A DNA stretch of 64,000 nucleotides from the NCBI RefSeq assembly GCF_001701025.1, contig NZ_CP016793.1:6324001-6388000 (forward strand), given 5' to 3'. Shown here piece after piece: positions 1-64,000 of this stretch (position 1 is the stretch's first letter; each line of letters starts with the position of its first letter). The notes under the pieces are model-generated. The model was not told the origin of the DNA. It was given only the letters and a program-made list of their open reading frames with translations, and did no database searches. The translations under genes and the position numbers were made by a program. The DNA is from Lentzea guizhouensis (GTDB lineage Bacteria; Actinomycetota; Actinomycetes; Mycobacteriales; Pseudonocardiaceae).

Positions 1-831
1 AAGCAGGACGGCGACAACCAGTCCCAGGTCGACGCGGTCGAGAACCTGATCGGCGCCGGTGCCAAGGGCATCCTGCTCACGCCGAACGACTCGAAGGCGA
101 TCGTGCCGTCGGTCGACAAGGCCCGTCAGGCTGGTCTGCTGGTCATCGCCCTGGACACGCAGCTGGAGCCGGCGAACGCGGCCGACGCCACCTTCGCCAC
201 CGACAACTTCCAGGCGGGACTGCTCATCGGGCAGTGGGCCAAGGCGAAGTTCGCGGCGGAGAACAAGCAGGCCAAGATCGCGCTGCTGGACCTCAACCCG
301 AACCAGGTCTCCGTGGACGTCCAGCGCGACCAGGGTTTCCTGCAGGGTTTCGGCGTGGACGTGAAGGACAAGAACAAGATCGGTGACGAGAGCGACCCGC
401 GCATCGTGGGCCACGACGTCACCGACGGCGCTCCCGAGGGCGGCCGGACCGCCATGGAGAACCTGCTGCAGAAGGACCCCGGCGTCAACCTCGTCTACAC
501 GATCAACGAGCCCGCGGCGGCCGGTGCGTACGAGGCGTTGAAGGCGGCGGGCAAGGAGAAGGACGTCGTGATCGTCTCGGTCGACGGCGGCTGCCCCGGC
601 GTGAACAACGTCAAGGCGGGCATCATCGGCGCGACCTCGCAGCAGTACCCGTTGAAGATGGCGCAGCTGGGCGTCGAGGCGATCGCCAAGTTCGCGAAGG
701 ACGGCACCAAGCCGCAGAACACGGCCGGGAAGGACTTCGTGGACACCGGCGTCACCCTGGTCACCGACCAGCCCGCTGCCGGCGTGGAGTCGAAGGACGC
801 CGCCTGGGGCCTTGAGAACTGCTGGGGCTGA
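1..831 (+). CDS. frcB: Fructose-type sugar ABC transporter substrate-binding protein (5' end outside window)
   Basis: The gene runs in from the left edge, so signal peptide and lipobox cannot be seen; 276 codons plus stop are present. It is a type-1 periplasmic sugar-binding protein (ribose/fructose class): the visible part has the [15 protein letters not shown] segment, the hinge region [18 protein letters not shown] and the C-terminal [16 protein letters not shown]. The [11 protein letters not shown] hinge is what I expect of FrcB-like fructose binders. It captures sugar outside the membrane and delivers it to the permease encoded 2 bases downstream. The permease, a single-domain ATPase, two GH32 fructanases and a sugar kinase follow on the same strand, which makes fructose or a short fructan the likely substrate. 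The family is clear; the exact sugar is inferred. Confidence 0.9.
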
Positions 832-833
832 GC

Positions 834-1868
834 ATGTCGACAACGTTGTCCAAGAGCCACTCGCCGAGCGGCAACCCGCTCGGCGAGGCCAAGCGCTCAC
901 CGCTGGTCCGGTTGCAGCACCTGCTGCACGCCCAGGCGACCATCGGGCCGGCCGTGGTGCTGCTGGTGTCGGTCGTGGTGTTCGCCCTGCTGTCCGAACG
1001 GTTCCTCACGCCGGGCAACATCTCCCTGATCCTGCAACAGGTCGCGGTCGTGGGCACGCTCGCGGTCGGCCAGACCATCGTCATCCTCACCGCGGGCATC
1101 GACCTGTCCTGCGGCGCGATCATGGTGCTCACCTCGATCGTGATGGCCAAGGTCGCCGCCGACACCGGTCTGCCCGGCCTTCCCGCGCTGTTGCTGGGTT
1201 TCCTGGTCGGCACGCTGTGCGGGTTGCTCAACGGCCTGCTGGTCACGCGGCTCAAGCTGCCGCCGTTCATCGTCACCCTGGGCACGCTCAACGTGTTCTT
1301 CGCGCTGAACCTCTGGTACTCCGCCAGCGCGACGATCCGCGGCACCGACATGCCGTCGCTGCTGCTGTGGACCGGCCAGACGATCAACCTCGGCGGCACC
1401 CGCATCACCTACGGCTCGATCATGATGGTCGTGCTCGTCGCGGCCATGGCGTTCGCGCTGAAGAACACCGCCTGGGGCCGGCACGTCTACGCGACCGGTG
1501 ACGACGCGGAGGCGTCCCGGCTGTCCGGCATCCGCACCGGCCGGGTGCTGCTCAGCGTGTACGCGACGGCGGGCGCGGTGTACGCGTTCAGCGCGTGGGT
1601 CCTCATCGGACGGATCGCGTCGGCCAGCCCGCAGGCCGGGCAGCTGGACAACCTCGACTCGATCACCGCCGTGGTGATCGGCGGAACGTCGCTGTTCGGC
1701 GGGCGGGGCGCGATCGTCGGCTCGCTGATCGGGGCGTTGATCGTCGGTGTGTTCCGCAACGGTCTCGCGCTGGCCGGCGTGGACGTGCTGTGGCAGACCA
1801 TGGCCGTCGGTGTGCTCATCATCGTCGCGGTCTCGCTGGACCAGTGGATCAGGAAGGTGAAGGCATGA
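834..1868 (+). CDS. frcC: Sugar ABC transporter permease, FrcC/RbsC family
   Basis: A 344-residue inner-membrane permease of the ribose/fructose class, close to the family's usual length. After a polar N-terminus of about 45 residues there are around ten hydrophobic segments. The typical patch VGQTIVILTAGIDLS lies near residues 77-91, and the ATPase-contact region is followed by AVVIGGTSLFGGRGAIVGSLIGALI near residues 278-302. The start ATG lies 2 bases after the binding-protein stop and the gene overlaps the ATPase gene by 4 bases (ATGA), so the three are almost certainly translated together. It should form the homodimeric channel of the importer. No defects were seen. The specificity for fructose rests on the neighbours. 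Confidence 0.92.
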   Translation: MSTTLSKSHSPSGNPLGEAKRSPLVRLQHLLHAQATIGPAVVLLVSVVVFALLSERFLTPGNISLILQQVAVVGTLAVGQTIVILTAGIDLSCGAIMVLTSIVMAKVAADTGLPGLPALLLGFLVGTLCGLLNGLLVTRLKLPPFIVTLGTLNVFFALNLWYSASATIRGTDMPSLLLWTGQTINLGGTRITYGSIMMVVLVAAMAFALKNTAWGRHVYATGDDAEASRLSGIRTGRVLLSVYATAGAVYAFSAWVLIGRIASASPQAGQLDNLDSITAVVIGGTSLFGGRGAIVGSLIGALIVGVFRNGLALAGVDVLWQTMAVGVLIIVAVSLDQWIRKVKA

Positions 1869-2647
1869 CCACGCCAGTGCTGCAGGCCCGCGGTCTGGTC
1901 AAGCGCTACGGGAAGGTCACCGCGCTGGCCGGTGCGGACCTCGAGCTCCTGCCCGGCGAGATCCTCGCCGTCATCGGCGACAACGGTGCCGGCAAGTCGT
2001 CGCTGATCAAGGCGCTGTCCGGGGCGGTCGTGCCGGACGAGGGCGAGATCCTGGTGGACGGCAGGCCGGTGTCGTTCGGCTCACCGATCGACGCGCGGAA
2101 GGCCGGGATCGAGACGGTGCACCAGTCGCTGGCGGTCTCGCCGTCGCTCGACATCGCGGCGAACCTGTTCCTGGGTCGCGAACGGCGCCGGCCCGGTGTG
2201 CTCGGCTCGGTGTTCCGGATGCTCGACCGCAACGGCATGCGCGAGGAGGCTCGCCGGCAGCTCGACAGCTTGGGCATCATGACCATCCAGAACCCAGGCC
2301 AGGCCGTGGAGACGCTGTCCGGTGGTCAGCGGCAGGCCGTCGCCGTGGCCAGGGCCGCCGCGTTCGGCAGCCGCGTGGTCATCATGGACGAACCCACCGC
2401 CGCCCTGGGCGTTCGCGAGTCCCGCGCGGTGCTCGACCTCGTCCTGCAGGTCCGCGACCGCGGCCTGCCGGTCATCCTGATCAGCCACAACATGCCGCAC
2501 GTCTTCGAGGTCGCCGACCGCATCCACATCCAGCGCCTCGGCAGGCGCAAGGCCGTCGTCGACCCGAGGTCCATCTCGATGTCCGACGCGGTGGCGATCA
2601 TGACCGGCGCGATGGAGCCGCCCGACGCCCCGGGGGAGGTGTCATGA
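1865..2647 (+). CDS. frcA: Sugar ABC transporter ATP-binding protein, FrcA-like
   Basis: A 260-residue ATPase with one nucleotide-binding domain, unlike the roughly 500-residue double-domain RbsA/XylG type; FrcA-type proteins are of this short form. Walker A is GDNGAGKSS near residues 38-46, the signature motif is LSGGQRQAV, Walker B is VVIMDEPTAALG and the switch His is in LISHNM. The C-terminal IQRLGRRKAVVDP segment also fits FrcA. The reading frame is open further upstream, but the ATG at 1865 has an AGGAAGG ribosome site and overlaps the permease stop by 4 bases. It powers sugar uptake by ATP hydrolysis as a dimer beneath the permease. Its own stop overlaps the ATG of the next gene, a fructanase. 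Confidence 0.93.
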   Translation: MTTPVLQARGLVKRYGKVTALAGADLELLPGEILAVIGDNGAGKSSLIKALSGAVVPDEGEILVDGRPVSFGSPIDARKAGIETVHQSLAVSPSLDIAANLFLGRERRRPGVLGSVFRMLDRNGMREEARRQLDSLGIMTIQNPGQAVETLSGGQRQAVAVARAAAFGSRVVIMDEPTAALGVRESRAVLDLVLQVRDRGLPVILISHNMPHVFEVADRIHIQRLGRRKAVVDPRSISMSDAVAIMTGAMEPPDAPGEVS

Positions 2648-5133
2648 GACGTCGCCTCGTCAGCCTGCTGACCGCCGCCGTCCTGATCGGGGCGGTGCCG
2701 GTCGCCCAGGCCGAGCCGTCATTCACCGAGCCCCACCGGCCGCAGTTCCACTACACGCCCGCGAAGAACTGGATGAACGACCCCAACGGGCTCGTCTACC
2801 ACAAGGGCGAGTACCACCTCTTCTACCAGTACAACCCGGAGGGCAACACCTGGGGCAACATGTCCTGGGGCCATGCGGTCAGCACTGACCTCGTGCACTG
2901 GCGCGAACTCCCGCTCGCCTTGCCGCACGACGACAACGAGATGGTGTTCTCCGGCAGCGCCGTTGTCGACCACGGCAACACGACCGGCTTCGGCACGCCG
3001 CGGAACCCGGCCATGGTCGCGATCTACACCACCCACGCGAAGGCGAACGGGCGGCAGGCGCAGTCGTTGGCCTACAGCACCGACAACGGCCGGACGTGGA
3101 CGAAGTACGCGGGCAACCCGGTGCTCGACATCGGCTCGACCGAGTTCCGCGACCCCAAGGTCCAGTGGCAGGCCGGGCGCTGGTTGATGACGGTCGCACT
3201 GTCCACAGAGCACAAAGTCCGCTTCTACTCCTCACCCGACCTCAAGAACTGGACGCACCTCAGCGATTTCGGCCCGCAGAACGCGGTCGGTGGCGTGTGG
3301 GAGTGCCCGGACCTGTTCCCGCTGCGCGTCGACGGCGATCCTCGCAGGACGAAGTGGGTTCTCGTCGTCAGCCTCAACCCCGGTGGCATCGCGGGTGGGT
3401 CGGCGACGCAGTACTTCGTCGGCGACTTCGACGGCACCCGCTTCACCCCGGACGACGACGGCAGCTACACCCCGCCCAAGGGCTTGGTGGTCCAGGACTT
3501 CGAGTCGTCCTACGGGAACTGGACCACCACCGGCAACGCCTTCGGCACCGCACCGGCCACCGGCGCACTGCCGGGACAGCTGCCCGTCAGCGGTGTGGAG
3601 GGAACCGGGTACGCCAACAGCTTCCACGGCGGCGACGGCTCGACCGGCACCCTGACGTCACCGCCGTTCACGGTGGACAAGGCCTACCTCAACTTCAAGA
3701 TCGGTGGCGGCAGGCACCTCCGCGACCCGAACGCATCGACGGACGACGCGCCCCCGTCCGGTCAGGTCCTCGCAGACTTCGAAGGCGGGTCCTACGGAAC
3801 GTGGACCGCCACCGGTGAGGCCTTCGGCGCCGCCCCGGCGACCGGCACGCTGCCGGGCCAGCTGCCGGTGTCGGGGTGGCAGGGGAGCGGTCTGGTCAAC
3901 ACCTTCCTCAACGGCGACGCCACGACCGGCACGCTCACCTCGCCCGAGTTCACCCTTTCCGCGCCCTACCTGAACTTCCTCGTCGGCGGCGGCAACCACC
4001 CGGACAGCACCGCCGTGCGGCTGGTCGTGGACGGGCAGGTCGTGCGCACCGCCACCGGCAGAAACTCCGAAGCGCTGGACTGGGCGTCGTGGGACGTGCG
4101 CGATCTCGCCGGGAAGAAAGCTCGCCTGGAGGTGGTGGACGACAACACCGGCGGCTGGGGGCACGTCCTCCTCGACCACGTGGTCCTGGCCCAGGCGCCC
4201 GCCAAGCCGCGTTCCACCGAGACGACGGTCAACCTCCTGGTCGACGGGAAGGTGGTGCGCAGTGCCACCGGGTCGGACAGCGAGACGCTCGACTGGGCGT
4301 CGTTCGACCTGCGGGAGCACCGCGGCGAGCAAGCGCGGATCTCGCTCGTGGACAGGAACACGGGCAGCTGGGGCCACGTCCTCGCCGACCGGTTCACCCT
4401 CGCCGACGCGCCCGCCAGGTCCACGGTGGAACGAGCGGACTGGGTGGACTTCGGCAAGGACTTCTACGCCGCGGTGTCCTGGGAGAACGCTCCTGACGGC
4501 AAGCGGTACGCCATCGGCTGGATGAACAACTGGCAGTACGCCGGGAACACCCCGACCTCGCCGTGGCGCAGCGCGCAGAGCGTGGTCAGGCAGCTGGGAC
4601 TGCGCACCACCGGCGGTGAGGTCGAGCTCGTCCAGGAACCGGTGCGTGCTCTCGACCGCCTCCACCAGGGCCCACCGGTCTTCGTGCACGGCAGCACCGT
4701 CCGGGAGGGCTCGCGCTCACTGGGCAAGCGCGCGGAAGGACAGGCCCTCGACATCGAGGCGACGTTCTCCGTGCGCGACGCCGACCGCTTCGGCCTGAAG
4801 GTGCACAGCGGCCCCGGGCAGGAGACGGTGATCGGCTACGACGCCACCCGCCGCGAGCTGTACGTGGACCGCACGAGGTCCGGACACGTCGACTTCAGCC
4901 CTGACTTCCCGGCCGTGCAACGCGCGCCGCTCACCGCCGTGAACGGGAAGGTGACGGTCCGCGTGCTGGTGGACCGCTCCTCGGTGGAGGTCTTCGGCGG
5001 CAAGGGCCGAGCGGTGATCACCAGCCTGGTCTTCCCCGATGCGGCCGGTGACGAGGTGGAGGTCTTCTCCGAGGGCGGCAGCGCCCGGATCGACCGCCTC
5101 ACCCTGTGGCACATGGGTTCCTCCCGACGCTGA
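2644..5133 (+). CDS. Secreted GH32 fructanase (levanase/exo-inulinase type) with two nested beta-sandwich insertions
   Basis: An 829-residue exported enzyme; residues 1-23 form a signal peptide ending AQA. GH32 active-site motifs are intact: nucleophile motif WMNDPNGL near 43, FRDPK near 168 and acid/base motif WECPDLF near 219. The catalytic fold is then interrupted at about residue 283 and resumes near 594 (VDFGKDFYAAVSWEN). The insert holds two copies of one module, but copy B (about 373-519) sits inside copy A, whose first half is about 284-360 and second half about 524-592. The GH32 C-terminal beta-sandwich follows. It should release fructose from levan or inulin outside the cell. The start overlaps the ATPase stop (ATGA) with a GGGGGAGGTG ribosome site, so it is coupled to the importer operon. 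Confidence 0.92.
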   Translation: MRRRLVSLLTAAVLIGAVPVAQAEPSFTEPHRPQFHYTPAKNWMNDPNGLVYHKGEYHLFYQYNPEGNTWGNMSWGHAVSTDLVHWRELPLALPHDDNEMVFSGSAVVDHGNTTGFGTPRNPAMVAIYTTHAKANGRQAQSLAYSTDNGRTWTKYAGNPVLDIGSTEFRDPKVQWQAGRWLMTVALSTEHKVRFYSSPDLKNWTHLSDFGPQNAVGGVWECPDLFPLRVDGDPRRTKWVLVVSLNPGGIAGGSATQYFVGDFDGTRFTPDDDGSYTPPKGLVVQDFESSYGNWTTTGNAFGTAPATGALPGQLPVSGVEGTGYANSFHGGDGSTGTLTSPPFTVDKAYLNFKIGGGRHLRDPNASTDDAPPSGQVLADFEGGSYGTWTATGEAFGAAPATGTLPGQLPVSGWQGSGLVNTFLNGDATTGTLTSPEFTLSAPYLNFLVGGGNHPDSTAVRLVVDGQVVRTATGRNSEALDWASWDVRDLAGKKARLEVVDDNTGGWGHVLLDHVVLAQAPAKPRSTETTVNLLVDGKVVRSATGSDSETLDWASFDLREHRGEQARISLVDRNTGSWGHVLADRFTLADAPARSTVERADWVDFGKDFYAAVSWENAPDGKRYAIGWMNNWQYAGNTPTSPWRSAQSVVRQLGLRTTGGEVELVQEPVRALDRLHQGPPVFVHGSTVREGSRSLGKRAEGQALDIEATFSVRDADRFGLKVHSGPGQETVIGYDATRRELYVDRTRSGHVDFSPDFPAVQRAPLTAVNGKVTVRVLVDRSSVEVFGGKGRAVITSLVFPDAAGDEVEVFSEGGSARIDRLTLWHMGSSRR

Positions 5134-5140
5134 CCACCCG

Positions 5141-5166
5141 CGGTGGCGGGGCCTGCTCCGCCACCG
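5141..5166 (+). terminator. Stem-loop between fructanase and sugar-kinase genes
   Basis: A perfect 9-bp stem (CGGTGGCGG at 5141-5149 with CCGCCACCG at 5158-5166) closes an 8-base loop 8 bases after the fructanase stop. No T-run follows and the kinase gene starts 22 bases later, so it may trim or stabilise the transcript or weaken readthrough rather than end transcription. Confidence 0.45.
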
Positions 5167-5188
5167 CCTCTCCCACGAGGAAAACCTC

Positions 5189-6133
5189 ATGATCATCGTT
5201 GGTGGCGAGGCGCTCGTCGACCTCGTGCCCGACCGTGTCGGCGGCTACCGGCCCCTGCCGGGAGGAAGCCCGGCGAACACCGCCGCCGGCATCGGCCGGC
5301 TCGGCACGCAGACCGCACTGCTGGCGCGCCTGGCCGACGACCGCCTGGGAGCGCTCCTCCGCACCCACCTGGAGATGTCCAACGTCGACCTCGGCCACTG
5401 CGCCCGGTCGGCCGCGCCGACCACGCTGGCCGTGGTGGACGTCGGCCTGGACGGGGCGGCCGACTACTCGTTCTACATCGACGGGTGCGCCGACGGCGGC
5501 TGGCAGGTGACGGACCTGCCCGCTGTTCTCCCGCCGGACGCGGCACTGCACGTGGGCGGTTCGTTCGCCCTCGTCGTCGAACCGATGGCCGCGGCGTTCG
5601 AGACCCTGCTCTCCCGTGAGCACCCGCACCGCGTCATCACCCTCGACCCGAACATCCGCCCGATGCTCATCGGCGACGACGCCACCGTGCGCGCCCGGTT
5701 CCTGCGGTGGCTCGGCATGGCCGACGTCGTCAAGGTCAGCACCGACGACCTGCGGTGGATCGCCCCCGGCCGCCCGCTTGCCGCAGTCGTGTCCGAATGG
5801 CACGAGCGGGGGCCCGCTCTCGTCATCGTCACCCGAGGGGCGGAAGGCGTGTACGCCTCCGGCCCGTCCGGCGTCGTCGAGCTGCCCGGCCTCACCGTCG
5901 ACATCACCGACACCGTCGGCGCGGGAGACGCGTTCATGGCCGGTTTCCTGGCCGCGCTGGACCGCAACGACCTGCTCACCCGGACCAACCTGCACACCCT
6001 GACCCGCACCGAGCTCGTCGACACCCTCGCCTACGCCCAGCGCGTCGCGGCCATCACCTGCACCCGCGCCGGTGCCGACTCCCCGTGGTTCGACGAGCTC
6101 CTCACCACCGAGGTCCGCTCCGAAATCTGCTGA
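5189..6133 (+). CDS. PfkB-family sugar kinase, probable fructokinase
   Basis: A 314-residue cytoplasmic kinase of the ribokinase/PfkB family. The N-terminal strand MIIVGGEALVDLVPD, the sugar-binding GGSPANTAAGIGRLG near residues 26-40 and the anion-hole/catalytic motif DTVGAGDAFMAGF near 240-252 (base Asp within GAGD) are all present, and the length fits the family. The frame is open to 5039, but the ATG at 5189 starts the typical first beta strand and has a GAGG site 8 bases upstream. It sits between two secreted fructanases and behind a fructose-type importer, so it most likely phosphorylates imported fructose to fructose 6-phosphate. PfkB kinases cannot be assigned a substrate safely from sequence alone. 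Confidence 0.88.
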   Translation: MIIVGGEALVDLVPDRVGGYRPLPGGSPANTAAGIGRLGTQTALLARLADDRLGALLRTHLEMSNVDLGHCARSAAPTTLAVVDVGLDGAADYSFYIDGCADGGWQVTDLPAVLPPDAALHVGGSFALVVEPMAAAFETLLSREHPHRVITLDPNIRPMLIGDDATVRARFLRWLGMADVVKVSTDDLRWIAPGRPLAAVVSEWHERGPALVIVTRGAEGVYASGPSGVVELPGLTVDITDTVGAGDAFMAGFLAALDRNDLLTRTNLHTLTRTELVDTLAYAQRVAAITCTRAGADSPWFDELLTTEVRSEIC

Positions 6134-6177
6134 ACGCAAGCCAAGCCCCCTTCCCACAGATGTGAAGAGAGGCCAGC

Positions 6178-8073
6178 ATGCCCATTTCCACGCGCTCGCT
6201 CCGTCGTCGCGTCACGGCCTTGATCGCCACGGCGGTCTTGGCCATGACGGCGGTGATAGCCGCCCCGTCGGCACAAGCGGCGCCCTATCCGGAGTACCCC
6301 TACGACGCGACCGACTACAACGAGCCCTTCCGCGGCCAGTTCCACTTCAGCTCGCAGGGCGGCTGGATGAACGACGTGAACGCGCCGCTGTACCACAACG
6401 GCGTCTACCACCTGTTCTACCAGCACAACCCGCACAGCCTGGCGTGGGACACGATGCACTGGGGCCACGCGACCAGCACGGACCTCGTGCACTGGACCCA
6501 GAAACCGATCGCCCTGGAACCAGGCACGCACAACGCCACGCTCTTCTCCGGCGGCGGCTGGGTGGACACCGGCAACGTCACCGGCCTCAAGTCCGGCACC
6601 GACGCCCCGATCCTGTTGTTCACCAACACCAACGGCGTCTCCATCGCCTACAGCACCGACGGCGCCAAGACGTTCCGCATGTACAACGGCGGCGCCAAGG
6701 TGATCTCCACGCCGTACGAGTCGCGTGACCCCAAGGTGTTCTGGGACGCGGCCCGCAACCGCTGGGGCATGGTCTTCTGGGGCAACGAGGGCGGCAACAC
6801 CGCGAAGTTCTACAGCTCGACCGACCTGCTCAGCTGGACCTACCGCGGCGAGTTCCGCGCCGACTGGCTGTTCGAGTGCCCCGACCTCTACCAGCTCCCG
6901 GTCGACGGCAACACCGCGAACCCGAAGTGGGTGCTGCAGGACGCCGGCGGCGAGTACGTCATCGGCACCCTGAGCAGCGCCGGTGTCTTCGTGCCGGACG
7001 CCGGATGGTCCCGGCCGCAACGCATGGACGCGGGCCGCACCAGCTTCGACGGCACCGCCTACGCCGGCCTCACCTTCACCAACACGCCCACCAACAGGGT
7101 CGTGCAGATGTTCTGGCAGCCCGGCAACAAGGGTTCGACGTGGACCGGCAACGCGTCCTTCCCCGCCGAGCTCGCGCTCAAGACCTTCCCCGGCGAGGGC
7201 ATCCGCGTGACCCGCACCCCCGTCTCCGAGATCTCCACCCTCCGCCAGCCGGCGCAGACGTGGAGCAACCGGACGATCTCACCCGACATCGCCACCAACC
7301 CGTTCAACGGCATCAGCGCCGACACCTACGAGATCGAGGCGACCTATGACCTGACCGGGGCGACGGCGACGGACTTCGGCTTCGAACTGCACCGGCGCGC
7401 CGACGGCACCCGCGACGCGGCCATCGGCTACGACCGCGTCCGGCAGACCCTCGCCGACACCCCGATGCCACCGGTCGACAACCGGGTGAAGCTGCGCGTC
7501 CTGGTCGACCGCGGACAGCTGGAGACGTTCGGCAACGACGGCAAGGTCTCGGTGACCGACAACGTCAACTTCAACTCCTCCAGCGGCAGCCTCGGCATCC
7601 GCGCCTACGCCAACAACGGCACCGTCAGGACCGAGTCGTTGACGTTCCGCCGGTTGAGCAAGGCGTGGACGAACGCCCCCAGCGGTCCGGACCAGGGCGT
7701 CGGGATGATCAGGTGGAACGGCACCGGCAAGTGCGTCGACCGCGACGGCGCGGCCGCCATCGCCCAGATCTGGGACTGCCTGAACGGCGCGAACCAGCGG
7801 TGGACGTTCACCGCGGCCGGGAAGATCCGGGTCGGCGACGAGTGCCTCGACCAGCCGACCGAGGCGCCCGGCAACGGCGGGAAGGTCAAGACGTACCCGT
7901 GCTGGGGTGGTGACAACCAGCGGTGGATCCGCATCGGCGACGACCAGTACCAGAACGCCTGGTCGAAACGCTGCCTCGACCTCGCTGCCGGCGACATGAC
8001 CAACGGCAGGCAGCTGCAGGTGTGGGACTGCGTCGGTGGCCCGAACCAGAGGTGGAGCATTCCCGCGAGCTGA
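6178..8073 (+). CDS. Secreted GH32 beta-fructosidase with C-terminal ricin-type lectin domain
   Basis: A 631-residue exported enzyme. The N-terminus is a long positively charged signal peptide (cleavage likely after AQA near residue 34). GH32 motifs are WMNDVNAP near 63 (nucleophile Asp kept; the usual Pro-Asn-Gly part altered to Val-Asn-Ala), SRDPKV near 182 and FECPDL near 232. Residues from about 510 to the end form a beta-trefoil carbohydrate-binding domain (CBM13/RICIN) with repeated cysteines and NQRW motifs. It likely trims fructan while the lectin tail holds it to polymer or cell surface. It lies 44 bases after the kinase, behind a GAAGAGAGG ribosome site, in the same transcription direction. 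It is a distant paralogue of the gene at 2644, not a recent duplicate. Confidence 0.92.
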   Translation: MPISTRSLRRRVTALIATAVLAMTAVIAAPSAQAAPYPEYPYDATDYNEPFRGQFHFSSQGGWMNDVNAPLYHNGVYHLFYQHNPHSLAWDTMHWGHATSTDLVHWTQKPIALEPGTHNATLFSGGGWVDTGNVTGLKSGTDAPILLFTNTNGVSIAYSTDGAKTFRMYNGGAKVISTPYESRDPKVFWDAARNRWGMVFWGNEGGNTAKFYSSTDLLSWTYRGEFRADWLFECPDLYQLPVDGNTANPKWVLQDAGGEYVIGTLSSAGVFVPDAGWSRPQRMDAGRTSFDGTAYAGLTFTNTPTNRVVQMFWQPGNKGSTWTGNASFPAELALKTFPGEGIRVTRTPVSEISTLRQPAQTWSNRTISPDIATNPFNGISADTYEIEATYDLTGATATDFGFELHRRADGTRDAAIGYDRVRQTLADTPMPPVDNRVKLRVLVDRGQLETFGNDGKVSVTDNVNFNSSSGSLGIRAYANNGTVRTESLTFRRLSKAWTNAPSGPDQGVGMIRWNGTGKCVDRDGAAAIAQIWDCLNGANQRWTFTAAGKIRVGDECLDQPTEAPGNGGKVKTYPCWGGDNQRWIRIGDDQYQNAWSKRCLDLAAGDMTNGRQLQVWDCVGGPNQRWSIPAS

Positions 8074-8112
8074 TGCCGACCGCAGGGAGGAAGTGCGTTC
8101 GGCCGCCGGCGC

Positions 8113-8688
8113 TCACCGTTCCGCGGCGGGCCCCGCCACGAGGTGGTCCACGAGGTGGGCGAGCGCGGCGGGGTCACCGGCGATCTCCGGGAGCGCCGTG
8201 GGTGTGGCGCGCTTGAGCTGCATCCAGCCGACGTAGGCCGAGTACGCCGATATCGCCCGATACCGGGCCTGCGCCGCCGAGTGCCCGAGTTCGGCGTACA
8301 CCTCGGCGAGGAAGGCGACGCGGCGCTCGGTCACGCGTTGCAGCACCGGTGCGACCGCCGGATCGTCGGCGTGCGCCACGAGTGCGGGCTCCAGGCCGCT
8401 GGTCGGGTCTTCGACGATCGCGATGCGCAACAGCGTCCGCAGCCGCTGCGCGGGATCACCGATGGCCGTCACCTGCTCGATGACGGCGTCGGTGCCCTGC
8501 AGTTCCCACCACTCGAGCGCTTCGCGCAGCAAGGCGTTCCGGTCGGCGAAGTGCCAGTAGAAGCTGCCCCTGGTGACGCCGAGCCGGTGGGCGAGCGGCT
8601 CGACGGCCACGGCGCCGACTCCTCCTCCCGCCAGAGCGTCGAGCGCCGCGTGGAGCCAGTCCTGCTTGGAAAGTCGCTGCTTCGCCAC
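8113..8688 (-). CDS. TetR-family transcriptional regulator
   Basis: A 191-residue TetR-type repressor. The N-terminal helix-turn-helix covers about residues 8-55 (WLHAALDALAGGG, then RLGVTRGSFYWHFADRNALL); the ligand-binding C-terminal part has the long helices usual for the family. The frame stays open far upstream, so the start is a choice: GTG at 8688 gives VAKQRLSKQDW directly before the first helix. Two palindromes built on CCGTACA lie immediately upstream (8691-8731), so the gene probably represses itself and the divergent DUF3995 gene at 8746. The ligand cannot be predicted. Confidence 0.88.
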   Translation of the reverse strand: MAKQRLSKQDWLHAALDALAGGGVGAVAVEPLAHRLGVTRGSFYWHFADRNALLREALEWWELQGTDAVIEQVTAIGDPAQRLRTLLRIAIVEDPTSGLEPALVAHADDPAVAPVLQRVTERRVAFLAEVYAELGHSAAQARYRAISAYSAYVGWMQLKRATPTALPEIAGDPAALAHLVDHLVAGPAAER

Positions 8689-8690
8689 CT

Positions 8691-8731
8691 TCCGTACAGT
8701 ACTGTACGGACAACCGTACAGGGGTGTACGG
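8691..8731. promoter_or_regulatory. Double palindromic operator between TetR and DUF3995 genes
   Basis: Site 1 (8691-8710) is a perfect 20-bp palindrome, TCCGTACAGT followed by its complement. Site 2 (8714-8731) is CCGTACA-GGGG-TGTACGG. The two share the CCGTACA half-site with a 3-base gap and fill almost the whole space between the divergent starts, which fits cooperative binding by the adjacent TetR regulator. Confidence 0.75.
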
Positions 8732-8745
8732 AAGGGGAGGCTGTG

Positions 8746-9159
8746 ATGACCGGACTGGCTGTGACCACCGCGGCGGTGCTGCTGCTCGTCGGTGTGCTGC
8801 ACGTGGTGTGGATGTTCTCGCCGTGGCCGCTGCGCACGCGGGAGGAGTTCGCCCGCCGGGTGGTCGACGTCCCCGTCGACAAGTTGCCGACGCCGGGCAT
8901 GACGTTCGCGGTGGCGGTGCTGCTCGGCGTGGCCGGTTACCTCGTCGTCGCCCAGGCAGCCCTGGTGGCCATACCGGGTCCGCGGTGGCTTCCGGCAGTG
9001 GGAACGGGCGCCGTGGCGGCCGTGCTGCTGCTGCGCGGTGCGGGCGGTCTGGTGCTGTCGTTCCGCCGGGACACCGAGTTCGCTCGGCTGGATCGCCGCT
9101 ACTACTCGCCGTTGTGCCTGGCTCTCGCCGGAAGCTGCGCCGTCCTCGCGGTGCTGTAG
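8746..9159 (+). CDS. DUF3995-type small membrane protein
   Basis: A 137-residue integral membrane protein with four hydrophobic segments at about residues 5-24, 48-72, 80-100 and 120-137. It matches what I know of the DUF3995 family, whose function is unknown: the short HVVWMFSPWPL loop after the first helix and a VDKLPTPGMTFAVAV segment before the second. Start: ATG at 8746 with a GGGGAGG ribosome site 5 bases upstream; a GTG one codon earlier is possible. It is divergent from a TetR regulator and shares its double operator, so it is probably induced by that regulator's ligand. Confidence 0.8.
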   Translation: MTGLAVTTAAVLLLVGVLHVVWMFSPWPLRTREEFARRVVDVPVDKLPTPGMTFAVAVLLGVAGYLVVAQAALVAIPGPRWLPAVGTGAVAAVLLLRGAGGLVLSFRRDTEFARLDRRYYSPLCLALAGSCAVLAVL

Positions 9160-9308
9160 CGCGAGCTCCGCCACGCGCCCGGTACCGGCGGATCCGCACG
9201 GGCGCGCTCCCGAGGCGGTGGCGAGCGGGTTCCTCGTCGGCTTGACCTTGATGCCGGGTTGACGAGATCCGGTTGGGTACCCTCGGTCCGCCTGACGGAA
9301 GGACACGG

Positions 9309-11456
9309 GTGGACGACGCGTCGAAGGTCGGTGTGCATGCTCGCGCGGTGCTGGCCGCCGCGAAGGCGTTCCGCGCCGAGGCGGAAGGGGTGCGCGCGGA
9401 GCCGGACCGGTTGCTCGCGCTCGCCGCCGCGCAGTACCAGGTGGTGCGGGACTCGCTGGTGGCGAACCAGCTCCGTGCCATGCCGGTGGACCGGCTGCGG
9501 GAGACGAAGGCGAACCTGCGGCTGAGCCAGGTGAAGGCCGCCGGGTACCTGACCGTCGCCGATGTCGCCGGGGCGCGCCCGGAACAGCTCGACGGTGTGC
9601 CCGGAGTCGGCAAGCAGTCCGCCGAGCAGATCGTCCGGGTCGCCCGTGCCGTTGTCGACGGCGTCGTGCGCGACACGGTGGTCCGGCTGAACCCCGACCG
9701 CGCTGACCGCGACCAGACCGCGCTGCTGCAGCTGATGTCCAAGCTGCGCAGGGCTAACCAGCTCGTCGGTCCGCTCCGCGAGCCGCTCGCCGACGTGCTG
9801 GACGGCGTCGACGCCGACGTGCGCGCCGCGTCCCGCACCTGGAGCCGGGTGCGGATGTTCTTCTCGTTGCGGAAGAACCGGCAGGCCGCCCTCGACTCGC
9901 TCGGCCGGCTCGAGACCCTGCTGGCCAGTCGCGACGTGGCCGCGTTGCGCGCGGTGGGCAAGCAGCTGCGCGTGCCGGACCTGGACCACCGCACCCTGTG
10001 GCGTGACTACGAGCTCGACGCGGCCGCCTACAACACGCTCCTCGCCGACCTCGGCGGCGCGGGCGCGGCCCCGGATCGCAATGCCGCCAAGGGTTTCGTC
10101 CCGGCCGACATCGAGCACGAGGTCGATGCGACCCCGCTGGACACCAGCCTGCTGAAGGTGTCGTTGCGCGGCTACCAGGTGTTCGGAGCCAAGTTCGCGC
10201 TCGCTCGCAAACGCGTGATCATCGGCGACGAGATGGGGCTGGGCAAGACGATCGAGGCCATCGCGGTGATGGCCAGTCTCGCCGCCGGCGGGCGGCGCGG
10301 GTTCCTCGTCGTCTGCCCGGCGAGCGTCGTCGTGAACTGGGTCAACGAGATCGCCAGGCACAGCGACCTCGTGCCGCACCGGATGCACGGCGCGGGCCGT
10401 GACGGCGCGGTCAGCGAGTGGCTGGCGCAGGGCGGCGTCGGCGTGACGACGTTCGGCACCCTGCCGAAACTGGTGCTGCCGAAGAAGTTCCGCCCGACGC
10501 TGGTCGTGGTCGACGAGGCGCACTACGTGAAGAACCCGGACACGCAACGCTCCCAAGCGGTCAACTCGATCGTGCAGCGCGCGGAGCGGGCGGTCCTCCT
10601 CACCGGCACGCCGATGGAGAACCGCGTCGAGGAGTTCCGCAACCTGGTCGCCTATCTCCAGCCGGGCGTCGCGGCCCGCACGGGCACCATCGACGCCGTC
10701 GTGGGAGCGAAGGCCTTCCGCCGCGTCGTCGCACCGGTGTACCTGCGGCGCAACCAGGAAGACGTGCTGGGGGAGCTGCCCGAGCTGCTGGAGGTGGAGG
10801 ACTGGGTCGAGTTCGGCGAGCAGGACCGGTCCGCGTACCTCGACGCGGTGCGCGAGGGCAACCTGATGGCGATGCGCCGCGCCGCCTACGCACCGGGCAC
10901 GCCCAGCGGCTCGGCGAAGCTGGAGCGGTTGCTGGAAATCATCCAGGAGTCGAGGGACAACGGCTGGAAGGTCGTGGTGTTCTCGTACTTCCACGACGTC
11001 TTGGACGCGGTTGCGGACCACGTCGAAGTCTTCGGACCCCTGACCGGCGCGACGTCAGCGCAGGGCAGGCAACAACTGGTGGACGCGTTCACGGCGTGTG
11101 AGGACCACGCGGTGCTGGTGGCCCAGATCGAGGCGGGCGGCGTGGGCCTCAACATCCAGGCCGCGTCCGTGGTCATCATCGCCGAGCCGCAGTGGAAGCC
11201 GAGCACGGAGGACCAGGCGATCGCCCGTTGTCACCGGATGGGCCAGGTCCGCAAGGTGCACGTGCACCGGTTGCTGGTCAAGGACAGCGTGGACGCGCGG
11301 GTGCAGGAGATCCGCGACCACAAGACCTTGCTGTTCGACCACTACGCGCGTGAGAGCGACACGAAGCACTCACACGCGAGCGCACTGGACTCAGCGATGT
11401 CGGTGGAACAGCGAGTTGTGCAGGCCGAGCAGCAACGCCTCGGTCTTCAGCATTAG
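9309..11456 (+). CDS. SNF2-family DEAH-box helicase/ATPase with N-terminal helix-hairpin-helix
   Basis: A 715-residue SNF2-type protein. Residues about 75-112 hold a helix-hairpin-helix motif (TVADVAGARPEQLDGVPGVG). The helicase core starts near 280: the motif I region contains DEMGLGKTIEAIAV, the DEAH box is in VVDEAHYVKN, motif III is LLTGTPMENR, and the C-terminal RecA lobe ends with the QAIARCHRMGQ arginine-finger motif near 645. All motifs needed for ATP-driven DNA translocation are intact. The GTG at 9309 is chosen because GGAAGGA lies 5 bases upstream; the frame opens at a TTG at 9273 without a ribosome site. A role in DNA repair or remodelling is likely but not fixed by context, since the gene stands alone. 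Confidence 0.9.
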   Translation: MDDASKVGVHARAVLAAAKAFRAEAEGVRAEPDRLLALAAAQYQVVRDSLVANQLRAMPVDRLRETKANLRLSQVKAAGYLTVADVAGARPEQLDGVPGVGKQSAEQIVRVARAVVDGVVRDTVVRLNPDRADRDQTALLQLMSKLRRANQLVGPLREPLADVLDGVDADVRAASRTWSRVRMFFSLRKNRQAALDSLGRLETLLASRDVAALRAVGKQLRVPDLDHRTLWRDYELDAAAYNTLLADLGGAGAAPDRNAAKGFVPADIEHEVDATPLDTSLLKVSLRGYQVFGAKFALARKRVIIGDEMGLGKTIEAIAVMASLAAGGRRGFLVVCPASVVVNWVNEIARHSDLVPHRMHGAGRDGAVSEWLAQGGVGVTTFGTLPKLVLPKKFRPTLVVVDEAHYVKNPDTQRSQAVNSIVQRAERAVLLTGTPMENRVEEFRNLVAYLQPGVAARTGTIDAVVGAKAFRRVVAPVYLRRNQEDVLGELPELLEVEDWVEFGEQDRSAYLDAVREGNLMAMRRAAYAPGTPSGSAKLERLLEIIQESRDNGWKVVVFSYFHDVLDAVADHVEVFGPLTGATSAQGRQQLVDAFTACEDHAVLVAQIEAGGVGLNIQAASVVIIAEPQWKPSTEDQAIARCHRMGQVRKVHVHRLLVKDSVDARVQEIRDHKTLLFDHYARESDTKHSHASALDSAMSVEQRVVQAEQQRLGLQH

Positions 11457-11471
11457 GCCGCATGCGGGGCC

Positions 11472-11645
11472 TCACCGACCCAGATGACCGGTGACACTGA
11501 AGGCACCGATCTCGTCGGCGTCGTACGAGACGATGGTCGTGTCAGCGTCAGCCGCACTGCCCTCGGGGCTCGGAACGCGGCCGGCGCCGCAGCCCAGCAC
11601 GTGCACGCGCCGCGAGCGGTCGCTCGACCTGACCGCCGGCAGCAC
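11472..11645 (-). CDS. Possible small protein or gene remnant
   Basis: A 57-residue frame starting at GTG 11645 and convergent with the helicase gene. Its C-terminal half (about 20 residues rich in Asp, Thr and hydrophobics) looks like a real beta-strand/helix sequence rather than random high-GC translation. No ribosome site is convincing and I recognise no family. It may be the tail of a decayed gene. Confidence 0.25.
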   Translation of the reverse strand: MLPAVRSSDRSRRVHVLGCGAGRVPSPEGSAADADTTIVSYDADEIGAFSVTGHLGR

Positions 11646-11692
11646 TGAGGACGTGGACGGCGGAGAGCCGCCCGGCTCGACCCGCTGACCGA

Positions 11693-11733
11693 TTTTTACG
11701 GGATCCTTACGCCTGCGGGCGTGTGTCTTTACA
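11693..11733 (+). promoter_or_regulatory. Helically phased TTAC(G/A) repeats upstream of the APC transporter
   Basis: TTACG occurs at 11696-11700 and 11707-11711 and TTACA at 11729-11733, that is 11 and 22 bases apart, so all face one side of the helix. They lie in an unusually A/T-rich patch about 70-105 bases before the transporter start. Tandem direct repeats at one-turn spacing are typical binding sites of OmpR-type response regulators such as KdpE. The regulator is not in this window. Confidence 0.45.
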
Positions 11734-11799
11734 CCGTCCGGACCTCACGGAAAGTTGACTCGCCCCCGTACGAACGACGATCACCAGCGGGGGACCGGC

Positions 11800-13785
11800 A
11801 TGACCGACACATCGCAGTACGAGATACCTGCACGCGTGGACAGCCCGGTCCGGTCGGCTGCTCCCGCGACAGGTCTGGGGCGGTGGTTGCTGAAGCATCG
11901 CGTGCAGCCGGTGGTGGGCCCGGAGAGCAACGAGGCGCACGCCGAACCGCAGTCGTGGTGGAAGGTGATGTGCCTGACCGGCGTGGACTACTTCTCCACG
12001 CTGTCCTACCTGCCGGCCATCGCGGCGCTCGCCGCCGGGGCGGTGTCGCCGTTGGCAACGTTGCTGATCGTCGCCTTGACGCTGCTGGGAATGCTGCCGA
12101 TGTACCGGCGCGTGGCGAAGGAGAGCCCGCACGGGCAGGGTTCGGTGGCCATGCTGGAGAACCTGTTGCCGTTCTGGCGCGGCAAGTTGTTCGTGTTAGT
12201 GCTGCTGGGGTTCGTGGCCACGTCCTGGATCATCACGATCACACTGTCCTCTGCGGACGCGACCGTGCACCTGCTGGAGAACCCGCTGGCGCCGGACTTC
12301 CTGCACGGTCACGAGGTCACGGTGACCGTGGTGTTGTTGCTGGTGCTGGGCGGGGTGTTCCTGCTCGGGTTCAGCGAGGCAGTCGGGGTCGCGATTCCGC
12401 TGGTGGCGGTGTTCCTGCTGTTGAACGCCGTTGTCGTGGTGGCGGGAGTGGCACAGGTGCTGGCCGAGCCGGTGGTGCTCGACCGGTGGGTGGAGGCGCT
12501 GACCTCCGGTGGTGGCGGGCTGACCGGTGTGGTCGGGCCGGCGCTCCTGGCATTTCCGTTGCTGGTGCTGGGGTTGTCCGGCTTCGAGACCGGCGTGAGC
12601 ATGATGCCGTTGGTGGCAGCGAAGGGGAAGACCCCGCAGGAGCGGTTGCAGGACCGTGTGCGCAACACCCGCAAGCTGCTCACGGCCGCCGCGCTGATCA
12701 TGTCGGTGTACTTGATCGCCACCAGCTTCGTCACCACGGTGCTGATTCCCGCGAAGGAGTTCCAGCCGGGCGGTGAGGCGAACGGCCGCGCGCTGGCGTA
12801 CCTCGCCCACGAACTGCTCGGCGAAGGGGTCGGCACCGCCTACGACATCAGCAGCATCCTGATCCTGTGGTTCGCGGGCGCTTCCGCGATGGCGGGCCTG
12901 ATCAACATCGTGCCGCGCTACCTGCCCTCCTACGGCATGGCACCGGAGTGGTCGCGCGCGGTGCGGCCGGTGGTGATCGTCTACACCGCGATCTGCATCC
13001 TGGTCACGATCGTCTTCAAGGCCGACGTGAACGCCCAGGCCGGTGCCTACGCGACCGGCATCCTGGCGATGATGGTGTCCGCCTCGGTCGCCGTGGCCAT
13101 CTCCGCGGGCCGGCGCCGGCAGCGGCCCGCCGCGGTCGCGTTCACGGTGCTGACGCTCATCCTGATCTACGCCCTGGTCGAGAACGTGATCGAGAAACCC
13201 GACGGGATCACCATCTCGATCTTCTTCATCCTGGGGATCATCGCGATCTCGCTGGTCTCGCGCGTCACCCGCACCACCGAGCTGCGCGTGGAGCACATCG
13301 AGTTCGACGAGACCGCGCGCCGTTTCATCGCCGACACGCTCGCCTACGACGGTGCCGTGACACTGATCGCCAACCGGCGTCAGGCCGGCGACGCCGCCGA
13401 GTACGCGGAGAAGGAAGCCGAACAACGGGGGACCAACCCCGTGCCCGGGACGGCGGACGTGATCTTCCTGGAGATCGACGTGGTCGACCCGTCCGACTTC
13501 AGCGAGGTGCTGCAGGTGCGCGGGGTCGAGGTCGACGGGCACCGGATCCTGCGGGCCGGCAGCCCCGCCGCACCCAATGCCATCGCCGCGATCCTGCTCG
13601 CTCTGCGCGACTGCACCGGAGTGCGGCCGCACTGCCACTTCGCCTGGAGCGAGGGCAACCCGCTGGGGCACCTGTTCCGCTACCTGCTGCTCGGCCGCGG
13701 GGACACGGCCCCGGTGGTGCGGGAGATCATCCGGGCGAGCGAACCCGACCCGGAACGACGGCCCGGCATCCACGTCGGAGGCTGA
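11800..13785 (+). CDS. APC-superfamily permease with cytoplasmic C-terminal domain (amino-acid or potassium transporter)
   Basis: A 661-residue membrane protein. A polar N-terminus of about 60 residues is followed by roughly twelve hydrophobic segments between 65 and 500, starting with [21 protein letters not shown], then a soluble C-terminal domain of about 160 residues. This layout, with a cytoplasmic tail after an APC-fold core, is that of KUP/KimA-like potassium transporters as well as of uncharacterised amino-acid permeases. The ATG at 11800 is preferred to the upstream TTG because it begins the conserved polar leader. The phased repeats upstream resemble OmpR-type sites, which leans me toward ion rather than amino-acid transport; that is an inference only. 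No partner gene is adjacent. Confidence 0.82.
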
Positions 13786-13936
13786 CGACAGGGACGCGCC
13801 CTCGGCGTCGTGCAAGCACTTTGCCTCACATGCCCGTGGTGGTGAACGCGACGCACGAGATCCTTCACCATGCTCCGCCGCCTCACGACCCAGGATCGGC
13901 CGCACGCGTCGAGCGCGCGGCCGGGGTCGGATGCGC

Positions 13937-14989
13937 TCACGGCTGCGTCGATGTCGCTGATGCGCCTGCCGGGTGAGGCGAAGGTGTTGTCTGGTGCGGT
14001 GGTTCGTCCAGGGGGTGCACGGCGATGGCGATCTTGCCGCGTGGCCGTCTGCGGCCATTGCCGGCGGAGGCCTCCAGCAGTGCGTGTGCCTGTGCGACGT
14101 CGGACAGCGGGAGTACGGCGCCGATCACGGGCCGGAGTTCACCTTGGTCCACCAGTCGGCCGAGGGCGGCGAGTTTGGCCTGGCCGGGGCTGACGAAGAG
14201 GAAGTGGTAGGTCGCGTTCACGCCCCATGCGGCGAGCAGGTTCTGGGGTTGTGGTGTGTCCACGATGGACACGACGCGGCCTTGGTCGGCGAGGACCTCC
14301 GGGCTGCGGGTCAGGGTGTCGCCGCCGACGGTGTCGAGCACGACGTCCACCTTGCCCAGTGCGCGGACCTGTGACACGTAGTCACCGGCCGAGAAGTCGA
14401 TCGCGGTGTCGGCTCCGAGTCCGGTGACGAACTCGTGGTCCGCCGCCCGTGCGGTGGTCACCACCTCGGCTCCCAGCGCTTTGGCGATCTGGATGGCGAC
14501 CGAGCCGACGCCGCCCGCTCCGCCGTGCACCAGGACTCGTTCCCCGGCCCGTACCGCGGCGCGTTCGACCAGTGCCTCCCAGGCCGTCACGCCCACGAGT
14601 GCGAGTCCGGCGGCCTCGACGTGGGACAGCTGCGCGGGTTTGCGGGTGACCAGAGCCTGGTCGACCACGTGGAACTCCGCGTAGGTGCCCTGCCCGGCGA
14701 AGATCGGGGTCAGGTACCAGACCTCGTCGCCCGGCCGGAAGTCGTCCGCTCCGGGGCCGGTCTCGACCACCACGCCGGAGACGTCGTTGCCGATCACCGC
14801 GGGCAGTGCCAGTTGGTCGCGGTAGTCGCCGCGCCGGGTCTGGAGGTCGAGGGGGTTGACGGACGTGGCGAGCACGCGGACCAGCACCTGACCGGGGCCG
14901 GGGGTGGGGCGTGGCAGTTCCCGGGTGGTGAACGCGGTGTCCGCGTCGCCGAAGTGGACGAGTTCCACCGCACGCATCGATGTGAGCAT
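13937..14989 (-). CDS. Zinc-independent quinone oxidoreductase/NADPH-dependent MDR-family reductase
   Basis: A 350-residue medium-chain dehydrogenase/reductase. The GroES-like N-terminal domain (about 1-130) has SVNPLDLQTRRGDY and VIGNDVSGVV but lacks the zinc-binding cysteines, as in quinone oxidoreductases. The Rossmann domain has the NADPH motif VHGGAGGVGSVAIQIAKALGA near residues 153-173. The C-terminus is about 25 residues longer than usual and low in complexity. It likely reduces a quinone or enone with NADPH. It is divergent from an ArsR-type regulator at 15053, with a shared A/T-rich palindrome, so expression probably follows that regulator's signal. Confidence 0.88.
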   Translation of the reverse strand: MLTSMRAVELVHFGDADTAFTTRELPRPTPGPGQVLVRVLATSVNPLDLQTRRGDYRDQLALPAVIGNDVSGVVVETGPGADDFRPGDEVWYLTPIFAGQGTYAEFHVVDQALVTRKPAQLSHVEAAGLALVGVTAWEALVERAAVRAGERVLVHGGAGGVGSVAIQIAKALGAEVVTTARAADHEFVTGLGADTAIDFSAGDYVSQVRALGKVDVVLDTVGGDTLTRSPEVLADQGRVVSIVDTPQPQNLLAAWGVNATYHFLFVSPGQAKLAALGRLVDQGELRPVIGAVLPLSDVAQAHALLEASAGNGRRRPRGKIAIAVHPLDEPPHQTTPSPHPAGASATSTQP

Positions 14990-15006
14990 GTCTCAAGCCT
15001 AAATCG

Positions 15007-15030
15007 ACATATCGCGAATCGTCAATATGT
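15007..15030. promoter_or_regulatory. Palindromic operator between oxidoreductase and ArsR genes
   Basis: ACATAT at 15007-15012 is matched by ATATGT at 15025-15030 with 12 bases between, and a small TCGCGA palindrome lies inside. It is the only A/T-rich stretch between the divergent genes and is of the size bound by ArsR-type dimers. Confidence 0.55.
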
Positions 15031-15052
15031 ATCTGGGGGGTAAGGTCACCGC

Positions 15053-15361
15053 GTGTTCTCGGAGGCGGAGTTGCTGGCTGTGTTCCGGGCCCTGTCCAAC
15101 CCGACCCGCCGGCAGATGCTGGTGTGGCTCAAGGACCCGATGGGTTTCCCCGGTCAGGAGCCCGGCGACGTGGAGATCGGTGTCTGCGTGACCGACATCC
15201 AGCAGCGGGTGGGCCTGGGGCAGTCCACCACCTCGCAGTACCTCGCGATGCTGCGGCAAGTGGGGCTCGTGGTCGCCACCAGGCGGGGCAAGTGGACCTA
15301 CTACCGCCGCGATGAGGCGAACATCGCTCGTCTCCTGGAGACCCTGCGCGACGTGTTCTAG
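15053..15361 (+). CDS. ArsR-type winged-helix regulator
   Basis: A 102-residue winged-helix protein beginning at GTG 15053. The helix-turn-helix covers about residues 10-85: FRALSNPTRRQMLVWL is the classic ArsR opening and LGQSTTSQYLAMLRQVGLV the recognition helix. A spacer of about 25 residues (GFPGQEPGDVEIGVCVTD) in the middle carries one cysteine; no CxC metal site of the arsenic or cadmium kind is seen, so it is probably not a metal sensor. It is divergent from the quinone oxidoreductase gene and likely represses it in response to a small molecule or redox signal. Confidence 0.85.
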   Translation: MFSEAELLAVFRALSNPTRRQMLVWLKDPMGFPGQEPGDVEIGVCVTDIQQRVGLGQSTTSQYLAMLRQVGLVVATRRGKWTYYRRDEANIARLLETLRDVF

Positions 15362-15638
15362 CGGTCACGACCGGAACTCCGTCGAGGTCACGGCGGCCCA
15401 GGGAAACCCGAAGCCCGAGTTTCGACGCCGAAGAGGACGGTCGCTGTCCGGTGGACCTCAAGCCCGCCAGCCATGCGGGTCCGTGCGGCGCTGCCGCATA
15501 CTGCTCGCATCACGCTGATCACCGTGACCTCCCGCTGGGTACGCGTGGCCGACCTCGTCACCTCGACGTGGCCGGCGCCGCAACCGGCTTTCGTGGCGGG
15601 CGCGGTGAGACGGCACCACGGCAGGAGACCTGACGAAC

Positions 15639-18311
15639 ATGGACAAGCCGGATGACCTGCTGAACGCCATTGCAGCGGTCGTGTACCAAGCCGACGCCGG
15701 CTCGGGAGTGGTGTCGTCGATCTCGGCGTACGCCGAGCGCATGTTCGGCCACCCGTTGCACTGGTGGCACGGACGGGCCGATGCGTGGCGGTCGGTGGTC
15801 CATCCGCAGGACTTGGCCGCGGTCGAGCGTGACCGTGCGCGCGGTGCCGGCGAGCGCGACGAGTTCGATCTGACCTATCGGATCGTCGACGCGGGCGGAC
15901 GCGTGCTGTGGGTGCAGGATCGCATCGTCGTGCAGCGCTCGGCCGAAGGAGCCCCGTTGTGGTTGCGCGGGGTGTTGACCGACGTCACACGGCACATCGC
16001 CGATCGCGAGCGTGAGCAGTTCCTGACGCTGCTGGATCACGAGCTGCAACGCACCAGTGACGCCGAGAGCGTGATGGCGGCGGCGACGCGGATGCTCGGC
16101 GAGCACCTGCGGGCCGACCGGTGCGCCTACGCCCAGGTGGAGCAGGACGAGAACCACTTCGTGATGAGCGGCGACCATGCGACTGGTCTGCCGCCGTTGG
16201 CCGGCCGGTTCGCGATGAGCGCGTTCGGCGAACCGGCGGTGGCCGCCATGCGCGCCGGCTCACCGTGGATCGTCGGCGACAGCGCTGCCGACCCCCGTCT
16301 CGGCACTGCCGACCAAGCCGTTTACGAGGCCACCGGGATCCGCGCGGTGGTCTGTCTGCCTCTCATGCGGGATGGTCGTTTCGTCGCGGGCATGGCCGTC
16401 CACCAAGCGACCGCACGTCAGTGGAGCGCACCCGAGATCGAGCTGGTGTCGGTTGTGGTCAACCGGTGCTGGGAGTCGCTGCAACGCGTCCACGCCGACC
16501 GGCAGCTGCGCGACAGTGAGCTCCGGTATCGCCAGCTGGTCGAATCGACCACCGACGCCATCCTCATGCTGGACGCTGACCTGCGGTTCATCGACGCCAA
16601 CCCGGCGTTGTGCACGCTGCTCGGCCGCGACCGGAACGAGCTCGTGGGCACCGCCGCAGCCGACGTGCTCGACCACGGAGAGCACAGCCGCTTGCGTGAG
16701 CTGGTCGACGACACGGCCTCACCGCGCAGCATCACCGCCGTGTGGCATCTGCTGCGGGCCGACGACACCCGCGTCGCCGTCGAGCTCAGCATCCAGACCA
16801 CCAGCCGGGGAGTGCAGGCCATCGGCCGCGACATCACCGAGCGGCTGCGCGCCGAGGCCGAACGAGACCTGCTCCTGCGCAGGGAACACGAGATCGCGGA
16901 AACCCTGCAACGCAGTCTGCTTCCCCGAGAGCTGCCGCCACTGGAGCGGCTCGCGGTCTCGGCACGCTACCTCCCCGCGGGCTACGGCCAGATCGGCGGC
17001 GACTGGTACGACGTGCTGCACCTGGGCAAGACCACCGTGGCGCTGACGGTGGGTGACGTCGTCGGCAAGGGAGCCGCTGCCGCCGCGGTCATGGGACAGC
17101 TGCGCAGCGCTCTGTCGGGCTACCTGGTCGACGGCCATCCTCCGGCGGCCGCACTGGAGCGGCTGGACGCGTTCGCCGCACGGATCGAGGGTGCCGCGGG
17201 CAGCTCCTGCGCGTGTGCGACCTTCGACTGGGCCACCGGCACACTGTGCTGGTCGACCGCGGGCCACCCACCGCCGGTCGTGGTCGACGACACCACCGCG
17301 CAAACGCTGACCGGTCACGGCGCCGTACTGGGCGTGTCGAAGCGAGAGCCATACCGCGATCAGCAGACCACGCTACGACCAGGAGCATCGATCCTGCTCT
17401 ACACCGACGGACTGGTCGAACACCGCGAACGCCCCATCGACCAGGGCCTGCACGCGCTGACGAACGTTGTCAGTCCCGCCCATGAGCAAAATCCCACTTC
17501 GCTCGCCAACACCGTCATCGACGCGTTGCTCACCGACGGACAACACGACGACGTGGCTCTGGTGATCGCCCGCCACCTTCCGCCGCCACTGCGGCAACGA
17601 CTCCCCGCCCGTCCCGGCGAGCTGGCCGGGATGCGCAAGCGCATCAGGACCTGGTCACAGCAGTCGGGCCTGTCACCCGATGCGGGGTACGACCTGCAGC
17701 TGGCGTTGGGAGAGGCCGTCGCGAACGCCGTCGACCACGCCTACCCCGATGAACCAGGAGACCTCGAATACAGCGTGCGTCACACCGCGACCGCAATAGA
17801 GGTGACGGTCAGTGACGAAGGTCGTTGGCGCCCGCCCACACCCGGCCCCACCAACCGCGGTCGAGGCATCAAGCTCATCCAAACCCTCTCCACCACGATG
17901 GACCTGCGGCACGACGCCAACGGCACCACCGTGACCTTCCAGCTGGCCTGTACCACTCGGAACGACACCGCCGCAGAGCACCCGTCACCCTCACCGAGCT
18001 CTCCACCGGAGGCCGATACCGCAGACCACGGCAACACCGCCGTCGCGCCGGTACAACACCTGGCGCTCGACGAAGACCTCGACTCCGCCACGATCCCGCG
18101 CATCCGACAGACGCTGCTGACCCAGATCACCACTTCCGATCCACGTCCGGTGAACGTCGATCTGACCGCGGTGCGCTACATCAGCAGCTCCGGCATCGCA
18201 CTGCTGATCGAGGCCATGACAGCAGCACACGATCGTGGTCGCGCCCTGACCGTCACGACGGCGCCAGGATCGGCACCCGCGCGCATCCTGGCGTTGTCCG
18301 GTCTCGCGTGA
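15639..18311 (+). CDS. PAS-GAF-PAS-PP2C-HATPase-STAS fused partner-switching regulator
   Basis: An 890-residue cytoplasmic signalling protein with six modules: PAS about 5-115, GAF about 125-285, second PAS about 292-405, SpoIIE/PP2C phosphatase about 425-640, HATPase kinase about 655-775, and STAS about 800-890. Phosphatase metal residues are present (GGDWYDV, VGDVVGKG, TDGLVEHRE, HDDVALVIAR). The kinase has its N-box LGEAVANAVDHAY and glycine loop NRGRGIKLI. STAS has DLTAVRYISSSGIALL with the phosphorylatable serine. These are the three roles of RsbU/P, RsbW and RsbV, normally on separate proteins, here in one chain. It probably turns a light, redox or ligand signal into release of a sigma factor or another partner. 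No sigma gene lies nearby. Confidence 0.92.
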   Translation: MDKPDDLLNAIAAVVYQADAGSGVVSSISAYAERMFGHPLHWWHGRADAWRSVVHPQDLAAVERDRARGAGERDEFDLTYRIVDAGGRVLWVQDRIVVQRSAEGAPLWLRGVLTDVTRHIADREREQFLTLLDHELQRTSDAESVMAAATRMLGEHLRADRCAYAQVEQDENHFVMSGDHATGLPPLAGRFAMSAFGEPAVAAMRAGSPWIVGDSAADPRLGTADQAVYEATGIRAVVCLPLMRDGRFVAGMAVHQATARQWSAPEIELVSVVVNRCWESLQRVHADRQLRDSELRYRQLVESTTDAILMLDADLRFIDANPALCTLLGRDRNELVGTAAADVLDHGEHSRLRELVDDTASPRSITAVWHLLRADDTRVAVELSIQTTSRGVQAIGRDITERLRAEAERDLLLRREHEIAETLQRSLLPRELPPLERLAVSARYLPAGYGQIGGDWYDVLHLGKTTVALTVGDVVGKGAAAAAVMGQLRSALSGYLVDGHPPAAALERLDAFAARIEGAAGSSCACATFDWATGTLCWSTAGHPPPVVVDDTTAQTLTGHGAVLGVSKREPYRDQQTTLRPGASILLYTDGLVEHRERPIDQGLHALTNVVSPAHEQNPTSLANTVIDALLTDGQHDDVALVIARHLPPPLRQRLPARPGELAGMRKRIRTWSQQSGLSPDAGYDLQLALGEAVANAVDHAYPDEPGDLEYSVRHTATAIEVTVSDEGRWRPPTPGPTNRGRGIKLIQTLSTTMDLRHDANGTTVTFQLACTTRNDTAAEHPSPSPSSPPEADTADHGNTAVAPVQHLALDEDLDSATIPRIRQTLLTQITTSDPRPVNVDLTAVRYISSSGIALLIEAMTAAHDRGRALTVTTAPGSAPARILALSGLA

Positions 18312-18463
18312 CGTTGCGGCGCTTGTAGATCGGGGTCGAAGGCGAGGCCTGCCCTCGGCGGCAACCTCGCCACGACGTCGACGCTGACCCTGCTCCGGAA
18401 CAGCGCCTCCTTCTTGACAGGGCTCGGTGTGTTGCTCCTCCGACTCTCTGATGCGGACGACGA

Positions 18464-18949
18464 TCAGGCGTCCGGCCGCTCTGGTTCTCTCCCAGGCGGG
18501 CCCTGCAGGTCGACTTCGTCCGCGAACCGCGTCAGAAGCTCGGCCAGGTGTTCGACGTCGCCGGTCGGCCAGTGACGGAGGACCCGGGTGAGCCAGGTGA
18601 GGCGGAAGTCGGTGGCACGTTCCCTGGTGCGCCGTCCGCTGTCGGTGAGCACCACCCTGGTTCGTCTGGCGTCTGACGACGAAGGTTCGCGTTGTACCAG
18701 CCCGACTTTCGCTGCCTTGTCGACAAGGCGGCTGGCGGTCGAGTGCTCGGTGTCGGTGAACGCGGCGATGTCGCGGATGGTGCTGTCCTGGCCTGCTTCG
18801 GCAGCGCGCGCACACGCTTCGACGACCAGGATGCTCGACATGTCCACGGGTATGCCGTCGTCCTTGATGCTGGATCGCGGCGCGCTCCACAACCTGCGCA
18901 GGCGGACCAGCGCGGCGTCCAAGCCGTCCACGTGCTCCTCGCGCGACAT
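18464..18949 (-). CDS. MarR-family transcriptional regulator
   Basis: A 161-residue winged-helix protein. The DNA-binding core is about residues 45-110: DSTIRDIAAFTDTEHSTASRLVDKAAKVGLVQREPSS style sequence is typical of MarR, ending in the wing with DARRTRVVLTDSGRR. The frame is open far upstream; the ATG at 18949 (MSREEHVDGL) is preferred, with an ATG at 18964 as alternative. An imperfect palindrome overlaps this start region. It is divergent from the NmrA-like gene and probably represses it. Confidence 0.85.
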   Translation of the reverse strand: MSREEHVDGLDAALVRLRRLWSAPRSSIKDDGIPVDMSSILVVEACARAAEAGQDSTIRDIAAFTDTEHSTASRLVDKAAKVGLVQREPSSSDARRTRVVLTDSGRRTRERATDFRLTWLTRVLRHWPTGDVEHLAELLTRFADEVDLQGPPGREPERPDA

Positions 18950-18966
18950 ATGTGTACGATACATGT
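18946..18966. promoter_or_regulatory. Imperfect palindrome at the MarR start
   Basis: A 21-bp element starts ACAT and ends ATGT with further matching positions inside (six of ten pairs complementary). It overlaps the chosen MarR start codon, a position suited to autorepression. Support is moderate. Confidence 0.35.
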
Positions 18967-19040
18967 AGCACGTGTCTGTGCGAAGGCGTCGGATGCGGGG
19001 CGGGCAAGGTGGTGCTCGCCGTGACCGAGGAGGAAGCGCC

Positions 19041-19907
19041 GTGCTGCTGATCACCGGCCCGTCCGGCAACGTCGGCAGCGAGCTCATCGCCCTGCTGGAG
19101 GAGCGGCATTCCCACCTGCCGCGGCGAATCGGAAGTCGCCATCCCCTGCCTGACCGCGCTGACCACGTGCACCTCGACTTCGCCGACCGCAGCACCTGGA
19201 GCTCCGCACTGTCCGATGTGGACGCGCTGTTCCTGCTGTTCCCGCTACCCGGCAACAAGGCGGCTCGCGAGCGGATCATCCCGTTCGTGAAGGCCGCGGC
19301 ACGCGCCGGCTGCCGGCACGTGGTCTACATCTCCGTGTTCGGTGCCGATCGTCTTGCTTTCTTGCCTCATTTCAAAGTCGAACAGGCGATTCGAGCCAGT
19401 GGCATGAGCTGGACCGTGCTGCGCTGCTCGTTCTTCATGCAGAACCTGCACCGCGTGGTGTCCACCCACGGCGTCGACATCGTCGAGCGCGGCGAGCTGT
19501 TCATCCCAGCGGGTTACGGGCGCACAACGTTCCTCGACGCCCGCGACGCCTCCGCGGTCGCGCTCGACGCCCTGGTACATCCCGATCGTCACCGCGACGT
19601 CGTTCACCACCTCACCGGCGGGCAGACGCTCGACATGCACGAGGTCGCCGCAATGCTGAGCACCGCGCTGGATCGGCGCGTCCACTACACCCGTCCCAGC
19701 TCGATCCGCTTCGCCGCACGGCTTCGCCGCCGCGGCGTCGGTTGGGACACCATCGGTTTCATGGCCGCGGTCTACACCGCCACCAGGTTCGGCTTGAACC
19801 AGCCGATCACCGACGACGTCCAGCAGTTGCTGGGCAGGAAACCCATGTCCTTGCGCCGGTTTCTGGATGACTCGGCTTGGCGGTGGCGCGAGCGGCGGTG
19901 GACCTGA
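19041..19907 (+). CDS. NmrA-like NAD(P)-binding protein
   Basis: A 288-residue Rossmann protein of the atypical SDR (NmrA/QOR2-like) group. The N-terminus VLLITGPSGNVGSELIALL carries the glycine-rich dinucleotide motif in its TGxxGxxG form. RMS-like YISVFGAD near residue 95 and the WTVLRCSFFMQNL segment near 128 are characteristic of the group. Start: GTG 19041, with a GAGGAGGAAG ribosome site just upstream, although the frame opens earlier. These proteins either sense NADP redox state or reduce small quinones; the adjacent MarR regulator suggests a detoxification role. Confidence 0.85.
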   Translation: MLLITGPSGNVGSELIALLEERHSHLPRRIGSRHPLPDRADHVHLDFADRSTWSSALSDVDALFLLFPLPGNKAARERIIPFVKAAARAGCRHVVYISVFGADRLAFLPHFKVEQAIRASGMSWTVLRCSFFMQNLHRVVSTHGVDIVERGELFIPAGYGRTTFLDARDASAVALDALVHPDRHRDVVHHLTGGQTLDMHEVAAMLSTALDRRVHYTRPSSIRFAARLRRRGVGWDTIGFMAAVYTATRFGLNQPITDDVQQLLGRKPMSLRRFLDDSAWRWRERRWT

Positions 19908-19977
19908 CTGCCGCCATCCCGCAGGTGTCATGCGTCGACGGCTCTGTGATCCCCGGCTGACCCGCCGAACGCCTTCG

Positions 19978-20445
19978 TCAGGGGTGGACCGATCCGCTCA
20001 AGTCCAGTCCTTCCAGCCATCGCTGGTGCCAGTGCAACAGGCACGGGCGCAGCCATGCGCCCGCGACGGCGGGCAGGAACCCTCGCTGGGTCTCCTCCGT
20101 GGCCACGTGCGTCGTTCCGTCGGATCTCGGTGTGAGCAGCCACCGGTGGTGGCCGTGCGTGCCGAACGCGGTCCCGGTCCAGCCGAGCTCGCGTTGTGGG
20201 TCGAAGAAGGTCACGATGCAGTCGACGCGGATGTTGAACGTGGTCCAGCGGAACCGGGTGCCAGGACCGAGCACCACCGCGTCGTCGAGTTCCACCCCGC
20301 GTGCGTTGCGGTACCAGTCGGGCCAGGAGCGTGCGTCGACCAGCATCTTCCAGATGACCTCGGCATCGGTGGAGACCACCAGTTCGTTGCGGGTGTGGAG
20401 CGAGGTTTCCTCGGGTGACAAGCCCCGCGGCCAGTGGATGGTCAT
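19978..20445 (-). CDS. SRPBCC-family (START-like) protein
   Basis: A 155-residue protein of the polyketide cyclase/dehydrase-like SRPBCC fold. It opens with a strand (TRNELVVSTDAEVIWKMLVDA) followed by WPDWYRNARGVEL, the usual helix pair, and continues with paired strands (GTRFRWTTFNIRVDCIVTFFDP) and the final helix (RPCLLHWHQRWLEGL). It binds a hydrophobic ligand in its cavity; the ligand is not predictable. It is convergent with the NmrA-like gene and has no clear operon partner. Confidence 0.82.
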   Translation of the reverse strand: MTIHWPRGLSPEETSLHTRNELVVSTDAEVIWKMLVDARSWPDWYRNARGVELDDAVVLGPGTRFRWTTFNIRVDCIVTFFDPQRELGWTGTAFGTHGHHRWLLTPRSDGTTHVATEETQRGFLPAVAGAWLRPCLLHWHQRWLEGLDLSGSVHP

Positions 20446-20623
20446 GATGCTCTCCTGGCAAGATCACTCAGGCTGGTGCCGGGCACGGCGAGTGCGACGC
20501 CGGGCCCGGCCAGTGCGGTGTGGTGGCGGTGCACGGCCTCGAAGAGGGGCCCACGGCGTCCGCCGGCCCAGTAGGAGCGCTGTTCTCCTCCGCCGGGGCC
20601 GGCGTCTGCCGTTGGGCGGTTGA

Positions 20624-22225
20624 TCAGCCGTTGGCGCGCTTGCGCCTTGCCAGCCAGAAGGTCACGCCGCCCGCCGCCAGCACGACAGCGCCTCCGATGG
20701 CCAGCGCGACCACGCTGGCCCCGGTGCTGGCGAGCCCGCCGGAGCCGGTGCCGACGGCGGCGTCGGTCGTCTTCGCAGTCTCCGTCGGTGCGGGGGAGGC
20801 GTTGTCCGGCGTACCCGCTGCTTCGGCCGGAGCTGCCACCGCGTTGTCCACGGCAGGCGCCGTCACCGGGGCCGCGGGCTCACCGCCCACCGAGAACTCG
20901 AAGGCCCCGCGGTCCAGTGCGCGTCCTGCTTTCCGCTGCTTGCCGGCGACGTCGTGTGCGGGCAGTTCGAACGCCGTGCCGGAGTCGATCGCGGGGGACC
21001 CTGCGAGCGGGCGGAAGTCCGCGGTCGCGGGATCGGTGCCCGGCTTGGCCAACTTGGGGTCGGCGATGATGTCGTTCGGTCCCATCGCCTCCGGCTTCTT
21101 GCCGCCGAAGTAGACGTTGTGGTCGTAGGTGACGTTGGTGTTGCGGTGCGTCGAGTTGGCCGGCTTGCCCTCGCGCACGACGGAGACGTTGTTCAGGATC
21201 CGCACGTCGTCGCTCATCGCGGCGAAGATGTTCGCGTAGGGCTCCATGTTCGTGCTGCGCGAGTTCAGGTACGCGGTGTTGTTGACGATGTCGACGTGCT
21301 GCGACTTGAACGAGTGGATGCCCGATCCGCCGTTGTCGAAGGAGACGTTGTTCGCCACGAGGACCCGTCCCTTGTACGCGGGATCGGAGTTGTCCTTGTC
21401 CTTCAAGGTGTCGATGATGATGCCGTTGCCGTCCGAGTGCCGGCCGATGTGCGTCCAGATGACCTTGGTCTCGTTGTCGTGGACCACGTTGCCGGTGATG
21501 CGGATCTTGTACTGGGACGGGTCACCGGGACCCTCGTCCAGTGCGCGCAGGATCGAAATGCCGCTGGTGGCGTACTCGGTGTACCAGGACGTGGAGTGCA
21601 CCCGGTTGCGGTCGATCGTCACGTGGTCGGCGTCGATGGCCGAGATGCCGATGCCGGGGCAGTGGTGGACGTGGTTGCCGGTGATCTCCAGGTGGTGTGA
21701 GGCCTTGCCGGACTTCTCGTCCTTGTAGGCGCCGATGCAGTTGGTGTTGAAGACCGCCTTCTTCTGCCCGGCCTGCTTCCTGGCTTCGTCGAGGTTGATG
21801 GACGCGGCGTCACCCGCCACCTCGAGACCGCGGATCCTGATGTGGGAGGCGCCGGTGATCCTGATGCCGTGCCATCCGGTGACCGGGTTGAGCACCGGCT
21901 TGTGACCGGGGAACGCCTCGTAGGTGATGGGTGCTCCGGGGCTGCCGGAGCGGGTGATGTTCACGACGTCGCGGCCGGTCGCGGTCTCCCGGTAGGTGCC
22001 GTTCATCAACTGCACCACGTCGCCGGGGTTCGTCGAGTCGGCAGCCTTCTGGATCGTTTTGAACGGCTGGGCTGACGACGTCCCCGTGTTGCCGTCCGAA
22101 CCGGACGGACTGACGAAGTACGTGGTCGGAGCGGCGTGCGCGGTGCCGCTCAGTGCGAGCAGCCCCAGTGGTGCGGAGCCGATGCTCACCGCGACGGCGA
22201 GCCGTAAGAGGCGAAGAGAGTTCAC
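20624..22225 (-). CDS. Secreted parallel beta-helix protein with LAxTG cell-wall anchor
   Basis: A 533-residue surface protein. Residues 1-32 are a signal peptide (ALSGTAHA). Residues about 36-440 form a right-handed parallel beta-helix of the pectate-lyase/polysaccharide-lyase type, seen as repeated short runs with asparagines (HHLEITGNHVHHCPGIGISAI and VLVANNVSFDNGGSGIHSF style rungs). A Pro/Ala/Thr linker leads to LASTG near residue 498, a hydrophobic helix and RRKRANG, the layout of a class E sortase substrate. It probably binds or cleaves an acidic polysaccharide at the cell surface. Start: GTG 22225 behind GGAAGGAAA. It is divergent from a LacI regulator, with two palindromes between. 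Confidence 0.88.
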   Translation of the reverse strand: MNSLRLLRLAVAVSIGSAPLGLLALSGTAHAAPTTYFVSPSGSDGNTGTSSAQPFKTIQKAADSTNPGDVVQLMNGTYRETATGRDVVNITRSGSPGAPITYEAFPGHKPVLNPVTGWHGIRITGASHIRIRGLEVAGDAASINLDEARKQAGQKKAVFNTNCIGAYKDEKSGKASHHLEITGNHVHHCPGIGISAIDADHVTIDRNRVHSTSWYTEYATSGISILRALDEGPGDPSQYKIRITGNVVHDNETKVIWTHIGRHSDGNGIIIDTLKDKDNSDPAYKGRVLVANNVSFDNGGSGIHSFKSQHVDIVNNTAYLNSRSTNMEPYANIFAAMSDDVRILNNVSVVREGKPANSTHRNTNVTYDHNVYFGGKKPEAMGPNDIIADPKLAKPGTDPATADFRPLAGSPAIDSGTAFELPAHDVAGKQRKAGRALDRGAFEFSVGGEPAAPVTAPAVDNAVAAPAEAAGTPDNASPAPTETAKTTDAAVGTGSGGLASTGASVVALAIGGAVVLAAGGVTFWLARRKRANG

Positions 22226-22421
22226 GTGTTTCCTTCCTCGGTCCGACAGGGGTTCGCGTCCTCGCCAGTTCGGCTGTGCGGCGCGAGTGTGTCGAATGGT
22301 CGGTGCTCCCGCAACCCTCCACTCGGAGGAGTCCAAACGGGGCACTGGCAGGGTCGAGCTCGTTGTGGTGTCGAGAAAACGCTGGTCGCGAGAAGTTTCG
22401 TGCCTCGCTGTCCGCCGGTGT

Positions 22422-22455
22422 CGCCATCGCGGGAAAAGCTTTTCCCGCGATGGCG
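22422..22455. promoter_or_regulatory. 34-bp perfect palindrome, probable LacI operator
   Basis: The left arm is GCCATCGCGGGAAAAGC and the right arm its exact complement, with no loop. The central GGGAAAAGCTTTTCCC has the CG/GC-centred form typical of LacI-family operators. It lies about 200 bases upstream of the beta-helix gene start. Confidence 0.75.
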
Positions 22456-22607
22456 CCGGGATCGTAACCGATGCCCTCCGGGACGTTCGGAGGGTGGGTC
22501 CTTGTGCTGCTGTGCAAGTCTTCCGGGTGAACTCATGCGGGCACTTCCGCCTGGAAGCCGGTTGCTGTCTTGAAATCGCTGTTCGAGCGAGGTTAGGCTG
22601 ATGGTGC

Positions 22608-22621
22608 GGAAAAGCTTTTCC
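22608..22621. promoter_or_regulatory. Second copy of the GGAAAAGCTTTTCC palindrome
   Basis: A perfect 14-bp palindrome identical to the centre of the site at 22422-22455, placed about 105 bases before the LacI gene start and 176 bases from the first site (centre to centre). Paired sites suggest autoregulation with possible looping. Confidence 0.72.
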
Positions 22622-22725
22622 CGAGCCCCGCCGTCGACGCCGTGCCGGGCGGTGCGGGGCCTCGGGCCACCGCCGGTCCAGGGTGCTCAGGCCGGTTCGT
22701 CGCGGGGTCCGTAGGATCGACGGCC

Positions 22726-23793
22726 GTGGAGGGAAACGCGACACTGATCGACGTGGCACGGGTGGCGGGGGTGTCCCTGGCGACCGCGTCGCGGGCGATC
22801 AACGGCAGCGCCCGGACGGTGGGCGCGGAACTGCGCGAGAAGGTGCTGCGGGCGGCGCAGGAGCTGGACTACTCTCCGAACGCGGCCGCGCGGACGATGA
22901 AGCGCGGCCACGCCGACGTGGTCGGGATGATCGTCCCGGACATCGCGGACCCGTACTTCGCGGGCATCGCCTCCGGCGTCATGAAGGCCGCCGACGAGCA
23001 GGGCCTGATGGTCTCGATCGCCAGCACGCGCAGGCAGGTCAGCCGCGAGGCCGAGTACGTGGCGGGGTTCCGCCGCCAGCGCAACCGCGCGGTCATCCTC
23101 GCGGGCAGCCGCACCAGCAGCCGGGCCGAGACCGAGTGCCTCAAGGTCGAGGTCGACCGCTTCGAGGCGCAGGGCGGCAGGGTCGCGGTGGTGAGTCAGC
23201 GCAAGCTGCCGGTGGACACCGTGGTCGTGGAGAACAGGCAGGGCGCCCGTGCGCTGGCGGCGGACCTCGCCGATCTGGGTTATCGCGACTTCGCCGTGCT
23301 CGCCGGACCCCGTGACCTGCTCAGCGCCAAGGACCGCCTCGACGGCTTCCGGACGGGACTGGCCGAGGCCGGCGTCGAGCTCGACAGGGAGCGGATCGTC
23401 AACGGCGAGTTCAGCAGGGACGGCGGCTTCCAGGCGATGGAGCGGGTCCTGGAGCAGCTCGACGGGATCGACTGCGTGTTCGCCGTCAACGACGTCATGG
23501 CGCTCGGAGCGATCGCGGCCGTCCGTTCGCGGGGGCTCGACGTGCCCCGCCACCTGTCGGTCGCGGGGTTCGGCGACATCTCGACGCTGCGGGACATGTC
23601 GCCCCGGTTGACGACCGTGCGGGTGGACCTCGAGAGGCTGGGCCGGCTCGCGCTCGAGATGGTCCTGTCGAACGACAGCGGCGCCCCGCGGACCCGCCGG
23701 GAGAAGTGCCAGGTGGTACTGGGTGCCAGCACCCCCGGCCGCAAGACCGCCGGCCGCAAGACCGCCGGTCGGAGGTCCTCGGCGAGAGGGTGA
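22726..23793 (+). CDS. LacI-family transcriptional regulator
   Basis: A 355-residue regulator. The N-terminal helix-turn-helix and hinge (about 6-55) read TLIDVARVAGVSLATASRAIN and continue to the minor-groove-binding hinge helix SPNAAARTMKRG. A type-1 periplasmic-binding-like effector domain follows from about residue 62 (ADVVGMIVPDIADPYFAGI), with FAVNDVMALGAI near 255. The C-terminal tail has an odd tandem GRKTAGRKTAGRR, a basic repeat that may strengthen DNA binding. Start: GTG 22726 (VEGNATLIDV). It very likely binds the two palindromes to its left and controls the divergent surface beta-helix gene in response to a carbohydrate. Confidence 0.9.
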   Translation: MEGNATLIDVARVAGVSLATASRAINGSARTVGAELREKVLRAAQELDYSPNAAARTMKRGHADVVGMIVPDIADPYFAGIASGVMKAADEQGLMVSIASTRRQVSREAEYVAGFRRQRNRAVILAGSRTSSRAETECLKVEVDRFEAQGGRVAVVSQRKLPVDTVVVENRQGARALAADLADLGYRDFAVLAGPRDLLSAKDRLDGFRTGLAEAGVELDRERIVNGEFSRDGGFQAMERVLEQLDGIDCVFAVNDVMALGAIAAVRSRGLDVPRHLSVAGFGDISTLRDMSPRLTTVRVDLERLGRLALEMVLSNDSGAPRTRREKCQVVLGASTPGRKTAGRKTAGRRSSARG

Positions 23794-23855
23794 TCGCGGC
23801 GTGGTCGCTGCCACCGGCGGCGGGCTTGGCGCGGTCACCGGGCAGCTCGGCGGTG

Positions 23856-25292
23856 TCATGCCGGCCGCCGGGTCCACTCACCGTCCACCCGGCGCGGCAA
23901 GTGCCACGGGTTGTCACGGCGCAGGGGCGGCGGAAGCAGCTCGTCCGGCATGTCCTGGTAGGCCACCGGGCGCAGCCACCGGTCGATGGCGGACGCGCCG
24001 ACGCTGGTGTGCAGGGGTGCGGTGGTCGCGGGCCACGGCCCTCCGTGGTGCATGGCGGCGGTGACCGCCACGCCCGTGGGCCAGCCGTTCCAGACCACCC
24101 GGCCCGTCCGCACGGCGCCGAGCACGGTGGCCGCCAGGTCGTCGCCGGCCTCGCCGTGCACGGCTGCGGCCAGACTCGGGGGAACCGCCGCGAGGGCGGC
24201 CAGCAGGTCATCGGCGGAGTTGTACTCGACGACCAGGGCGGACGGGCCGAAGCACTCCGCGACCAGTTCTTCCCCCAAAGTGGCGGCGGACGTTCCGAAC
24301 AGGCTCGGCGAGACCGCGTCCTGCGTCTGCTCGGGCAACGGCACGATCTCGCGGACACCACGTCGCCGGGCCAGCGCACGGACCGCGGCCAGGTAACCGT
24401 CCCTGATCCAGGGTCCGAGCAGCTGACTGGGCGCGACCTGTGTGACAGCCCGCCGCAGCACCTCGTCCAGGCCGTGTCCCGCCGGGAGGAAGAGGAGACC
24501 GGGTTTCGTGCACAGCTGGCCCGAGCCGAGGGTGAACGACGCCACGAACGCCTTCGCCACCTCCTCGCCGCGCGCCGCCACGGCCGCGGGTGTGACCACG
24601 ACCGGGTTGACCGAACCCAGTTCGCCGTAGAACGGGATCGGGTCCGGCCTGCCGGTGGCCAGGTCGAACAACGCGCGCCCGCCCGCGCCGGAGCCGGTGA
24701 ACCCGACCGCGGTGATGTTCGGGTCCACCACCAGTGCGCGGCCTGCGTCCCGGCCGGTCACCAGCGACAGCACGCCGTCGGGCAGCACGTCCGCGGCCAG
24801 CGCGCAGGTCAGCGCTGACAGCTCCGGATGTCCCTCGTGGGCCTTGACCACCACCGGGCATCCCGCTGCCAGGGCACTGGCGGTGTCGCCACCGAGCACG
24901 GAGAACGCGAACGGGAAGTTCGACGCGGCGAACACGGCCACCGGTCCGAGCGGGGTGAGCATCCTGCGGAGGTCGGGCCGGCCCGCGGGCGGAGGACCGT
25001 CGACCGGCCGGTCGACGACCACGTCGAGATAGGCGCCGTCGGTGATGACGTCGGCGAAGGCGGCCAGTTGGAACCGGGTGCGGTCCACTTCGGCGTGGAG
25101 ACGGGCCGCACCGATGTGGGTTTCCCCGTCCGCCACCGAGACGAGCTCGGCGCGGTGCTCCTCCACCACCTGAGCGAGGCGGCGCAGCAGGTCGGCGCGA
25201 TGGTCTGGTGACGACGCGGCCAGGGAGGGAAACGCCGAGAGGGCGGCCGCGGTCACGTCGGAGACGCGTTCGGCCGTGGATGTGGTGCGCAT
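23856..25292 (-). CDS. NADP-dependent aldehyde dehydrogenase, alpha-ketoglutaric-semialdehyde type
   Basis: A 478-residue aldehyde dehydrogenase. The cofactor region has FAASNFPFAFSVLGGDTASALAAGCPVVVKAHEGHPE near 122-160, FTGSGAGGRALFDL near 200, the catalytic Glu in YGELGSVNPV near 225 and the catalytic Cys in LGSGQLCTKPG near 261. The AAGCPVVVKAHEGHP form is what I associate with alpha-ketoglutaric semialdehyde (2,5-dioxovalerate) dehydrogenases of sugar-acid and hydroxyproline pathways. It is divergent from a GntR regulator and the large catabolic operon, whose enzymes fit oxidation of a sugar acid. The exact aldehyde is inferred. Product family is secure. Confidence 0.87.
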   Translation of the reverse strand: MRTTSTAERVSDVTAAALSAFPSLAASSPDHRADLLRRLAQVVEEHRAELVSVADGETHIGAARLHAEVDRTRFQLAAFADVITDGAYLDVVVDRPVDGPPPAGRPDLRRMLTPLGPVAVFAASNFPFAFSVLGGDTASALAAGCPVVVKAHEGHPELSALTCALAADVLPDGVLSLVTGRDAGRALVVDPNITAVGFTGSGAGGRALFDLATGRPDPIPFYGELGSVNPVVVTPAAVAARGEEVAKAFVASFTLGSGQLCTKPGLLFLPAGHGLDEVLRRAVTQVAPSQLLGPWIRDGYLAAVRALARRRGVREIVPLPEQTQDAVSPSLFGTSAATLGEELVAECFGPSALVVEYNSADDLLAALAAVPPSLAAAVHGEAGDDLAATVLGAVRTGRVVWNGWPTGVAVTAAMHHGGPWPATTAPLHTSVGASAIDRWLRPVAYQDMPDELLPPPLRRDNPWHLPRRVDGEWTRRPA

Positions 25293-25361
25293 GAGACCTC
25301 ACCGTGGTGTCCGGGTCGGCGACTTCGAGAATTTCCGGCACCGACACTTGCGTTTGGTATC

Positions 25362-25385
25362 TTGGTATACCAACATACCGGTATG
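25362..25385. promoter_or_regulatory. Two adjacent palindromes, probable GntR operators
   Basis: TTGGTATACCAA (25362-25373) is directly followed by CATACCGGTATG (25374-25385), both perfect 12-bp palindromes; an extra TTGGTAT half-site lies at 25354-25360. TGGTATACCA is a common FadR-subfamily operator form. The second palindrome covers the proposed GntR start codon, so binding would block that gene and probably the divergent dehydrogenase. Confidence 0.72.
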
Positions 25386-26126
25386 CCACCCCGCGATGTG
25401 ACGCGAACCATAAGCCCGACGCGCGAGCCGCTCAACGGAGCAGCGTTGGCCGCGTTCCTGCCGCCTGCCCAGACGCCTGCCTCCCGCGCCGACGTGGTGT
25501 GCGAGGCGTTGCGCCGCGCGATCCTCGACGGTGTGCTCCAGCCGGGGCAGCCGTTGGTCGAGCGGGAGCTGGCGGACATGTTGGGTGTCTCGAAGACACC
25601 GGTCCGCGAAGCGCTGAAGCAACTGCGGTCCACCGGCCTGGTCGAGGTGGTGTCGTTCCAGGGAGTGCGGGTGCGCGAACTGGACGCGGACTACGTGGGA
25701 AAGCTGTACGCCGCGCGGGCGAGCACTGAACCCTCCGCGGTTCGCCTGGCCGTGCAACGGCTCGGCGCCACCGAGCACGCCGCCGCGCACACCGCGCTGC
25801 AGACGGCCGCCGAGTGCGCCTCCCGCGGTGACCGAACGGGGATGGGCATCGCGAACCGGGCCTTCCACCGCGTGCTGTACACGGCGTCGGACAACGGCTT
25901 CCTGTGCGACTTCCTCGACCGGTTGCAGGACCTCACCGCCTTCGCGGCCACCACCGGCTGGCGGCTGCGCGCGACCTTCGAACAGGAGGCGGCCGAGCAC
26001 GCCGCGATCCTCGCCGCCGTGGAACAGGGAGACGCGGACCTGGCCGAGCGGCTGGCTCGCGAACACATCGAGAAAGCAGCCAGGACGCTGTCGGAGACCT
26101 TGCCGGACGCGGGCCATGAAGGTTGA
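25383..26126 (+). CDS. GntR-family regulator, FadR subfamily
   Basis: A 247-residue regulator. The winged helix spans about 38-105 (RADVVCEALRRAILDGVLQPGQPLVERELADMLGVSKTPVREALKQL style), followed by an all-helical FCD effector domain with the metal-site residues expected of FadR-type proteins (Asp/His: NRAFHRVLY near 160 and EHAAILAAVEQGD near 207). Start ATG 25383 has no ribosome site and lies in an operator palindrome, so either the message is leaderless or a GTG at 25398 is used. It overlaps the next gene by 11 bases. It probably controls the whole rightward catabolic operon and the divergent aldehyde dehydrogenase, with a carboxylate as effector. Confidence 0.88.
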   Translation: MPPRDVTRTISPTREPLNGAALAAFLPPAQTPASRADVVCEALRRAILDGVLQPGQPLVERELADMLGVSKTPVREALKQLRSTGLVEVVSFQGVRVRELDADYVGKLYAARASTEPSAVRLAVQRLGATEHAAAHTALQTAAECASRGDRTGMGIANRAFHRVLYTASDNGFLCDFLDRLQDLTAFAATTGWRLRATFEQEAAEHAAILAAVEQGDADLAERLAREHIEKAARTLSETLPDAGHEG

Positions 26127-27279
26127 CCTGTTCGCGCACCCGGTCTCCTTCCGGGCCGATCCGGCGGGGCAAGCCGAGCGGATCGCGGCCACGGGCGCGG
26201 ACGGGGTCGTGCTCGCGCTGGCCTACCACAGCGGTCGTTGGTTGCTCACCACCAGCGATCCCGGTGCCGTCACCCACCTCGACGCGGGCCGCTTCTTCCA
26301 CGACGACAACCCCGACCTGCTCGGCCAGGCCGTTGTGGAGGACACCTCCACGACCGTGGTCGAGGCGTTGCGGTCGGCCGGACTCGACGCGTCCGGCTGG
26401 CTCGTCGGGCTGCACCAGTCGGCGATCGCCACCGATCGGCCCGATCTGGCCCTGCGCAACGCCTTCGGTCACCGCTACCGGCACGCGTTGTGCCCGGCAC
26501 GACCGGAAGTCGTCGCGTTCGCCCGCGCGCTGGTGGCGGGCGCGGCGCGCACCACCGGTGTGTCCAGGCTGGAACTGGAGGCGTTCGGGTACCTGGGTTG
26601 GGCGCACCAGGGTGCGCACGAGAAGGTGGGCACCGCACTGCGCCCGGCCGACCAGTGGTTGCTGTCGCTGTGCGTGTGCTCGGCGTGCCGCGTCCGGTTC
26701 AGCGCCTCCGGCGTCGACCCGGACGAGCTCACCGGCCGGGTCACCACCGCGGTGAGAGCTCAGCTGAGCGAACCGCGCCCGCCCGCGTCCGACCTGGCCG
26801 AGGACATCGACTCCGCGCTCGGCCGGCAGCTCCACCAAGCGGTGCTGTCGGTCCGGTCAGGGGTCAGCTCCGAGCTGGTGGCCGCGGCCGTCGACGCGGC
26901 CGGGAGCACACCGGTCTCCGTGCGCGCCACCGCCGATCCCCACGGCTGCACCGGCAAGACCGCGGGAGGGCTCGCTGACCTCGCGGCCACCGGTGCCGGG
27001 CTCACCGTCACCGATCTGTCCGGCGACTTCGACGCCCTGCAACGGGAACTCGAGGCGGCCGCCGCGGTCGCGACCCACCTGACCGTCGGCTGGAGCCTCT
27101 TCCACTCCGCCACCCCGACCAGCGCGGTGCTGGGGGCCGTCACGGACCTGGCGGTCGCGCACGGGGCGGACGCGCTCGCGCTCTACCTCTACGACCTCGT
27201 TCCCGCCGCCCGGCTGCGGGACCTGCCCACCCAGCGCCGCACTTCCGCGCTCGTCACCACGGGGGAGGCGTCCCGATGA
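26116..27279 (+). CDS. Uncharacterised protein, probable TIM-barrel fold with CxCxxC motif
   Basis: A 387-residue cytoplasmic protein I cannot assign to a named family. The opening MKVDLFAHPVSF, alternating strand/helix pattern, YHSGRWLL, LELEAFGYLGWAHQGAHEKVG near residues 153-173 and LSLCVCSACRVRFSASGVD near 183-201 suggest a TIM-barrel enzyme resembling uncharacterised glycosidase-like proteins. The CVCSAC cluster might bind zinc. It overlaps the GntR stop by 11 bases and the permease start by 4, so it is a core member of the operon and may act first on the imported compound, for instance by splitting it. No signal peptide is seen. Confidence 0.6.
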   Translation: MKVDLFAHPVSFRADPAGQAERIAATGADGVVLALAYHSGRWLLTTSDPGAVTHLDAGRFFHDDNPDLLGQAVVEDTSTTVVEALRSAGLDASGWLVGLHQSAIATDRPDLALRNAFGHRYRHALCPARPEVVAFARALVAGAARTTGVSRLELEAFGYLGWAHQGAHEKVGTALRPADQWLLSLCVCSACRVRFSASGVDPDELTGRVTTAVRAQLSEPRPPASDLAEDIDSALGRQLHQAVLSVRSGVSSELVAAAVDAAGSTPVSVRATADPHGCTGKTAGGLADLAATGAGLTVTDLSGDFDALQRELEAAAAVATHLTVGWSLFHSATPTSAVLGAVTDLAVAHGADALALYLYDLVPAARLRDLPTQRRTSALVTTGEASR

Positions 27280-28217
27280 CGGCCTACCTGATCCGCCGGC
27301 TGGCACAGCTCGTGCCCGTGCTGCTCGTCGTCTCGATGATCCTGTTCGCACTGCTGCGACTGCTGCCGGGCGATCCCACCACGGAGATCCTCGGGCAGGA
27401 GGCCAGCGAGGCGGACCGGGCCGCGCTGCGTGCCGACCTCGGCCTGGACGACCCCGTGTGGCAGCAGTTCCTGGACTGGACGGGAGGTGCGCTGACCGGT
27501 GACCTCGGCCGGTCGTGGCTCACCAACGAAGAAGTCGGCTCCGTCATCGCCGACCGGCTGCCCGCCACCGTGGAACTCGGCCTGATCGCGATCGTGCTGA
27601 CCATCCTCATCGGACTCCCGGCCGGCGTCATCGCCGCCGTCCGCAGCCGCACCAAGACCGACGCGGTGATGACCACGGTCAGCGTGTTCGCCCTGTCGAC
27701 GCCGCACTTCTACCTGGCGGCACTGCTGATCCTCGTGTTCGGGCTGTGGCTGCGGGTCCTCCCGCCGTCGGGCTACGTGCCGTTCACCGAGGACCCGGTG
27801 CAGAACCTGCTGCACATGGTCCTGCCCGCGATCACGATCGGCTCGACGATCATCGCGGTGATCATGCGGCAGACCCGCGGCTCGCTGCTCGCCGCACTCG
27901 GCGAGGACTACGTCCGCACCGCGCGCGCCTCGGGACTGGCCCGGCGCCGGATCGTCACCGTCTACGCGCTGCGCAACGCCGTGGTGCCGGTGGTCACGGT
28001 GGCCGCGTTGCAGATCGGTGCGCTGATGAGCGCCACGGTCGTCACCGAAGCGGTCTTCACCGTGCCGGGCATGGGCACGCTGATCGTCAACGCGATCTTC
28101 AGCCGGGACCTCCCCGTCGTCCAGGGCGCGGTGCTCGTGGTCGTGGTGTTCGTCCTGCTGGTCAACCTGCTCGCCGACCTCCTCTACGCGCGGCTCGACC
28201 CGCGCATCACCTACTAG
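27276..28217 (+). CDS. ABC transporter permease, DppB/OppB type
   Basis: A 313-residue inner-membrane permease of the peptide/nickel/oligosaccharide class. It opens with the hallmark YLIRRLAQLVPVLLVVSMILFALLRLLPGDP, has six hydrophobic segments, and ends with the ATPase-coupling EAA-like region (ARASGLARRRIVTVYALRNAVVPVVT near 212-237) and the LLADLLYARLDPRITY tail. The start overlaps the previous stop by 4 bases behind GGGGGAGG. It pairs with the DppC-type permease 10 bases downstream. Such importers carry peptides, but in actinomycetes also oligosaccharides and sugar acids. Confidence 0.92.
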   Translation: MTAYLIRRLAQLVPVLLVVSMILFALLRLLPGDPTTEILGQEASEADRAALRADLGLDDPVWQQFLDWTGGALTGDLGRSWLTNEEVGSVIADRLPATVELGLIAIVLTILIGLPAGVIAAVRSRTKTDAVMTTVSVFALSTPHFYLAALLILVFGLWLRVLPPSGYVPFTEDPVQNLLHMVLPAITIGSTIIAVIMRQTRGSLLAALGEDYVRTARASGLARRRIVTVYALRNAVVPVVTVAALQIGALMSATVVTEAVFTVPGMGTLIVNAIFSRDLPVVQGAVLVVVVFVLLVNLLADLLYARLDPRITY

Positions 28218-28227
28218 GAGCCCGACC

Positions 28228-29100
28228 ATGGCGACGACGACGAAGTCCCCGCCCCACGAACGGCCCGTGCTCGGCAGCCTGCGCCGTGACCGGCGGGCCT
28301 GGTTCGCCCTGCCCGTGCTCACGCTGCTCGTGCTCGCCGCGGCCGCCGCACCGTTCCTCGACGCCGCGGTCGCCGACACCGACACCGACCGGCTGCTGGC
28401 CGGGCCGTCTGCCGCACACCCGCTGGGCACCGACGAGCTCGGCCGCGACATCCTCGTCCGCGTCGTCGCAGGCGCACTGGTGACCGTCGAGGTCGCCACC
28501 ATCGCCGTCGGCCTGGCGCTGGTGCTGGGCACCGCGCTCGGCCTGGTCGCGGGCTACCGGGGCGGCTGGGTGGACTCGGTGCTCATGCGCGTCACCGACG
28601 GCCTGCTCGCCTTCCCCCTGCTGGTGCTCGCGCTGACGGTCGTCGCGGCACTCGGACCGGGACTGCGCAACGCGCTGATCGCCATCGCCGTCGTGACCAC
28701 GCCGCGCTTCGCCCGCCTGGTGCGCGGCGAGGTGCTGTCCCTGCGCACCCGCGAATGGGTGTCGGCCGCCAGGATCGTCGGTGTCGGCACGCCGACCATC
28801 CTCGTGCGCCACCTGCTGCCGCACCTGGCCGGCACCCTCCTCGTGTTCGCCGCACTCCAGGCCTCCACCGCGATCATGGCCGAGGCGGCGCTGAGCTTCC
28901 TCGGGCTCGGCGTGCAGCCACCCCAGCCCGGGTGGGGCGGCATGGTGGCCTCCGGCACCGCGCACCTCGACTCCAGCTGGGCGCTGAGCGTGTTCCCCGG
29001 CCTCGCGATCCTGCTGACGATCGCCGCCTTCAACCTGCTGGCCGACGCCCTGCGCGACGCGCTCGACGCACACCGGCCGGTGCTGTCCCCGATCCGCTGA
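28228..29100 (+). CDS. ABC transporter permease, DppC/OppC type
   Basis: A 290-residue permease. The N-terminal helix is followed by HPLGTDELGRDILVRVVAGA near 69-88, the DppC-defining segment, then five more hydrophobic stretches and the coupling loop ARIVGVGTPTILVRHLLPHLAG near 181-202. It ends FNLLADALRDALDAHRPVL. A TAGGAG ribosome site stands 8 bases before ATG 28228. It forms the membrane heterodimer with the protein encoded at 27276. Confidence 0.92.
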   Translation: MATTTKSPPHERPVLGSLRRDRRAWFALPVLTLLVLAAAAAPFLDAAVADTDTDRLLAGPSAAHPLGTDELGRDILVRVVAGALVTVEVATIAVGLALVLGTALGLVAGYRGGWVDSVLMRVTDGLLAFPLLVLALTVVAALGPGLRNALIAIAVVTTPRFARLVRGEVLSLRTREWVSAARIVGVGTPTILVRHLLPHLAGTLLVFAALQASTAIMAEAALSFLGLGVQPPQPGWGGMVASGTAHLDSSWALSVFPGLAILLTIAAFNLLADALRDALDAHRPVLSPIR

Positions 29101-29136
29101 CCTTCGCTCCTCCGCCCCGTGAAGGGATCCGCTGCC

Positions 29137-30690
29137 GTGTCCCACCCCAGCACATCCCGGCGTGCCGCACTCATCGGTCTCGCCGCCGTCCTGATCGGCT
29201 CCACCGTCGCGTGCGGGAGCTCCGCTTCCTCCGGCACGGGAGGCGCGCCCCGCACCGGCGGCACCGTCTCCGTCGGCTTCGACAACGAACCGACCACTTT
29301 GGACCCCGCGTTCTCCAGCCAGATCTCCTCCGACCGCAGCGTGCTGAACCTGTTCTACGACACGCTGTTGCGCCAGAACCGAGACGGCGCCTTCGTTCCG
29401 GCTCTCGCCGAGAAGTGGGAGGCAGAACCCCGCGCGCTGACGTTCAAGCTCCGCGCCGGGGTGAAGTTCCACGACGGCACGCCGTTCGACGCCCAAGCGG
29501 TCGCCGCGAACATCAACCGCGTGCTCGACCCGGCGACGAAGTCGACCAAGACCAGCGCACTGGCCAAGGTCGCCACGGTGCAGGTCGTCGACGACACCAC
29601 CGTCCGCTTCAACCTCAAGGACCCGGACCCGCTGCTGCTGGTCCAGCTCGCCCACGAACCCGGCATGATGGTCTCGCCGGCCGCGTTGAAGGCCAAGGGC
29701 GACGAGTACGGCCGCAACCCCGTCGGCACCGGGCCGTTCACGTTCGACCAGTGGCGCTCCAAGGTCCAGCTCACGGCCAACCGCAACACGTCCTACTGGG
29801 CCGAGGACGCGAGCGGCAACCAGCTGCCCAGGCTGGAGAAGGTCGTGGTCCGGTTCATCACCGAACCCAAGGTGCTGCGCACGGAGATCGCCACCGGCGG
29901 TGTCCAGCTGGTGCGTGCCCTGCCGCCGGAGGAGTTCGCCCAACTCGCCTCCGACAGGCAGGTCACCATGGACGACATCGGTGTGCGGCGGGCGTACTAC
30001 GTGGCGCTCAACACGACTCGCGCACCGTTCAACGATCCGAAGATGCGCGCCGCCTTCACCGCGGCAGTGGACCGCTCCGCCATCGGCAAGGTCGCCGCGG
30101 CCGACCAGTTCGACCTCGCGCCGTCGTTCGCCACGAAGAGCGACTGGTACCACGACGACTCGATCACCTCGCCGTCGTTCGACCAGAAGGCCGCCAAAGC
30201 CGCCGTCACGACACCCACGTCGATCACCGTGCTGGCCCGCAGGCGCGCACCGGACCCGACGATCGCCGAACTGCTCCAGGCCCAGCTCTCCGACGCGGGC
30301 TTCACGGTGAAGTCCGAGGTGCTGGAGCTGCAGACGCAGCTCGACCGCATGCGCAAGCAGGACTTCGACGCCGCGGTGCTCGTGGTCGACGTGCCGCGAC
30401 TCGACCCCTCCCTGGTGTTCGACCCGTACTTCACCAGCAAGGGTTCGAACAACTGGTCCGGCCTCAACGACAAGACCTTGGACGACGTGCTCTCGCTGGC
30501 CCGCAGCACCGACGACAAGACGGTGCGCGGCAAGGCCTACGGCGACGCGCAGCGCCGCATCCTGGACCAGCGCTACTGGACCTTCCTGCACCAGGCCAAG
30601 TCCCCCCTGATCCGCCGCACCGCGCTGCAGGGCGTCGTGCTCAACGTCGACGGCCAGTGGCGCCTCGACGAGGCCTACCTCGACCGATGA
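29137..30690 (+). CDS. ABC transporter substrate-binding lipoprotein, family 5
   Basis: A 517-residue extracytoplasmic binding protein. The N-terminus has SRRAALIGLAAVLIGSTVACGSS: a signal peptide with lipobox-like STVAC, so it is probably lipid-anchored. Family 5 features follow: TLDPAFSSQISSDRSVLNLFYDTL near 45-68, LTFKLRAGVKFHDGTPF near 95-111 and the NPVGTGPFTFDQW segment near 194. The GTG at 29137 is preferred over 29119 because an AAGGGA site precedes it at the right distance. It delivers the substrate to the DppBC-type permeases. Peptide, oligosaccharide or acid ligands are all possible for this family. Confidence 0.9.
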   Translation: MSHPSTSRRAALIGLAAVLIGSTVACGSSASSGTGGAPRTGGTVSVGFDNEPTTLDPAFSSQISSDRSVLNLFYDTLLRQNRDGAFVPALAEKWEAEPRALTFKLRAGVKFHDGTPFDAQAVAANINRVLDPATKSTKTSALAKVATVQVVDDTTVRFNLKDPDPLLLVQLAHEPGMMVSPAALKAKGDEYGRNPVGTGPFTFDQWRSKVQLTANRNTSYWAEDASGNQLPRLEKVVVRFITEPKVLRTEIATGGVQLVRALPPEEFAQLASDRQVTMDDIGVRRAYYVALNTTRAPFNDPKMRAAFTAAVDRSAIGKVAAADQFDLAPSFATKSDWYHDDSITSPSFDQKAAKAAVTTPTSITVLARRRAPDPTIAELLQAQLSDAGFTVKSEVLELQTQLDRMRKQDFDAAVLVVDVPRLDPSLVFDPYFTSKGSNNWSGLNDKTLDDVLSLARSTDDKTVRGKAYGDAQRRILDQRYWTFLHQAKSPLIRRTALQGVVLNVDGQWRLDEAYLDR

Positions 30691-30698
30691 GGACACCC

Positions 30699-32570
30699 AT
30701 GAGCTTGTTGCGCGTCACCGATCTCACGGTCTCGTTCGCCGGCCGGACGGGGCAGGACCCCGTGCGGGTCGTCGACGGCGTGGACCTCCACCTCGACGCC
30801 GGGGAAACCCTCGCCGTCGTGGGCGAGTCCGGGTCGGGCAAGACCGTCACCGCACTCAGCCTGCTCGGCCTCAACCCCACGGCACCGACGTGCACCACCA
30901 CGGGGTCCGTGCTCATCGACGGCACCGAGGTCGTCGGACTCGGCGAACGGTCGTGGCAGCGGGTTCGGGGCAGCACCGTGGCGATGGTGTTCCAAGACCC
31001 GAGCGCGGCGCTGAACCCGTTGCTCACCATCGGCACCCAGATCGCGGACGCGGTGCGTGCCCACGAACCGATGTCACGCGAGCACGCCCGGCGCCGCGCG
31101 GTGGAAGCACTCGACCTCGCGCGGATGCCCGGCGCGAAGGGGCGGCTCGGGCAGTACGCGCACGAGTTGTCCGGGGGCATGCGGCAGCGTGCGGCGATCG
31201 CGCTGGCGATCGCCGCACGGCCCCGCCTGCTGATCGCGGACGAGCCCACCACGGCGCTCGACGTGGCGGTGCAGGCCGAGATCATGGGAATGCTCGGGTC
31301 GCTGTGCTCCGACCTCGACATGGGACTGGTCCTGATCACCCACGACCTCGGTGTCGTCGCGGGTCACGCCGACCGGGTCGCGGTGATGTACGCCGGGCGC
31401 CTGGTCGAGACCGGCACCGCGGCGAGCGTGCTGCGCGATCCGCGCATGCCCTACACCCAGTCGCTGCTCGCCGCCACACCACGGGTGGACGGACCAGCGC
31501 GGCAGCGGCTCACCGCCATCGGTGGACGGCCCCCGAACCCCCGTGACCGTCCGCCTGGATGCCCGTTCCAGCCGCGGTGCCCGGTGGCCGTCGACCGCTG
31601 CTCCACCACCGTCCCGCCGCGGGTGGACCTCGGTCAGGGCCACAGCGCGGCGTGCCTGCTCGTCGAGCAGCGCCCCACCATCGAACCACCCACCGCGACG
31701 ATCCACAGTGGACCGGCGGTCAGTGGTGACGTGCTGGCGCGGTTCGACGACGTGTCGCTGAGCTATCCGGTGCGAGGCGGCGTGCTGCGCCGGGTGACCG
31801 GGCACGTGCACGCGGTCCGCGGCGTGAGCCTGTCGGTCACCCGCGGCCGGACCCTGGCGCTGGTGGGCGAGTCGGGGTCGGGCAAGACCAGTCTGACGAA
31901 GATGTTGCTGCGTCTGGAGAAACCGGACCGGGGCGTGGTGAGCTACGACGGCATCGACGTCGCGAAGCCGGATCGCGACCAGGTGAGGACACTGCAACGC
32001 GAAGTCCAGGTCGTGTTCCAGAACCCGTACGCGAGCCTGGACCCCCGGATGCGGGTCCGCGAGCTGCTCGCCGAGCCGATGAAGGTCCACGGCCTGGACA
32101 CGGCCGAGGCGGAACTGGCCGGGCTGCTCCGCGACGTGGGCCTGGACGCCGGTGCGCTGGACCGGTACCCGGCCGCGTTCTCCGGTGGCCAGCGGCAGCG
32201 GATCGCCATCGCGCGGGCACTGGCCCTGCGGCCGAAGCTGATCGTGTGCGACGAGGCGGTCAGCGCGCTGGACGTGTCGGTGCAGGCGCAGGTGCTCAAC
32301 CTGCTGGCCGACCTCCAGCAGCAGCACGGGATGGCCTACCTGTTCATCACCCACGACCTGGCCGTGGTGCGGTCCGTCGCGCACGACATCGCGGTGATGC
32401 GCGAAGGCCAGGTGGTCGAGTCCGGCCCGGCCGAGCAGATCTACCAGGACCCGCAGCACGACTACACCCGATCACTGCTGGCCATGGCGCCAGGACATCC
32501 CTCGTCCACCGCGGCGGGCCCGGCTCCCGCGGCCGGCCTGGAGACCGCATCCCAGAGGAGCACGGCATGA
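30699..32570 (+). CDS. Fused double ABC ATP-binding protein (DppD-DppF type)
   Basis: A 623-residue protein joining the two ATPases of the importer. Half 1 (about 1-275): Walker A GESGSGKT near 44, signature LSGGMRQRAAIAL, Walker B LLIADEPTTALD, then the C-terminal oligopeptide-transporter extension with cysteines in GCPFQPRCPVAVDRC, a likely iron-sulphur-type motif. Half 2 (about 340-600): Walker A GESGSGKT near 392, signature FSGGQRQRIAIAR, Walker B LIVCDEAVSALD. Both halves look catalytically competent. The frame is open far upstream; ATG 30699 is chosen because GAGGA precedes it, with ATG 30687 (overlapping the binding-protein stop) as the other option. Confidence 0.92.
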   Translation: MSLLRVTDLTVSFAGRTGQDPVRVVDGVDLHLDAGETLAVVGESGSGKTVTALSLLGLNPTAPTCTTTGSVLIDGTEVVGLGERSWQRVRGSTVAMVFQDPSAALNPLLTIGTQIADAVRAHEPMSREHARRRAVEALDLARMPGAKGRLGQYAHELSGGMRQRAAIALAIAARPRLLIADEPTTALDVAVQAEIMGMLGSLCSDLDMGLVLITHDLGVVAGHADRVAVMYAGRLVETGTAASVLRDPRMPYTQSLLAATPRVDGPARQRLTAIGGRPPNPRDRPPGCPFQPRCPVAVDRCSTTVPPRVDLGQGHSAACLLVEQRPTIEPPTATIHSGPAVSGDVLARFDDVSLSYPVRGGVLRRVTGHVHAVRGVSLSVTRGRTLALVGESGSGKTSLTKMLLRLEKPDRGVVSYDGIDVAKPDRDQVRTLQREVQVVFQNPYASLDPRMRVRELLAEPMKVHGLDTAEAELAGLLRDVGLDAGALDRYPAAFSGGQRQRIAIARALALRPKLIVCDEAVSALDVSVQAQVLNLLADLQQQHGMAYLFITHDLAVVRSVAHDIAVMREGQVVESGPAEQIYQDPQHDYTRSLLAMAPGHPSSTAAGPAPAAGLETASQRSTA

Positions 32571-33727
32571 CCCGCATCACCGGGGTTCGGCTGACCACCG
32601 TCAACACCCCGCGGCACAACGGCATCACCTGCGGGCACGTGGTGGTCGAGCTGCTCACCGACACCGACCTGGTCGGGCTGGGGGAGATGTCGGACCTGCA
32701 GCACCTGCCGCGGTTCCACTTCGACATCCCCGAGCTGGCCGCCACCCTCGAAGACCTGCTCGTCGGGCTGGACCCGCTGCAGACGACGGAGGTCGAACGC
32801 AGGCTGGAAGCCAACTTCCCGCAGGCGGGCTACATCTACGACAAGAGCCGCGCGATCAAGTGCGGGGTGGACATCGCCGTCTGGGACCTGGCGGCCAAGG
32901 TGCTCGGCCTGCCGCTGCACGAGCTGCTCGGCGGGCAGGTGCGCGACTCCGTGCCGATCGCCTACCCCGTGTTCCGGCAGCAGCACGACGCCGACGTCGA
33001 GCGCAACCTGGCGATGGTGGAGCGCAGGCTGGGTGAGGGCTTCGAGTTCTTCCGCGTCTACGTGGGCCGCGACCTCGCACTGGACGAGCGGTTCCTGCGC
33101 GAGGCGCGGGACCGTTTCGGTGACCGGCTCAAGATCAAGTCCTTGGACTTCTCCAACCTGCTCGACGCCAAGTCCGCGTGTGCCTTCGCCGAACGCGTCA
33201 CCGACGTCGGCTACGGGCTGGTCGAGGCACCGGCGCCCAACCACGACGTGCGTGGCCTGGTGTACGCGCGCAACCGGTTGCACGTGCCGATCAGCGAACA
33301 CGTCTACAGCAACCGGTGGGCACTCGACCTGGTGGCGGCCGACGCGGTGGACGTGTTCAACGTCAGCGTCATCGCCATCGGCGGCATCAGCCCCGCCCGC
33401 CGGATCTTCGCCATCGCCGAGGCCGCGGAGAAGTCCTGCCTGATCGGTACGACCCAGGAGCTGTCCATCGGCACCGCCGCCGCGGCACACGTCGCCATGG
33501 CCATGCCGGCCGCGACGCTGCCCAGCGACCCCGTCGGCCCGTTGCTCTACACCCGCGACGTGGTGCGGCACCCGGTGAGCTACGACAAGGGGCGGTTGCG
33601 GGTGCCCGAAGGCCTCGGCCTGGGCATGGAGCTCGACCCGGACCTCCTCGCGGCCAGCGCGGGTCCGCTCACCTGGCGGCACACCACCGCCGACGCCGTG
33701 GTGGACCGGCAGCAGGTGACGTCATGA
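32567..33727 (+). CDS. Enolase-superfamily (mandelate racemase/muconate lactonizing-like) protein
   Basis: A 386-residue enzyme with the enolase-superfamily capping domain (about 1-125) and barrel domain. Metal-ligand positions on the third to fifth barrel strands appear as Asp in KSLDFSN, Glu in LVEAPAP and Glu in PISEHVYS. The second strand, which normally carries a catalytic Lys-x-Lys, reads FFRVYVGRD and has no lysine there, and the region after IAIGGIS lacks an obvious His/Asp base. The reaction therefore cannot be named; dehydration of a sugar acid or epimerisation is the family default. Start overlaps the ATPase gene by 4 bases (AGAGGAG site) and the stop overlaps the SDR gene, so it belongs to the operon. 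Confidence 0.85.
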   Translation: MTRITGVRLTTVNTPRHNGITCGHVVVELLTDTDLVGLGEMSDLQHLPRFHFDIPELAATLEDLLVGLDPLQTTEVERRLEANFPQAGYIYDKSRAIKCGVDIAVWDLAAKVLGLPLHELLGGQVRDSVPIAYPVFRQQHDADVERNLAMVERRLGEGFEFFRVYVGRDLALDERFLREARDRFGDRLKIKSLDFSNLLDAKSACAFAERVTDVGYGLVEAPAPNHDVRGLVYARNRLHVPISEHVYSNRWALDLVAADAVDVFNVSVIAIGGISPARRIFAIAEAAEKSCLIGTTQELSIGTAAAAHVAMAMPAATLPSDPVGPLLYTRDVVRHPVSYDKGRLRVPEGLGLGMELDPDLLAASAGPLTWRHTTADAVVDRQQVTS

Positions 33728-34548
33728 CCCAGCGCTTCTCCGGCAAGGTCGTCCTCGTCACCGGCGGCGCGCGCAACATCGGCCGGGCCATCGCGCTGCG
33801 CATGGCACAGGAAGGCGCCGCCGTCGCGGTCAACGGCCCGGACGCGGACGAGGCCGAAGCCACCGCCGCCGCCCTGCGCGAAGCCGGGGCGCAGGCGATC
33901 GCCTGCCCGGCGGACGTGTCGGACGCCGATGCCGTCGACCGTGCCCTCGAACGGGCGTTCACCACGCTCGGCAGGCTGGACTTCCTGGTCAACAACGCCG
34001 CCCTGCCCATGGTCGGACGCGCACGCCTCGTCGACCTCGACCCGGACGACTGGGAGCGCAGCTTCGCGGTCAACGTGCGCGGCGTGTTCCTCGCGACGGC
34101 CGCGGCCGCCAGGCTCATGCGACCCGGTTCGGCCGTCGTGAACATCTCCTCGATCGGCGCCACCCGCGCCCACCGCGGCACCATCGCCTACGACGCGGGC
34201 AAAGGCGCGGTCGAGGCCGCCACCAGGGCGATCGCCGTCGACCTCGCCCCGGCGGGAATCCGCGTCAACGCCGTAGCACCAGGACCGATCGCCAACGACC
34301 GGTTCGACGCGCTCACGCCCGAACAGCAACGCGCCCGAGCCGAGCCGGTACCGCTCGGCCGCGTCGGGACCGGAGCGGACGTGGCCGGAGTGGTCGCGTT
34401 CCTGTGCTCAGCCGACGCCTCCTACGTCACCGGCCAGGTCATCACCACCGACGGCGGCCTCACCGCACAGGCCCGTCCGGCCGGACTCGACCCGGCCCTC
34501 GACTCCGCCGCCATCCCACCACAGAGCAGAAAGCCGGCCCATGACTGA
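33724..34548 (+). CDS. Short-chain dehydrogenase/reductase
   Basis: A 274-residue classical SDR. The cofactor motif TGGARNIGR near residues 14-22 (the glycine-rich TGxxxxIG variant), NNAALP near 91, and the catalytic Ser-Tyr-Lys set (NISSIGA near 140 and YDAGK near 156-160) are complete; the basic/polar pattern after strand 2 (VNGPDADE) suggests NAD rather than NADP. It ends with the usual TGQVITTDGG then an unusual 25-residue Pro/Ala-rich tail. It overlaps the genes on both sides (4 and 8 bases). It probably oxidises a hydroxyl of the pathway intermediate. Confidence 0.9.
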   Translation: MTQRFSGKVVLVTGGARNIGRAIALRMAQEGAAVAVNGPDADEAEATAAALREAGAQAIACPADVSDADAVDRALERAFTTLGRLDFLVNNAALPMVGRARLVDLDPDDWERSFAVNVRGVFLATAAAARLMRPGSAVVNISSIGATRAHRGTIAYDAGKGAVEAATRAIAVDLAPAGIRVNAVAPGPIANDRFDALTPEQQRARAEPVPLGRVGTGADVAGVVAFLCSADASYVTGQVITTDGGLTAQARPAGLDPALDSAAIPPQSRKPAHD

Positions 34549-35278
34549 CAGCTCCACCACTCCGCTCGACCCCGACGACCTCGGCGCGCTCGCGGAGGCG
34601 GGCACCGCGACCGTGACGACCCAGCTGTTCAAACTGGGGCTGCGCAACACCTTCCTGGCCGGACTGCGCACCTACGGCCGCCCCACCAGGCGGATGGTCG
34701 GTGAGGCCTTCACGCTCCGCTACATCCCGGCACGCGAGGACATCGACGTGCTCGACGTGTTCGACGACTACGACCACCCCCAGCGGCTGGCCGTCGAGTC
34801 CGTCGGCCCCGGCCAGGTCCTGGTGGTCGACAGCCGCAACGAAGGCCGGGCGGCGTCCGCGGGACACATCCTGCTCACCCGCCTCGCTGCCCGCCACGCC
34901 GCCGGGTTCGTCACCGACGGCACGTTGCGCGACATCGCGGGCATCGACGAACTGCCGATGCCCGTCTACGCCACCGGCCCGGCCGCGATGACCAACCTGG
35001 CCCTGCACCACGCCGTGGACATGCAACTGCCGATCGGGTGCGCGGGAGTCGCGGTCTACCCCGGTGACGTGCTGCTCGGCGACGCCGACGGCGTGGTCTG
35101 CGTGCCTCGCCACCTCGTGGCGGTGATCGCGAACCCGGCGCGGGAGCAGGAAGAGCTGGAGGCGTTCCTGCAGCAGCGGGTCGCCGGCGGCGCTCCGCTG
35201 CGCGGCACCTACCCGCCCGACGAGGCCACCCTGCGGGCCTACCGGGCGTTCACCAGGCCGTCCGCGGCCGTGTCCTGA
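34541..35278 (+). CDS. RraA-family protein (HMG/4-carboxy-oxaloacetate aldolase-like)
   Basis: A 245-residue member of the RraA/dimethylmenaquinone-methyltransferase-like family. The fold core has VGEAFTLRYIPAREDIDVLDV near 52-72, GQVLVVDSRNEGRAASAGHILLTRLAA near 90-116 and FVTDGTLRDIAGI near 124-136, where the Arg-Asp pair matches the substrate/metal site of family aldolases. Real RraA proteins are about 160 residues; this longer form is the catabolic aldolase-like type that splits 4-hydroxy-2-oxoacids into pyruvate plus another acid. Start overlaps the SDR stop by 8 bases. Methyltransferase annotations often given to this family are historical and unlikely. Confidence 0.85.
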   Translation: MTDSSTTPLDPDDLGALAEAGTATVTTQLFKLGLRNTFLAGLRTYGRPTRRMVGEAFTLRYIPAREDIDVLDVFDDYDHPQRLAVESVGPGQVLVVDSRNEGRAASAGHILLTRLAARHAAGFVTDGTLRDIAGIDELPMPVYATGPAAMTNLALHHAVDMQLPIGCAGVAVYPGDVLLGDADGVVCVPRHLVAVIANPAREQEELEAFLQQRVAGGAPLRGTYPPDEATLRAYRAFTRPSAAVS

Positions 35279-35284
35279 GCCCGT

Positions 35285-35332
35285 CGACGAGGCGGACGGT
35301 GCGGCGGCCCGCAGCCACCGCCCGCCTCGTCG
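35285..35332 (+). terminator. Strong stem-loop between RraA-like and GlcD-like genes
   Basis: Arms of 17 bases (35285-35301 and 35316-35332, one A-C mismatch) close a 14-base loop seven bases after the RraA-like stop. No T-run follows. It may end the upstream operon or cap its message; the GlcD gene could then rely on readthrough or its own promoter. Confidence 0.6.
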
Positions 35333-35351
35333 CCCGATCCCGAGGAACCCC

Positions 35352-36722
35352 ATGGACAGCCTGCTCGATCGACTGCGCACGGAGATCGGCCACAGCAACG
35401 TCCTCACCGATCCCGACGTCACCGGCTCGTATGCGCGCGACATGATGCCGCTCGTGCCGGCAGGGCGTCCGCTCGCCGTCGCCCTGCCTCTCGACACCGC
35501 TGGAGTTCAGGCGGTGGTGCGCGCCTGTGCGGAGCACGGAGTCCCTGTGGTGCCACGTGGTGCGGGCAGCGGACTGACCGGTGCCGCCAACGCCGTGGAC
35601 GGCTGCGTCGTGCTGTCGCTGGCCAAGCTCGACCGGGTGCTGCAGGTCGATCCGGACGACCGGATCGCCGTGGTGCAACCGGGTGTCATCACGAAACACC
35701 TGCGGGACCGGGCCGCTGAGCACGACTTGTTCTACCCACCCGACCCGTCCAGCTACGACTGGTGCACCATCGGCGGGAACCTCGCGACCAACGCAGGCGG
35801 GCTGTGCTGCGTGAAGTACGGCGTCACCGCGGACTCCGTGCTGGGCCTGGAGGTCGTGCTCGCGGACGGGGCGCTGCTGCGCACCGGCAGGCGCACCGTG
35901 AAGGGCGTGGCCGGGTACGACCTGACGAGCCTGTTCGTCGGCAGCGAGGGAACCCTCGGGGTCATCACCGAGGCGACGCTCGCGTTGCGTCCCCGCCCAC
36001 CTGCACCCACCACGCTCGTCGCCGCGTTCGCCTCCGCGCAGGACGCGGGCCACGCCGTCGCGGAGGTGGTCCGTGCGGGTCTGGTGCCGTCGCTGATGGA
36101 GATCATGGACGCGGTGTCCATCGAGGCGGCCGAGGCCCACCTGCGCACCGACCTCGGCGCGGGGGACGGGACGAAAGCGCTGCTGCTGTGCCAGTCGGAC
36201 GCCGGGCGCTGCGCCGGCGACGAGATCGCGGCACTGGAGCGCCTGTGCGAGAAGCGGAACGCGCTCTTCACCCACACGACCGACGACCAGGCCGAGGGCA
36301 CGATGCTGCTCGAAGCACGCCGGGTCGTCCTCACCGCGCTGGAAGCCCGCGGTGTGCTCCTCGTCGACGACGTGTGCGTGCCGCGCACCAAAATCGCCGA
36401 GCTGATCCTCGGCTGCGAGGAGATCTCCGCGGACGTCGGGCTGACGATCGCCGTGGTCGGGCACGCCGGTGACGGCAACATGCACCCGACGATCGTGTTC
36501 TCCGGCCCCTCCGAAGAGGACAGGGCCCGCCAGGCGTTCGACTCGGTCCTCGCGCTGGGGCTGTCGCTCGGCGGGACCGTGACCGGTGAACACGGGATCG
36601 GGCGGCTCAAACGCGACTGGCTCGCCCGCGAGATCGGTGAGGTCGGCATGGCCGTCCACCGGTCGGTCAAGCAGGCACTCGATCCGCACGGCGTGCTCAA
36701 CCCCGGAGCCGTTCTCGGCTGA
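35352..36722 (+). CDS. FAD-linked oxidase, glycolate/D-lactate oxidase subunit GlcD-like
   Basis: A 456-residue flavoprotein of the PCMH/VAO class. The FAD-binding domain shows VVPRGAGSGLTGAANAVDGCVVLSL near 55-80, CTIGGNLATNAGGLCCVKYGVT near 138-159 and FVGSEGTLGVITEATL near 197-212. The C-terminal oxidase domain contains VVGHAGDGNMHP near 365-376 and the terminal TGEHGIGRLKRDWL near 408. All motifs are intact; GlcE/GlcF partners are absent here, so it may work alone on a 2-hydroxyacid such as glycolate or D-lactate. GAGGA precedes ATG 35352. It follows the RraA-like gene after a stem-loop and plausibly handles the two- or three-carbon hydroxyacid released by the pathway. Confidence 0.9.
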   Translation: MDSLLDRLRTEIGHSNVLTDPDVTGSYARDMMPLVPAGRPLAVALPLDTAGVQAVVRACAEHGVPVVPRGAGSGLTGAANAVDGCVVLSLAKLDRVLQVDPDDRIAVVQPGVITKHLRDRAAEHDLFYPPDPSSYDWCTIGGNLATNAGGLCCVKYGVTADSVLGLEVVLADGALLRTGRRTVKGVAGYDLTSLFVGSEGTLGVITEATLALRPRPPAPTTLVAAFASAQDAGHAVAEVVRAGLVPSLMEIMDAVSIEAAEAHLRTDLGAGDGTKALLLCQSDAGRCAGDEIAALERLCEKRNALFTHTTDDQAEGTMLLEARRVVLTALEARGVLLVDDVCVPRTKIAELILGCEEISADVGLTIAVVGHAGDGNMHPTIVFSGPSEEDRARQAFDSVLALGLSLGGTVTGEHGIGRLKRDWLAREIGEVGMAVHRSVKQALDPHGVLNPGAVLG

Positions 36723-36826
36723 CACACCGCACACAACTCACCCTGCTCGCACAACGGACAGGCGTCGCGCTCGACGACGCCGGCCCGGCGCTGTCGTTCA
36801 CCCGCTTTCACCCCAGGAGGTATCCA

Positions 36827-39076
36827 GTGCCACGACCAGCAGACGCCACCGCGGCCGGCCGTCCGCGCCGCCGTCCTCGACGGCTCACCACGGCCCTCGT
36901 GGTCGCGGCGTTGGCGGTGACGACACCACCGTCCGCTTTCGCCGACGCCGCTGCGCAAGGCGCCGACACCGCTGACATCACCGACGCGTTCACCGGCGAC
37001 GTGGGTTCCTCCCCAGCGGGGTGGAGCGTCTCGGCCGAGGGCGGAACGGCCACCGTGCAGCAGCTCTCCGAGCTCGAACGGAGCCTGCGGCTGCAGGACG
37101 ACTCGACGACCGCCTCGATGGCGGTCACGCGTTCTCTGGGTGCCACCAGGTCGACCCTCGTGACGGCCCTGCGACTGCGCGCGGCCCAGACCACGTCGGT
37201 GATCGGCGTGCACCTAAGGGGGACAGCGGGCGCTGCGGCGACGGTGGCGATGGACGCCGCGGGCCGCCTGTACACCTACGACGGCGCCAAGCGCGTCGAA
37301 CTGGGCACCTACCAGGCCGGCCAGTGGCTCGACCTGCGGATCGTCGCGCACCCCACCACCCGCAGTTACAGCGTCTTCCTCAAGGGCAGGCGGGTCGCCG
37401 CGGACCTCTCGTTCCGCGTCGGCGCGGGCCCCTTGACCGAACTCCGGATCGGTGTGAGCAGGGAGACCGCCGGCACCGCGTGGATCGACGACGTGCGCGT
37501 CTTCGCCTCACCCGCACCCGATGGCTGGAGGCCCGTCGGAACGGTGACACCCCGCACCGCTCAGCAGATCGGCTCGTCGCGGTTGCTGTCGGGCTGTGAG
37601 ACCACCGGCCGCAAGTACGCCCGGTTCTCCGAGTACCGGGACCAGTTGCTCGCTCTGGGCACGACCACGTGCCGGGTGCAGCCGGAGTGGAACGCCGTCG
37701 AGGCGAACGCCGACGGCCGGTACAACTGGACGATGGTCGACGAGATCGTGGACACCCTCCTCGAGGCAGGCGTCCAACCGTGGTTGCAGGTGTCGTACGG
37801 CAACTGGGCCTACGGGAAGAAGGGGATCCCCGCCGGCGGCGCGAACCTCGGCGCGCCCCTGCCGAGCGGTGCCGGACTCGAGGTCAACGCGAACTGGGTC
37901 AAGGCCATGGTGGAGCGGTACAAGCCCGGTGGCGTGCGCTACCAGAACCGCGGGCCGCACTACGGCGTCCGGCATTGGGAGATCTGGAACGAGCCCAACC
38001 ACCCCGACGCGCCGCCGACCATCGCTGCCGACTACGCGGCCTACTACAAGCTCATGGCCACGACCATCCGGCAGCAGCAACCGGACGCGGTGCTGTTCGG
38101 AGTGGAGTACGGCATCGACGTGGCCTTCGCCGACAGGTTCATGGCAGCTCTCAAGGCCGCCAAGGACAACGGCGAGGCGGACGGTGACACGGCCGAGCAG
38201 GCCGCCCGGATCGGTCTGGTGAACGGGTTCTCCTACCACCCGTACAGCAACTACCCGGACAACCCGGTGCTCTACAACACGATGGCCGCGCTGCGCCAGG
38301 TGCTCGCCAAGTACTCGCCGGCGATCGAAATCCGGCAGGGGGAGAACGGCGCGCCGAGCACGGCGGGCTCGGTCGGGGCCTTCGGGCAGGACACCTTCAC
38401 CGAGTACAGCCAGAACTCCTACAACCTGCGCCGGATCATCGGCGACCTCGGCGTGGGCATCAGCACGGAACTCCTCGGCACCGTGGACCTGTGGTACCGG
38501 TGGACGCCGAGCAGCGCGCCCCAGATCAACTCCAAGGGCCTCGTCGCGGCGACGTCGGACCTCAAGGCGACCTACACGAAGCGGTCGTACTACGGCGTGC
38601 AGAACGTGGCCGCCCTGTTCGACGACACTCTGCGGCCGGTGACCCGGCTGGAAGCCTCAGGCGACATCAAGACGAAGTCGCCGATCCAGGGCTTCGACTT
38701 CACCACCTCCGGCAACGGTGACCGCACCGTCACCGCGCGGGCGTTCGAGAAGAACGGCTCCGGCCAGCAGGCCGTCGCACTGTGGTTCGGCGGCGATCCC
38801 GCGCAGCAGCCCCGCTACGACAGCACGGGCAAGGAGATCGACGTTGCCGCGCGACCCGATCGCGTGCCGAACGAGGACCGAGCCACCAGGCCCGTCACGG
38901 TGACGTTCGCCGACGCGAAGATGAGCAACCCCCGTCTGGTCGACCTGACCACCGGCACCGTCCACCGCATCCCGCCGAACGCCGTGTCCCGGCACGGCAA
39001 CTCCCTCACCATCACCGGGCTTCCCATCGGCAACACCCCTGTCGTGGTCGCGGACCGCTCGATCACCGGTAGCTGA
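36827..39076 (+). CDS. Secreted clan-A glycoside hydrolase (GH39-like) with N-terminal jelly-roll domain
   Basis: A 749-residue exported protein. A basic N-terminus and hydrophobic helix end in a signal peptide near residue 41 (PSAFADA). Residues about 48-225 resemble a LamG/concanavalin-like jelly roll. A TIM barrel follows from about 255: acid/base motif HWEIWNEPNHP near 383-393 and likely nucleophile in EIRQGENGAPST near 500-511, the pattern of clan-A retaining glycosidases, closest in my view to GH39. A C-terminal beta domain ends the chain. Start: GTG 36827 behind a perfect AGGAGG, 104 bases after the GlcD gene. It probably releases from a polysaccharide the molecules that the operon imports. 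The GH family assignment is tentative. Confidence 0.78.
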   Translation: MPRPADATAAGRPRRRPRRLTTALVVAALAVTTPPSAFADAAAQGADTADITDAFTGDVGSSPAGWSVSAEGGTATVQQLSELERSLRLQDDSTTASMAVTRSLGATRSTLVTALRLRAAQTTSVIGVHLRGTAGAAATVAMDAAGRLYTYDGAKRVELGTYQAGQWLDLRIVAHPTTRSYSVFLKGRRVAADLSFRVGAGPLTELRIGVSRETAGTAWIDDVRVFASPAPDGWRPVGTVTPRTAQQIGSSRLLSGCETTGRKYARFSEYRDQLLALGTTTCRVQPEWNAVEANADGRYNWTMVDEIVDTLLEAGVQPWLQVSYGNWAYGKKGIPAGGANLGAPLPSGAGLEVNANWVKAMVERYKPGGVRYQNRGPHYGVRHWEIWNEPNHPDAPPTIAADYAAYYKLMATTIRQQQPDAVLFGVEYGIDVAFADRFMAALKAAKDNGEADGDTAEQAARIGLVNGFSYHPYSNYPDNPVLYNTMAALRQVLAKYSPAIEIRQGENGAPSTAGSVGAFGQDTFTEYSQNSYNLRRIIGDLGVGISTELLGTVDLWYRWTPSSAPQINSKGLVAATSDLKATYTKRSYYGVQNVAALFDDTLRPVTRLEASGDIKTKSPIQGFDFTTSGNGDRTVTARAFEKNGSGQQAVALWFGGDPAQQPRYDSTGKEIDVAARPDRVPNEDRATRPVTVTFADAKMSNPRLVDLTTGTVHRIPPNAVSRHGNSLTITGLPIGNTPVVVADRSITGS

Positions 39077-39145
39077 CGGGCCTGGCGCCGGAAGAACGGG
39101 TGGTTCCCCGTCCGGCACGTGGTCGGCGCCTCGACGTACCGCAGG

Positions 39146-39190
39146 CGTGCACTCTGGTCACCGACCGACCGTCGGCGCCCAGAGTGCACG
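39146..39190 (+). terminator. Stem-loop after the glycoside hydrolase gene
   Basis: CGTGCACTCTGG (39146-39157) pairs perfectly with CCAGAGTGCACG (39179-39190) across a 21-base loop that itself contains smaller self-complementary GGTC/GACC parts. A 12-bp GC-rich stem 70 bases after the stop is a credible rho-independent-like terminator despite the missing T-run. Confidence 0.65.
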
Positions 39191-39345
39191 GCGTGTGCGG
39201 AGACGTCGTGCCTGATGTTTGCGACGGTCCTGCGCGCGCCTTACCGTGATGCTGGAACCAGTGACCGAGCCACGTCCGTGGATCGTTGTTTGGATTGAAC
39301 CAACAGTCCGGGCGGCACAGGCGCTGGAAACAGGAAGAGCTCGTC

Positions 39346-39714
39346 GTGGACGCTCAGTTCCTCACCACCGCCTCACCTGTCTCCATCACCACTGACCTGC
39401 ATGGCGGCGTACCGGTCATCTGTGTCAGCGGTGAGATCGACATGTCCAACGAGCGCACGGTGGGTGAACACATCAGCGACCAGGTCGGCCAGCGGCCTGG
39501 CGCTGTGGTGCTCGACCTGTCGGGCATCACCTTCATGGGCTCGTCCGGGATTCGCCTGCTGCTCGACGCTCACTCGTCCACTTGTTCCGCGGGAACGCGA
39601 ATGGTGGTCGTGGCCGATCACCAACCGGTGCTGCGTCCGCTGGCGATCGCCCAGGTGGACCGGGTGCTGCACCTTCGCGCGGATGTGACGGCCGCACTCG
39701 CTGCTTGTGCCTGA
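39346..39714 (+). CDS. STAS-domain anti-sigma factor antagonist
   Basis: A 122-residue RsbV/SpoIIAA-like protein. The strand VPVICVSGEIDMSNERTVGEHI and the helix motif DLSGITFMGSSGIRLLLDAH carry the phosphorylation-site serine within MGSSG near residue 65. Start: GTG 39346 with AGGAAG upstream; the frame opens earlier at 39286 but without a site. Unphosphorylated antagonists of this type bind an anti-sigma kinase. No kinase lies next to it; candidates in the window are the HATPase protein at 61834 and the fused regulator at 15639. Confidence 0.88.
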   Translation: MDAQFLTTASPVSITTDLHGGVPVICVSGEIDMSNERTVGEHISDQVGQRPGAVVLDLSGITFMGSSGIRLLLDAHSSTCSAGTRMVVVADHQPVLRPLAIAQVDRVLHLRADVTAALAACA

Positions 39715-39766
39715 GCCAGTTGCGTCTGGATGATCCGCACCCGCGTGTGATCGGTCGAGATGCGCA

Positions 39767-40258
39767 TCAGGTCGGTTCCGGACGCGAGCCCGGGCGGTCG
39801 CCACGGCGGCGGGTCTGCTCGGCGGACCAGGCGCTGGCGTCCTGGCTGTAGCGGATGAGGAACTGGGCGAACTGCACGCGCTCGGCTGAATCCCAAGTGG
39901 CGGTGATGCGTTCGAAGGCCACACGCTGTTCGGAGGCGAAGCGTTGACGCTCGCTCTCGCCGGTGTGAGTGAGCTCGAGGACTGTGCGTCGGCCATCGGC
40001 CTGGGAAGCGGCTCTCCGCAGCAGCCCGTCGGCGATGCAGGCGGCAATCGTGCGGCTGACGACGGGCTGGGAGACACCCATCTCAGCGGCGATGGCGCCC
40101 ACCGTTATCTCGCCGGGTGCGTCCGCAACCACGTTCAGGACCAAGTTGCGGGTCAGGTCGCCACGTCCGCCTGTGCGCCGCCGCAATCGCGACAGGGCGG
40201 GTCCGACCTGGTCGAAGAGAGCCTTGTCGATCTCCGGAGGCGTTGACGAGCCACTCAT
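39767..40258 (-). CDS. MarR-family transcriptional regulator
   Basis: A 163-residue winged-helix protein. The core is about 35-100, with LNVVADAPGEITVGAIAAEMGVSQPVVSRTIAACIADGLLRR style sequence, a wing containing DGRRTVLELTHTG, and a C-terminal dimerisation helix. It is divergent from an amidohydrolase gene with an A/T-rich inverted repeat between, so it probably represses that gene and itself. Ligand unknown. Confidence 0.87.
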   Translation of the reverse strand: MSGSSTPPEIDKALFDQVGPALSRLRRRTGGRGDLTRNLVLNVVADAPGEITVGAIAAEMGVSQPVVSRTIAACIADGLLRRAASQADGRRTVLELTHTGESERQRFASEQRVAFERITATWDSAERVQFAQFLIRYSQDASAWSAEQTRRRGDRPGSRPEPT

Positions 40259-40290
40259 GCCGTCATCCTAGAGAGAGTTTCGATCAGTGC

Positions 40291-40320
40291 GCATATCCAT
40301 GCACATGCTATATGCATAGC
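40291..40320. promoter_or_regulatory. A/T-rich inverted repeats upstream of MarR and amidohydrolase genes
   Basis: GCATAT (40291-40296) pairs with ATATGC (40310-40315) across 13 bases, and the overlapping GCTAT/ATAGC pair lies at 40307-40320. This is the only A/T-rich run between the divergent genes and is a good MarR site. Confidence 0.5.
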
Positions 40321-40370
40321 TTCTGCTATATATTTGGAGGAGTTGTCCACGCGAGGGATTGAGGTAGGCC

Positions 40371-41597
40371 ATGACCGTGACCGCCATCACCGGTGCCCGG
40401 GTGTTCGACGGTGAGAGGGTGCTGGGGGAGACCACCGTGCTCCTCGACGGCACTCGGATCGCCCAGGTCGGCGGCGCTGTTCCGCAAGGCGCCGAGGTCG
40501 TCGACGGCAGTGGCGCCACGCTGCTGCCGGGCCTGATCGACGCCCACGTGCACACCGGCAAGGACGCGTTGGCGCTGGCGCTGCGATTCGGTGTGACGAC
40601 CGAGCTGGAGATGCAGGGCACGAACACCAGGGGCAGCCGGGCTCACATCAGCGAGGACGACACCGTCGCCGATGTGCGTTCGTCCGGATTCGCCATCACT
40701 CCTCCCGGCGGGCACCCCAGCGAGCTGTTCCCCGAAGGCTTCCGGCCCGGCCCGCCCGCGGGCGCGCGGCCGGTCGGACCGCCTCCGCTCATGCCGTTCT
40801 CCACCACCCCGGAAGAAGCCGTCGCGTTCATCCCGCAGCTGATCGAACGCGGCTCCGACTACATCAAGTTCATGGTCGACGACGGCAGCGTCGAAGGACA
40901 CCCCGGCTTGCCCATGCTCGACCAGGCCACCTTGAACGCCGGGGTGGCCGAAGCCAAGAAGCACGGCATGCTCACCGTCGCCCACGCCCTGACCGTGGAC
41001 GCCACCCGCATGGCCGTCGAGGCCGGTGTCGACGGCCTGGTCCACCTGTTCATGGACCAGCCCCACACCGACGAGATCATCGGCCTGATGAGGGACGCCG
41101 GGATGTTCGTCGCCCCCTGCGTCGTCCTGAACGCCTCCATGATGGGTATCACGGGTGACGACCTCGCCGACGACCCGCGCGTCGCCTCCCGCCTGGACGC
41201 CGAATGGGAGGAAGCCCTGCGCTCCAGCTTCGGCCACTACCCACAGGGCCGGATCGAGGACGTCCTCGCCAGCGTCAAAGCCCTCGATGACGCCGGGGTC
41301 GACCTCCTGGTCGGCACCGACGCCTCCCTACCGCTGCCTTTCCTGGGCGGACTCGCCCACGGCGCCAGCGTCCACCACGAGCTGCAGTACCTGACCCGGG
41401 CAGGCCTCACCCCTGTCCAGGCCCTGCGCGCGGCCACCGCCACCACTGCCCGTCGCTTCGGCCTCGACGACCGCGGCCGTGTCGCCGAAGGTCTGCGTGC
41501 AGACCTCCTCCTCGTCGACGGCGACCCCACCGTCACGATCTCCGACACCCTCAACACCCGCGCCGTCTGGCGCCGCGGCACCCGGCTGGCCGCTTGA
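40371..41597 (+). CDS. Amidohydrolase-family enzyme (imidazolonepropionase/prolidase-like)
   Basis: A 408-residue metal-dependent hydrolase. It shows the composite strand domain at both ends (ITGARVFDG and the final GLRADLLLVDGDP) around a TIM barrel. Metal ligands are complete: DAHVH near 57-61, Lys in YIKFMVDDG near 166 (possible carbamylated lysine), His in VAHAL near 203, His in LVHLFMD near 224 and Asp in VGTDAS near 318. It should hydrolyse a cyclic amide, dipeptide-like or related bond in the cytoplasm; the substrate is not visible. It is probably induced through the divergent MarR regulator. Confidence 0.88.
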   Translation: MTVTAITGARVFDGERVLGETTVLLDGTRIAQVGGAVPQGAEVVDGSGATLLPGLIDAHVHTGKDALALALRFGVTTELEMQGTNTRGSRAHISEDDTVADVRSSGFAITPPGGHPSELFPEGFRPGPPAGARPVGPPPLMPFSTTPEEAVAFIPQLIERGSDYIKFMVDDGSVEGHPGLPMLDQATLNAGVAEAKKHGMLTVAHALTVDATRMAVEAGVDGLVHLFMDQPHTDEIIGLMRDAGMFVAPCVVLNASMMGITGDDLADDPRVASRLDAEWEEALRSSFGHYPQGRIEDVLASVKALDDAGVDLLVGTDASLPLPFLGGLAHGASVHHELQYLTRAGLTPVQALRAATATTARRFGLDDRGRVAEGLRADLLLVDGDPTVTISDTLNTRAVWRRGTRLAA

Positions 41598-41900
41598 GCG
41601 GCTCGCCGCCGGCGGCGCCGCGAACCAGGAGATCGCCTCGCGCCGGCAGCTCCGCGGTCTGCCCCTCGGCTGAGGCCGGTCCCGGCCGACGCTCTCAGTC
41701 CAGTCCGCTCAGCCCAGTCCTCTCAGGACTGTGACCGGGATGCTCCGTTCGGCAGTGCTCCCACTGGTCGGATGCGCGGTTGACGCCCTGACGCCAAGTC
41801 GGCATGGTCTGAACCACCGGTTCACCTCGACAAAGTGTGAGCGCTCTCATAAGTCGATGACAACGTTGACAACGGACTCCGACCCTGCAGGAGAGACACC
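41598..41900. other. Gap with a LuxR-type HTH remnant and paired palindromes
   Basis: Right after the amidohydrolase stop, 41594-41672 encodes LERLAAGGAANQEIASRRQ in another frame, which matches the first helix of LuxR-type DNA-binding domains and then breaks down; it is a likely gene scrap of about 25 codons. The rest is non-coding and holds the two palindromes upstream of the protease gene. Confidence 0.45.
41836..41871 (+). promoter_or_regulatory. Two phased palindromes upstream of the serine protease
   Basis: TGTGAGCGCTCTCA (41836-41849) and TGACAACGTTGACA (41858-41871) are both 14-bp palindromes with one mismatched pair, centred exactly 22 bases apart, two helical turns. The first is close to the TGGGAGCGCTCCCA site used by CebR-type LacI regulators of polysaccharide use. 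Confidence 0.55.
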
Positions 41901-43034
41901 GTGAAATCGACCAAGCGAACAACGTCCCTGGCCGCTGCCGTCCTGTGCGCCGCTGCCCTCGTCACCACACCCACCGGGCCTGGAGCCCACGCGGACGCGG
42001 CGGTGGACCGCTCCCGTGCTCAGCGCCCGCTGGTGGAGGCGGCGGAAGCGATCTACGCGGAGGTGGGGAGGACTTCCGACCCCGGCTACGCCGGCATCGT
42101 GCTGGGCGAGCGGGACTTGACCGTGTGGTGGAAGGGCGCCGTGCCGAAGCCGGTCGAGGCTGTCGTCGGCCGTCAGTCGCGCCGGGTGCCGGTGAAGGTG
42201 GCCACCGCCGCGTACACGCAGGCCGAGCTCGCCGACGCGGCCGCGGAGGTGCGAACCTGGTTGGACGCCAACCCGGACAGCGGTTTCCACGGTGTCAAGA
42301 GTCCGGGCGACGGCAGCGGCCTCGTGCTCGCCGCCCACCCCGCCGCCGGTGTCCGGGCGAGCACGTCGTTGAGCACCCTGGCCGGCCGAGTGGACGTCCC
42401 GCTGAGCATCCGCTACGAGGAGCCGATGCGCGAAGTGTCGCGACAGGACGATTCCGCGCCGTGGTGGGGTGGCGCGCGCACCTGGAACCAGACCGCGAAC
42501 ACCCTGTGCACCTCCGGGTTCGGTGTGCGGGACGCGGCCAACCGGCGCTACCTGCTCACCGCCGAGCACTGCGGCCAGGTCGGTCACCGCATCGCCGACG
42601 GCAAGGGCGAGTTCATCGGCAACGTGAGCGCCGGCCACGACGACCACGACATCGGCCTGATCCCCGCCAACAGCGAGAACCGGATGTACACCGGCGGTGG
42701 TGACAGCAACACCGGGGCCAACGTGGTCGGGTGGGGTCACGTGTTCGTCGGCCAGTACCTGTGCCAGTCCGGCGTCACCAGCGCCGCCGCGACCGGTGCC
42801 CCGGTGTGCAACCTGAAGGTCATCTTCTTCTGGCAGGACCGCGAGGACCTGGTCGAGGCCGAGCAGGTGCAGGGACAGACCGCCGCACGTGGTGGTGACA
42901 GCGGCGGTTCGGTGTACTCCAGTGCGTCAGGCGGAGTCGTCGCGAACGGCACGGTGACCCGTGCGGGTGGTGCCCGGCTGGGCTTCCAGGACTTCGCCAC
43001 CGCCAACCGCGACTTCGGTGTGACGATTCCCTGA
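41901..43034 (+). CDS. Secreted trypsin-like serine protease (S1, streptogrisin-like)
   Basis: A 377-residue exported protease. Signal peptide residues 1-31 (AHADA), then a propeptide of about 165 residues with the alpha-lytic-protease-type prodomain pattern, then a chymotrypsin-fold domain from about 200. The catalytic triad is intact: His in LLTAEHCGQ near 226, Asp in DDHDIGLIPA near 254 and Ser in TAARGGDSGGSVY near 336. Cysteine pairs suit disulphides. Start: GTG 41901 behind AGGAGAG. It acts outside the cell in protein feeding. Upstream palindromes suggest control by a LacI-family carbohydrate regulator. Confidence 0.9.
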   Translation: MKSTKRTTSLAAAVLCAAALVTTPTGPGAHADAAVDRSRAQRPLVEAAEAIYAEVGRTSDPGYAGIVLGERDLTVWWKGAVPKPVEAVVGRQSRRVPVKVATAAYTQAELADAAAEVRTWLDANPDSGFHGVKSPGDGSGLVLAAHPAAGVRASTSLSTLAGRVDVPLSIRYEEPMREVSRQDDSAPWWGGARTWNQTANTLCTSGFGVRDAANRRYLLTAEHCGQVGHRIADGKGEFIGNVSAGHDDHDIGLIPANSENRMYTGGGDSNTGANVVGWGHVFVGQYLCQSGVTSAAATGAPVCNLKVIFFWQDREDLVEAEQVQGQTAARGGDSGGSVYSSASGGVVANGTVTRAGGARLGFQDFATANRDFGVTIP

Positions 43035-43184
43035 CGACGAGCGGGTGCGGGGAGCGGCAACTCGGTCGTCCAAAGCCTCTGCACACGGCAGCGGACGGCC
43101 GAGTGTCCACACCGCGCCGACCGCCCGGCCACGAAGCCCGGCCACCCGGCCAGACCGAGCCGGTCGCTCGGCCTCTCCTTCGCC

Positions 43185-43607
43185 GTGGTCGCTGTGCTCC
43201 TGCCCGCGGTGCTGCTCACCGTGCGCTGGGCCGGGCGGCAACGGCCTGGTTCGGTGAACAGCGTCGAGGGTCGGGTGCGGTGGCGTTGGCTGGCCGAGTG
43301 CGGCGGGTGGTCGTTGGCGGCCGCCGGCCTGGTGGTCGTGGCGGCAGCGGTCGGCGGGGAGCGGTGGAACGTGGCGCTCTGGCCGGGGTGGGCCACCTTC
43401 GCCACGTTGGCCGTCGTCACCGTTCTGGTCGTTCCGTTCCAGGCCGCGGCGGAGGAGTACCTGTGCCGCGGATGGCTGCTCCAGGTGTTGTCGTCCTGGA
43501 CGCGCGTCTGGTGGCCCGCGGCGTTGACGGGCACCGTGCTCTTCGTCGTGCTGCACGAGTACACCGACCCGCTGGTGATCATGGACCTGGCGGTCTTCAG
43601 CCCGTGA
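43185..43607 (+). pseudogene. Truncated CPBP-family intramembrane protease
   Basis: A 140-codon frame from GTG 43185. It keeps CPBP motif 1 (AAEEYLCRGWLLQ) and motif 2 (LFVVLHEYTDP) but stops at VFSP before the third conserved histidine/asparagine motif and lacks the first helices. Just past the stop, another frame (from 43606) reads YTAVQVLPSTAVVLFCTWW, which looks like the family's last membrane helix. The simplest reading is a deletion plus frameshift in a former 250-residue protein. Without motif 3 the protease should be inactive. No ribosome site is convincing. Confidence 0.6.
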
Positions 43608-43871
43608 CTACACGGCGGTGCAGGTTCTGCCCAGCACCGCAGTGGTCCTGTTCTGCACGTGGTGGGGTGGACCGCCGCGCACGCCGAGTCCGTCTCGTGC
43701 ACAGGCCTGCCGACCAGCACGTGCTTCAACCGTGGCCGCGCCTCGCCCCGGCGGAACGGGCCGACCCGCCGGGTTCTCGGGTCTCACGAGCGCCACTGCC
43801 GTGTGAACACGACCGGAGAACGTCGTCGGGTGTGGTCGCGGCGTCTGATGTGGACACTGCCCCTCACGTTT

Positions 43872-44537
43872 TCACCAGAGGAACGCGAGTACGGCGATCC
43901 CGGCCGCGAGGACGAGCAACAGCAGGGCGATGGCCGAGTTGGCCGGTAGCGCCTTCTCGGCACCGAGCCTGGCGTACAGGCGGTCCAGCCGGGGGCGCAC
44001 CCGGTCCCTCAGGGCGGCTCCGGCCACCACCAGCACGATGCAGGGCAGGCAGTAGATCACGGCGTACCCGGCGAGGACCAGCACTGCCTGCCCTGCGGGA
44101 ACTCCGGCGCTGATGAGGCGTTCGACGGCGAGGAAGTAGGGGAACGCGTTCGGCAGGTCAGCGCCGGTCAGCAGAACTCCCAGTGGAACGGCGGTCCGGA
44201 TGGAGACCCACCCGGGCAGCACGACAGCGGCGCGTGTGCGAGCTCGGAAACGACGTACGCCCGCGGTCGCGAGCGTGACGGCGCCCAGCAACAGCGCCGC
44301 CCGTCTCAGCCAGGTCATCGCATCGTCGATCGCGCCGGCCGCGACGTCAGCTCCGAAGAAGAGCGCGATGCCCAACCCGAGCACCGCCGTGAAGGCGCCG
44401 AGTGCGAACAGGGCCGCTGCGGTCACCGGTCGGCGCAGTGGCGAGAGCAGCAACAGCGCCACTCCGGCGATCGTCGCGGGATTCAGCGCGTCCAGCAGCG
44501 CCAGACCCGCGATGCCGGTCAGCAGGACGGCGCTCAT
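43872..44537 (-). CDS. GAP/LysE-like small membrane transporter
   Basis: A 221-residue integral membrane protein with six hydrophobic segments. It opens LTGIAGLALLDALNPATIAGVALLLLSPLRRP, where the ALNPA signature is typical of the GAP (Sap) family related to LysE exporters, and has ADLPNAFPYFLAVERL near residue 136 and an IYCLPCIVLVVAGAAL helix near 170. Members move lipids or small molecules outward, and the substrate here is unknown. It overlaps the TetR gene upstream by 4 bases, so both are one operon under that regulator. Confidence 0.83.
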   Translation of the reverse strand: MSAVLLTGIAGLALLDALNPATIAGVALLLLSPLRRPVTAAALFALGAFTAVLGLGIALFFGADVAAGAIDDAMTWLRRAALLLGAVTLATAGVRRFRARTRAAVVLPGWVSIRTAVPLGVLLTGADLPNAFPYFLAVERLISAGVPAGQAVLVLAGYAVIYCLPCIVLVVAGAALRDRVRPRLDRLYARLGAEKALPANSAIALLLLVLAAGIAVLAFLW

Positions 44538-45052
44538 CCGGAGCCGGCAGCCAGTCCGAGGTGGCGGATGAGCTGCTCCACGGCCGCAGCGGAGGGCGGG
44601 TGCCCGGTCAGTGCGTTGAGGAACAGCCCGTCGCCGACCAGGCGGACCACCTGAGCCCGTGCTGCGTCAGCCAACTCCTCTTCCAGCATCCGTTCCCAGC
44701 GGTGCACGGCCTCGTCGACTCCTCGGGGGAGGTCCAGGTCGCCCATCGCGCTGACCCGCAACATGGACAGCATCGCCCGGTACAGCCGGCGTTCGTGTTC
44801 GTCCGGCATCGACAACCGAAGCCATTCCGCGGCCATCGAACCGGACTCCGCGGCTGCGGTCAGCCGCTCGTCCGCCATCCTGACGGCACGTTCGATGACG
44901 CCGTGCAGCAGCGTCTGGGTGGTGAAGTGGTAGAGGACGCCGCCCTTCGACACACCGGCTTCGTCAGCCACCGCCTGCAGCGGCGGCGGCACTTTGCCCT
45001 GGATCAGCAGCCGTTCGGCGGCATCGAGTATGTGATCGCGAGCGTTGGTCAT
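44534..45052 (-). CDS. TetR-family transcriptional regulator
   Basis: A 172-residue TetR protein. The DNA-binding domain is residues 1-50 (ARDHILDAAERLLIQG, then ADEAGVSKGGVLYHFTTQTLL), and the C-terminal part is the TetR_C helical type. ATG 45052 lies 4 bases from a 30-bp perfect palindrome that must be its operator. It is translationally coupled to the GAP-family transporter, a standard repressor/exporter pair, so the ligand is likely the exported compound. Confidence 0.88.
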   Translation of the reverse strand: MTNARDHILDAAERLLIQGKVPPPLQAVADEAGVSKGGVLYHFTTQTLLHGVIERAVRMADERLTAAAESGSMAAEWLRLSMPDEHERRLYRAMLSMLRVSAMGDLDLPRGVDEAVHRWERMLEEELADAARAQVVRLVGDGLFLNALTGHPPSAAAVEQLIRHLGLAAGSG

Positions 45053-45248
45053 GAGCCTACTGTACCGTCCGGACGGTACAGTAGGTATCCGAAACTCCGG
45101 GTCAGACGCCGATCACGCCAACGCCTCCGTCACCACTGCCGGTTCGCCCGCGAGCAGCTCGTTGTCGGCGAGGAAGTTCAACGCGAACTGCGGCTGCACC
45201 AGCGCACTCGCGCGCAGGCTCGAGAACCTGTCGGTCTGACGCCCGCGG
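45053..45248. other. Gap holding the TetR operator and a possible 3' gene scrap
   Basis: Besides the palindrome at 45056-45085, the minus-strand frame ending at 45113 encodes ASALVQPQFALNFLADNELL, whose composition looks natural. It has no start of its own and may be the tail of a lost gene upstream of the methyltransferase end. Support is weak. Confidence 0.3.
45056..45085. promoter_or_regulatory. 30-bp perfect palindromic TetR operator
   Basis: The left arm CCTACTGTACCGTCC is followed directly by its exact complement, with no mismatch or spacer. It begins 4 bases upstream of the TetR start, so binding would block the promoter of the TetR-GAP operon. Confidence 0.82.
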
Positions 45249-45854
45249 TCAGGACTTCCGGTAGACCAGCCGGATGTTCTGCGGCCCGGCCGAGGAGCGA
45301 CGGCGTTCGAACAGCTCGTCCAGCAGCGCGACGACCGGGCGGCGGCGGTGCCGGGTGAACACGGGACGCCAGAGGAACAGGACGAGCTCCCCGCCTGGCC
45401 GGAGCACCCGGTGTGCCTCGCGAACGGCGGCCAGCGGGTCGGGCATCTCCTCGAGGCTGTAGCCGTAGAACAGGGTGTCGGCCTGGTCGTCGGCCAACGG
45501 GAGCTTGCACCCGTCACCGGCCACATAGGACACTCGCGCACCCGGCACGCCGTCCAGCTGGTGCTGCAACGCTTGCATGGCGGACGGCGACGGGTCGAGG
45601 GCGATCAGGTCGTTCCCGCTGCCCAGGTGGGTCTTGAGGGCCGAGGTGTAGAAGCCGCCCCCGCTGCCGACCTCCAGGCAGACGGAACCGGGGCGGCGGC
45701 TGACCACGCGCAGGTCGTGGCGGGGCAGGTCCCAGCCGAGGATCATGCGCAGCACCGGGCTGCTGATCAGCCGGTACAGGCGGTCGGGTGTGCGCCAGCC
45801 GCCGCGGACGTCCGGCTGGGCCGGGGGTGTCGTGGTGGTCCTGAGGTCGGTCAT
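45249..45854 (-). CDS. Class I SAM-dependent methyltransferase
   Basis: A 201-residue methyltransferase. Motif I is CLEVGSGGGFYTSAL near 60-74, motif II (acidic) NDLIALDPSPSAM near 82, motif III YVAGDGCKLPLADDQADTLFYGYSLEEM near 110-137 and the post-motif HRVLRPGGELVLF near 147. It resembles UbiE/COQ5-like small-molecule methyltransferases. The start overlaps the drug-exporter gene stop by 4 bases, so it may modify the same compound or simply share the message. The substrate is unknown. Confidence 0.85.
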   Translation of the reverse strand: MTDLRTTTTPPAQPDVRGGWRTPDRLYRLISSPVLRMILGWDLPRHDLRVVSRRPGSVCLEVGSGGGFYTSALKTHLGSGNDLIALDPSPSAMQALQHQLDGVPGARVSYVAGDGCKLPLADDQADTLFYGYSLEEMPDPLAAVREAHRVLRPGGELVLFLWRPVFTRHRRRPVVALLDELFERRRSSAGPQNIRLVYRKS

Positions 45855-47353
45855 CGTGTGGTTCCTTCGTTCTTGGGCAGGGCGCGGGCCGCGGCGATCG
45901 TGGCGAGGACGAACAGGACGGCGCCGACGACCAGCGCGGCCCGCAGTCCGGTCACGAACGCGTCGCGAGCCAGGTCGAGCAGTTGGGAGCCCGCTTCGGG
46001 CGGTAGCGCCGAGGCAGCGGCGGTGGCTTCGGTGAGGCCGTCACGGGCCTGTGCCGCCGTGCTGGGAAGTGCGGCCGTGTAGACCAGGGTGGCGATGCTG
46101 CCGAGAACCGTGACGCCGAGACCGGCGCCGAGCTCGTAGGCGGTCTCCTCGACCGCGGCCGCCGCACCCGCCTGCTCGGCCGGCGCTGCGGCGAGCAGGG
46201 CGTCGGAGGCGGCGGTGAGCGAGATCGAGACACCGAACCCGGTCGCGGCCAGCACCGGTCCGAGCAGCCACAGGTTCTCGGTCGTCGTCAGGGCCGCGGC
46301 GCAGACCGCCAGGGCCACCGCGCTGACGGCGAAACCGGCCACCGTCATCCGGCGGTTCCCGAACCGCTGCAACAACGGCCCGGCCACGACGCTGCCGATG
46401 ACCGCCGAGCCCATGACGAACATCAGCCGCAACGCGGCAGGCATCGGTTGCAACGCGAGCACGAGCTGCAGGTACTGGGCGAACAGCAGTCCCAGGCCGA
46501 CCAACGAGGTCAGGACCAGCAGGACACTGCCGACCGCGACGCTGAACGCGCGGTCCCGGAACAACGTCACGTCCAGCAGCGGGACGGCGAGCTTCCGCTG
46601 CCGCCGCACGAACGCGACCAGCAACAGGCAGCCGAGCAGCCCGGCGACCGGGCCGAGCACGAACATCGTGCCGCCGTGCGGGGTCTGCTTGACCGCGAAG
46701 GCGATCCCGATGACGCCGACCGCGGCCAGCGCCGCGCTGAGCACGTCCCACGGCCCGTCCGGCGGGTCCGCGGACTCCGGGATCAGCCAGTAGGTCAGCG
46801 GAATCGCCACGACCATCACCGGCACGTTGATCAGGAACGCGGCGTGCCAGGAGAACGTCTCCACCAGGAAGCCGCCGAGCAACGGCCCGAGCACCGCCCC
46901 CGAGCCGGCCACCCCGCTCCAGATGCCGATGGCCGTCTGGCGTTCGGCGCGGTCGGGAAAGGCCTGGCGCAGCAACGACAGCGTCGCCGGCATGATCATC
47001 GCGCCACCGACGCCGAGTGCGGCCCGCGCGGCGATCAGCACGGCGACGTTGGGCGCCAACGCACAGGCGAGCGAGGCCAGCCCGAACACGACATAGCCGA
47101 GCACCAGGACCCGGCGCCGGCCGTAGCGGTCGCCCAACGTGCCGAACGCGAGCAGCAACGGCGCCGCGACCAGCGAGTACACCGCGATGATCCACAGCTG
47201 GCCGCTGGCGGTCGGCCGCAGGTCCTCCGCCAGCGCGGGCAAGGCCATGTGCAGCACGGTGGCGTCCACGGACACCAGCAGCAGGCTGGCGCACAAGATC
47301 GCCAGCACGAGCCAGCGCCTGCCCACCAGGACCCTGGAAGGGGGAGTCGTCAC
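45851..47353 (-). CDS. MFS multidrug exporter, DHA2 family (14 helices)
   Basis: A 500-residue major-facilitator protein with about fourteen hydrophobic segments. Motif A-type GTLGDRYGRRRVLVLGYVVFG lies near residues 70-90, motif C-like GVAGSGAVLGPLLGGFL near 147-163 marks it as a drug/proton antiporter, and SVDATVLHMALPALA near 28 is the DHA2 helix-1 signature. Start: GTG 47353. Coupled by overlap to a methyltransferase. It likely expels a hydrophobic cation or an endogenous metabolite using the proton gradient. Confidence 0.9.
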   Translation of the reverse strand: MTTPPSRVLVGRRWLVLAILCASLLLVSVDATVLHMALPALAEDLRPTASGQLWIIAVYSLVAAPLLLAFGTLGDRYGRRRVLVLGYVVFGLASLACALAPNVAVLIAARAALGVGGAMIMPATLSLLRQAFPDRAERQTAIGIWSGVAGSGAVLGPLLGGFLVETFSWHAAFLINVPVMVVAIPLTYWLIPESADPPDGPWDVLSAALAAVGVIGIAFAVKQTPHGGTMFVLGPVAGLLGCLLLVAFVRRQRKLAVPLLDVTLFRDRAFSVAVGSVLLVLTSLVGLGLLFAQYLQLVLALQPMPAALRLMFVMGSAVIGSVVAGPLLQRFGNRRMTVAGFAVSAVALAVCAAALTTTENLWLLGPVLAATGFGVSISLTAASDALLAAAPAEQAGAAAAVEETAYELGAGLGVTVLGSIATLVYTAALPSTAAQARDGLTEATAAASALPPEAGSQLLDLARDAFVTGLRAALVVGAVLFVLATIAAARALPKNEGTTR

Positions 47354-47442
47354 AACCAGTCAGCCCTACGTAGACGGCGGATACACCCTTCTACTGTGGC
47401 CGATGCCGGTCCGCAACACCTCATCCTTCCGGTGTTTGTGAG

Positions 47443-48399
47443 TCATCCTACGGTCGTAGAGCCGCCGGGCCGACCGGCCACCTCGTCCTGCGGGGTCTTG
47501 ACCGGGCCGGGGAAGAACATGTTGGTGGTGGCCTGGTAGAGCGCGTAGTCAGGGCGTTTGCGCACGCTGTGGTACTCGGCGGGGCGGGCGCCGGTGTGCT
47601 TGGTCAGCGTGACGTACAACGTCCAGGAGACGAGGAACAGGCCCAGCACCAGCAGCGCCCACACGACCGGTGACGTGTCGTGGAACCGCGCGGGCAGCGT
47701 GGGCAGCGCGAACAGGACCAGGGCGTTCCACTGCATCCACTGGAAGAAGTAGTTGGGGTGCCTGCTGTAGCGCCACAGCCCCCGGTCACAGGTGCCGCGC
47801 TCGCCACGTGCGGCGAACCGCCGTTTCTGACCGTCCGCCACGGACTCCAGCACGAAGGAGGCGGCCCACAGGGCCAGCGCGCACGCGGCCCAGACCGACA
47901 GCCGCGGCTGGTCGGCGGCGACGAGGAACGCGGGAACGGCGAGCACCGACGCGTTCGCCAGCCCCTGCAGCCAGATCTCGTACTGGACGGAGATCGCCTC
48001 GCTGCGGAACCCCTGCCGCTCCCAGCGCCGCCGCTGGTACCGGTACCGGGGGAGCTCGGCCTTGGGGGAGCCGGGCGTCCACCAGCCGTGCTTCACCGTC
48101 ATCACCAGGCTCCACAGCCCCATCCGCGCTCCCATGGCGAGGTAGGGGACCGCGACGGCCACCGCACCGGGCCCGTCGGCCGTGACCAGGGTGACCACGC
48201 CGATGCCGACCAGTCCCCACGGCCAGGCCACGTCGACGTACGACACGTGCCGCGTGAGGTGTCCGGGGACGGCCGCCAGCAGGGTGAACAGCACGCCCTG
48301 CACCACGAGGTTCGGCCAGGCGAGCCCCGCGGTCGCCGGCGCCAGCACCAACGCGGCCCCGACCAGGACGAACGGCAGCATCGCCCAGACTCGCCGCAT
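47443..48399 (-). CDS. DUF1295-family membrane protein (isoprenylcysteine methyltransferase-like)
   Basis: A 318-residue integral membrane protein with about seven hydrophobic segments. The conserved DUF1295 tail GLWRYSRHPNYFFQWMQWNAL near 205-225 and the HTGARPAEYHSVRKRPDY segment near 280 are present. The frame begins at ATG 48429, but the ATG at 48399 has a GAGGAGG site 6 bases upstream and is preferred. The family is related to ICMT/steroid-reductase-like membrane enzymes; a lipid or sterol-like substrate is likely but unproven. It is divergent from a TetR regulator and shares its repeated operator. Confidence 0.83.
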   Translation of the reverse strand: MRRVWAMLPFVLVGAALVLAPATAGLAWPNLVVQGVLFTLLAAVPGHLTRHVSYVDVAWPWGLVGIGVVTLVTADGPGAVAVAVPYLAMGARMGLWSLVMTVKHGWWTPGSPKAELPRYRYQRRRWERQGFRSEAISVQYEIWLQGLANASVLAVPAFLVAADQPRLSVWAACALALWAASFVLESVADGQKRRFAARGERGTCDRGLWRYSRHPNYFFQWMQWNALVLFALPTLPARFHDTSPVVWALLVLGLFLVSWTLYVTLTKHTGARPAEYHSVRKRPDYALYQATTNMFFPGPVKTPQDEVAGRPGGSTTVG

Positions 48400-48421
48400 C
48401 GCGGCCTCCTCGTCGTCCCGG

Positions 48422-48473
48422 TGAGACATTCCGTCTGTTTGTCTCAGTGAGACACTTTATACATGCTGTCTCA
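48422..48473. promoter_or_regulatory. Four TGAGACA/TGTCTCA half-sites between DUF1295 and TetR genes
   Basis: TGAGACA at 48422-48428, a perfect TGTCTCA-G-TGAGACA palindrome at 48440-48454, and TGTCTCA at 48467-48473. Three overlapping inverted-repeat pairs could seat two or more TetR dimers. The last half-site lies inside the TetR coding start, and TTTATAC just before it may be the -10 element. Confidence 0.75.
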
Positions 48474-49038
48474 CGCCGCGGCCAACGTGAACCTGACCAC
48501 CGAGCCCGAGGTGGACCCGGTCATCGCCCTCGCGCTCCGGCAGTTCCTCCGCGAGAGCCGCATCGACATGGGCGACCTCGCCACGACGGCCGGCATCGGC
48601 CGTGCCACCCTCTACCGCCGCTACGGCGACCGCGACCGCGTCCTGGGCGAGGTGCTGTGGGCCATCACGCAACGGGCGTGGTCACGCCTGTGGCACGCCA
48701 GCCCCGAACGCGGCCTGGCCAGGGTGAGCGCCGTGCTCGACCAGGCGATGCGCGACACCGTCACCTCACCGGCCCTGCGCGCCCTGCTCGAACGCGACCC
48801 CGAGACGGCGCTGCGGGTGCTCACCTCCCAGCAGGGCGTGGTGCAACACCGCCTGGTGACCGGCCTGGCCGACCTCATCCGCGCCGAACGCGGCGACGAC
48901 CCGCCCGACATCCCGGCGACCAAGCTGGCCTACGCCGTGGTCCGGCTCGCCGAGTCGTTCTGCTACTCCGACGTGATCGCCGGCGCGCCACCGGACATCG
49001 ACACCGCCACCGACATCATCCGCAAACTCCTGGCCTAG
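48463..49038 (+). CDS. TetR-family regulator (QsdR-like C-terminal domain)
   Basis: A 191-residue regulator. The helix-turn-helix is about residues 17-62 (PVIALALRQFLRES, then TTAGIGRATLYRRYGDRDRVLGEVLW) and the C-terminus, with LLERDPETALRVLTSQQGVVQHRLV near 105-129, fits the QsdR-type domain. No ribosome site precedes ATG 48463 and a TATA-like -10 sits right before it, so translation is probably leaderless; GTG 48487 is the other option. It probably represses the divergent DUF1295 gene and itself through the TGAGACA sites. Confidence 0.87.
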   Translation: MLSHAAANVNLTTEPEVDPVIALALRQFLRESRIDMGDLATTAGIGRATLYRRYGDRDRVLGEVLWAITQRAWSRLWHASPERGLARVSAVLDQAMRDTVTSPALRALLERDPETALRVLTSQQGVVQHRLVTGLADLIRAERGDDPPDIPATKLAYAVVRLAESFCYSDVIAGAPPDIDTATDIIRKLLA

Positions 49039-49079
49039 GGCCTCATCAAGGAACGTTGTAACGGTGTCGAGCCCGTTGT

Positions 49080-49841
49080 CTACACCTTGCTCGCCACCAC
49101 CATGTAGTTCTCGGCCTCAGGGTTGAACGTGCTCATCTCCGTCCGCAGTCCGACCCGGTGCAACTCCACTTCGAGCTCGTCGTATCGGTAGGGCCAGCAC
49201 GACAGCAGTTCCGAGCGGACGAGAACCGGCCCAGCCGCATCAACTTGCGCGACCGCAATCTCGATGTGGTGCTCCTCCTCCCACAGCGGTGCGATCTCCC
49301 AGCGGTAGACCACGACGGCATCACGACCGTTCCGGCGGACGAGTCGGTCACTGATGTCCAGTCGGGAACCTCTGGCCCTCACGAGTTCCCACGTGCGGGA
49401 AGTGAGCACCAAGCGCCCGCCACGGCGCAGAAGCCGTGACATCGACTCCAGAGCAGCACCCCTGCCTCTCGCGCCCACGGCATGGTGCAGCGAGTTGCCG
49501 ACGCAGAACACCATGTCGAAGGTGGCGTCATCGAAATGGTCGGGCAACTCTTCCCAGTCCGCCCGCACTGTCCGGACCGATGCCCCGAACTCCCCGGACA
49601 ACTCCGCAGTCCGACGAACCATCGCTTCGCTGGCGTCAGTTGCGACAACCTGCATACCAAGACCAGCGAGGCCAACCGCCAACTGCCCGGTTCCGCACGA
49701 ACAATCGAGGACGTGAGCGTTGGGCGGCAGGAGACTGAGGACGTCATCGAACGACGCAGCGAACTCGGCCGGAGTCAGCTTCACATCGGAGATGAGCCAC
49801 TCGTACACCTCGGCAAGCGCGTCATAACCCGTCACAACCAC
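49080..49841 (-). CDS. Class I SAM-dependent methyltransferase
   Basis: A 253-residue methyltransferase. It starts YDALAEVYEWLISD, has motif I HVLDCSCGTGQLAVGLAGLG near 43-62, acidic VVATDASEAMV near 65, motif III ADWEELPDHFDDATFDMVFCVGNSLHH near 94-120 and SRLLRRGGRLVLTSRTWE near 134. The layout is close to glycine/sarcosine N-methyltransferase-like enzymes. It stands alone, convergent with the TetR gene, and its substrate is unknown. Confidence 0.85.
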   Translation of the reverse strand: MVVTGYDALAEVYEWLISDVKLTPAEFAASFDDVLSLLPPNAHVLDCSCGTGQLAVGLAGLGMQVVATDASEAMVRRTAELSGEFGASVRTVRADWEELPDHFDDATFDMVFCVGNSLHHAVGARGRGAALESMSRLLRRGGRLVLTSRTWELVRARGSRLDISDRLVRRNGRDAVVVYRWEIAPLWEEEHHIEIAVAQVDAAGPVLVRSELLSCWPYRYDELEVELHRVGLRTEMSTFNPEAENYMVVASKV

Positions 49842-50019
49842 TACCTCCGTCGCGCGGCAGACTCACGGTGGCACATCAGTACATCAGCGGAGCAAGTCGG
49901 TTCACCAACGGTTTTCGCAACGGCAACCCGCCCGCTCATGCCGCGAACCGAGCGCTACTCCCGGCTGACGCGCCGTCTGGCACAACCCACTGACCGCCTT
50001 ACGCATCACTCGTCTGGCG

Positions 50020-52611
50020 TCAGGCGAAGGACGCCAGGTAGACGCACACGATGCCGAGGACGTACACGGGATAGCCGATGCGGGCGCTGTTCGCGAGTGC
50101 GCGTTCCGCGTCGTCGCGCCTGACGTTCGCCAAACCCTTGCGCACCATAGCGATCAGCACGCAACACGCGGCCAGCAGGATGAAGGCGTAGTAGCCCCAC
50201 TCCAGTGCGACGGTGTAGCTGACCGACGGCAGTTGTGAGGTGACGTTGTTGAGCAGGACGGCGGTGCTGAGGATCGCGGTCACGCCCATGGACACGGGCG
50301 CAGCGCTTTCGGAGGGTTTGAAAAACAGCGACAGGTAGGTGACGCAGATCAGCAGTGCCAGCGGGAGCAGGTTCTTGAACAGGAACGGCAGGACGTCGCG
50401 CGTGATGACGACCTCCGCGGCGTACTGGCTGTAGAAGATCCCCGATGTCGCGCCCACCGCTTTGGGGTCGCCGAGGGCGTCGCTGCTGCCGACGGTCTGC
50501 TGGAAGAAGCGTGCCGACCTGGCCAGCCAGTTGGGCGCCTGGTTGATGTCGCGGCTGGCGTCGGCGCCGCTGCGCAGGTAGTCATCGGGTTTCTGGTTGA
50601 GGATCTCCTTGTCGGTGGCGTACACGACCTGCTCGCTGGTCCGGGTCCGGTTCTGCAGCACGGCGGAGAGCCGCTGGTGGTCGAAGGGGAAGTCGCGGAA
50701 GTCGAAGCTGGACCTGAACCGGTCGGCCACCCGGTACAGCCGGTACGTGACGCCGTTCTCGGTCACGTCGCGCAGTGGTGTGCCGAGCTTGAGGTCCGGC
50801 TTCACGGCGTTGATGAACTGCACGTCGGACGCCGCGTGATCACCCACGTACTTCAACCAGAGGAAGAAGTCCATGTAGTAGGTGCCGTCGCGGGTGTCGA
50901 CGTCGCGGACCTCGTTGAGGTTGATGCCGGTGGCCACGACCTGGCGCCGGGTCAGGTGCCGGTTGCCGATCGTGATGACGTGGCCGCCGGCGGTGTCGGC
51001 CCGCAGCGCGGCCTCGGACAGCGGCTCGTAGATCGTGAGCTGCACGGGGGCGGAGACGAACTTCGTGCCGTCACTGGTCACAATGGACACGGGCATCTGC
51101 GCGGAGCCGTTCTCGGTGAAGTACAAGGGGCCGAGCAACGCCTGGAACGCGTTCTTGCGGTCCTTCAAGCCCCCCAGCGCGTCACGAAGGCGCTGCCTGT
51201 CCTCTGCCTTGTGGTTGTCGTCGAGTCCGTAGCCGTTGTCGCGCATGAGGTGCAGACCGATGTTGAGCGCTTGGCGCGCGGTCGCGGCGTGCCAGAGAGG
51301 GCGTTCGCCGTAGCGCCGCTCGAACTCGTGCGCCCAGGCCAGCGCCGGCCCGGACAGCGAGTCCTGGGCCATCGGCGTGCCCATGTAGAGGCCCGGCGTG
51401 AGCTTGCCCTGCAGGCCCTGCGCCTGTTCCCTGGCGATGAGCAGGTCGTGAAAAGCACGGCTGGCCAGGGAGTCGGTGCCCAGGACCGGGGCGGTGACAC
51501 CCGCGGTGCGCAGCTTCGTGATGATCTCCAGGCCGAGCTTCTCCCGCACGGCCAGCACGATCGGCACCCCGGGAGCAAGGGTCCGCAGGCGTTGGACAGC
51601 GGCGTCCACGGTGGCCGCGGAACGTTCTGGTTCGTAGGACACGGGAAGCTCCGCGGCGACGGCACCGAACGTGCGGAACGACGCGACGAACGTCTCTCGT
51701 CCAGAGCGGCCGGACTCGTTGTCGCCGTACACGATCGCGGCCGTGTCAGACCCGAGGACCTTCGCACCGTACGCGGCGAGGAAGTCGCTTTGGGTGCGGT
51801 TGCCGAACATGCTGCGGAAGTACCAGTCGCTGCCGTCGGTGATCTGCGACGAGGTCGCCGACGGGGTGATCGCCGGGATCTTGGCCTTCTGGTAGATCGG
51901 CGCGGCGGCCAGGGCCGTGTCGCTGACACCATGACCGATGACGTACATGACCTTGTTCTCACGGACGATCTGTTCCGCGATGCCGCGGGCCCTGTCCGGC
52001 TGGTCCGCGTCGTCGTACACCAGCAGCTCGACGGGATGCCCGTTGATCCCGCCAGCCTCGTTGATGATGTCCGTGTGCATCCGCAGGCTGCGTTCCATGT
52101 GCGCCGACGTCGTCGCCGACTCGCCGGTCATGCCCGCGACCAGCGCCACGTGCACGGGTTCACCGGACCGCGAACCCGACGCCAGCGCGAAGCCCAGCCC
52201 GGTCACCAGCATGAGCACCACCGCCGCGGCGCCGGCCCACGGCACCCACCCGCGCCCTCTGCCCGCCGGTTTCCGCACGCCGCTGGCGTCCGGCCTCTCC
52301 GGTTTCGCCAGGAGCACCACTTCGGCCGGTGGACGGGTCGGCCCGGCACCCAACGCGGCACGGGCCCGTCGCGTGTCCGGATCCCGCGCGATGGCGTACG
52401 CCTTGTCCAGGCAGTACCGGCGTTCGCCGTCGTCGGTGACCAGTTCGGCCAGCCAACGCCAGGCGGGCTCGTACTTGACGTCTTCCGCCAACGCGCGGCC
52501 GAGCAGTTCCCTGGCCTGAGCGGGATCGGACTGCCGCACTCGCACAGCCCGGTTGGTCAGCGAGAGGGCAGCGGTGTCAGATCCGTCGGGCACGCAGGTC
52601 TCCAGAGCCAT
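50020..52611 (-). CDS. Pentameric ligand-gated ion channel fused to a periplasmic-binding-protein domain and an N-terminal TPR-like region
   Basis: An 863-residue membrane protein. Residues about 14-88 form TPR-like helices (LLGRALAEDVKYEPAWRWLA); 124-146 is a membrane helix; 152-535 is a type-1 periplasmic-binding domain of the Leu/Ile/Val class (VHVALVAGMTGES, INEAGGINGHPVELLVYDD). From about 545 the chain is a pentameric ligand-gated channel: strand region INLNEVRDVDTRDGTYYMDF near 563-582, the Pro-loop FDFRDFPFDHQRL at 636-648, M1 740-764 with its conserved Pro, pore helix M2 about 772-792 ending QLPSVSY, M3 801-823 and M4 846-862. Predicted topology is N-terminus inside, sensor and channel head outside. 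It should open an ion pore when the outer domain binds a small ligand. ATG 52611 is used; GTG 52593 has a better ribosome site (GGAG). Confidence 0.9.
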   Translation of the reverse strand: MALETCVPDGSDTAALSLTNRAVRVRQSDPAQARELLGRALAEDVKYEPAWRWLAELVTDDGERRYCLDKAYAIARDPDTRRARAALGAGPTRPPAEVVLLAKPERPDASGVRKPAGRGRGWVPWAGAAAVVLMLVTGLGFALASGSRSGEPVHVALVAGMTGESATTSAHMERSLRMHTDIINEAGGINGHPVELLVYDDADQPDRARGIAEQIVRENKVMYVIGHGVSDTALAAAPIYQKAKIPAITPSATSSQITDGSDWYFRSMFGNRTQSDFLAAYGAKVLGSDTAAIVYGDNESGRSGRETFVASFRTFGAVAAELPVSYEPERSAATVDAAVQRLRTLAPGVPIVLAVREKLGLEIITKLRTAGVTAPVLGTDSLASRAFHDLLIAREQAQGLQGKLTPGLYMGTPMAQDSLSGPALAWAHEFERRYGERPLWHAATARQALNIGLHLMRDNGYGLDDNHKAEDRQRLRDALGGLKDRKNAFQALLGPLYFTENGSAQMPVSIVTSDGTKFVSAPVQLTIYEPLSEAALRADTAGGHVITIGNRHLTRRQVVATGINLNEVRDVDTRDGTYYMDFFLWLKYVGDHAASDVQFINAVKPDLKLGTPLRDVTENGVTYRLYRVADRFRSSFDFRDFPFDHQRLSAVLQNRTRTSEQVVYATDKEILNQKPDDYLRSGADASRDINQAPNWLARSARFFQQTVGSSDALGDPKAVGATSGIFYSQYAAEVVITRDVLPFLFKNLLPLALLICVTYLSLFFKPSESAAPVSMGVTAILSTAVLLNNVTSQLPSVSYTVALEWGYYAFILLAACCVLIAMVRKGLANVRRDDAERALANSARIGYPVYVLGIVCVYLASFA

Positions 52612-52798
52612 GGGTCGATGAGGTGGGATGGCTCGACGGCCACCCGCGTTCAATACTCGCAGCACCGGCGGCGGGTACGGCCTTGATCGCCGTGCAGTTC
52701 AGCCAGAAGTGGTCACGCCGGCACCCGAAGCGGCAGTGACAACGGCCGGTTCGCCGCGGGAACGGTTGTGGTGGAGCGGGACGAGCACCGGGAAAGCC

Positions 52799-52836
52799 CG
52801 AGGGCCGGCTCGGCGGAATGTCCGAGCCGGCCCTCG
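52799..52836 (-). terminator. Strong terminator hairpin after the nSTAND gene
   Basis: A perfect 15-bp stem, CGAGGGCCGGCTCGG (52799-52813) with its complement (52822-52836), closes an 8-base loop 25 bases beyond the nSTAND stop and about 190 bases before the channel gene start on the same strand. It is the strongest hairpin seen in the window and should largely separate the two transcripts. Confidence 0.75.
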
Positions 52837-52861
52837 AAGTCCTGCGTCGTTCTGCAGCGAG

Positions 52862-55663
52862 TCACGCCGTGCACGGCATGGGCAGCCGGGGTGGGCTGCC
52901 GAAGTGTCGCTGCCACTGCTCGTCGGTCGGGCGAGCCGCGCTGAGCATCCGACACGCGTCGGCGTTGGCGCCCTCGTGGTCGAGGTGCCACTGGTACTCG
53001 TTGTTGTCCTCGTCAACGGCGAGCAAGGAGCTGCCGTCCGGCGCCCACAGCAGCGCGACGGTGGTGGGGGTGCGGGAGTCGAGATCGGCGCCCTTCGTCA
53101 GGCGCTCTTCGGAGTTCCGGTACCAGGGGGTGATCTTCCCCTCGCCGGCGGTGATGACGGTTCTTCCGTCGGAGCTCGCGCTGATCGCGGTGATCGGGCC
53201 GGAATGGGCCTGCACCACCGCGAACGGCCGAGCGGGGTGCTCGCCGAGCTCCCACAGCTGCAGCTCGCCGGTGGCGGTGCCGACCACCAGGTCGGCGCCT
53301 GCGTCCGCCACGACTGCGGACGAGGCGTTCGGCACCCGTGCCTCGAGCCGCATCTGCGGTTCCGCGGGCTTGTCGACGTCCCACACCCGGACGATGTCCT
53401 GCTCGACGGTCACCAGGTAGTAGCCGGTGAAGATGCCTCGCGCACCTGGGATCGTCGCACCGCGTTGTGGGGCCGAGGAGTTGGTCACGTCCCAGAGCAC
53501 GGTCGTGCCACCCTCTTCCTCTGCCGCGAGAAGCCGCCTGCTGCTGATCACGTCGAACGCGGTCCTCGTGAACCGGCCGGGCAGGGTGGCGACCGTCCGG
53601 TGAGTGGTGCGATCGGACAGCCGCACGACCTGCTGGTCGTCGACAAGCGCGAACAGCTGACCTCCAGCGCTCATGCTGGCGTGCGTGACGTTGAGGTACA
53701 TGTCCATGTTGCGGAGTTGTCGGTCAACGAGCAGAGCGGTTCCTCGGACCTGTTTGCCGCTGTTCCGGCCGCCGGTGAAGGACGGCAGGCCGTAGTCGGT
53801 GAGCACCTTGTGCGGTGCGGCCAGTCTTTCGGACGTCGCTGTCGCCAAGGTGCTGACCAAAGTGGTGCCGGCTCGCTGGGTGGGGTCGAGCCGGTAGCCG
53901 GCGAGTGCGACGTAGGCGGCCATGCTGGGAGCGGTGTCCCGCATCTTCACCGCCTCGGTGACCGCCCACTCCGCCAGCTCGGCGTTGCGGTTGCCCGAAC
54001 CGTCTATTGTGGACTGGACCGCCGCTCCGTCGATCACGAGCACGGCGGTCAACAGTGCTGCCTGGAGCAGAACGGTCGCGCGGCGCCGGTGCCGGGAACG
54101 CCGCTGCCGCGTGTAGGCGCGTTCGTCCGCGGCGACGCTCTCGTCCAGGAACCGTTGCTCCGCCTTGTTGAGCGGCGCGTTGGCGTCCCAGGCCCAGTCT
54201 GCGACCGCGGTGAGGCGAGCACCGCGGAGCAGGCTGTCGGGATCGCGGCCGTGACGCTCCCAGGTCGCCGTGGCGTCGGTGAGTTCGCGGTGCAGGCGCT
54301 GCCCGTCGCGATCCTCGGCGAGCCAGCCGCTGAGCCGTGGCCAGGCGCGGATCAGAGCTTCGTGGGTGATCTCGACGTCGTCTTGGGTGCGGGTGACCAG
54401 CCGCGCGTCGGTGAGCTCGTCGAGCACGGTGACGTCGTCGATCTCGGTCAGGGTGACTCGGCGTTTGGTGTCCTCGGTGCCGTCGCCGAGTGCGCACAAC
54501 CGCAAGAACAGAGCTCTAGCGGCTTCTTGCTGGTGCTGGTCAAGCGCGTCGAACGTTGCCTCGGCCGTCTGCACGAGCGCGCCGCGGATGCCGCCTGCTG
54601 CGTCGAAAGCGGCGACGGTCAAGGTGTTGCCCTGGCGCCTGCGCCACGTCTCCAGCAACGCGTGGGACAGCAGCGGCAGCACGCCCGCTTCGCCGTGCGT
54701 CTCGGCGACCAGCGTCGTGACCAGCGCACCCTCGACCGTGCACTCCGCTGTCCGTGCGGGACCGGTGATCGCGCGGCGCAGCTCGTCCGCGCTCATCGGG
54801 GTGACCGTGACCATCGCGTCCTGCCAGGCCGCCACCAGGTCTGCGTGCAGGGTGCACCGCGCGTAGAAGTCGGCCCTCACCCCGATCACGACCCTGCACC
54901 GGCTCTGCTCACCGTGCGCGGCTGTGATCAACGCAGTCAGGAACGCCACCCGCTCGTCCGCGTCCCGGCACAGTGTGAAGACCTCCTCGAACTGGTCGAC
55001 GACCAGCACGAGCTGCGCATCGGCCGGTCCCGCAGCGAGCGCCTGCCGGACGAGAACGCCCAGCGACCCGGGATCCTCCTTCAGCTCGCGGAACGCTTCC
55101 GGGGCGCTGAACCCGAGGCGCGCGGACAGGTGCACCGCGCACTCCTCCAGCGGATGCGCGCCCGGCGTGAACACCACGACGGGACCGGGCAGGTGCGGGA
55201 CGAGCCCGGCACGCAGAACCGACGACTTCCCCGACCCGGACGGGCCGAACACCGCGACGAACCGGCGCCCGCCCAGGCGACCGGCGATGTTCGCGATCAG
55301 TGCTTCCCGCCCGAAGAACCGGTCGGCGTCCTCCACCTCGTACGCCGACAACCCCGGATAGGGTCCTTTCCCGGTGTTGTCCGGTGCCGCTGGAGCGCTG
55401 AGCTCCGCCGCGATCGAACGCCACCGCTGCTCCCATTCGGCGGGATCTGCGCCACAGGCCCTGACGAACGCGATCGTGACGGCAAGACTCGGCAGCCGTT
55501 TGCCTCCGGCCGCGTCCGACAGCGTCGTCGACGAGAAATGTGCGCGTTTCGCCATCTCCCGGTAAGGCGGTTTTCCTGCTTTTTCCCGCAGTTGTCGCAG
55601 ATCAGCCGCGAATTCCACCAGAGCGGTCCCATCACGCTCCAGCGGTTGCTCCTGGCGTGGCAC
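52862..55663 (-). CDS. HTH-nSTAND ATPase-WD40 signalling protein with one membrane helix
   Basis: A 933-residue STAND-class protein. An XRE-like helix-turn-helix lies at about 18-82 (REMAKRAHFSSTTLSDAAGGKRL). The nSTAND P-loop ATPase follows: YPGLSAYEVEDADRFFGRE near 102-120, Walker A GPSGSGKSS at 140-148 and Walker B LVLVVDQFEEVF at 218-229, with the winged-helix part ending VEITHEALIRAWPRL near 430-444. A hydrophobic helix spans 529-550, then degenerate WD40-type repeats (VLWDVTNSS, VRVWDVDKP, LQLWELGEH) run to the C-terminus. Such proteins are ATP-driven switches, often linked to stress or phage sensing. GTG 55663 starts just before the HTH. It lies upstream of the channel gene, same strand, with a terminator between. 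Confidence 0.88.
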   Translation of the reverse strand: MPRQEQPLERDGTALVEFAADLRQLREKAGKPPYREMAKRAHFSSTTLSDAAGGKRLPSLAVTIAFVRACGADPAEWEQRWRSIAAELSAPAAPDNTGKGPYPGLSAYEVEDADRFFGREALIANIAGRLGGRRFVAVFGPSGSGKSSVLRAGLVPHLPGPVVVFTPGAHPLEECAVHLSARLGFSAPEAFRELKEDPGSLGVLVRQALAAGPADAQLVLVVDQFEEVFTLCRDADERVAFLTALITAAHGEQSRCRVVIGVRADFYARCTLHADLVAAWQDAMVTVTPMSADELRRAITGPARTAECTVEGALVTTLVAETHGEAGVLPLLSHALLETWRRRQGNTLTVAAFDAAGGIRGALVQTAEATFDALDQHQQEAARALFLRLCALGDGTEDTKRRVTLTEIDDVTVLDELTDARLVTRTQDDVEITHEALIRAWPRLSGWLAEDRDGQRLHRELTDATATWERHGRDPDSLLRGARLTAVADWAWDANAPLNKAEQRFLDESVAADERAYTRQRRSRHRRRATVLLQAALLTAVLVIDGAAVQSTIDGSGNRNAELAEWAVTEAVKMRDTAPSMAAYVALAGYRLDPTQRAGTTLVSTLATATSERLAAPHKVLTDYGLPSFTGGRNSGKQVRGTALLVDRQLRNMDMYLNVTHASMSAGGQLFALVDDQQVVRLSDRTTHRTVATLPGRFTRTAFDVISSRRLLAAEEEGGTTVLWDVTNSSAPQRGATIPGARGIFTGYYLVTVEQDIVRVWDVDKPAEPQMRLEARVPNASSAVVADAGADLVVGTATGELQLWELGEHPARPFAVVQAHSGPITAISASSDGRTVITAGEGKITPWYRNSEERLTKGADLDSRTPTTVALLWAPDGSSLLAVDEDNNEYQWHLDHEGANADACRMLSAARPTDEQWQRHFGSPPRLPMPCTA

Positions 55664-55695
55664 CTCGCTCAACCCCTTCGAAGAAGCATCACCGA

Positions 55696-55742
55696 TTGTC
55701 CGGGCGTTGTTGTCCGGCGTCCAGCCCGTCGGCGCCGGACAA
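55696..55742. promoter_or_regulatory. Three TTGTCCGG elements upstream of the nSTAND gene
   Basis: TTGTCCGG occurs at 55696-55703 and 55710-55717 (14 bases apart) and in inverse as CCGGACAA at 55735-55742. They lie 33-80 bases upstream of the nSTAND start, in promoter position, and could be read by that protein's own helix-turn-helix or by another regulator. Confidence 0.5.
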
Positions 55743-55894
55743 CGCCGCTGCACTACACCTGGCTTGTCATCTGGTGTGCAGCGCAATGGTTGCGATCGTC
55801 GGCATCGGCACTTCTGTGTATGGCAGAAACTGACGAATCTTCGCAACTTCGGTTCGAATGAGCGGGGTGGTCGATGTGAATCGGAGAGGGGTGG

Positions 55895-56275
55895 TCAGGC
55901 GGAGTGGCCGAGCAGTCGAATCGCGTTCTCCGAAGGCGACCCCTCGGCCGTTGTGACGACGGTGAGCGACTCTTCATGGACAGCTCGCCGATCAACGAGG
56001 CCAGCAGGGCGTCCTCGGGATGGCGGCCCGCGACGAGCAGCAGGTTGCCGACCACCGGCCAGGGCGTCGAGGACGGCGTCGGAGGCGTTGACCGACTGCC
56101 CCTGTTCGAGGCGCGTGTAGTAGGACACGCTCACACCTGCCAGGTGCGCGAGCTCCTCGCGGCGCAGGCCCACGACCCGCCGGCGTTCGTGGAACTCCGG
56201 CAGCCCGACGTCTTCTGGACGAACTCGCGCCCGCCGTGCCCGCAAGAACTCGCCCAACTGGCCGGTGCCACCCAT
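55895..56275 (-). pseudogene. Decayed XRE/MmyB-type regulator
   Basis: ATG 56275 opens a good XRE start: GQLGEFLRARRARVRPEDVGL, RRRVVGLRREELAHLAGVSVSYYTRLEQGQ, up to VLDALA near residue 70. The normal MmyB ligand domain of about 200 residues is then missing. A neighbouring frame shows VAGRHPEDALLASLIGELSMKS, a middle piece of that domain, and the original frame ends ESLTVVTTAEGSPSENAIRLL, its usual C-terminus. So a large internal deletion and at least two frame changes have occurred. A short HTH protein of 126 residues could still be made. It is divergent from the MBL hydrolase gene, which it may once have controlled. Confidence 0.75.
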
Positions 56276-56405
56276 TCCGCCAGTGTGCGCGGCGCGCGGC
56301 CGGCGAGCCTGACCCCGCGAGGGATAGGCAGGAGCGGGTCTGGCTGACACCGCGCGACCGCCAGCAGGCTTGCCGCAACACCGGCAAACCCGAGCGGGAG
56401 ATGAC

Positions 56406-57308
56406 GTGCAGGAGATCGTGCTGGGTGACGTCACCGTCACCCGAGTCACCGAGTACTACGGCTCGGTCGACATGTCGCCGAAGACCTTCTTCCCCGAGAG
56501 CCCCGAAAGTGCGTGGCGCGAGCACGAACACTGGCTCGCCCCCGACTTCGTCGACCTGGAGACCGGCGTCTGCGTCTCCGCGATCCAGACCTGGGTCCTG
56601 CGCAGCGGGGGCAGGACGATCCTGGTCGACACCGGCGTCGGCAACCACAAGGAACGGCCCTACTCCCCGGTGTGGAGCCACCTGAACACCGGCTTCCTCG
56701 GCAACCTCGAACGCGCCGGGGTGCGGCCACAGGACGTCGACCTGGTGGTCAACACCCACCTGCACGTCGACCACGTCGGCTGGAACACCTACCTCGACGA
56801 CCGGACCTGGGTGCCGACCTTCCCCAACGCCACCTACCTCATGCCCAAGGCCGACTTCGACTTCTGGAACCCGGCCAACGGCCACCGGCCGAATCTGGGC
56901 CGTGGCAACCAGAACGTCTTCGAGGACAGCGTCGCCCCGGTGCACGAGGCCGGTCTCACGCTGCTGTGGGAGGGCAGCCACCGGATCGACGGGAACCTCG
57001 CGCTGGAGCTCGCGCCGGGGCACACGCCCGGTTCCTCCGTGCTCACCCTCGACTCAGGCGGCGACCGCGCGTTGTTCGTCGGCGACCTGCTGCACACCGC
57101 CCTGCAGCTCGTCGAGCCCGACACGAACAGCTGCTTCTGCGAGGACCCGGCGGAGGCCAGGGCGACGCGGCGGCGGCTGCTCGGCCGGGCTGCGGACGAG
57201 AACGCGCTCGTCATCCCCGCCCACCTCGGCGGGCACGGCGGCGCGGAGGTCGTCCGCGAAGGCGGCAAGTTCGCCATCAAGACCTGGGCGCCGTTCGCCC
57301 GTCTCTGA
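56406..57308 (+). CDS. Metallo-beta-lactamase-fold hydrolase
   Basis: A 300-residue MBL-fold enzyme. The metal motif THLHVDHVGWN near 115-125, the following His in LAPGHTPGSSV near 200, the bridging Asp in ALFVGDLLHT near 223 and the last His in VIPAHLGGHG near 270 complete a two-metal site. ILVDTGVGNHKE near 76 is the usual lead strand. Start GTG 56406 has GGGAG 6 bases upstream; the frame opens earlier without a site. It resembles lactonase/arylesterase-type members and is followed 20 bases later by a carboxylesterase, so the pair may degrade an ester or lactone. Confidence 0.87.
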   Translation: MQEIVLGDVTVTRVTEYYGSVDMSPKTFFPESPESAWREHEHWLAPDFVDLETGVCVSAIQTWVLRSGGRTILVDTGVGNHKERPYSPVWSHLNTGFLGNLERAGVRPQDVDLVVNTHLHVDHVGWNTYLDDRTWVPTFPNATYLMPKADFDFWNPANGHRPNLGRGNQNVFEDSVAPVHEAGLTLLWEGSHRIDGNLALELAPGHTPGSSVLTLDSGGDRALFVGDLLHTALQLVEPDTNSCFCEDPAEARATRRRLLGRAADENALVIPAHLGGHGGAEVVREGGKFAIKTWAPFARL

Positions 57309-57328
57309 CCGAAGAACAGGAGGAACGG

Positions 57329-58747
57329 GTGTCCCACCCGATCGTCACCACCACCGAAGGCGCCGTCCGAGGTCGTGCCACCGAGCACGCGCACGTCTTC
57401 CTCGACATCCCCTACGCGGCACCACCGACCGGCGCGGCCAGGTTCGCCGCTCCGGCGCCCCACGCGTCCTGGCCCGACGTCCGGGACGGCACCCGGCCGG
57501 GACCGACTGCTCCCCAGCCGCACCGCGACGGGTTCGGCGCCCTGGACATGTCCGTCTACTTCGGACCCGGCTGGGTGCGCGGCGACGACTACCTCACCGT
57601 CAACGTGTGGGCGCCACCGCGGGCCACGCGCAGCCCGGTCATGGTTTTCGTGCACGGTGGTGGTTTCATCACCGGCTCCACCGGGTCCGAGCTCTACGAC
57701 GGCACGTCGTTCGCCCGCGACGGCGTGGTGCTCGTGACCCTGAACTACCGGCTCGGCATCCCCGGCTTCCTCGACCTGCCCGGCGCGCCGCCCAACCGCG
57801 GGATGCTCGACGTCGTGGCCGCGCTGCGCTGGGTCAGGCGCAACATCGAGGCGTTCGGAGGCGATCCGGGCAACGTCACGCTGTTCGGCCAGTCGGCGGG
57901 CGCGACGATCGTCGGTGGCGTGCTGGCCGGCTCCGGGGCGAGCGGCCTGTTCCACCGCGCCATCGTGCAGAGCGGCAGCGGTCTGGGCGCTTTCTCCCCG
58001 GAGCAGGCGGCACGGGTGACCGCCGCGGCGGCCACCGCACTCGGCGTCGAACCGGCGACGGCGGACTTCGCCCGGATCTCGGACGAGGACTTCGTCGAGG
58101 TGCTGCGCGAGCTCGGTGGGCTGGACCTGGCGACGAGCACCCGGTTCGACCCGTTGCTCGGCCTCAGCCCGTTCAGCCTGGTCCTCGACCGGCAACCGGC
58201 CGAAGCCGTGGCCGCGGGTGCCGGTGCGGAGGTTGCGTTGATGGTCGGCACGAACACCGAGGAGGGCAACCTCTACCTGGTACCGCAGGGAAATCTGGCT
58301 AGTTCGACCGAGGAGGACGTGTTGGGCGTGGCCGCGCGGATGCACCGCGATCCGGCCGTGCTGGTGGAGCGGTTCCGTGCACGGCATCCAGGGGCGAGCG
58401 CGGGGGAGCTGCGTTCAGCGCTTGTGGGCGAAGCCCTGTTCGGCGCCGGTAGCCGCCGGCTCGCTGAGGCACACGCAGCCCGTGCTCACACCTACGAGTT
58501 CGCCTGGCGATCGTCTGCAGTGGACGGTCTGCTCGGGGCTGCTCACACGGTGGAGCTGCCGTACGTGTTCGACTGCCTCGACCTCCCCGCCCTGCGCGGC
58601 CCTCGCGGACTGCTCGGCCCGGCGGAACCTCCCGCGGAGCTGGCGGCACAGGTGCACGGGGCGTGGGTGAGCTTCGCCCGCAGCGGGGACCCCGGCTGGC
58701 CCGCAACACGGACACACCGCTTCACCGGGCCGTACGGCGGTTCGTGA
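57329..58747 (+). CDS. Type-B carboxylesterase
   Basis: A 472-residue alpha/beta-hydrolase of the carboxylesterase/para-nitrobenzyl esterase family. The oxyanion region is VFVHGGGFITGS near 109-120, the nucleophile elbow TLFGQSAGATIVGG near 189-202, the acid Glu in VGTNTEEGNLYL near 306-317 and the catalytic His in GAAHTVELPYVF near 408-419. There is no signal peptide, so it acts in the cytoplasm. Start GTG 57329 behind AGGAGGA; the frame is open far upstream. It probably shares a transcript with the MBL-fold gene. A related esterase begins at the right window edge. Confidence 0.9.
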   Translation: MSHPIVTTTEGAVRGRATEHAHVFLDIPYAAPPTGAARFAAPAPHASWPDVRDGTRPGPTAPQPHRDGFGALDMSVYFGPGWVRGDDYLTVNVWAPPRATRSPVMVFVHGGGFITGSTGSELYDGTSFARDGVVLVTLNYRLGIPGFLDLPGAPPNRGMLDVVAALRWVRRNIEAFGGDPGNVTLFGQSAGATIVGGVLAGSGASGLFHRAIVQSGSGLGAFSPEQAARVTAAAATALGVEPATADFARISDEDFVEVLRELGGLDLATSTRFDPLLGLSPFSLVLDRQPAEAVAAGAGAEVALMVGTNTEEGNLYLVPQGNLASSTEEDVLGVAARMHRDPAVLVERFRARHPGASAGELRSALVGEALFGAGSRRLAEAHAARAHTYEFAWRSSAVDGLLGAAHTVELPYVFDCLDLPALRGPRGLLGPAEPPAELAAQVHGAWVSFARSGDPGWPATRTHRFTGPYGGS

Positions 58748-58829
58748 TCGACCTGCTTCGCCCGCGTGTAGCGAGCCCGGCTGACGGGCACTCCTCCACA
58801 GGACCGGACCTGCTTCCTGGGGGAGTGGA

Positions 58830-59129
58830 ATGCGCCTGAACTTCAGCAGGAGGCTCGAACTGGCCGAGGACGCCGACCCCGGCCGCTTCCCGACGGAGGG
58901 GGCGCGGCGCCGGGCCATCGGCTTCGACCGCTGGGCGGGCCGTCACCCGGTGCTGATCACGCTGTTGTTCGGCGCGGGCCTGAGTGTCCTGCTGTGGCTG
59001 GCCTTGCCGGACGTCGACGACGACAGGTTCGTCTTCCGTCTGGTCGGTTACCTGGTGGCCGTGGTCGGCGCGATGGTGATGGCCGCCCGGATGGCCCTGA
59101 AGGCGAGGAAGAAGTACTACCGCCGTTGA
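58830..59129 (+). CDS. Small two-helix membrane protein
   Basis: A 99-residue protein with a polar N-terminal 38 residues, hydrophobic helices at about 40-60 (PVLITLLFGAGLSVLLWLAL) and 67-89, and a basic tail KARKKYYRR. A GGGGGAG ribosome site precedes ATG 58830. I do not recognise a family. It follows the esterase by 82 bases. Confidence 0.65.
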   Translation: MRLNFSRRLELAEDADPGRFPTEGARRRAIGFDRWAGRHPVLITLLFGAGLSVLLWLALPDVDDDRFVFRLVGYLVAVVGAMVMAARMALKARKKYYRR

Positions 59130-59329
59130 GGCCGCCACGACCGCTGCCGCGCCGGCCCGAGATCGGCCGCGCCGCCACCGACGAACGCCACCGCATCGCT
59201 CCGCCTGGCAGGCGCCTCGGCGTCCCCTACTCCGTTGACCATCGTGGCCTCGGCGGTTCCGGTGGTGACCGCCATCGTGCTGACCACGGCCAGCCCGGCT
59301 GCGGCCGGCTTGGGAGCGAAGAATTTCAC
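59117..59329 (-). CDS. Possible small secreted peptide
   Basis: A 70-codon frame from GTG 59329 with an AGGGGG site upstream. The first 28 residues (MKFFAPKPAAAGLAVVSTMAVTTGTAEA written as M for GTG, split here) look like a signal peptide; the remainder is Arg/Pro-rich and low in information. Its end overlaps the convergent membrane-protein gene by 13 bases. It may be a real exported peptide or the head of a decayed gene. Confidence 0.35.
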   Translation of the reverse strand: MKFFAPKPAAAGLAVVSTMAVTTGTAEATMVNGVGDAEAPARRSDAVAFVGGGAADLGPARQRSWRPQRR

Positions 59330-59462
59330 GGGTGAATCCCCCTGTTCGGCTTTTCGCGGTTTTCCGCGATGAGGAGATTTCTGAAGCGGTACGTTGTCAG
59401 GCGCCGGGGCGCTGAACGCCTGACGACATCAGGCTGACAACTGGGACCGTTCCGGCGCGTGC

Positions 59463-60008
59463 GTGATCTGGGGGAGGATCAGGTGCCTCGTGGGGAACAA
59501 CCACTGGTTCGGGACGGTTCACCGCTCGTGGATTTCGCCGTTGACCTGCGGCTTCTCCGCGAAGCCGCAGGGCGGCCGTCGTGCGCTGGCGGTGCCGGGT
59601 GACCGGGTGGGCAGGGCGTCGGTGCGGGCGGACGGCAGCGTGCTCGCCGTGCTGCGTCTCGGTGCCGTCACGCTGGAGCTCTGGCGGCTGGACGGGGACC
59701 AACCGTCTGGTCAGCACAACCGAGTCGACACGAACGTGCAGGTGTGGGACATCGGGCGGCGAGACGCGCCGACTCGGGTCACGACCTTCGAGGGCTTCGT
59801 CGGGCAAGCGGCGGCTGTCGGTCATCGACCGGCCGACAACACCTTCGTGGTGGTCGACCAGGATGCGACGGTGTGGCCGCTCCGGACAGACCTGGGGGCT
59901 GCGCGGGCCGAGCTGTGCGCGGAGGCGGAGGCACTGTCAGCCGACGAGTGGGCCCGGTACCTCGCCGGCCTGGAACGGGTGCCGGTGTGCGGACGACAGG
60001 CTCCGTGA
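59463..60008 (+). pseudogene. C-terminal WD40 remnant of a second nSTAND/WD40 protein
   Basis: From about residue 50 the frame shows WD40-type repeats: ASVRADGSVLAVLRLGAVTL, VQVWDIGRRDAPTRVTTFEG, FVVVDQDATVWPLRTD. It ends with AELCAEAEALSADEWARYL and a terminal cysteine segment, the usual tail of actinomycete HTH-nSTAND-WD40 proteins; the same tail pattern (DACRMLSAARPTDEQWQRHF) closes the gene at 52862. The ATPase and HTH parts are missing, and the first 50 codons are unlike any domain. It is best read as the surviving 3' end of a paralogue. Confidence 0.65.
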
Positions 60009-60082
60009 CGCAAGTCCGCGGATCGACTCTTCGGCGAGCACGTGTCGCCGGCCAGAAACCGGACGAGTGAACAGGAGCGGGT

Positions 60083-60484
60083 ATGACCGACGACGTGGCC
60101 AGCCAAGTGATCAAGGCTGAGCAGGATCGGATCCGCTGTCTCCTTGAGGTGGATCGCAGCACTTACGACCGCTTGCACGCCGCGGAGTACCGGTTGTGCA
60201 ACCCGACCGGCGCCGTGTGGACCAAGGCCGAATACCTGGATCTCCTCACCACCGGGCGGGTCGCCTACCGGGAACTGCGGCTGGTCGGCGACGTGGACGC
60301 CGTCGTCGGCACCGACGTCGTCGTCCTGCGCTACCGGTGCGTCATCGAGCTCACCGTCGACGGCGCGGACATCCCGCGGCACGAGGCCTGGCACACCGAC
60401 GTCTACACCAATGCCGGCGGCACGTGGCGTTGTGTCTGGTCGCAAGCCACCGGCATCATGGACCTCCCGTCGGCCGCATCCTGA
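60083..60484 (+). CDS. NTF2-like/SnoaL-type protein (DUF4440-like)
   Basis: A 133-residue protein with the NTF2-like cone fold: helical start VIKAEQDRIRCLLEVDRSTYDRLHAAEYRLCNPTG style, TKAEYLDLLTTG near 50, then long strands (VVVLRYRCVIELTVDG and AWHTDVYTNAGGTWRCVWSQATGI). A GGAGCGG ribosome site precedes ATG 60083. The family includes small-molecule isomerases and binding proteins; the role here is unknown. It stands upstream of a quinone reductase by 101 bases. Confidence 0.8.
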   Translation: MTDDVASQVIKAEQDRIRCLLEVDRSTYDRLHAAEYRLCNPTGAVWTKAEYLDLLTTGRVAYRELRLVGDVDAVVGTDVVVLRYRCVIELTVDGADIPRHEAWHTDVYTNAGGTWRCVWSQATGIMDLPSAAS

Positions 60485-60585
60485 CCCACGGCCACGTGTG
60501 GCCACACCGGGTTGTGGACGCGCGCGCATGAACGTCGAACGTTCGCCTATTCTGCGCGCCGCTGTTCATGGCTTGAAATGCACGT

Positions 60586-61386
60586 ATGACCATCGTTCAT
60601 CCGCCCAAGCCGAACACCGCTTTGTGGGTGTACGCGCACCCGCGCCGTGATTCGCTCAACGACCGCCTCCTGCAAGCCGGGTCGAAGGCGCTGTCGCAGC
60701 GGTACGAGGTGGCGGTGTCGGACCTCTACGCCCAGGGCTTCGATCCCGTGCTGTCTAAGCGCGATTTGGGAGATCTGGGGGAACGCCCCGGCAACATCGC
60801 CGAGTTGGCCGGTGAGGCCTATGCGAGCGGCCAGCTGCCCGTCGACGTCCGTGAGGAGCAGGCCAAGCTCGCGGCGGCCGAGCTGCTCGTGCTGCAGTTC
60901 CCGCTGTGGTGGTACGGGCCGCCGGCGATCCTGAAGGGGTGGTTCGACCGGGTGCTCACGAGCGGGTTCGCCTACGGCGACCTCGACGCCGAGCTCGGCG
61001 TGCCCCGCCGGTACGGCGATGGCGGGCTGGTCGGGCGCAAGGCGCTGGTCGTGGTCACCGCCGGCGAGGACGAGCGCTCCATCGGCCCCCGCGGGATCAG
61101 CGGCGACCTCGACTCCCTGCTCTTCCCGATCACGCACGGCGTTCTCTGGTACGTCGGGATCGAGACACTGGACCTGCACGTGGTCCACGACGCCGACTCG
61201 CTCGGTCCTGAAGCGGTCGAACGGGAGGTCGAGCGCCTGGTGAGCCGGGTCGGCGGCCTCGCTGACGAACGCCCGCGACGGTTCCGGCGCCTGCGCGACG
61301 GCGACTACGCGGCCACGCGCGCACTGCGGGACGACCTGATGCCCGGCCGCACCGATCTGGGGATCCACCTGGCTGACCGCGACTGA
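60586..61386 (+). CDS. NAD(P)H:quinone oxidoreductase, flavodoxin-like fold (NQO1/MdaB type)
   Basis: A 266-residue flavoprotein. The first strand and phosphate loop read ALWVYAHPRRDSLNDRLLQAG near 10-30, SDLYAQGFDPVLSKRDL near 45-61 is the family's substrate-side segment, and LVLQFPLWWYGPPAILKGWFDRVLTSGFAY near 101-130 is the diagnostic NQO/MdaB/KefF-like FAD-binding stretch. It reduces quinones by two electrons with NAD(P)H, limiting redox cycling. No regulator adjoins it. Confidence 0.9.
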   Translation: MTIVHPPKPNTALWVYAHPRRDSLNDRLLQAGSKALSQRYEVAVSDLYAQGFDPVLSKRDLGDLGERPGNIAELAGEAYASGQLPVDVREEQAKLAAAELLVLQFPLWWYGPPAILKGWFDRVLTSGFAYGDLDAELGVPRRYGDGGLVGRKALVVVTAGEDERSIGPRGISGDLDSLLFPITHGVLWYVGIETLDLHVVHDADSLGPEAVEREVERLVSRVGGLADERPRRFRRLRDGDYAATRALRDDLMPGRTDLGIHLADRD

Positions 61387-61458
61387 TCCGGTTCGGCCTC
61401 GGTGCGCCGCCCGCGCGCTCGTTGTGCATCATCAGTGCTGATCCGATAAATCAGAACT

Positions 61459-61815
61459 GTGCCTACCTACGACAAGTCGATCGATCCTGCTCGCGAGGTC
61501 GAGCAGTTGCGGGAAGCGCTTGACCGGCAGCCGGTGATCGAGCAGGCCAAGGGCATGCTGATGCTGCTGCGCGCGTGTTCGGCGGATGAGGCGTTCACCG
61601 TGTTGCGCACGGTGTCGCAGCGCGTCAACGTCAAGGTGTTCGACATCGCCGCCGTCATCGTCGCGGCGGCGAGCGGGCAGCACCCGCCGTGTTCACCGGA
61701 TCCGCGGACCGTGGCGGATGTGCTGCAGTACGTACGCGGGTTGAAGCCGGGCTCGCCCGGCGTGGTCTCCGATGGTGAGGTCGCCGATCACCTGGGTGAC
61801 GGCGGGCTGGTGTGA
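61459..61815 (+). CDS. ANTAR-domain RNA-binding regulator
   Basis: A 118-residue protein. Residues about 15-70 are an ANTAR domain: LREALDRQPVIEQAKGMLMLLRACSADEAFTVLRTVSQ with the conserved Ala and aromatic/hydrophobic pattern, then VNVKVFDIAAVIVAA. ANTAR domains bind paired stem-loops in mRNA leaders and prevent termination. There is no receiver or GAF sensor, only a 45-residue tail. Start GTG 61459 has no clear ribosome site. It heads a tight group with a HATPase gene 18 bases downstream and a convergent GAF-ANTAR gene. Confidence 0.83.
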   Translation: MPTYDKSIDPAREVEQLREALDRQPVIEQAKGMLMLLRACSADEAFTVLRTVSQRVNVKVFDIAAVIVAAASGQHPPCSPDPRTVADVLQYVRGLKPGSPGVVSDGEVADHLGDGGLV

Positions 61816-61833
61816 TCGAACCGCCACGCGACC

Positions 61834-62319
61834 GTGGCCGAATACATGGACGTGGAGCACGCACACCCCATCAGTGAGTCATGCGACGAACCGGGTCTGA
61901 GTTCACTCGACCTGGGCAACGACGTGCACGCGCTTGCCGCGGTGCGCCGTTGGACTCGCGACACCCTTGCCGGTGTCGCCGAAGACGGGCTCGATGCAGT
62001 CTTACTGGTGGTCAACGAGCTCGTGAGCAACGCCGTCGACCACGGTCGCGGTCCCTGGCGGCTGCGGTTGCGCCGGTCGGCGACGCCCTTCTCAGTGCGC
62101 GTCGAGGTGGACGACCCCTCACCTGAGCCGCCCGGACTCGGTCGATCCTGCCTCGATGGATCCTGCCTCGGCGCGAGCCGGGGAGGAGGGCTGATCGTCG
62201 TCAGCCGGCTGGCCGACGACTGGGGCGTCATCCACGGCAGCGGCGGCAAGACGGTGTGGGCCGAGATCACCTGTGGTCGGACGTCGTCCGCGACCAGGCC
62301 CGTGTTCAGCGCCTGGTGA
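61834..62319 (+). CDS. Anti-sigma-factor-type HATPase kinase
   Basis: A 161-residue GHKL ATPase of the RsbW/SpoIIAB-like class common in actinomycetes. The N-box is LLVVNELVSNAVDHGRGPW near 49-67, the Asp loop SVRVEVDDPSPEPPG near 87-101, and the glycine loop ASRGGGLIVVSRLADDWGV near 111-129. Start GTG 61834 or ATG 61846. Such proteins phosphorylate a STAS antagonist and bind a sigma factor in turn; the stand-alone STAS protein at 39346 is one conceivable partner. Its last 14 bases overlap the convergent GAF-ANTAR gene. Confidence 0.85.
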   Translation: MAEYMDVEHAHPISESCDEPGLSSLDLGNDVHALAAVRRWTRDTLAGVAEDGLDAVLLVVNELVSNAVDHGRGPWRLRLRRSATPFSVRVEVDDPSPEPPGLGRSCLDGSCLGASRGGGLIVVSRLADDWGVIHGSGGKTVWAEITCGRTSSATRPVFSAW

Positions 62320-63089
62320 CCTCGTCGAGCAGGTTCTTCGCGATGTCGCGCAGTTTCACGTTCTCCTGCTGGGAGCGTTGCACGAGCATGGCGAAGGCGT
62401 CGTCTGCGGTGCAGGTGTGCACGGCCATGAGAACGCCCTTGGCCTGGTCGATCGCGCCTCGGGAGAGCAGCGCGGCTTCGAGGTGTTTGATGTGGTCCCT
62501 GGCCCGCTGCCAGCGGTGGGCGTTGGCGATCGCGGCGCTGGCGGCGGTGGTGAACAGCCGCATGACGCTCTCGTCGAACGGGTCGAACGCCGGCGGTGTA
62601 GCTGTAGATGTTGAGCGATCCGGCGTGCTCGGCGTCGTTGTGCTGCGCGGCGGGGAGCACGACGGGCACGGACAGGTAGGCGCGGACGCCGTGCTGGTCC
62701 GCGGAGGCTTCGAACTCCGGCCAGGTGTCCTCGTTCTGGCCGACGACCGCGCGGACGGCCTGCAGGGTGCGGGCGGCTTCCAGGCAGGGACCGCGGTTGG
62801 CGCCGTACTGCTTCTCGTCGATCTCGATGAGCGCGGTGTCGCTGGCGGCGGCGGTGCGCGGCTGCTCGGGTCTGACGGTGATGGTGACGGCGTCGGCGTC
62901 CTGGATCGCTCGCGTCGCCGTTTCGGCGAGCCGCTGCAGGACCTCGTCGAGGGGCTCCTCGGCGGAGAACCCGTCGCGCAGCATCGCCAGCGCGGCGGTC
63001 GCCTCGTCCAGGCGCTCCACCGGGTCCTGCCGGTCGACGTCCGCGGGCCGCGAGGCGTCCTGGCCGGCCAGGGTGGTCAGGTCGTCCAT
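62306..63089 (-). pseudogene. GAF-ANTAR regulator with a single-base frameshift
   Basis: ATG 63089 (GGAAGGTGA site) starts a GAF sensor of about 165 residues: LDEVLQRLAETATRAIQDADAVTITV and VRAYLSVPVVLP, ending SLNIYSYTAG. The expected continuation AFDPFDESVMRLFTTAASAAIANAHRW and the ANTAR domain (AIDQAKGVLMAVHTCTADDAFAMLVQRS) are all present but one frame over. One extra base in the GC-rich run at 62589-62596 explains it. Restoring the frame gives an intact protein of about 260 residues. It is either a recent mutation, a sequence error, or a programmed slip. Confidence 0.8.
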
Positions 63090-63835
63090 GCCGCGTCACC
63101 TTCCGCCGGGAACGAGTTCACGGCGCTGGATGCTCAACGCTCGCAGCGAATGATACGGCGCACCGGCTCCGGCGGCCGAGCCACTCCGGGGGTGAACCGA
63201 ACCGGTGCGGGTGCTGGAAGTGTTCAACAGCCCGCACCGGTTCCGGCCGGCCACGCGAGGTGGCCTACCGCGCGTAACGCACGCGTGCACGGTAAGGCTC
63301 TTGTACCCCGCCACAGCTGATCCAATCCGCGCGGCTGATGGCCGATGTGCAGGTACGTGCCGTCGGGAGTGCATCTGTGCCGCAGGAGGTGGTTCAGCTC
63401 GCCGCCGTGATCAGTTCGATGAGCTTCTCGTCATGCTTTTGGGATGGGGCTCCCGGCGGCACGTCGCGTCACCGCCGCGGAATCCGCTCTCGATCTCCAG
63501 CAGGTGCGCCACCCGCAAGGCGACGAGGTCGCGCTGGTGGCGCGGTTCGTCCGCGAGTGTGGCCGGTTGCCGGCCTCGACCCGCCGGTGGTGTCAATGCG
63601 GGGCGAGGCCGGAGCTCGGACGGACTGGCGGCAGCCCGGATGGTGCAGAAGAACCAGGGTCGTCCAGGGGGACCTCGCCGCCGGAGAGTTCCAGCGGGGC
63701 CAGGTAACCGCCCCAGGCCCAGTTGGGCACGTTGGGGCCGTCCACGTCGAGGAGACAGGGCAGCAGGACGAGGCGAAAGTCAACAACCCGTTGCGGACCT
63801 GTGCCCGGCGCAAGTCGTGGAGCCCACCCGGACGA
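63090..63835. other. 746-base stretch without a confident gene
   Basis: No frame here gives a convincing protein. A terminator-like hairpin lies at 63199-63243. On the minus strand about 63603-63795 a frame encodes FRLVLLPCLLDVDGPNVPNW and GGYLAPLELSGGEVPLDDPG, which looks natural and may be a gene scrap; it has no clear start. Confidence 0.5.
63199..63243. terminator. 13-bp perfect stem-loop
   Basis: GAACCGGTGCGGG (63199-63211) pairs with CCCGCACCGGTTC (63231-63243) around a 19-base loop. It sits between the GAF-ANTAR start and the leftward esterase, and could end leftward transcription from the esterase side. Confidence 0.55.
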
Positions 63836-64000
63836 TCACGGAAGGTCGAAGGGCGAGGGGAAGTGGCCTTCCCAGATGTGGCGGGACGCCTGTTCGGGGT
63901 AGGGCAGCGTCTTCGACTCGGTGTCCAGGACGCGGGTGAGGTGGTCGCCGGGCCGGTGAGGGGACCAGCCCGCGTCGCCGGTGGTGACGAAGCGGACCCA
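63836..64000 (-). CDS. Type-B carboxylesterase, C-terminal end only (runs out of window)
   Basis: The last 54 codons of a leftward gene. WVRFVTTGDAGWSPHRPGDH and the closing YPEQASRHIWEGHFP match the C-terminal end of carboxylesterase-family proteins, where a WxxFA/V-x-G-DPxWP block is usual; the esterase at 57329 has the equivalent WVSFARSGDPGWPATRTH. The catalytic residues lie beyond the window. Stop TGA is at 63836-63838. Confidence 0.7.
   Translation of the reverse strand, partial: WVRFVTTGDAGWSPHRPGDHLTRVLDTESKTLPYPEQASRHIWEGHFPSPFDLP

Follow-up and report, generated by a model that had tools for sequence, protein, structure and literature searches.

Background

The locus described here raises the question of what a bacterial protein does that carries a solute-binding domain and a pentameric ligand-gated ion channel (pLGIC) in one chain. 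It was noticed in the window, i.e., the whole 64,000-nucleotide stretch of Lentzea guizhouensis DNA that was analysed, by a model working from the letters alone (the sequence-only reading). For most bacterial pLGICs neither a ligand nor a role is known to us, and we know of no assay of any homologue of this protein.

The sequence-only reading stated that binding-protein fusions had been noted in family surveys, which is correct. PBP-I-fused pLGICs are described by Tasneem et al. 2004 (PMC549065), who report such ART-LGICs from the alpha-proteobacteria Magnetospirillum magnetotacticum and Bradyrhizobium japonicum and propose a chemotaxis role for the fusions. Jaiteh et al. left out the terminal parts of pLGICs, and their text of 2016 gives genome-level evidence only for the association of pLGICs with other domains (PMC4795631). 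DeCLIC is presented as the only pLGIC with a partly characterised N-terminal domain (PMC12664993).

Reading frame and domain architecture

ORF calling gives a single long frame, read from the minus strand, at 50020-52611; it encodes 863 aa from an ATG at 52611 or 857 aa from a GTG at 52593. The GTG is the probable start codon, since close homologues begin with a GTG-initiated VPxxPDTA-like sequence. Residue numbers are counted from it throughout. The single chain at 50020..52611 in the sequence-only reading thus stands, with its strand now supplied and its start codon probably to be moved. The GC content of this DNA is about 67-69%, and mirror frames are common at such values: frame 1 of the plus strand is open at the same coordinates except for one stop, and a 669-aa antisense frame was called at 50677-52686. 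The plus-strand reading of 50020-52611 was rejected because all family evidence lies on the minus strand.

The features are listed below in their order along the protein. A linker connects the flytrap to the extracellular domain, which spans approximately residues 539-733, and M1-M4 together occupy residues 734-856.

50020..52593, minus strand: TPR-TM0-PBP-pLGIC gene (ORF calls; start inferred from close homologues; dN/dS)
52351..52572, minus strand: TPR-like all-helical segment, residues 8-81, probably cytoplasmic (AF2 helices; TPR_19)
52180..52245, minus strand: TM0 membrane anchor, residues 117-138 (AF2 helix; hydrophobic 20-mer)
51070..52158, minus strand: type I periplasmic-binding (Venus-flytrap) domain, residues 146-508 (Peripla_BP_6; LivJ-type profiles; fold)
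50395..50979, minus strand: pLGIC-type extracellular beta-sandwich domain, residues 539-733 (sequence profile, model, fold)
50668..50706, minus strand: Pro-loop FDFRDFPFDHQRL, residues 630-642 (alignment)
50329..50394, minus strand: M1 helix, residues 734-755, with kink proline P744 (alignment, AF2)
50236..50295, minus strand: M2 pore helix, residues 767-786 (alignment, profile, AF2)
50125..50223, minus strand: M3 helix, residues 791-823 (AF2)
50026..50118, minus strand: M4 helix, residues 826-856 (AF2)

The fusion of a Leu/Ile/Val-type binding domain N-terminal to a pLGIC in an actinomycete is confirmed. Among the Pfam profiles that the sequence-only reading had named, Peripla_BP_6 (E 4.9e-40) and Neur_chan_memb (E 2.1e-8; 35.2 bits against a cut-off of 28.1) match, and both are found in all 15 members scanned. 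The third, Neur_chan_LBD, reaches only E 0.31 in the window protein, under its cut-off; its scores are low in divergent bacterial pLGICs too, for example a plain one of Azospirillum (E 0.007, likewise under the cut-off). The order of binding domain and channel was seen correctly, and the TPR-like segment and TM0 in front of them had gone unmentioned.

Homologues were collected in two ways. In the species-genome collection, a scan with sequence patterns led to 16 confirmed loci; the gene is full-length at 14 of them and broken at two (L017 and L018). These 14 homologues come from whole-protein patterns, which possibly biases them to the full architecture. Five more homologues were found with a channel profile alone and have the same full architecture. 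The resulting alignment (A4) comprises 20 full-length proteins including the window protein; two of them, L069 and L070, differ very little from each other. None of the 20 lacks the N-terminal segment, TM0, the flytrap or the channel, i.e., the 19 homologues share the architecture of the window protein.

The protein is under purifying selection. In the pair that includes the window, dN/dS is 0.17-0.35 across the cytoplasmic, flytrap, extracellular and transmembrane parts (0.21 for the flytrap and 0.22 for the transmembrane domain); in two further pairs it is 0.08-0.35.

N-terminal segment and membrane anchor

The N-terminal segment is modelled by AF2 as helices with pLDDT block means of 83-92 over residues 11-80. 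Its TPR label is weak. With E up to 1 allowed, TPR_19 matches the isolated segments of 11 of the 12 members scanned (best E 6.9e-5; 2.3e-4 in the window member, under the curated cut-off); with E up to 0.01 it matches three of 15 whole proteins; the best PDB match has E 0.05. We considered the segment as a module common to other proteins and rejected this: a search of 20 genomes, with at most 150 candidates scored per genome, matched the channel gene only, in two genomes.

A hydrophobic 20-mer precedes the flytrap in all 20 aligned proteins. Lysines and arginines around it, summed over the 20 proteins, number 108 before TM0 and 19 after. Because of this positive-inside bias, the N-terminus is probably cytoplasmic and the flytrap outside, which matches the orientation that the pLGIC fold requires.

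The channel part is a pLGIC

Confidence in the AF2 model of the full protein is modest (pLDDT 69, pTM 0.50). Among the 50 Foldseek matches listed for it are only binding proteins and flytraps of class C receptors, and therefore the channel part was modelled separately, again with modest confidence (pLDDT 64, pTM 0.54). That model contains the beta-sandwich and four-helix bundle that the sequence-only reading had expected, and GLIC and ELIC are among its Foldseek matches. Nicotinic receptors tie with anion receptors within one Z unit in the fold comparison, so that the modelled fold cannot tell anion receptors from cation receptors.

Jaiteh et al. give as superfamily criteria a Pro-loop, an aromatic residue in beta-9, an arginine before M1, and prolines in M1 and between M2 and M3 (PMC4795631, Table 1); the F/YPxD loop lies between beta-6 and beta-7, and its proline is absolutely conserved (PMC4795631). 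In the window protein these are the FPFD of residues 635-638, W689 (placed in beta-9 by the model strand 689-696), R732, P744 and P789. FPFDxQ, W689, R732 and P744 are invariant in the 20 aligned proteins, and P789 is found in 19 of them, the window protein included. The Pro-loop and four hydrophobic helices of the sequence-only reading are thus both present. Cysteines of the Cys-loop type flanking the Pro-loop occur in none of the 20 proteins.

A rival reading is a membrane receptor that no longer conducts ions and signals via its cytoplasmic TPR-like segment, a segment kept in 20 of 20 proteins. We regard such a receptor as very improbable, since the pore-lining positions T6', I8', L9' and V13' are invariant in all 20 and the transmembrane domain is constrained as given above.

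Ion selectivity of the pore

The sequence-only reading placed the protein in the GLIC/ELIC class. This is right insofar as it is a pLGIC and its extracellular part, searched alone, matches GLIC by sequence; the pore module is nearer to the animal anion channels. A profile of M1-M3 scores the GABA-A alpha5 construct at 51.7 bits and GlyR alpha1 at 42.1, against 22.7 for nAChR alpha7, 20.3 for 5-HT3A, 14.0 for nAChR alpha1, 17.3 for GLIC and 8.2 for ELIC (six of the scored segments, GLIC and ELIC included, are typed-in sequences). A plain actinobacterial pLGIC scores 24.7 bits and a plain Azospirillum pLGIC 14.8. Each of the best 60 of 115 PDB matches of this profile is a subunit of a GABA-A, GluCl or glycine receptor or a chimera with a pore of that kind. 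The module is clearly closer in sequence to animal anion channels, and similarity is not selectivity. The resemblance is limited to the pore, because the extracellular part matches GLIC and the fold fails to separate the classes.

A channel of the same build that is cation-selective or unselective, like GLIC and ELIC, is a serious contender, to which we give somewhat less than even chances; it is otherwise compatible with the explanation preferred below. GLIC and ELIC are cation channels, and the pre-M2 PAR motif is a mark of animal anion-selective Cys-loop receptors. The window protein lacks this motif, which is present in only one of the 20 proteins (PARV in L068), and in 17 of the 20 position -4' or a neighbour of it is acidic (E in the window), which could favour cations. 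Against a cation pore stand the positions -2', -1' and 0', which are free of acidic residues in all 20 proteins, and the gap-free alignment of the profile with GABA-A and glycine receptors from M1 to the M2-M3 loop, at about twice the score of the cation channels tried. The M2 of the window protein has Leu at 9' (L775), Thr at 6' (T772) and a neutral A-A-P at -2' to 0'. It thus has no basic residue at 0', a point against the anion-permeable channel preferred below; at this position the family has Pro in 12 of 20 proteins (the window included), Arg in six, Gly in one and a deletion in one. A basic residue at this position is 79% conserved in the superfamily and so is not obligatory (PMC4795631). 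Taken as a whole, the pore is probably anion-permeable; selectivity for anions is what we infer from its likeness to the animal channels.

The putative ligand-binding domain

The flytrap matches profiles of LivJ-type proteins (E down to 8.7e-38) and the fold of LivJ 4gnr (TM-score 0.85 for the target). The label "Leu/Ile/Val-type" names the fold and not the ligand. Residues S79, T102, D121, Y150 and E226 of LIVBP, which we take to be its ligand contacts, align with S224, T247, N265, S294 and D374 of the window protein: two are identical, two are similar and one is changed. Over the 20 proteins, position 79 is S in 15 and T in five; position 102 is T in 11, S in seven and G in two; position 121 is N in 14, D in five and S in one; position 150 is S in 11 (the window included), Y in seven and D in two; and position 226 is D in ten, A in eight and S in two. 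Ala at 226 is combined with Ser at 150 in the five Saccharothrix members (L007, L008, L009, L011 and L016), and L068 and L012 keep the Tyr and Asp contacts. Seven homologues outside the 12-member clade of the window have S, T, N, Y and D, with which the window protein agrees at four of five positions. In a related protein, mGluR1, Ser165 and Thr188 contact glutamate (PMC5372683).

An amino-acid-like ligand is plausible for the ancestor of the family and less sure for the window protein, because the contact positions vary within the family. Ligands may differ among family members. Eight neighbouring genes (44534-49841 and 56406-58747) were scanned, and none of them is an ABC importer gene.

Relatives with an MscS pore

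In a search of 72,556 plasmid records, nine had matches, all from Azospirillum. We examined three genes from two of these nine records; each combines a flytrap and a pLGIC-type extracellular domain with an MscS pore.

L065:6693-9761, Azospirillum plasmid: flytrap, pLGIC-type extracellular domain, MscS pore
L066:6414-9755, Azospirillum plasmid: flytrap, pLGIC-type extracellular domain, MscS pore
L085:11867-15370, Azospirillum plasmid: flytrap, pLGIC-type extracellular domain, MscS pore

From TM0 through the extracellular domain, the L065 protein (1022 aa) aligns with the window protein over 570 columns with 27% identity (E 1e-51), and L066 does so at E 2e-54. L085 aligns over the flytrap and extracellular domain (514 columns, E 9e-43). 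L065 and L066 end in an MscS domain (E 4e-18 and 1e-15). L085 has an MscS domain as well (E 3e-16), together with a cyclic-nucleotide-binding domain at its C-terminus (E 7e-18). On inspection, none of the three proteins has the F/YPxD motif, whose place in pLGICs is at the interface with the pore; L066 and L085 keep prolines nearby. Because the sensory module is colinear in the window protein and in proteins with an MscS pore instead of a pLGIC pore, the comparison supports the view that TM0, flytrap and extracellular domain are one gating unit.

The surroundings of these genes can be noted. The annotation of the L065 gene reads ABC transporter substrate-binding protein. Genes for type I secretion (ABC protein, HlyD and TolC; L065:9758-14149) come directly after it, and its region adjoins a very large VCBS-domain gene. 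The L085 plasmid (NC_013856.1) has at least two frames for plain pLGICs, of 388 and 427 aa (L085:2993-4156 and L079).

The flytrap might be a mere accessory, a modulator or spacer. The agonist, which could be protons or a divalent ion, would then act on the extracellular domain of the channel, as it does in GLIC and ELIC, and the N-terminal lobes of DeCLIC would be the better analogy. The drift of contact positions within the family speaks for this. We consider it unlikely in view of the purifying selection on the flytrap (dN/dS 0.21) and of its remaining fused to the extracellular domain in the proteins that have another pore.

Distribution and history of the gene

The channel profile matched nine of 394 genomes of the class. 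Six matches are intact fusions, one of them the window's own; the other three are a split copy (G383) and frames of 476 and 383 aa (G308 and G447), too short to hold a flytrap. A phylum-wide sample of 296 genomes gave four matches; one is that of the window, and the other three have frames of 285-408 aa. In Dormiibacterota, the phylum of G719, four of 201 genomes match: one copy is intact, one is cut short, one is in pieces and one is a 351-aa frame. The cut-short copy adjoins a transposase-like frame, presumably IS110-like. Among viral contigs, 62 pattern matches were obtained and none was confirmed.

Within the genus of the window, the intact gene is found in three of 24 genomes and a remnant in one more. 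The gene of the window pairs with L003 in the tree (100/100), and L004, from the same genus, pairs with Solihabitans (100/100), so that one genus holds two separate lineages of the channel gene. Because these two genes group apart, the gene appears to have a patchy history of loss, transfer or both. Loss has been repeated in relatives. Broken copies were seen at L080/L088 (G817), L017, L018, L072, L073 and L074; the last is a damaged second copy in the genome of Streptomyces sp. G44, which also has the intact L013. The gene is dispensable, because it is intact in so few genomes of the genus and broken in several relatives.

Could this be a horizontally moving accessory gene that benefits its host hardly or not at all and is in the course of being lost? 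The patchy presence, the two lineages in one genus and the broken copies (L017, L018, L072, L073, L074 and L080) would fit. We nevertheless think it very improbable, as dN/dS stays within the low ranges given above in all three pairs and the full architecture is kept across deep divergence.

Neighbouring genes

The clustering took in the window and 16 loci, with 328 called proteins altogether; the intact loci L067-L071 were left out. Gene calls came from a simple GC-frame scorer, which is weak for lower-GC genomes such as L071. A conserved operon partner was rejected, as besides the channel no cluster runs through the loci. Clusters present in at least three loci mostly reflect shared synteny within the five Saccharothrix loci; further three-locus clusters are a carboxylesterase and an MFS protein, both including the window, and one other. 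Directly upstream on the same strand (52862-55846, minus) is a gene for an nSTAND1 NTPase with an N-terminal HTH and C-terminal WD40-like repeats. It was rejected as a partner because none of the genes at the other channel loci fell into a cluster with it. A promoter and terminator scan of 49000-53000, of a kind that is uninformative for actinomycetes, found none.

Discussion

What the computation shows is the domain order, the anchor with its likely orientation, the pLGIC fold with its hallmark residues, the shared architecture of the homologues and the purifying selection; the pentamer, the ligand class, the coupling, the anion selectivity and the role of the TPR-like segment are inferences. 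The explanation that we slightly favour is a homopentameric channel of the cytoplasmic membrane with this protein as its subunit, gated by a flytrap ligand, plausibly an amino-acid-like solute, and probably anion-permeable. The N-terminal TPR-like segment would lie inside the cell, the single TM0 would cross the membrane, and the flytrap would be displayed outside, connected by the linker to the extracellular domain of the pLGIC and so to its four-helix pore. Binding of the solute would close the flytrap; this movement would pass through the linker to the extracellular ring, and the motion of the ring would open or tune the pore through the contact of Pro-loop and pre-M1 region. The cytoplasmic TPR-like segments may serve assembly or attachment of a partner. 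The sequence-only reading suggested a chemosensor. This is a natural reading of a fused sensor as such, and chemotaxis is unlikely to be its purpose, because mycelial actinomycetes are largely non-motile.

The general design is already known in other bacteria. The fusions of Tasneem et al. are alike in having a type I binding domain N-terminal to the pLGIC domain and pore in one chain; compared by description only, the examples given there are alpha-proteobacterial, and the passages on them mention no TPR-like segment or TM0 (PMC549065). DeCLIC likewise has a large N-terminal extracellular extension, which consists of two jelly-roll lobes with calcium sites and is not a Venus flytrap (PMC12664993). 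GLIC and ELIC share with the window protein an extracellular domain and four helices without Cys-loop cysteines, and GLIC also a YPFD/FPFD-type loop; they have neither flytrap nor TM0, and their pore modules are less similar (17.3 and 8.2 bits with typed-in sequences). Compared with animal GABA-A, glycine and GluCl receptors, the window protein lacks the Cys-loop cysteines and the PAR motif and has the flytrap and TM0 in addition. What distinguishes the variant is the TPR-TM0 front end, the anion-type pore, the family in actinomycetes and Dormiibacterota, and the MscS counterpart. Word matching in open-licence PMC found no paper on the actinobacterial form or the MscS version, which is weak evidence of absence.

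A bolder reading is possible, though on balance we hold it doubtful: a chloride channel of bacteria that opens in response to amino acids, whose TM0, flytrap and pLGIC ring form a portable gating cassette set on two unrelated pores, a pLGIC pore in Actinomycetota and Dormiibacterota and an MscS pore in Azospirillum. If it were true, bacteria would possess a pLGIC pore of the anion type, and an MscS channel could be gated by the binding of a solute.

Domains of the class to which the putative ligand-binding part belongs lend themselves to purification and screening on their own, which makes the question of the ligand directly testable. If the pore conducts chloride, the family would bear on the origin of the anion branch of neurotransmitter receptors. 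The MscS relatives are a natural pore swap and may be informative on how an extracellular ring gates a channel.
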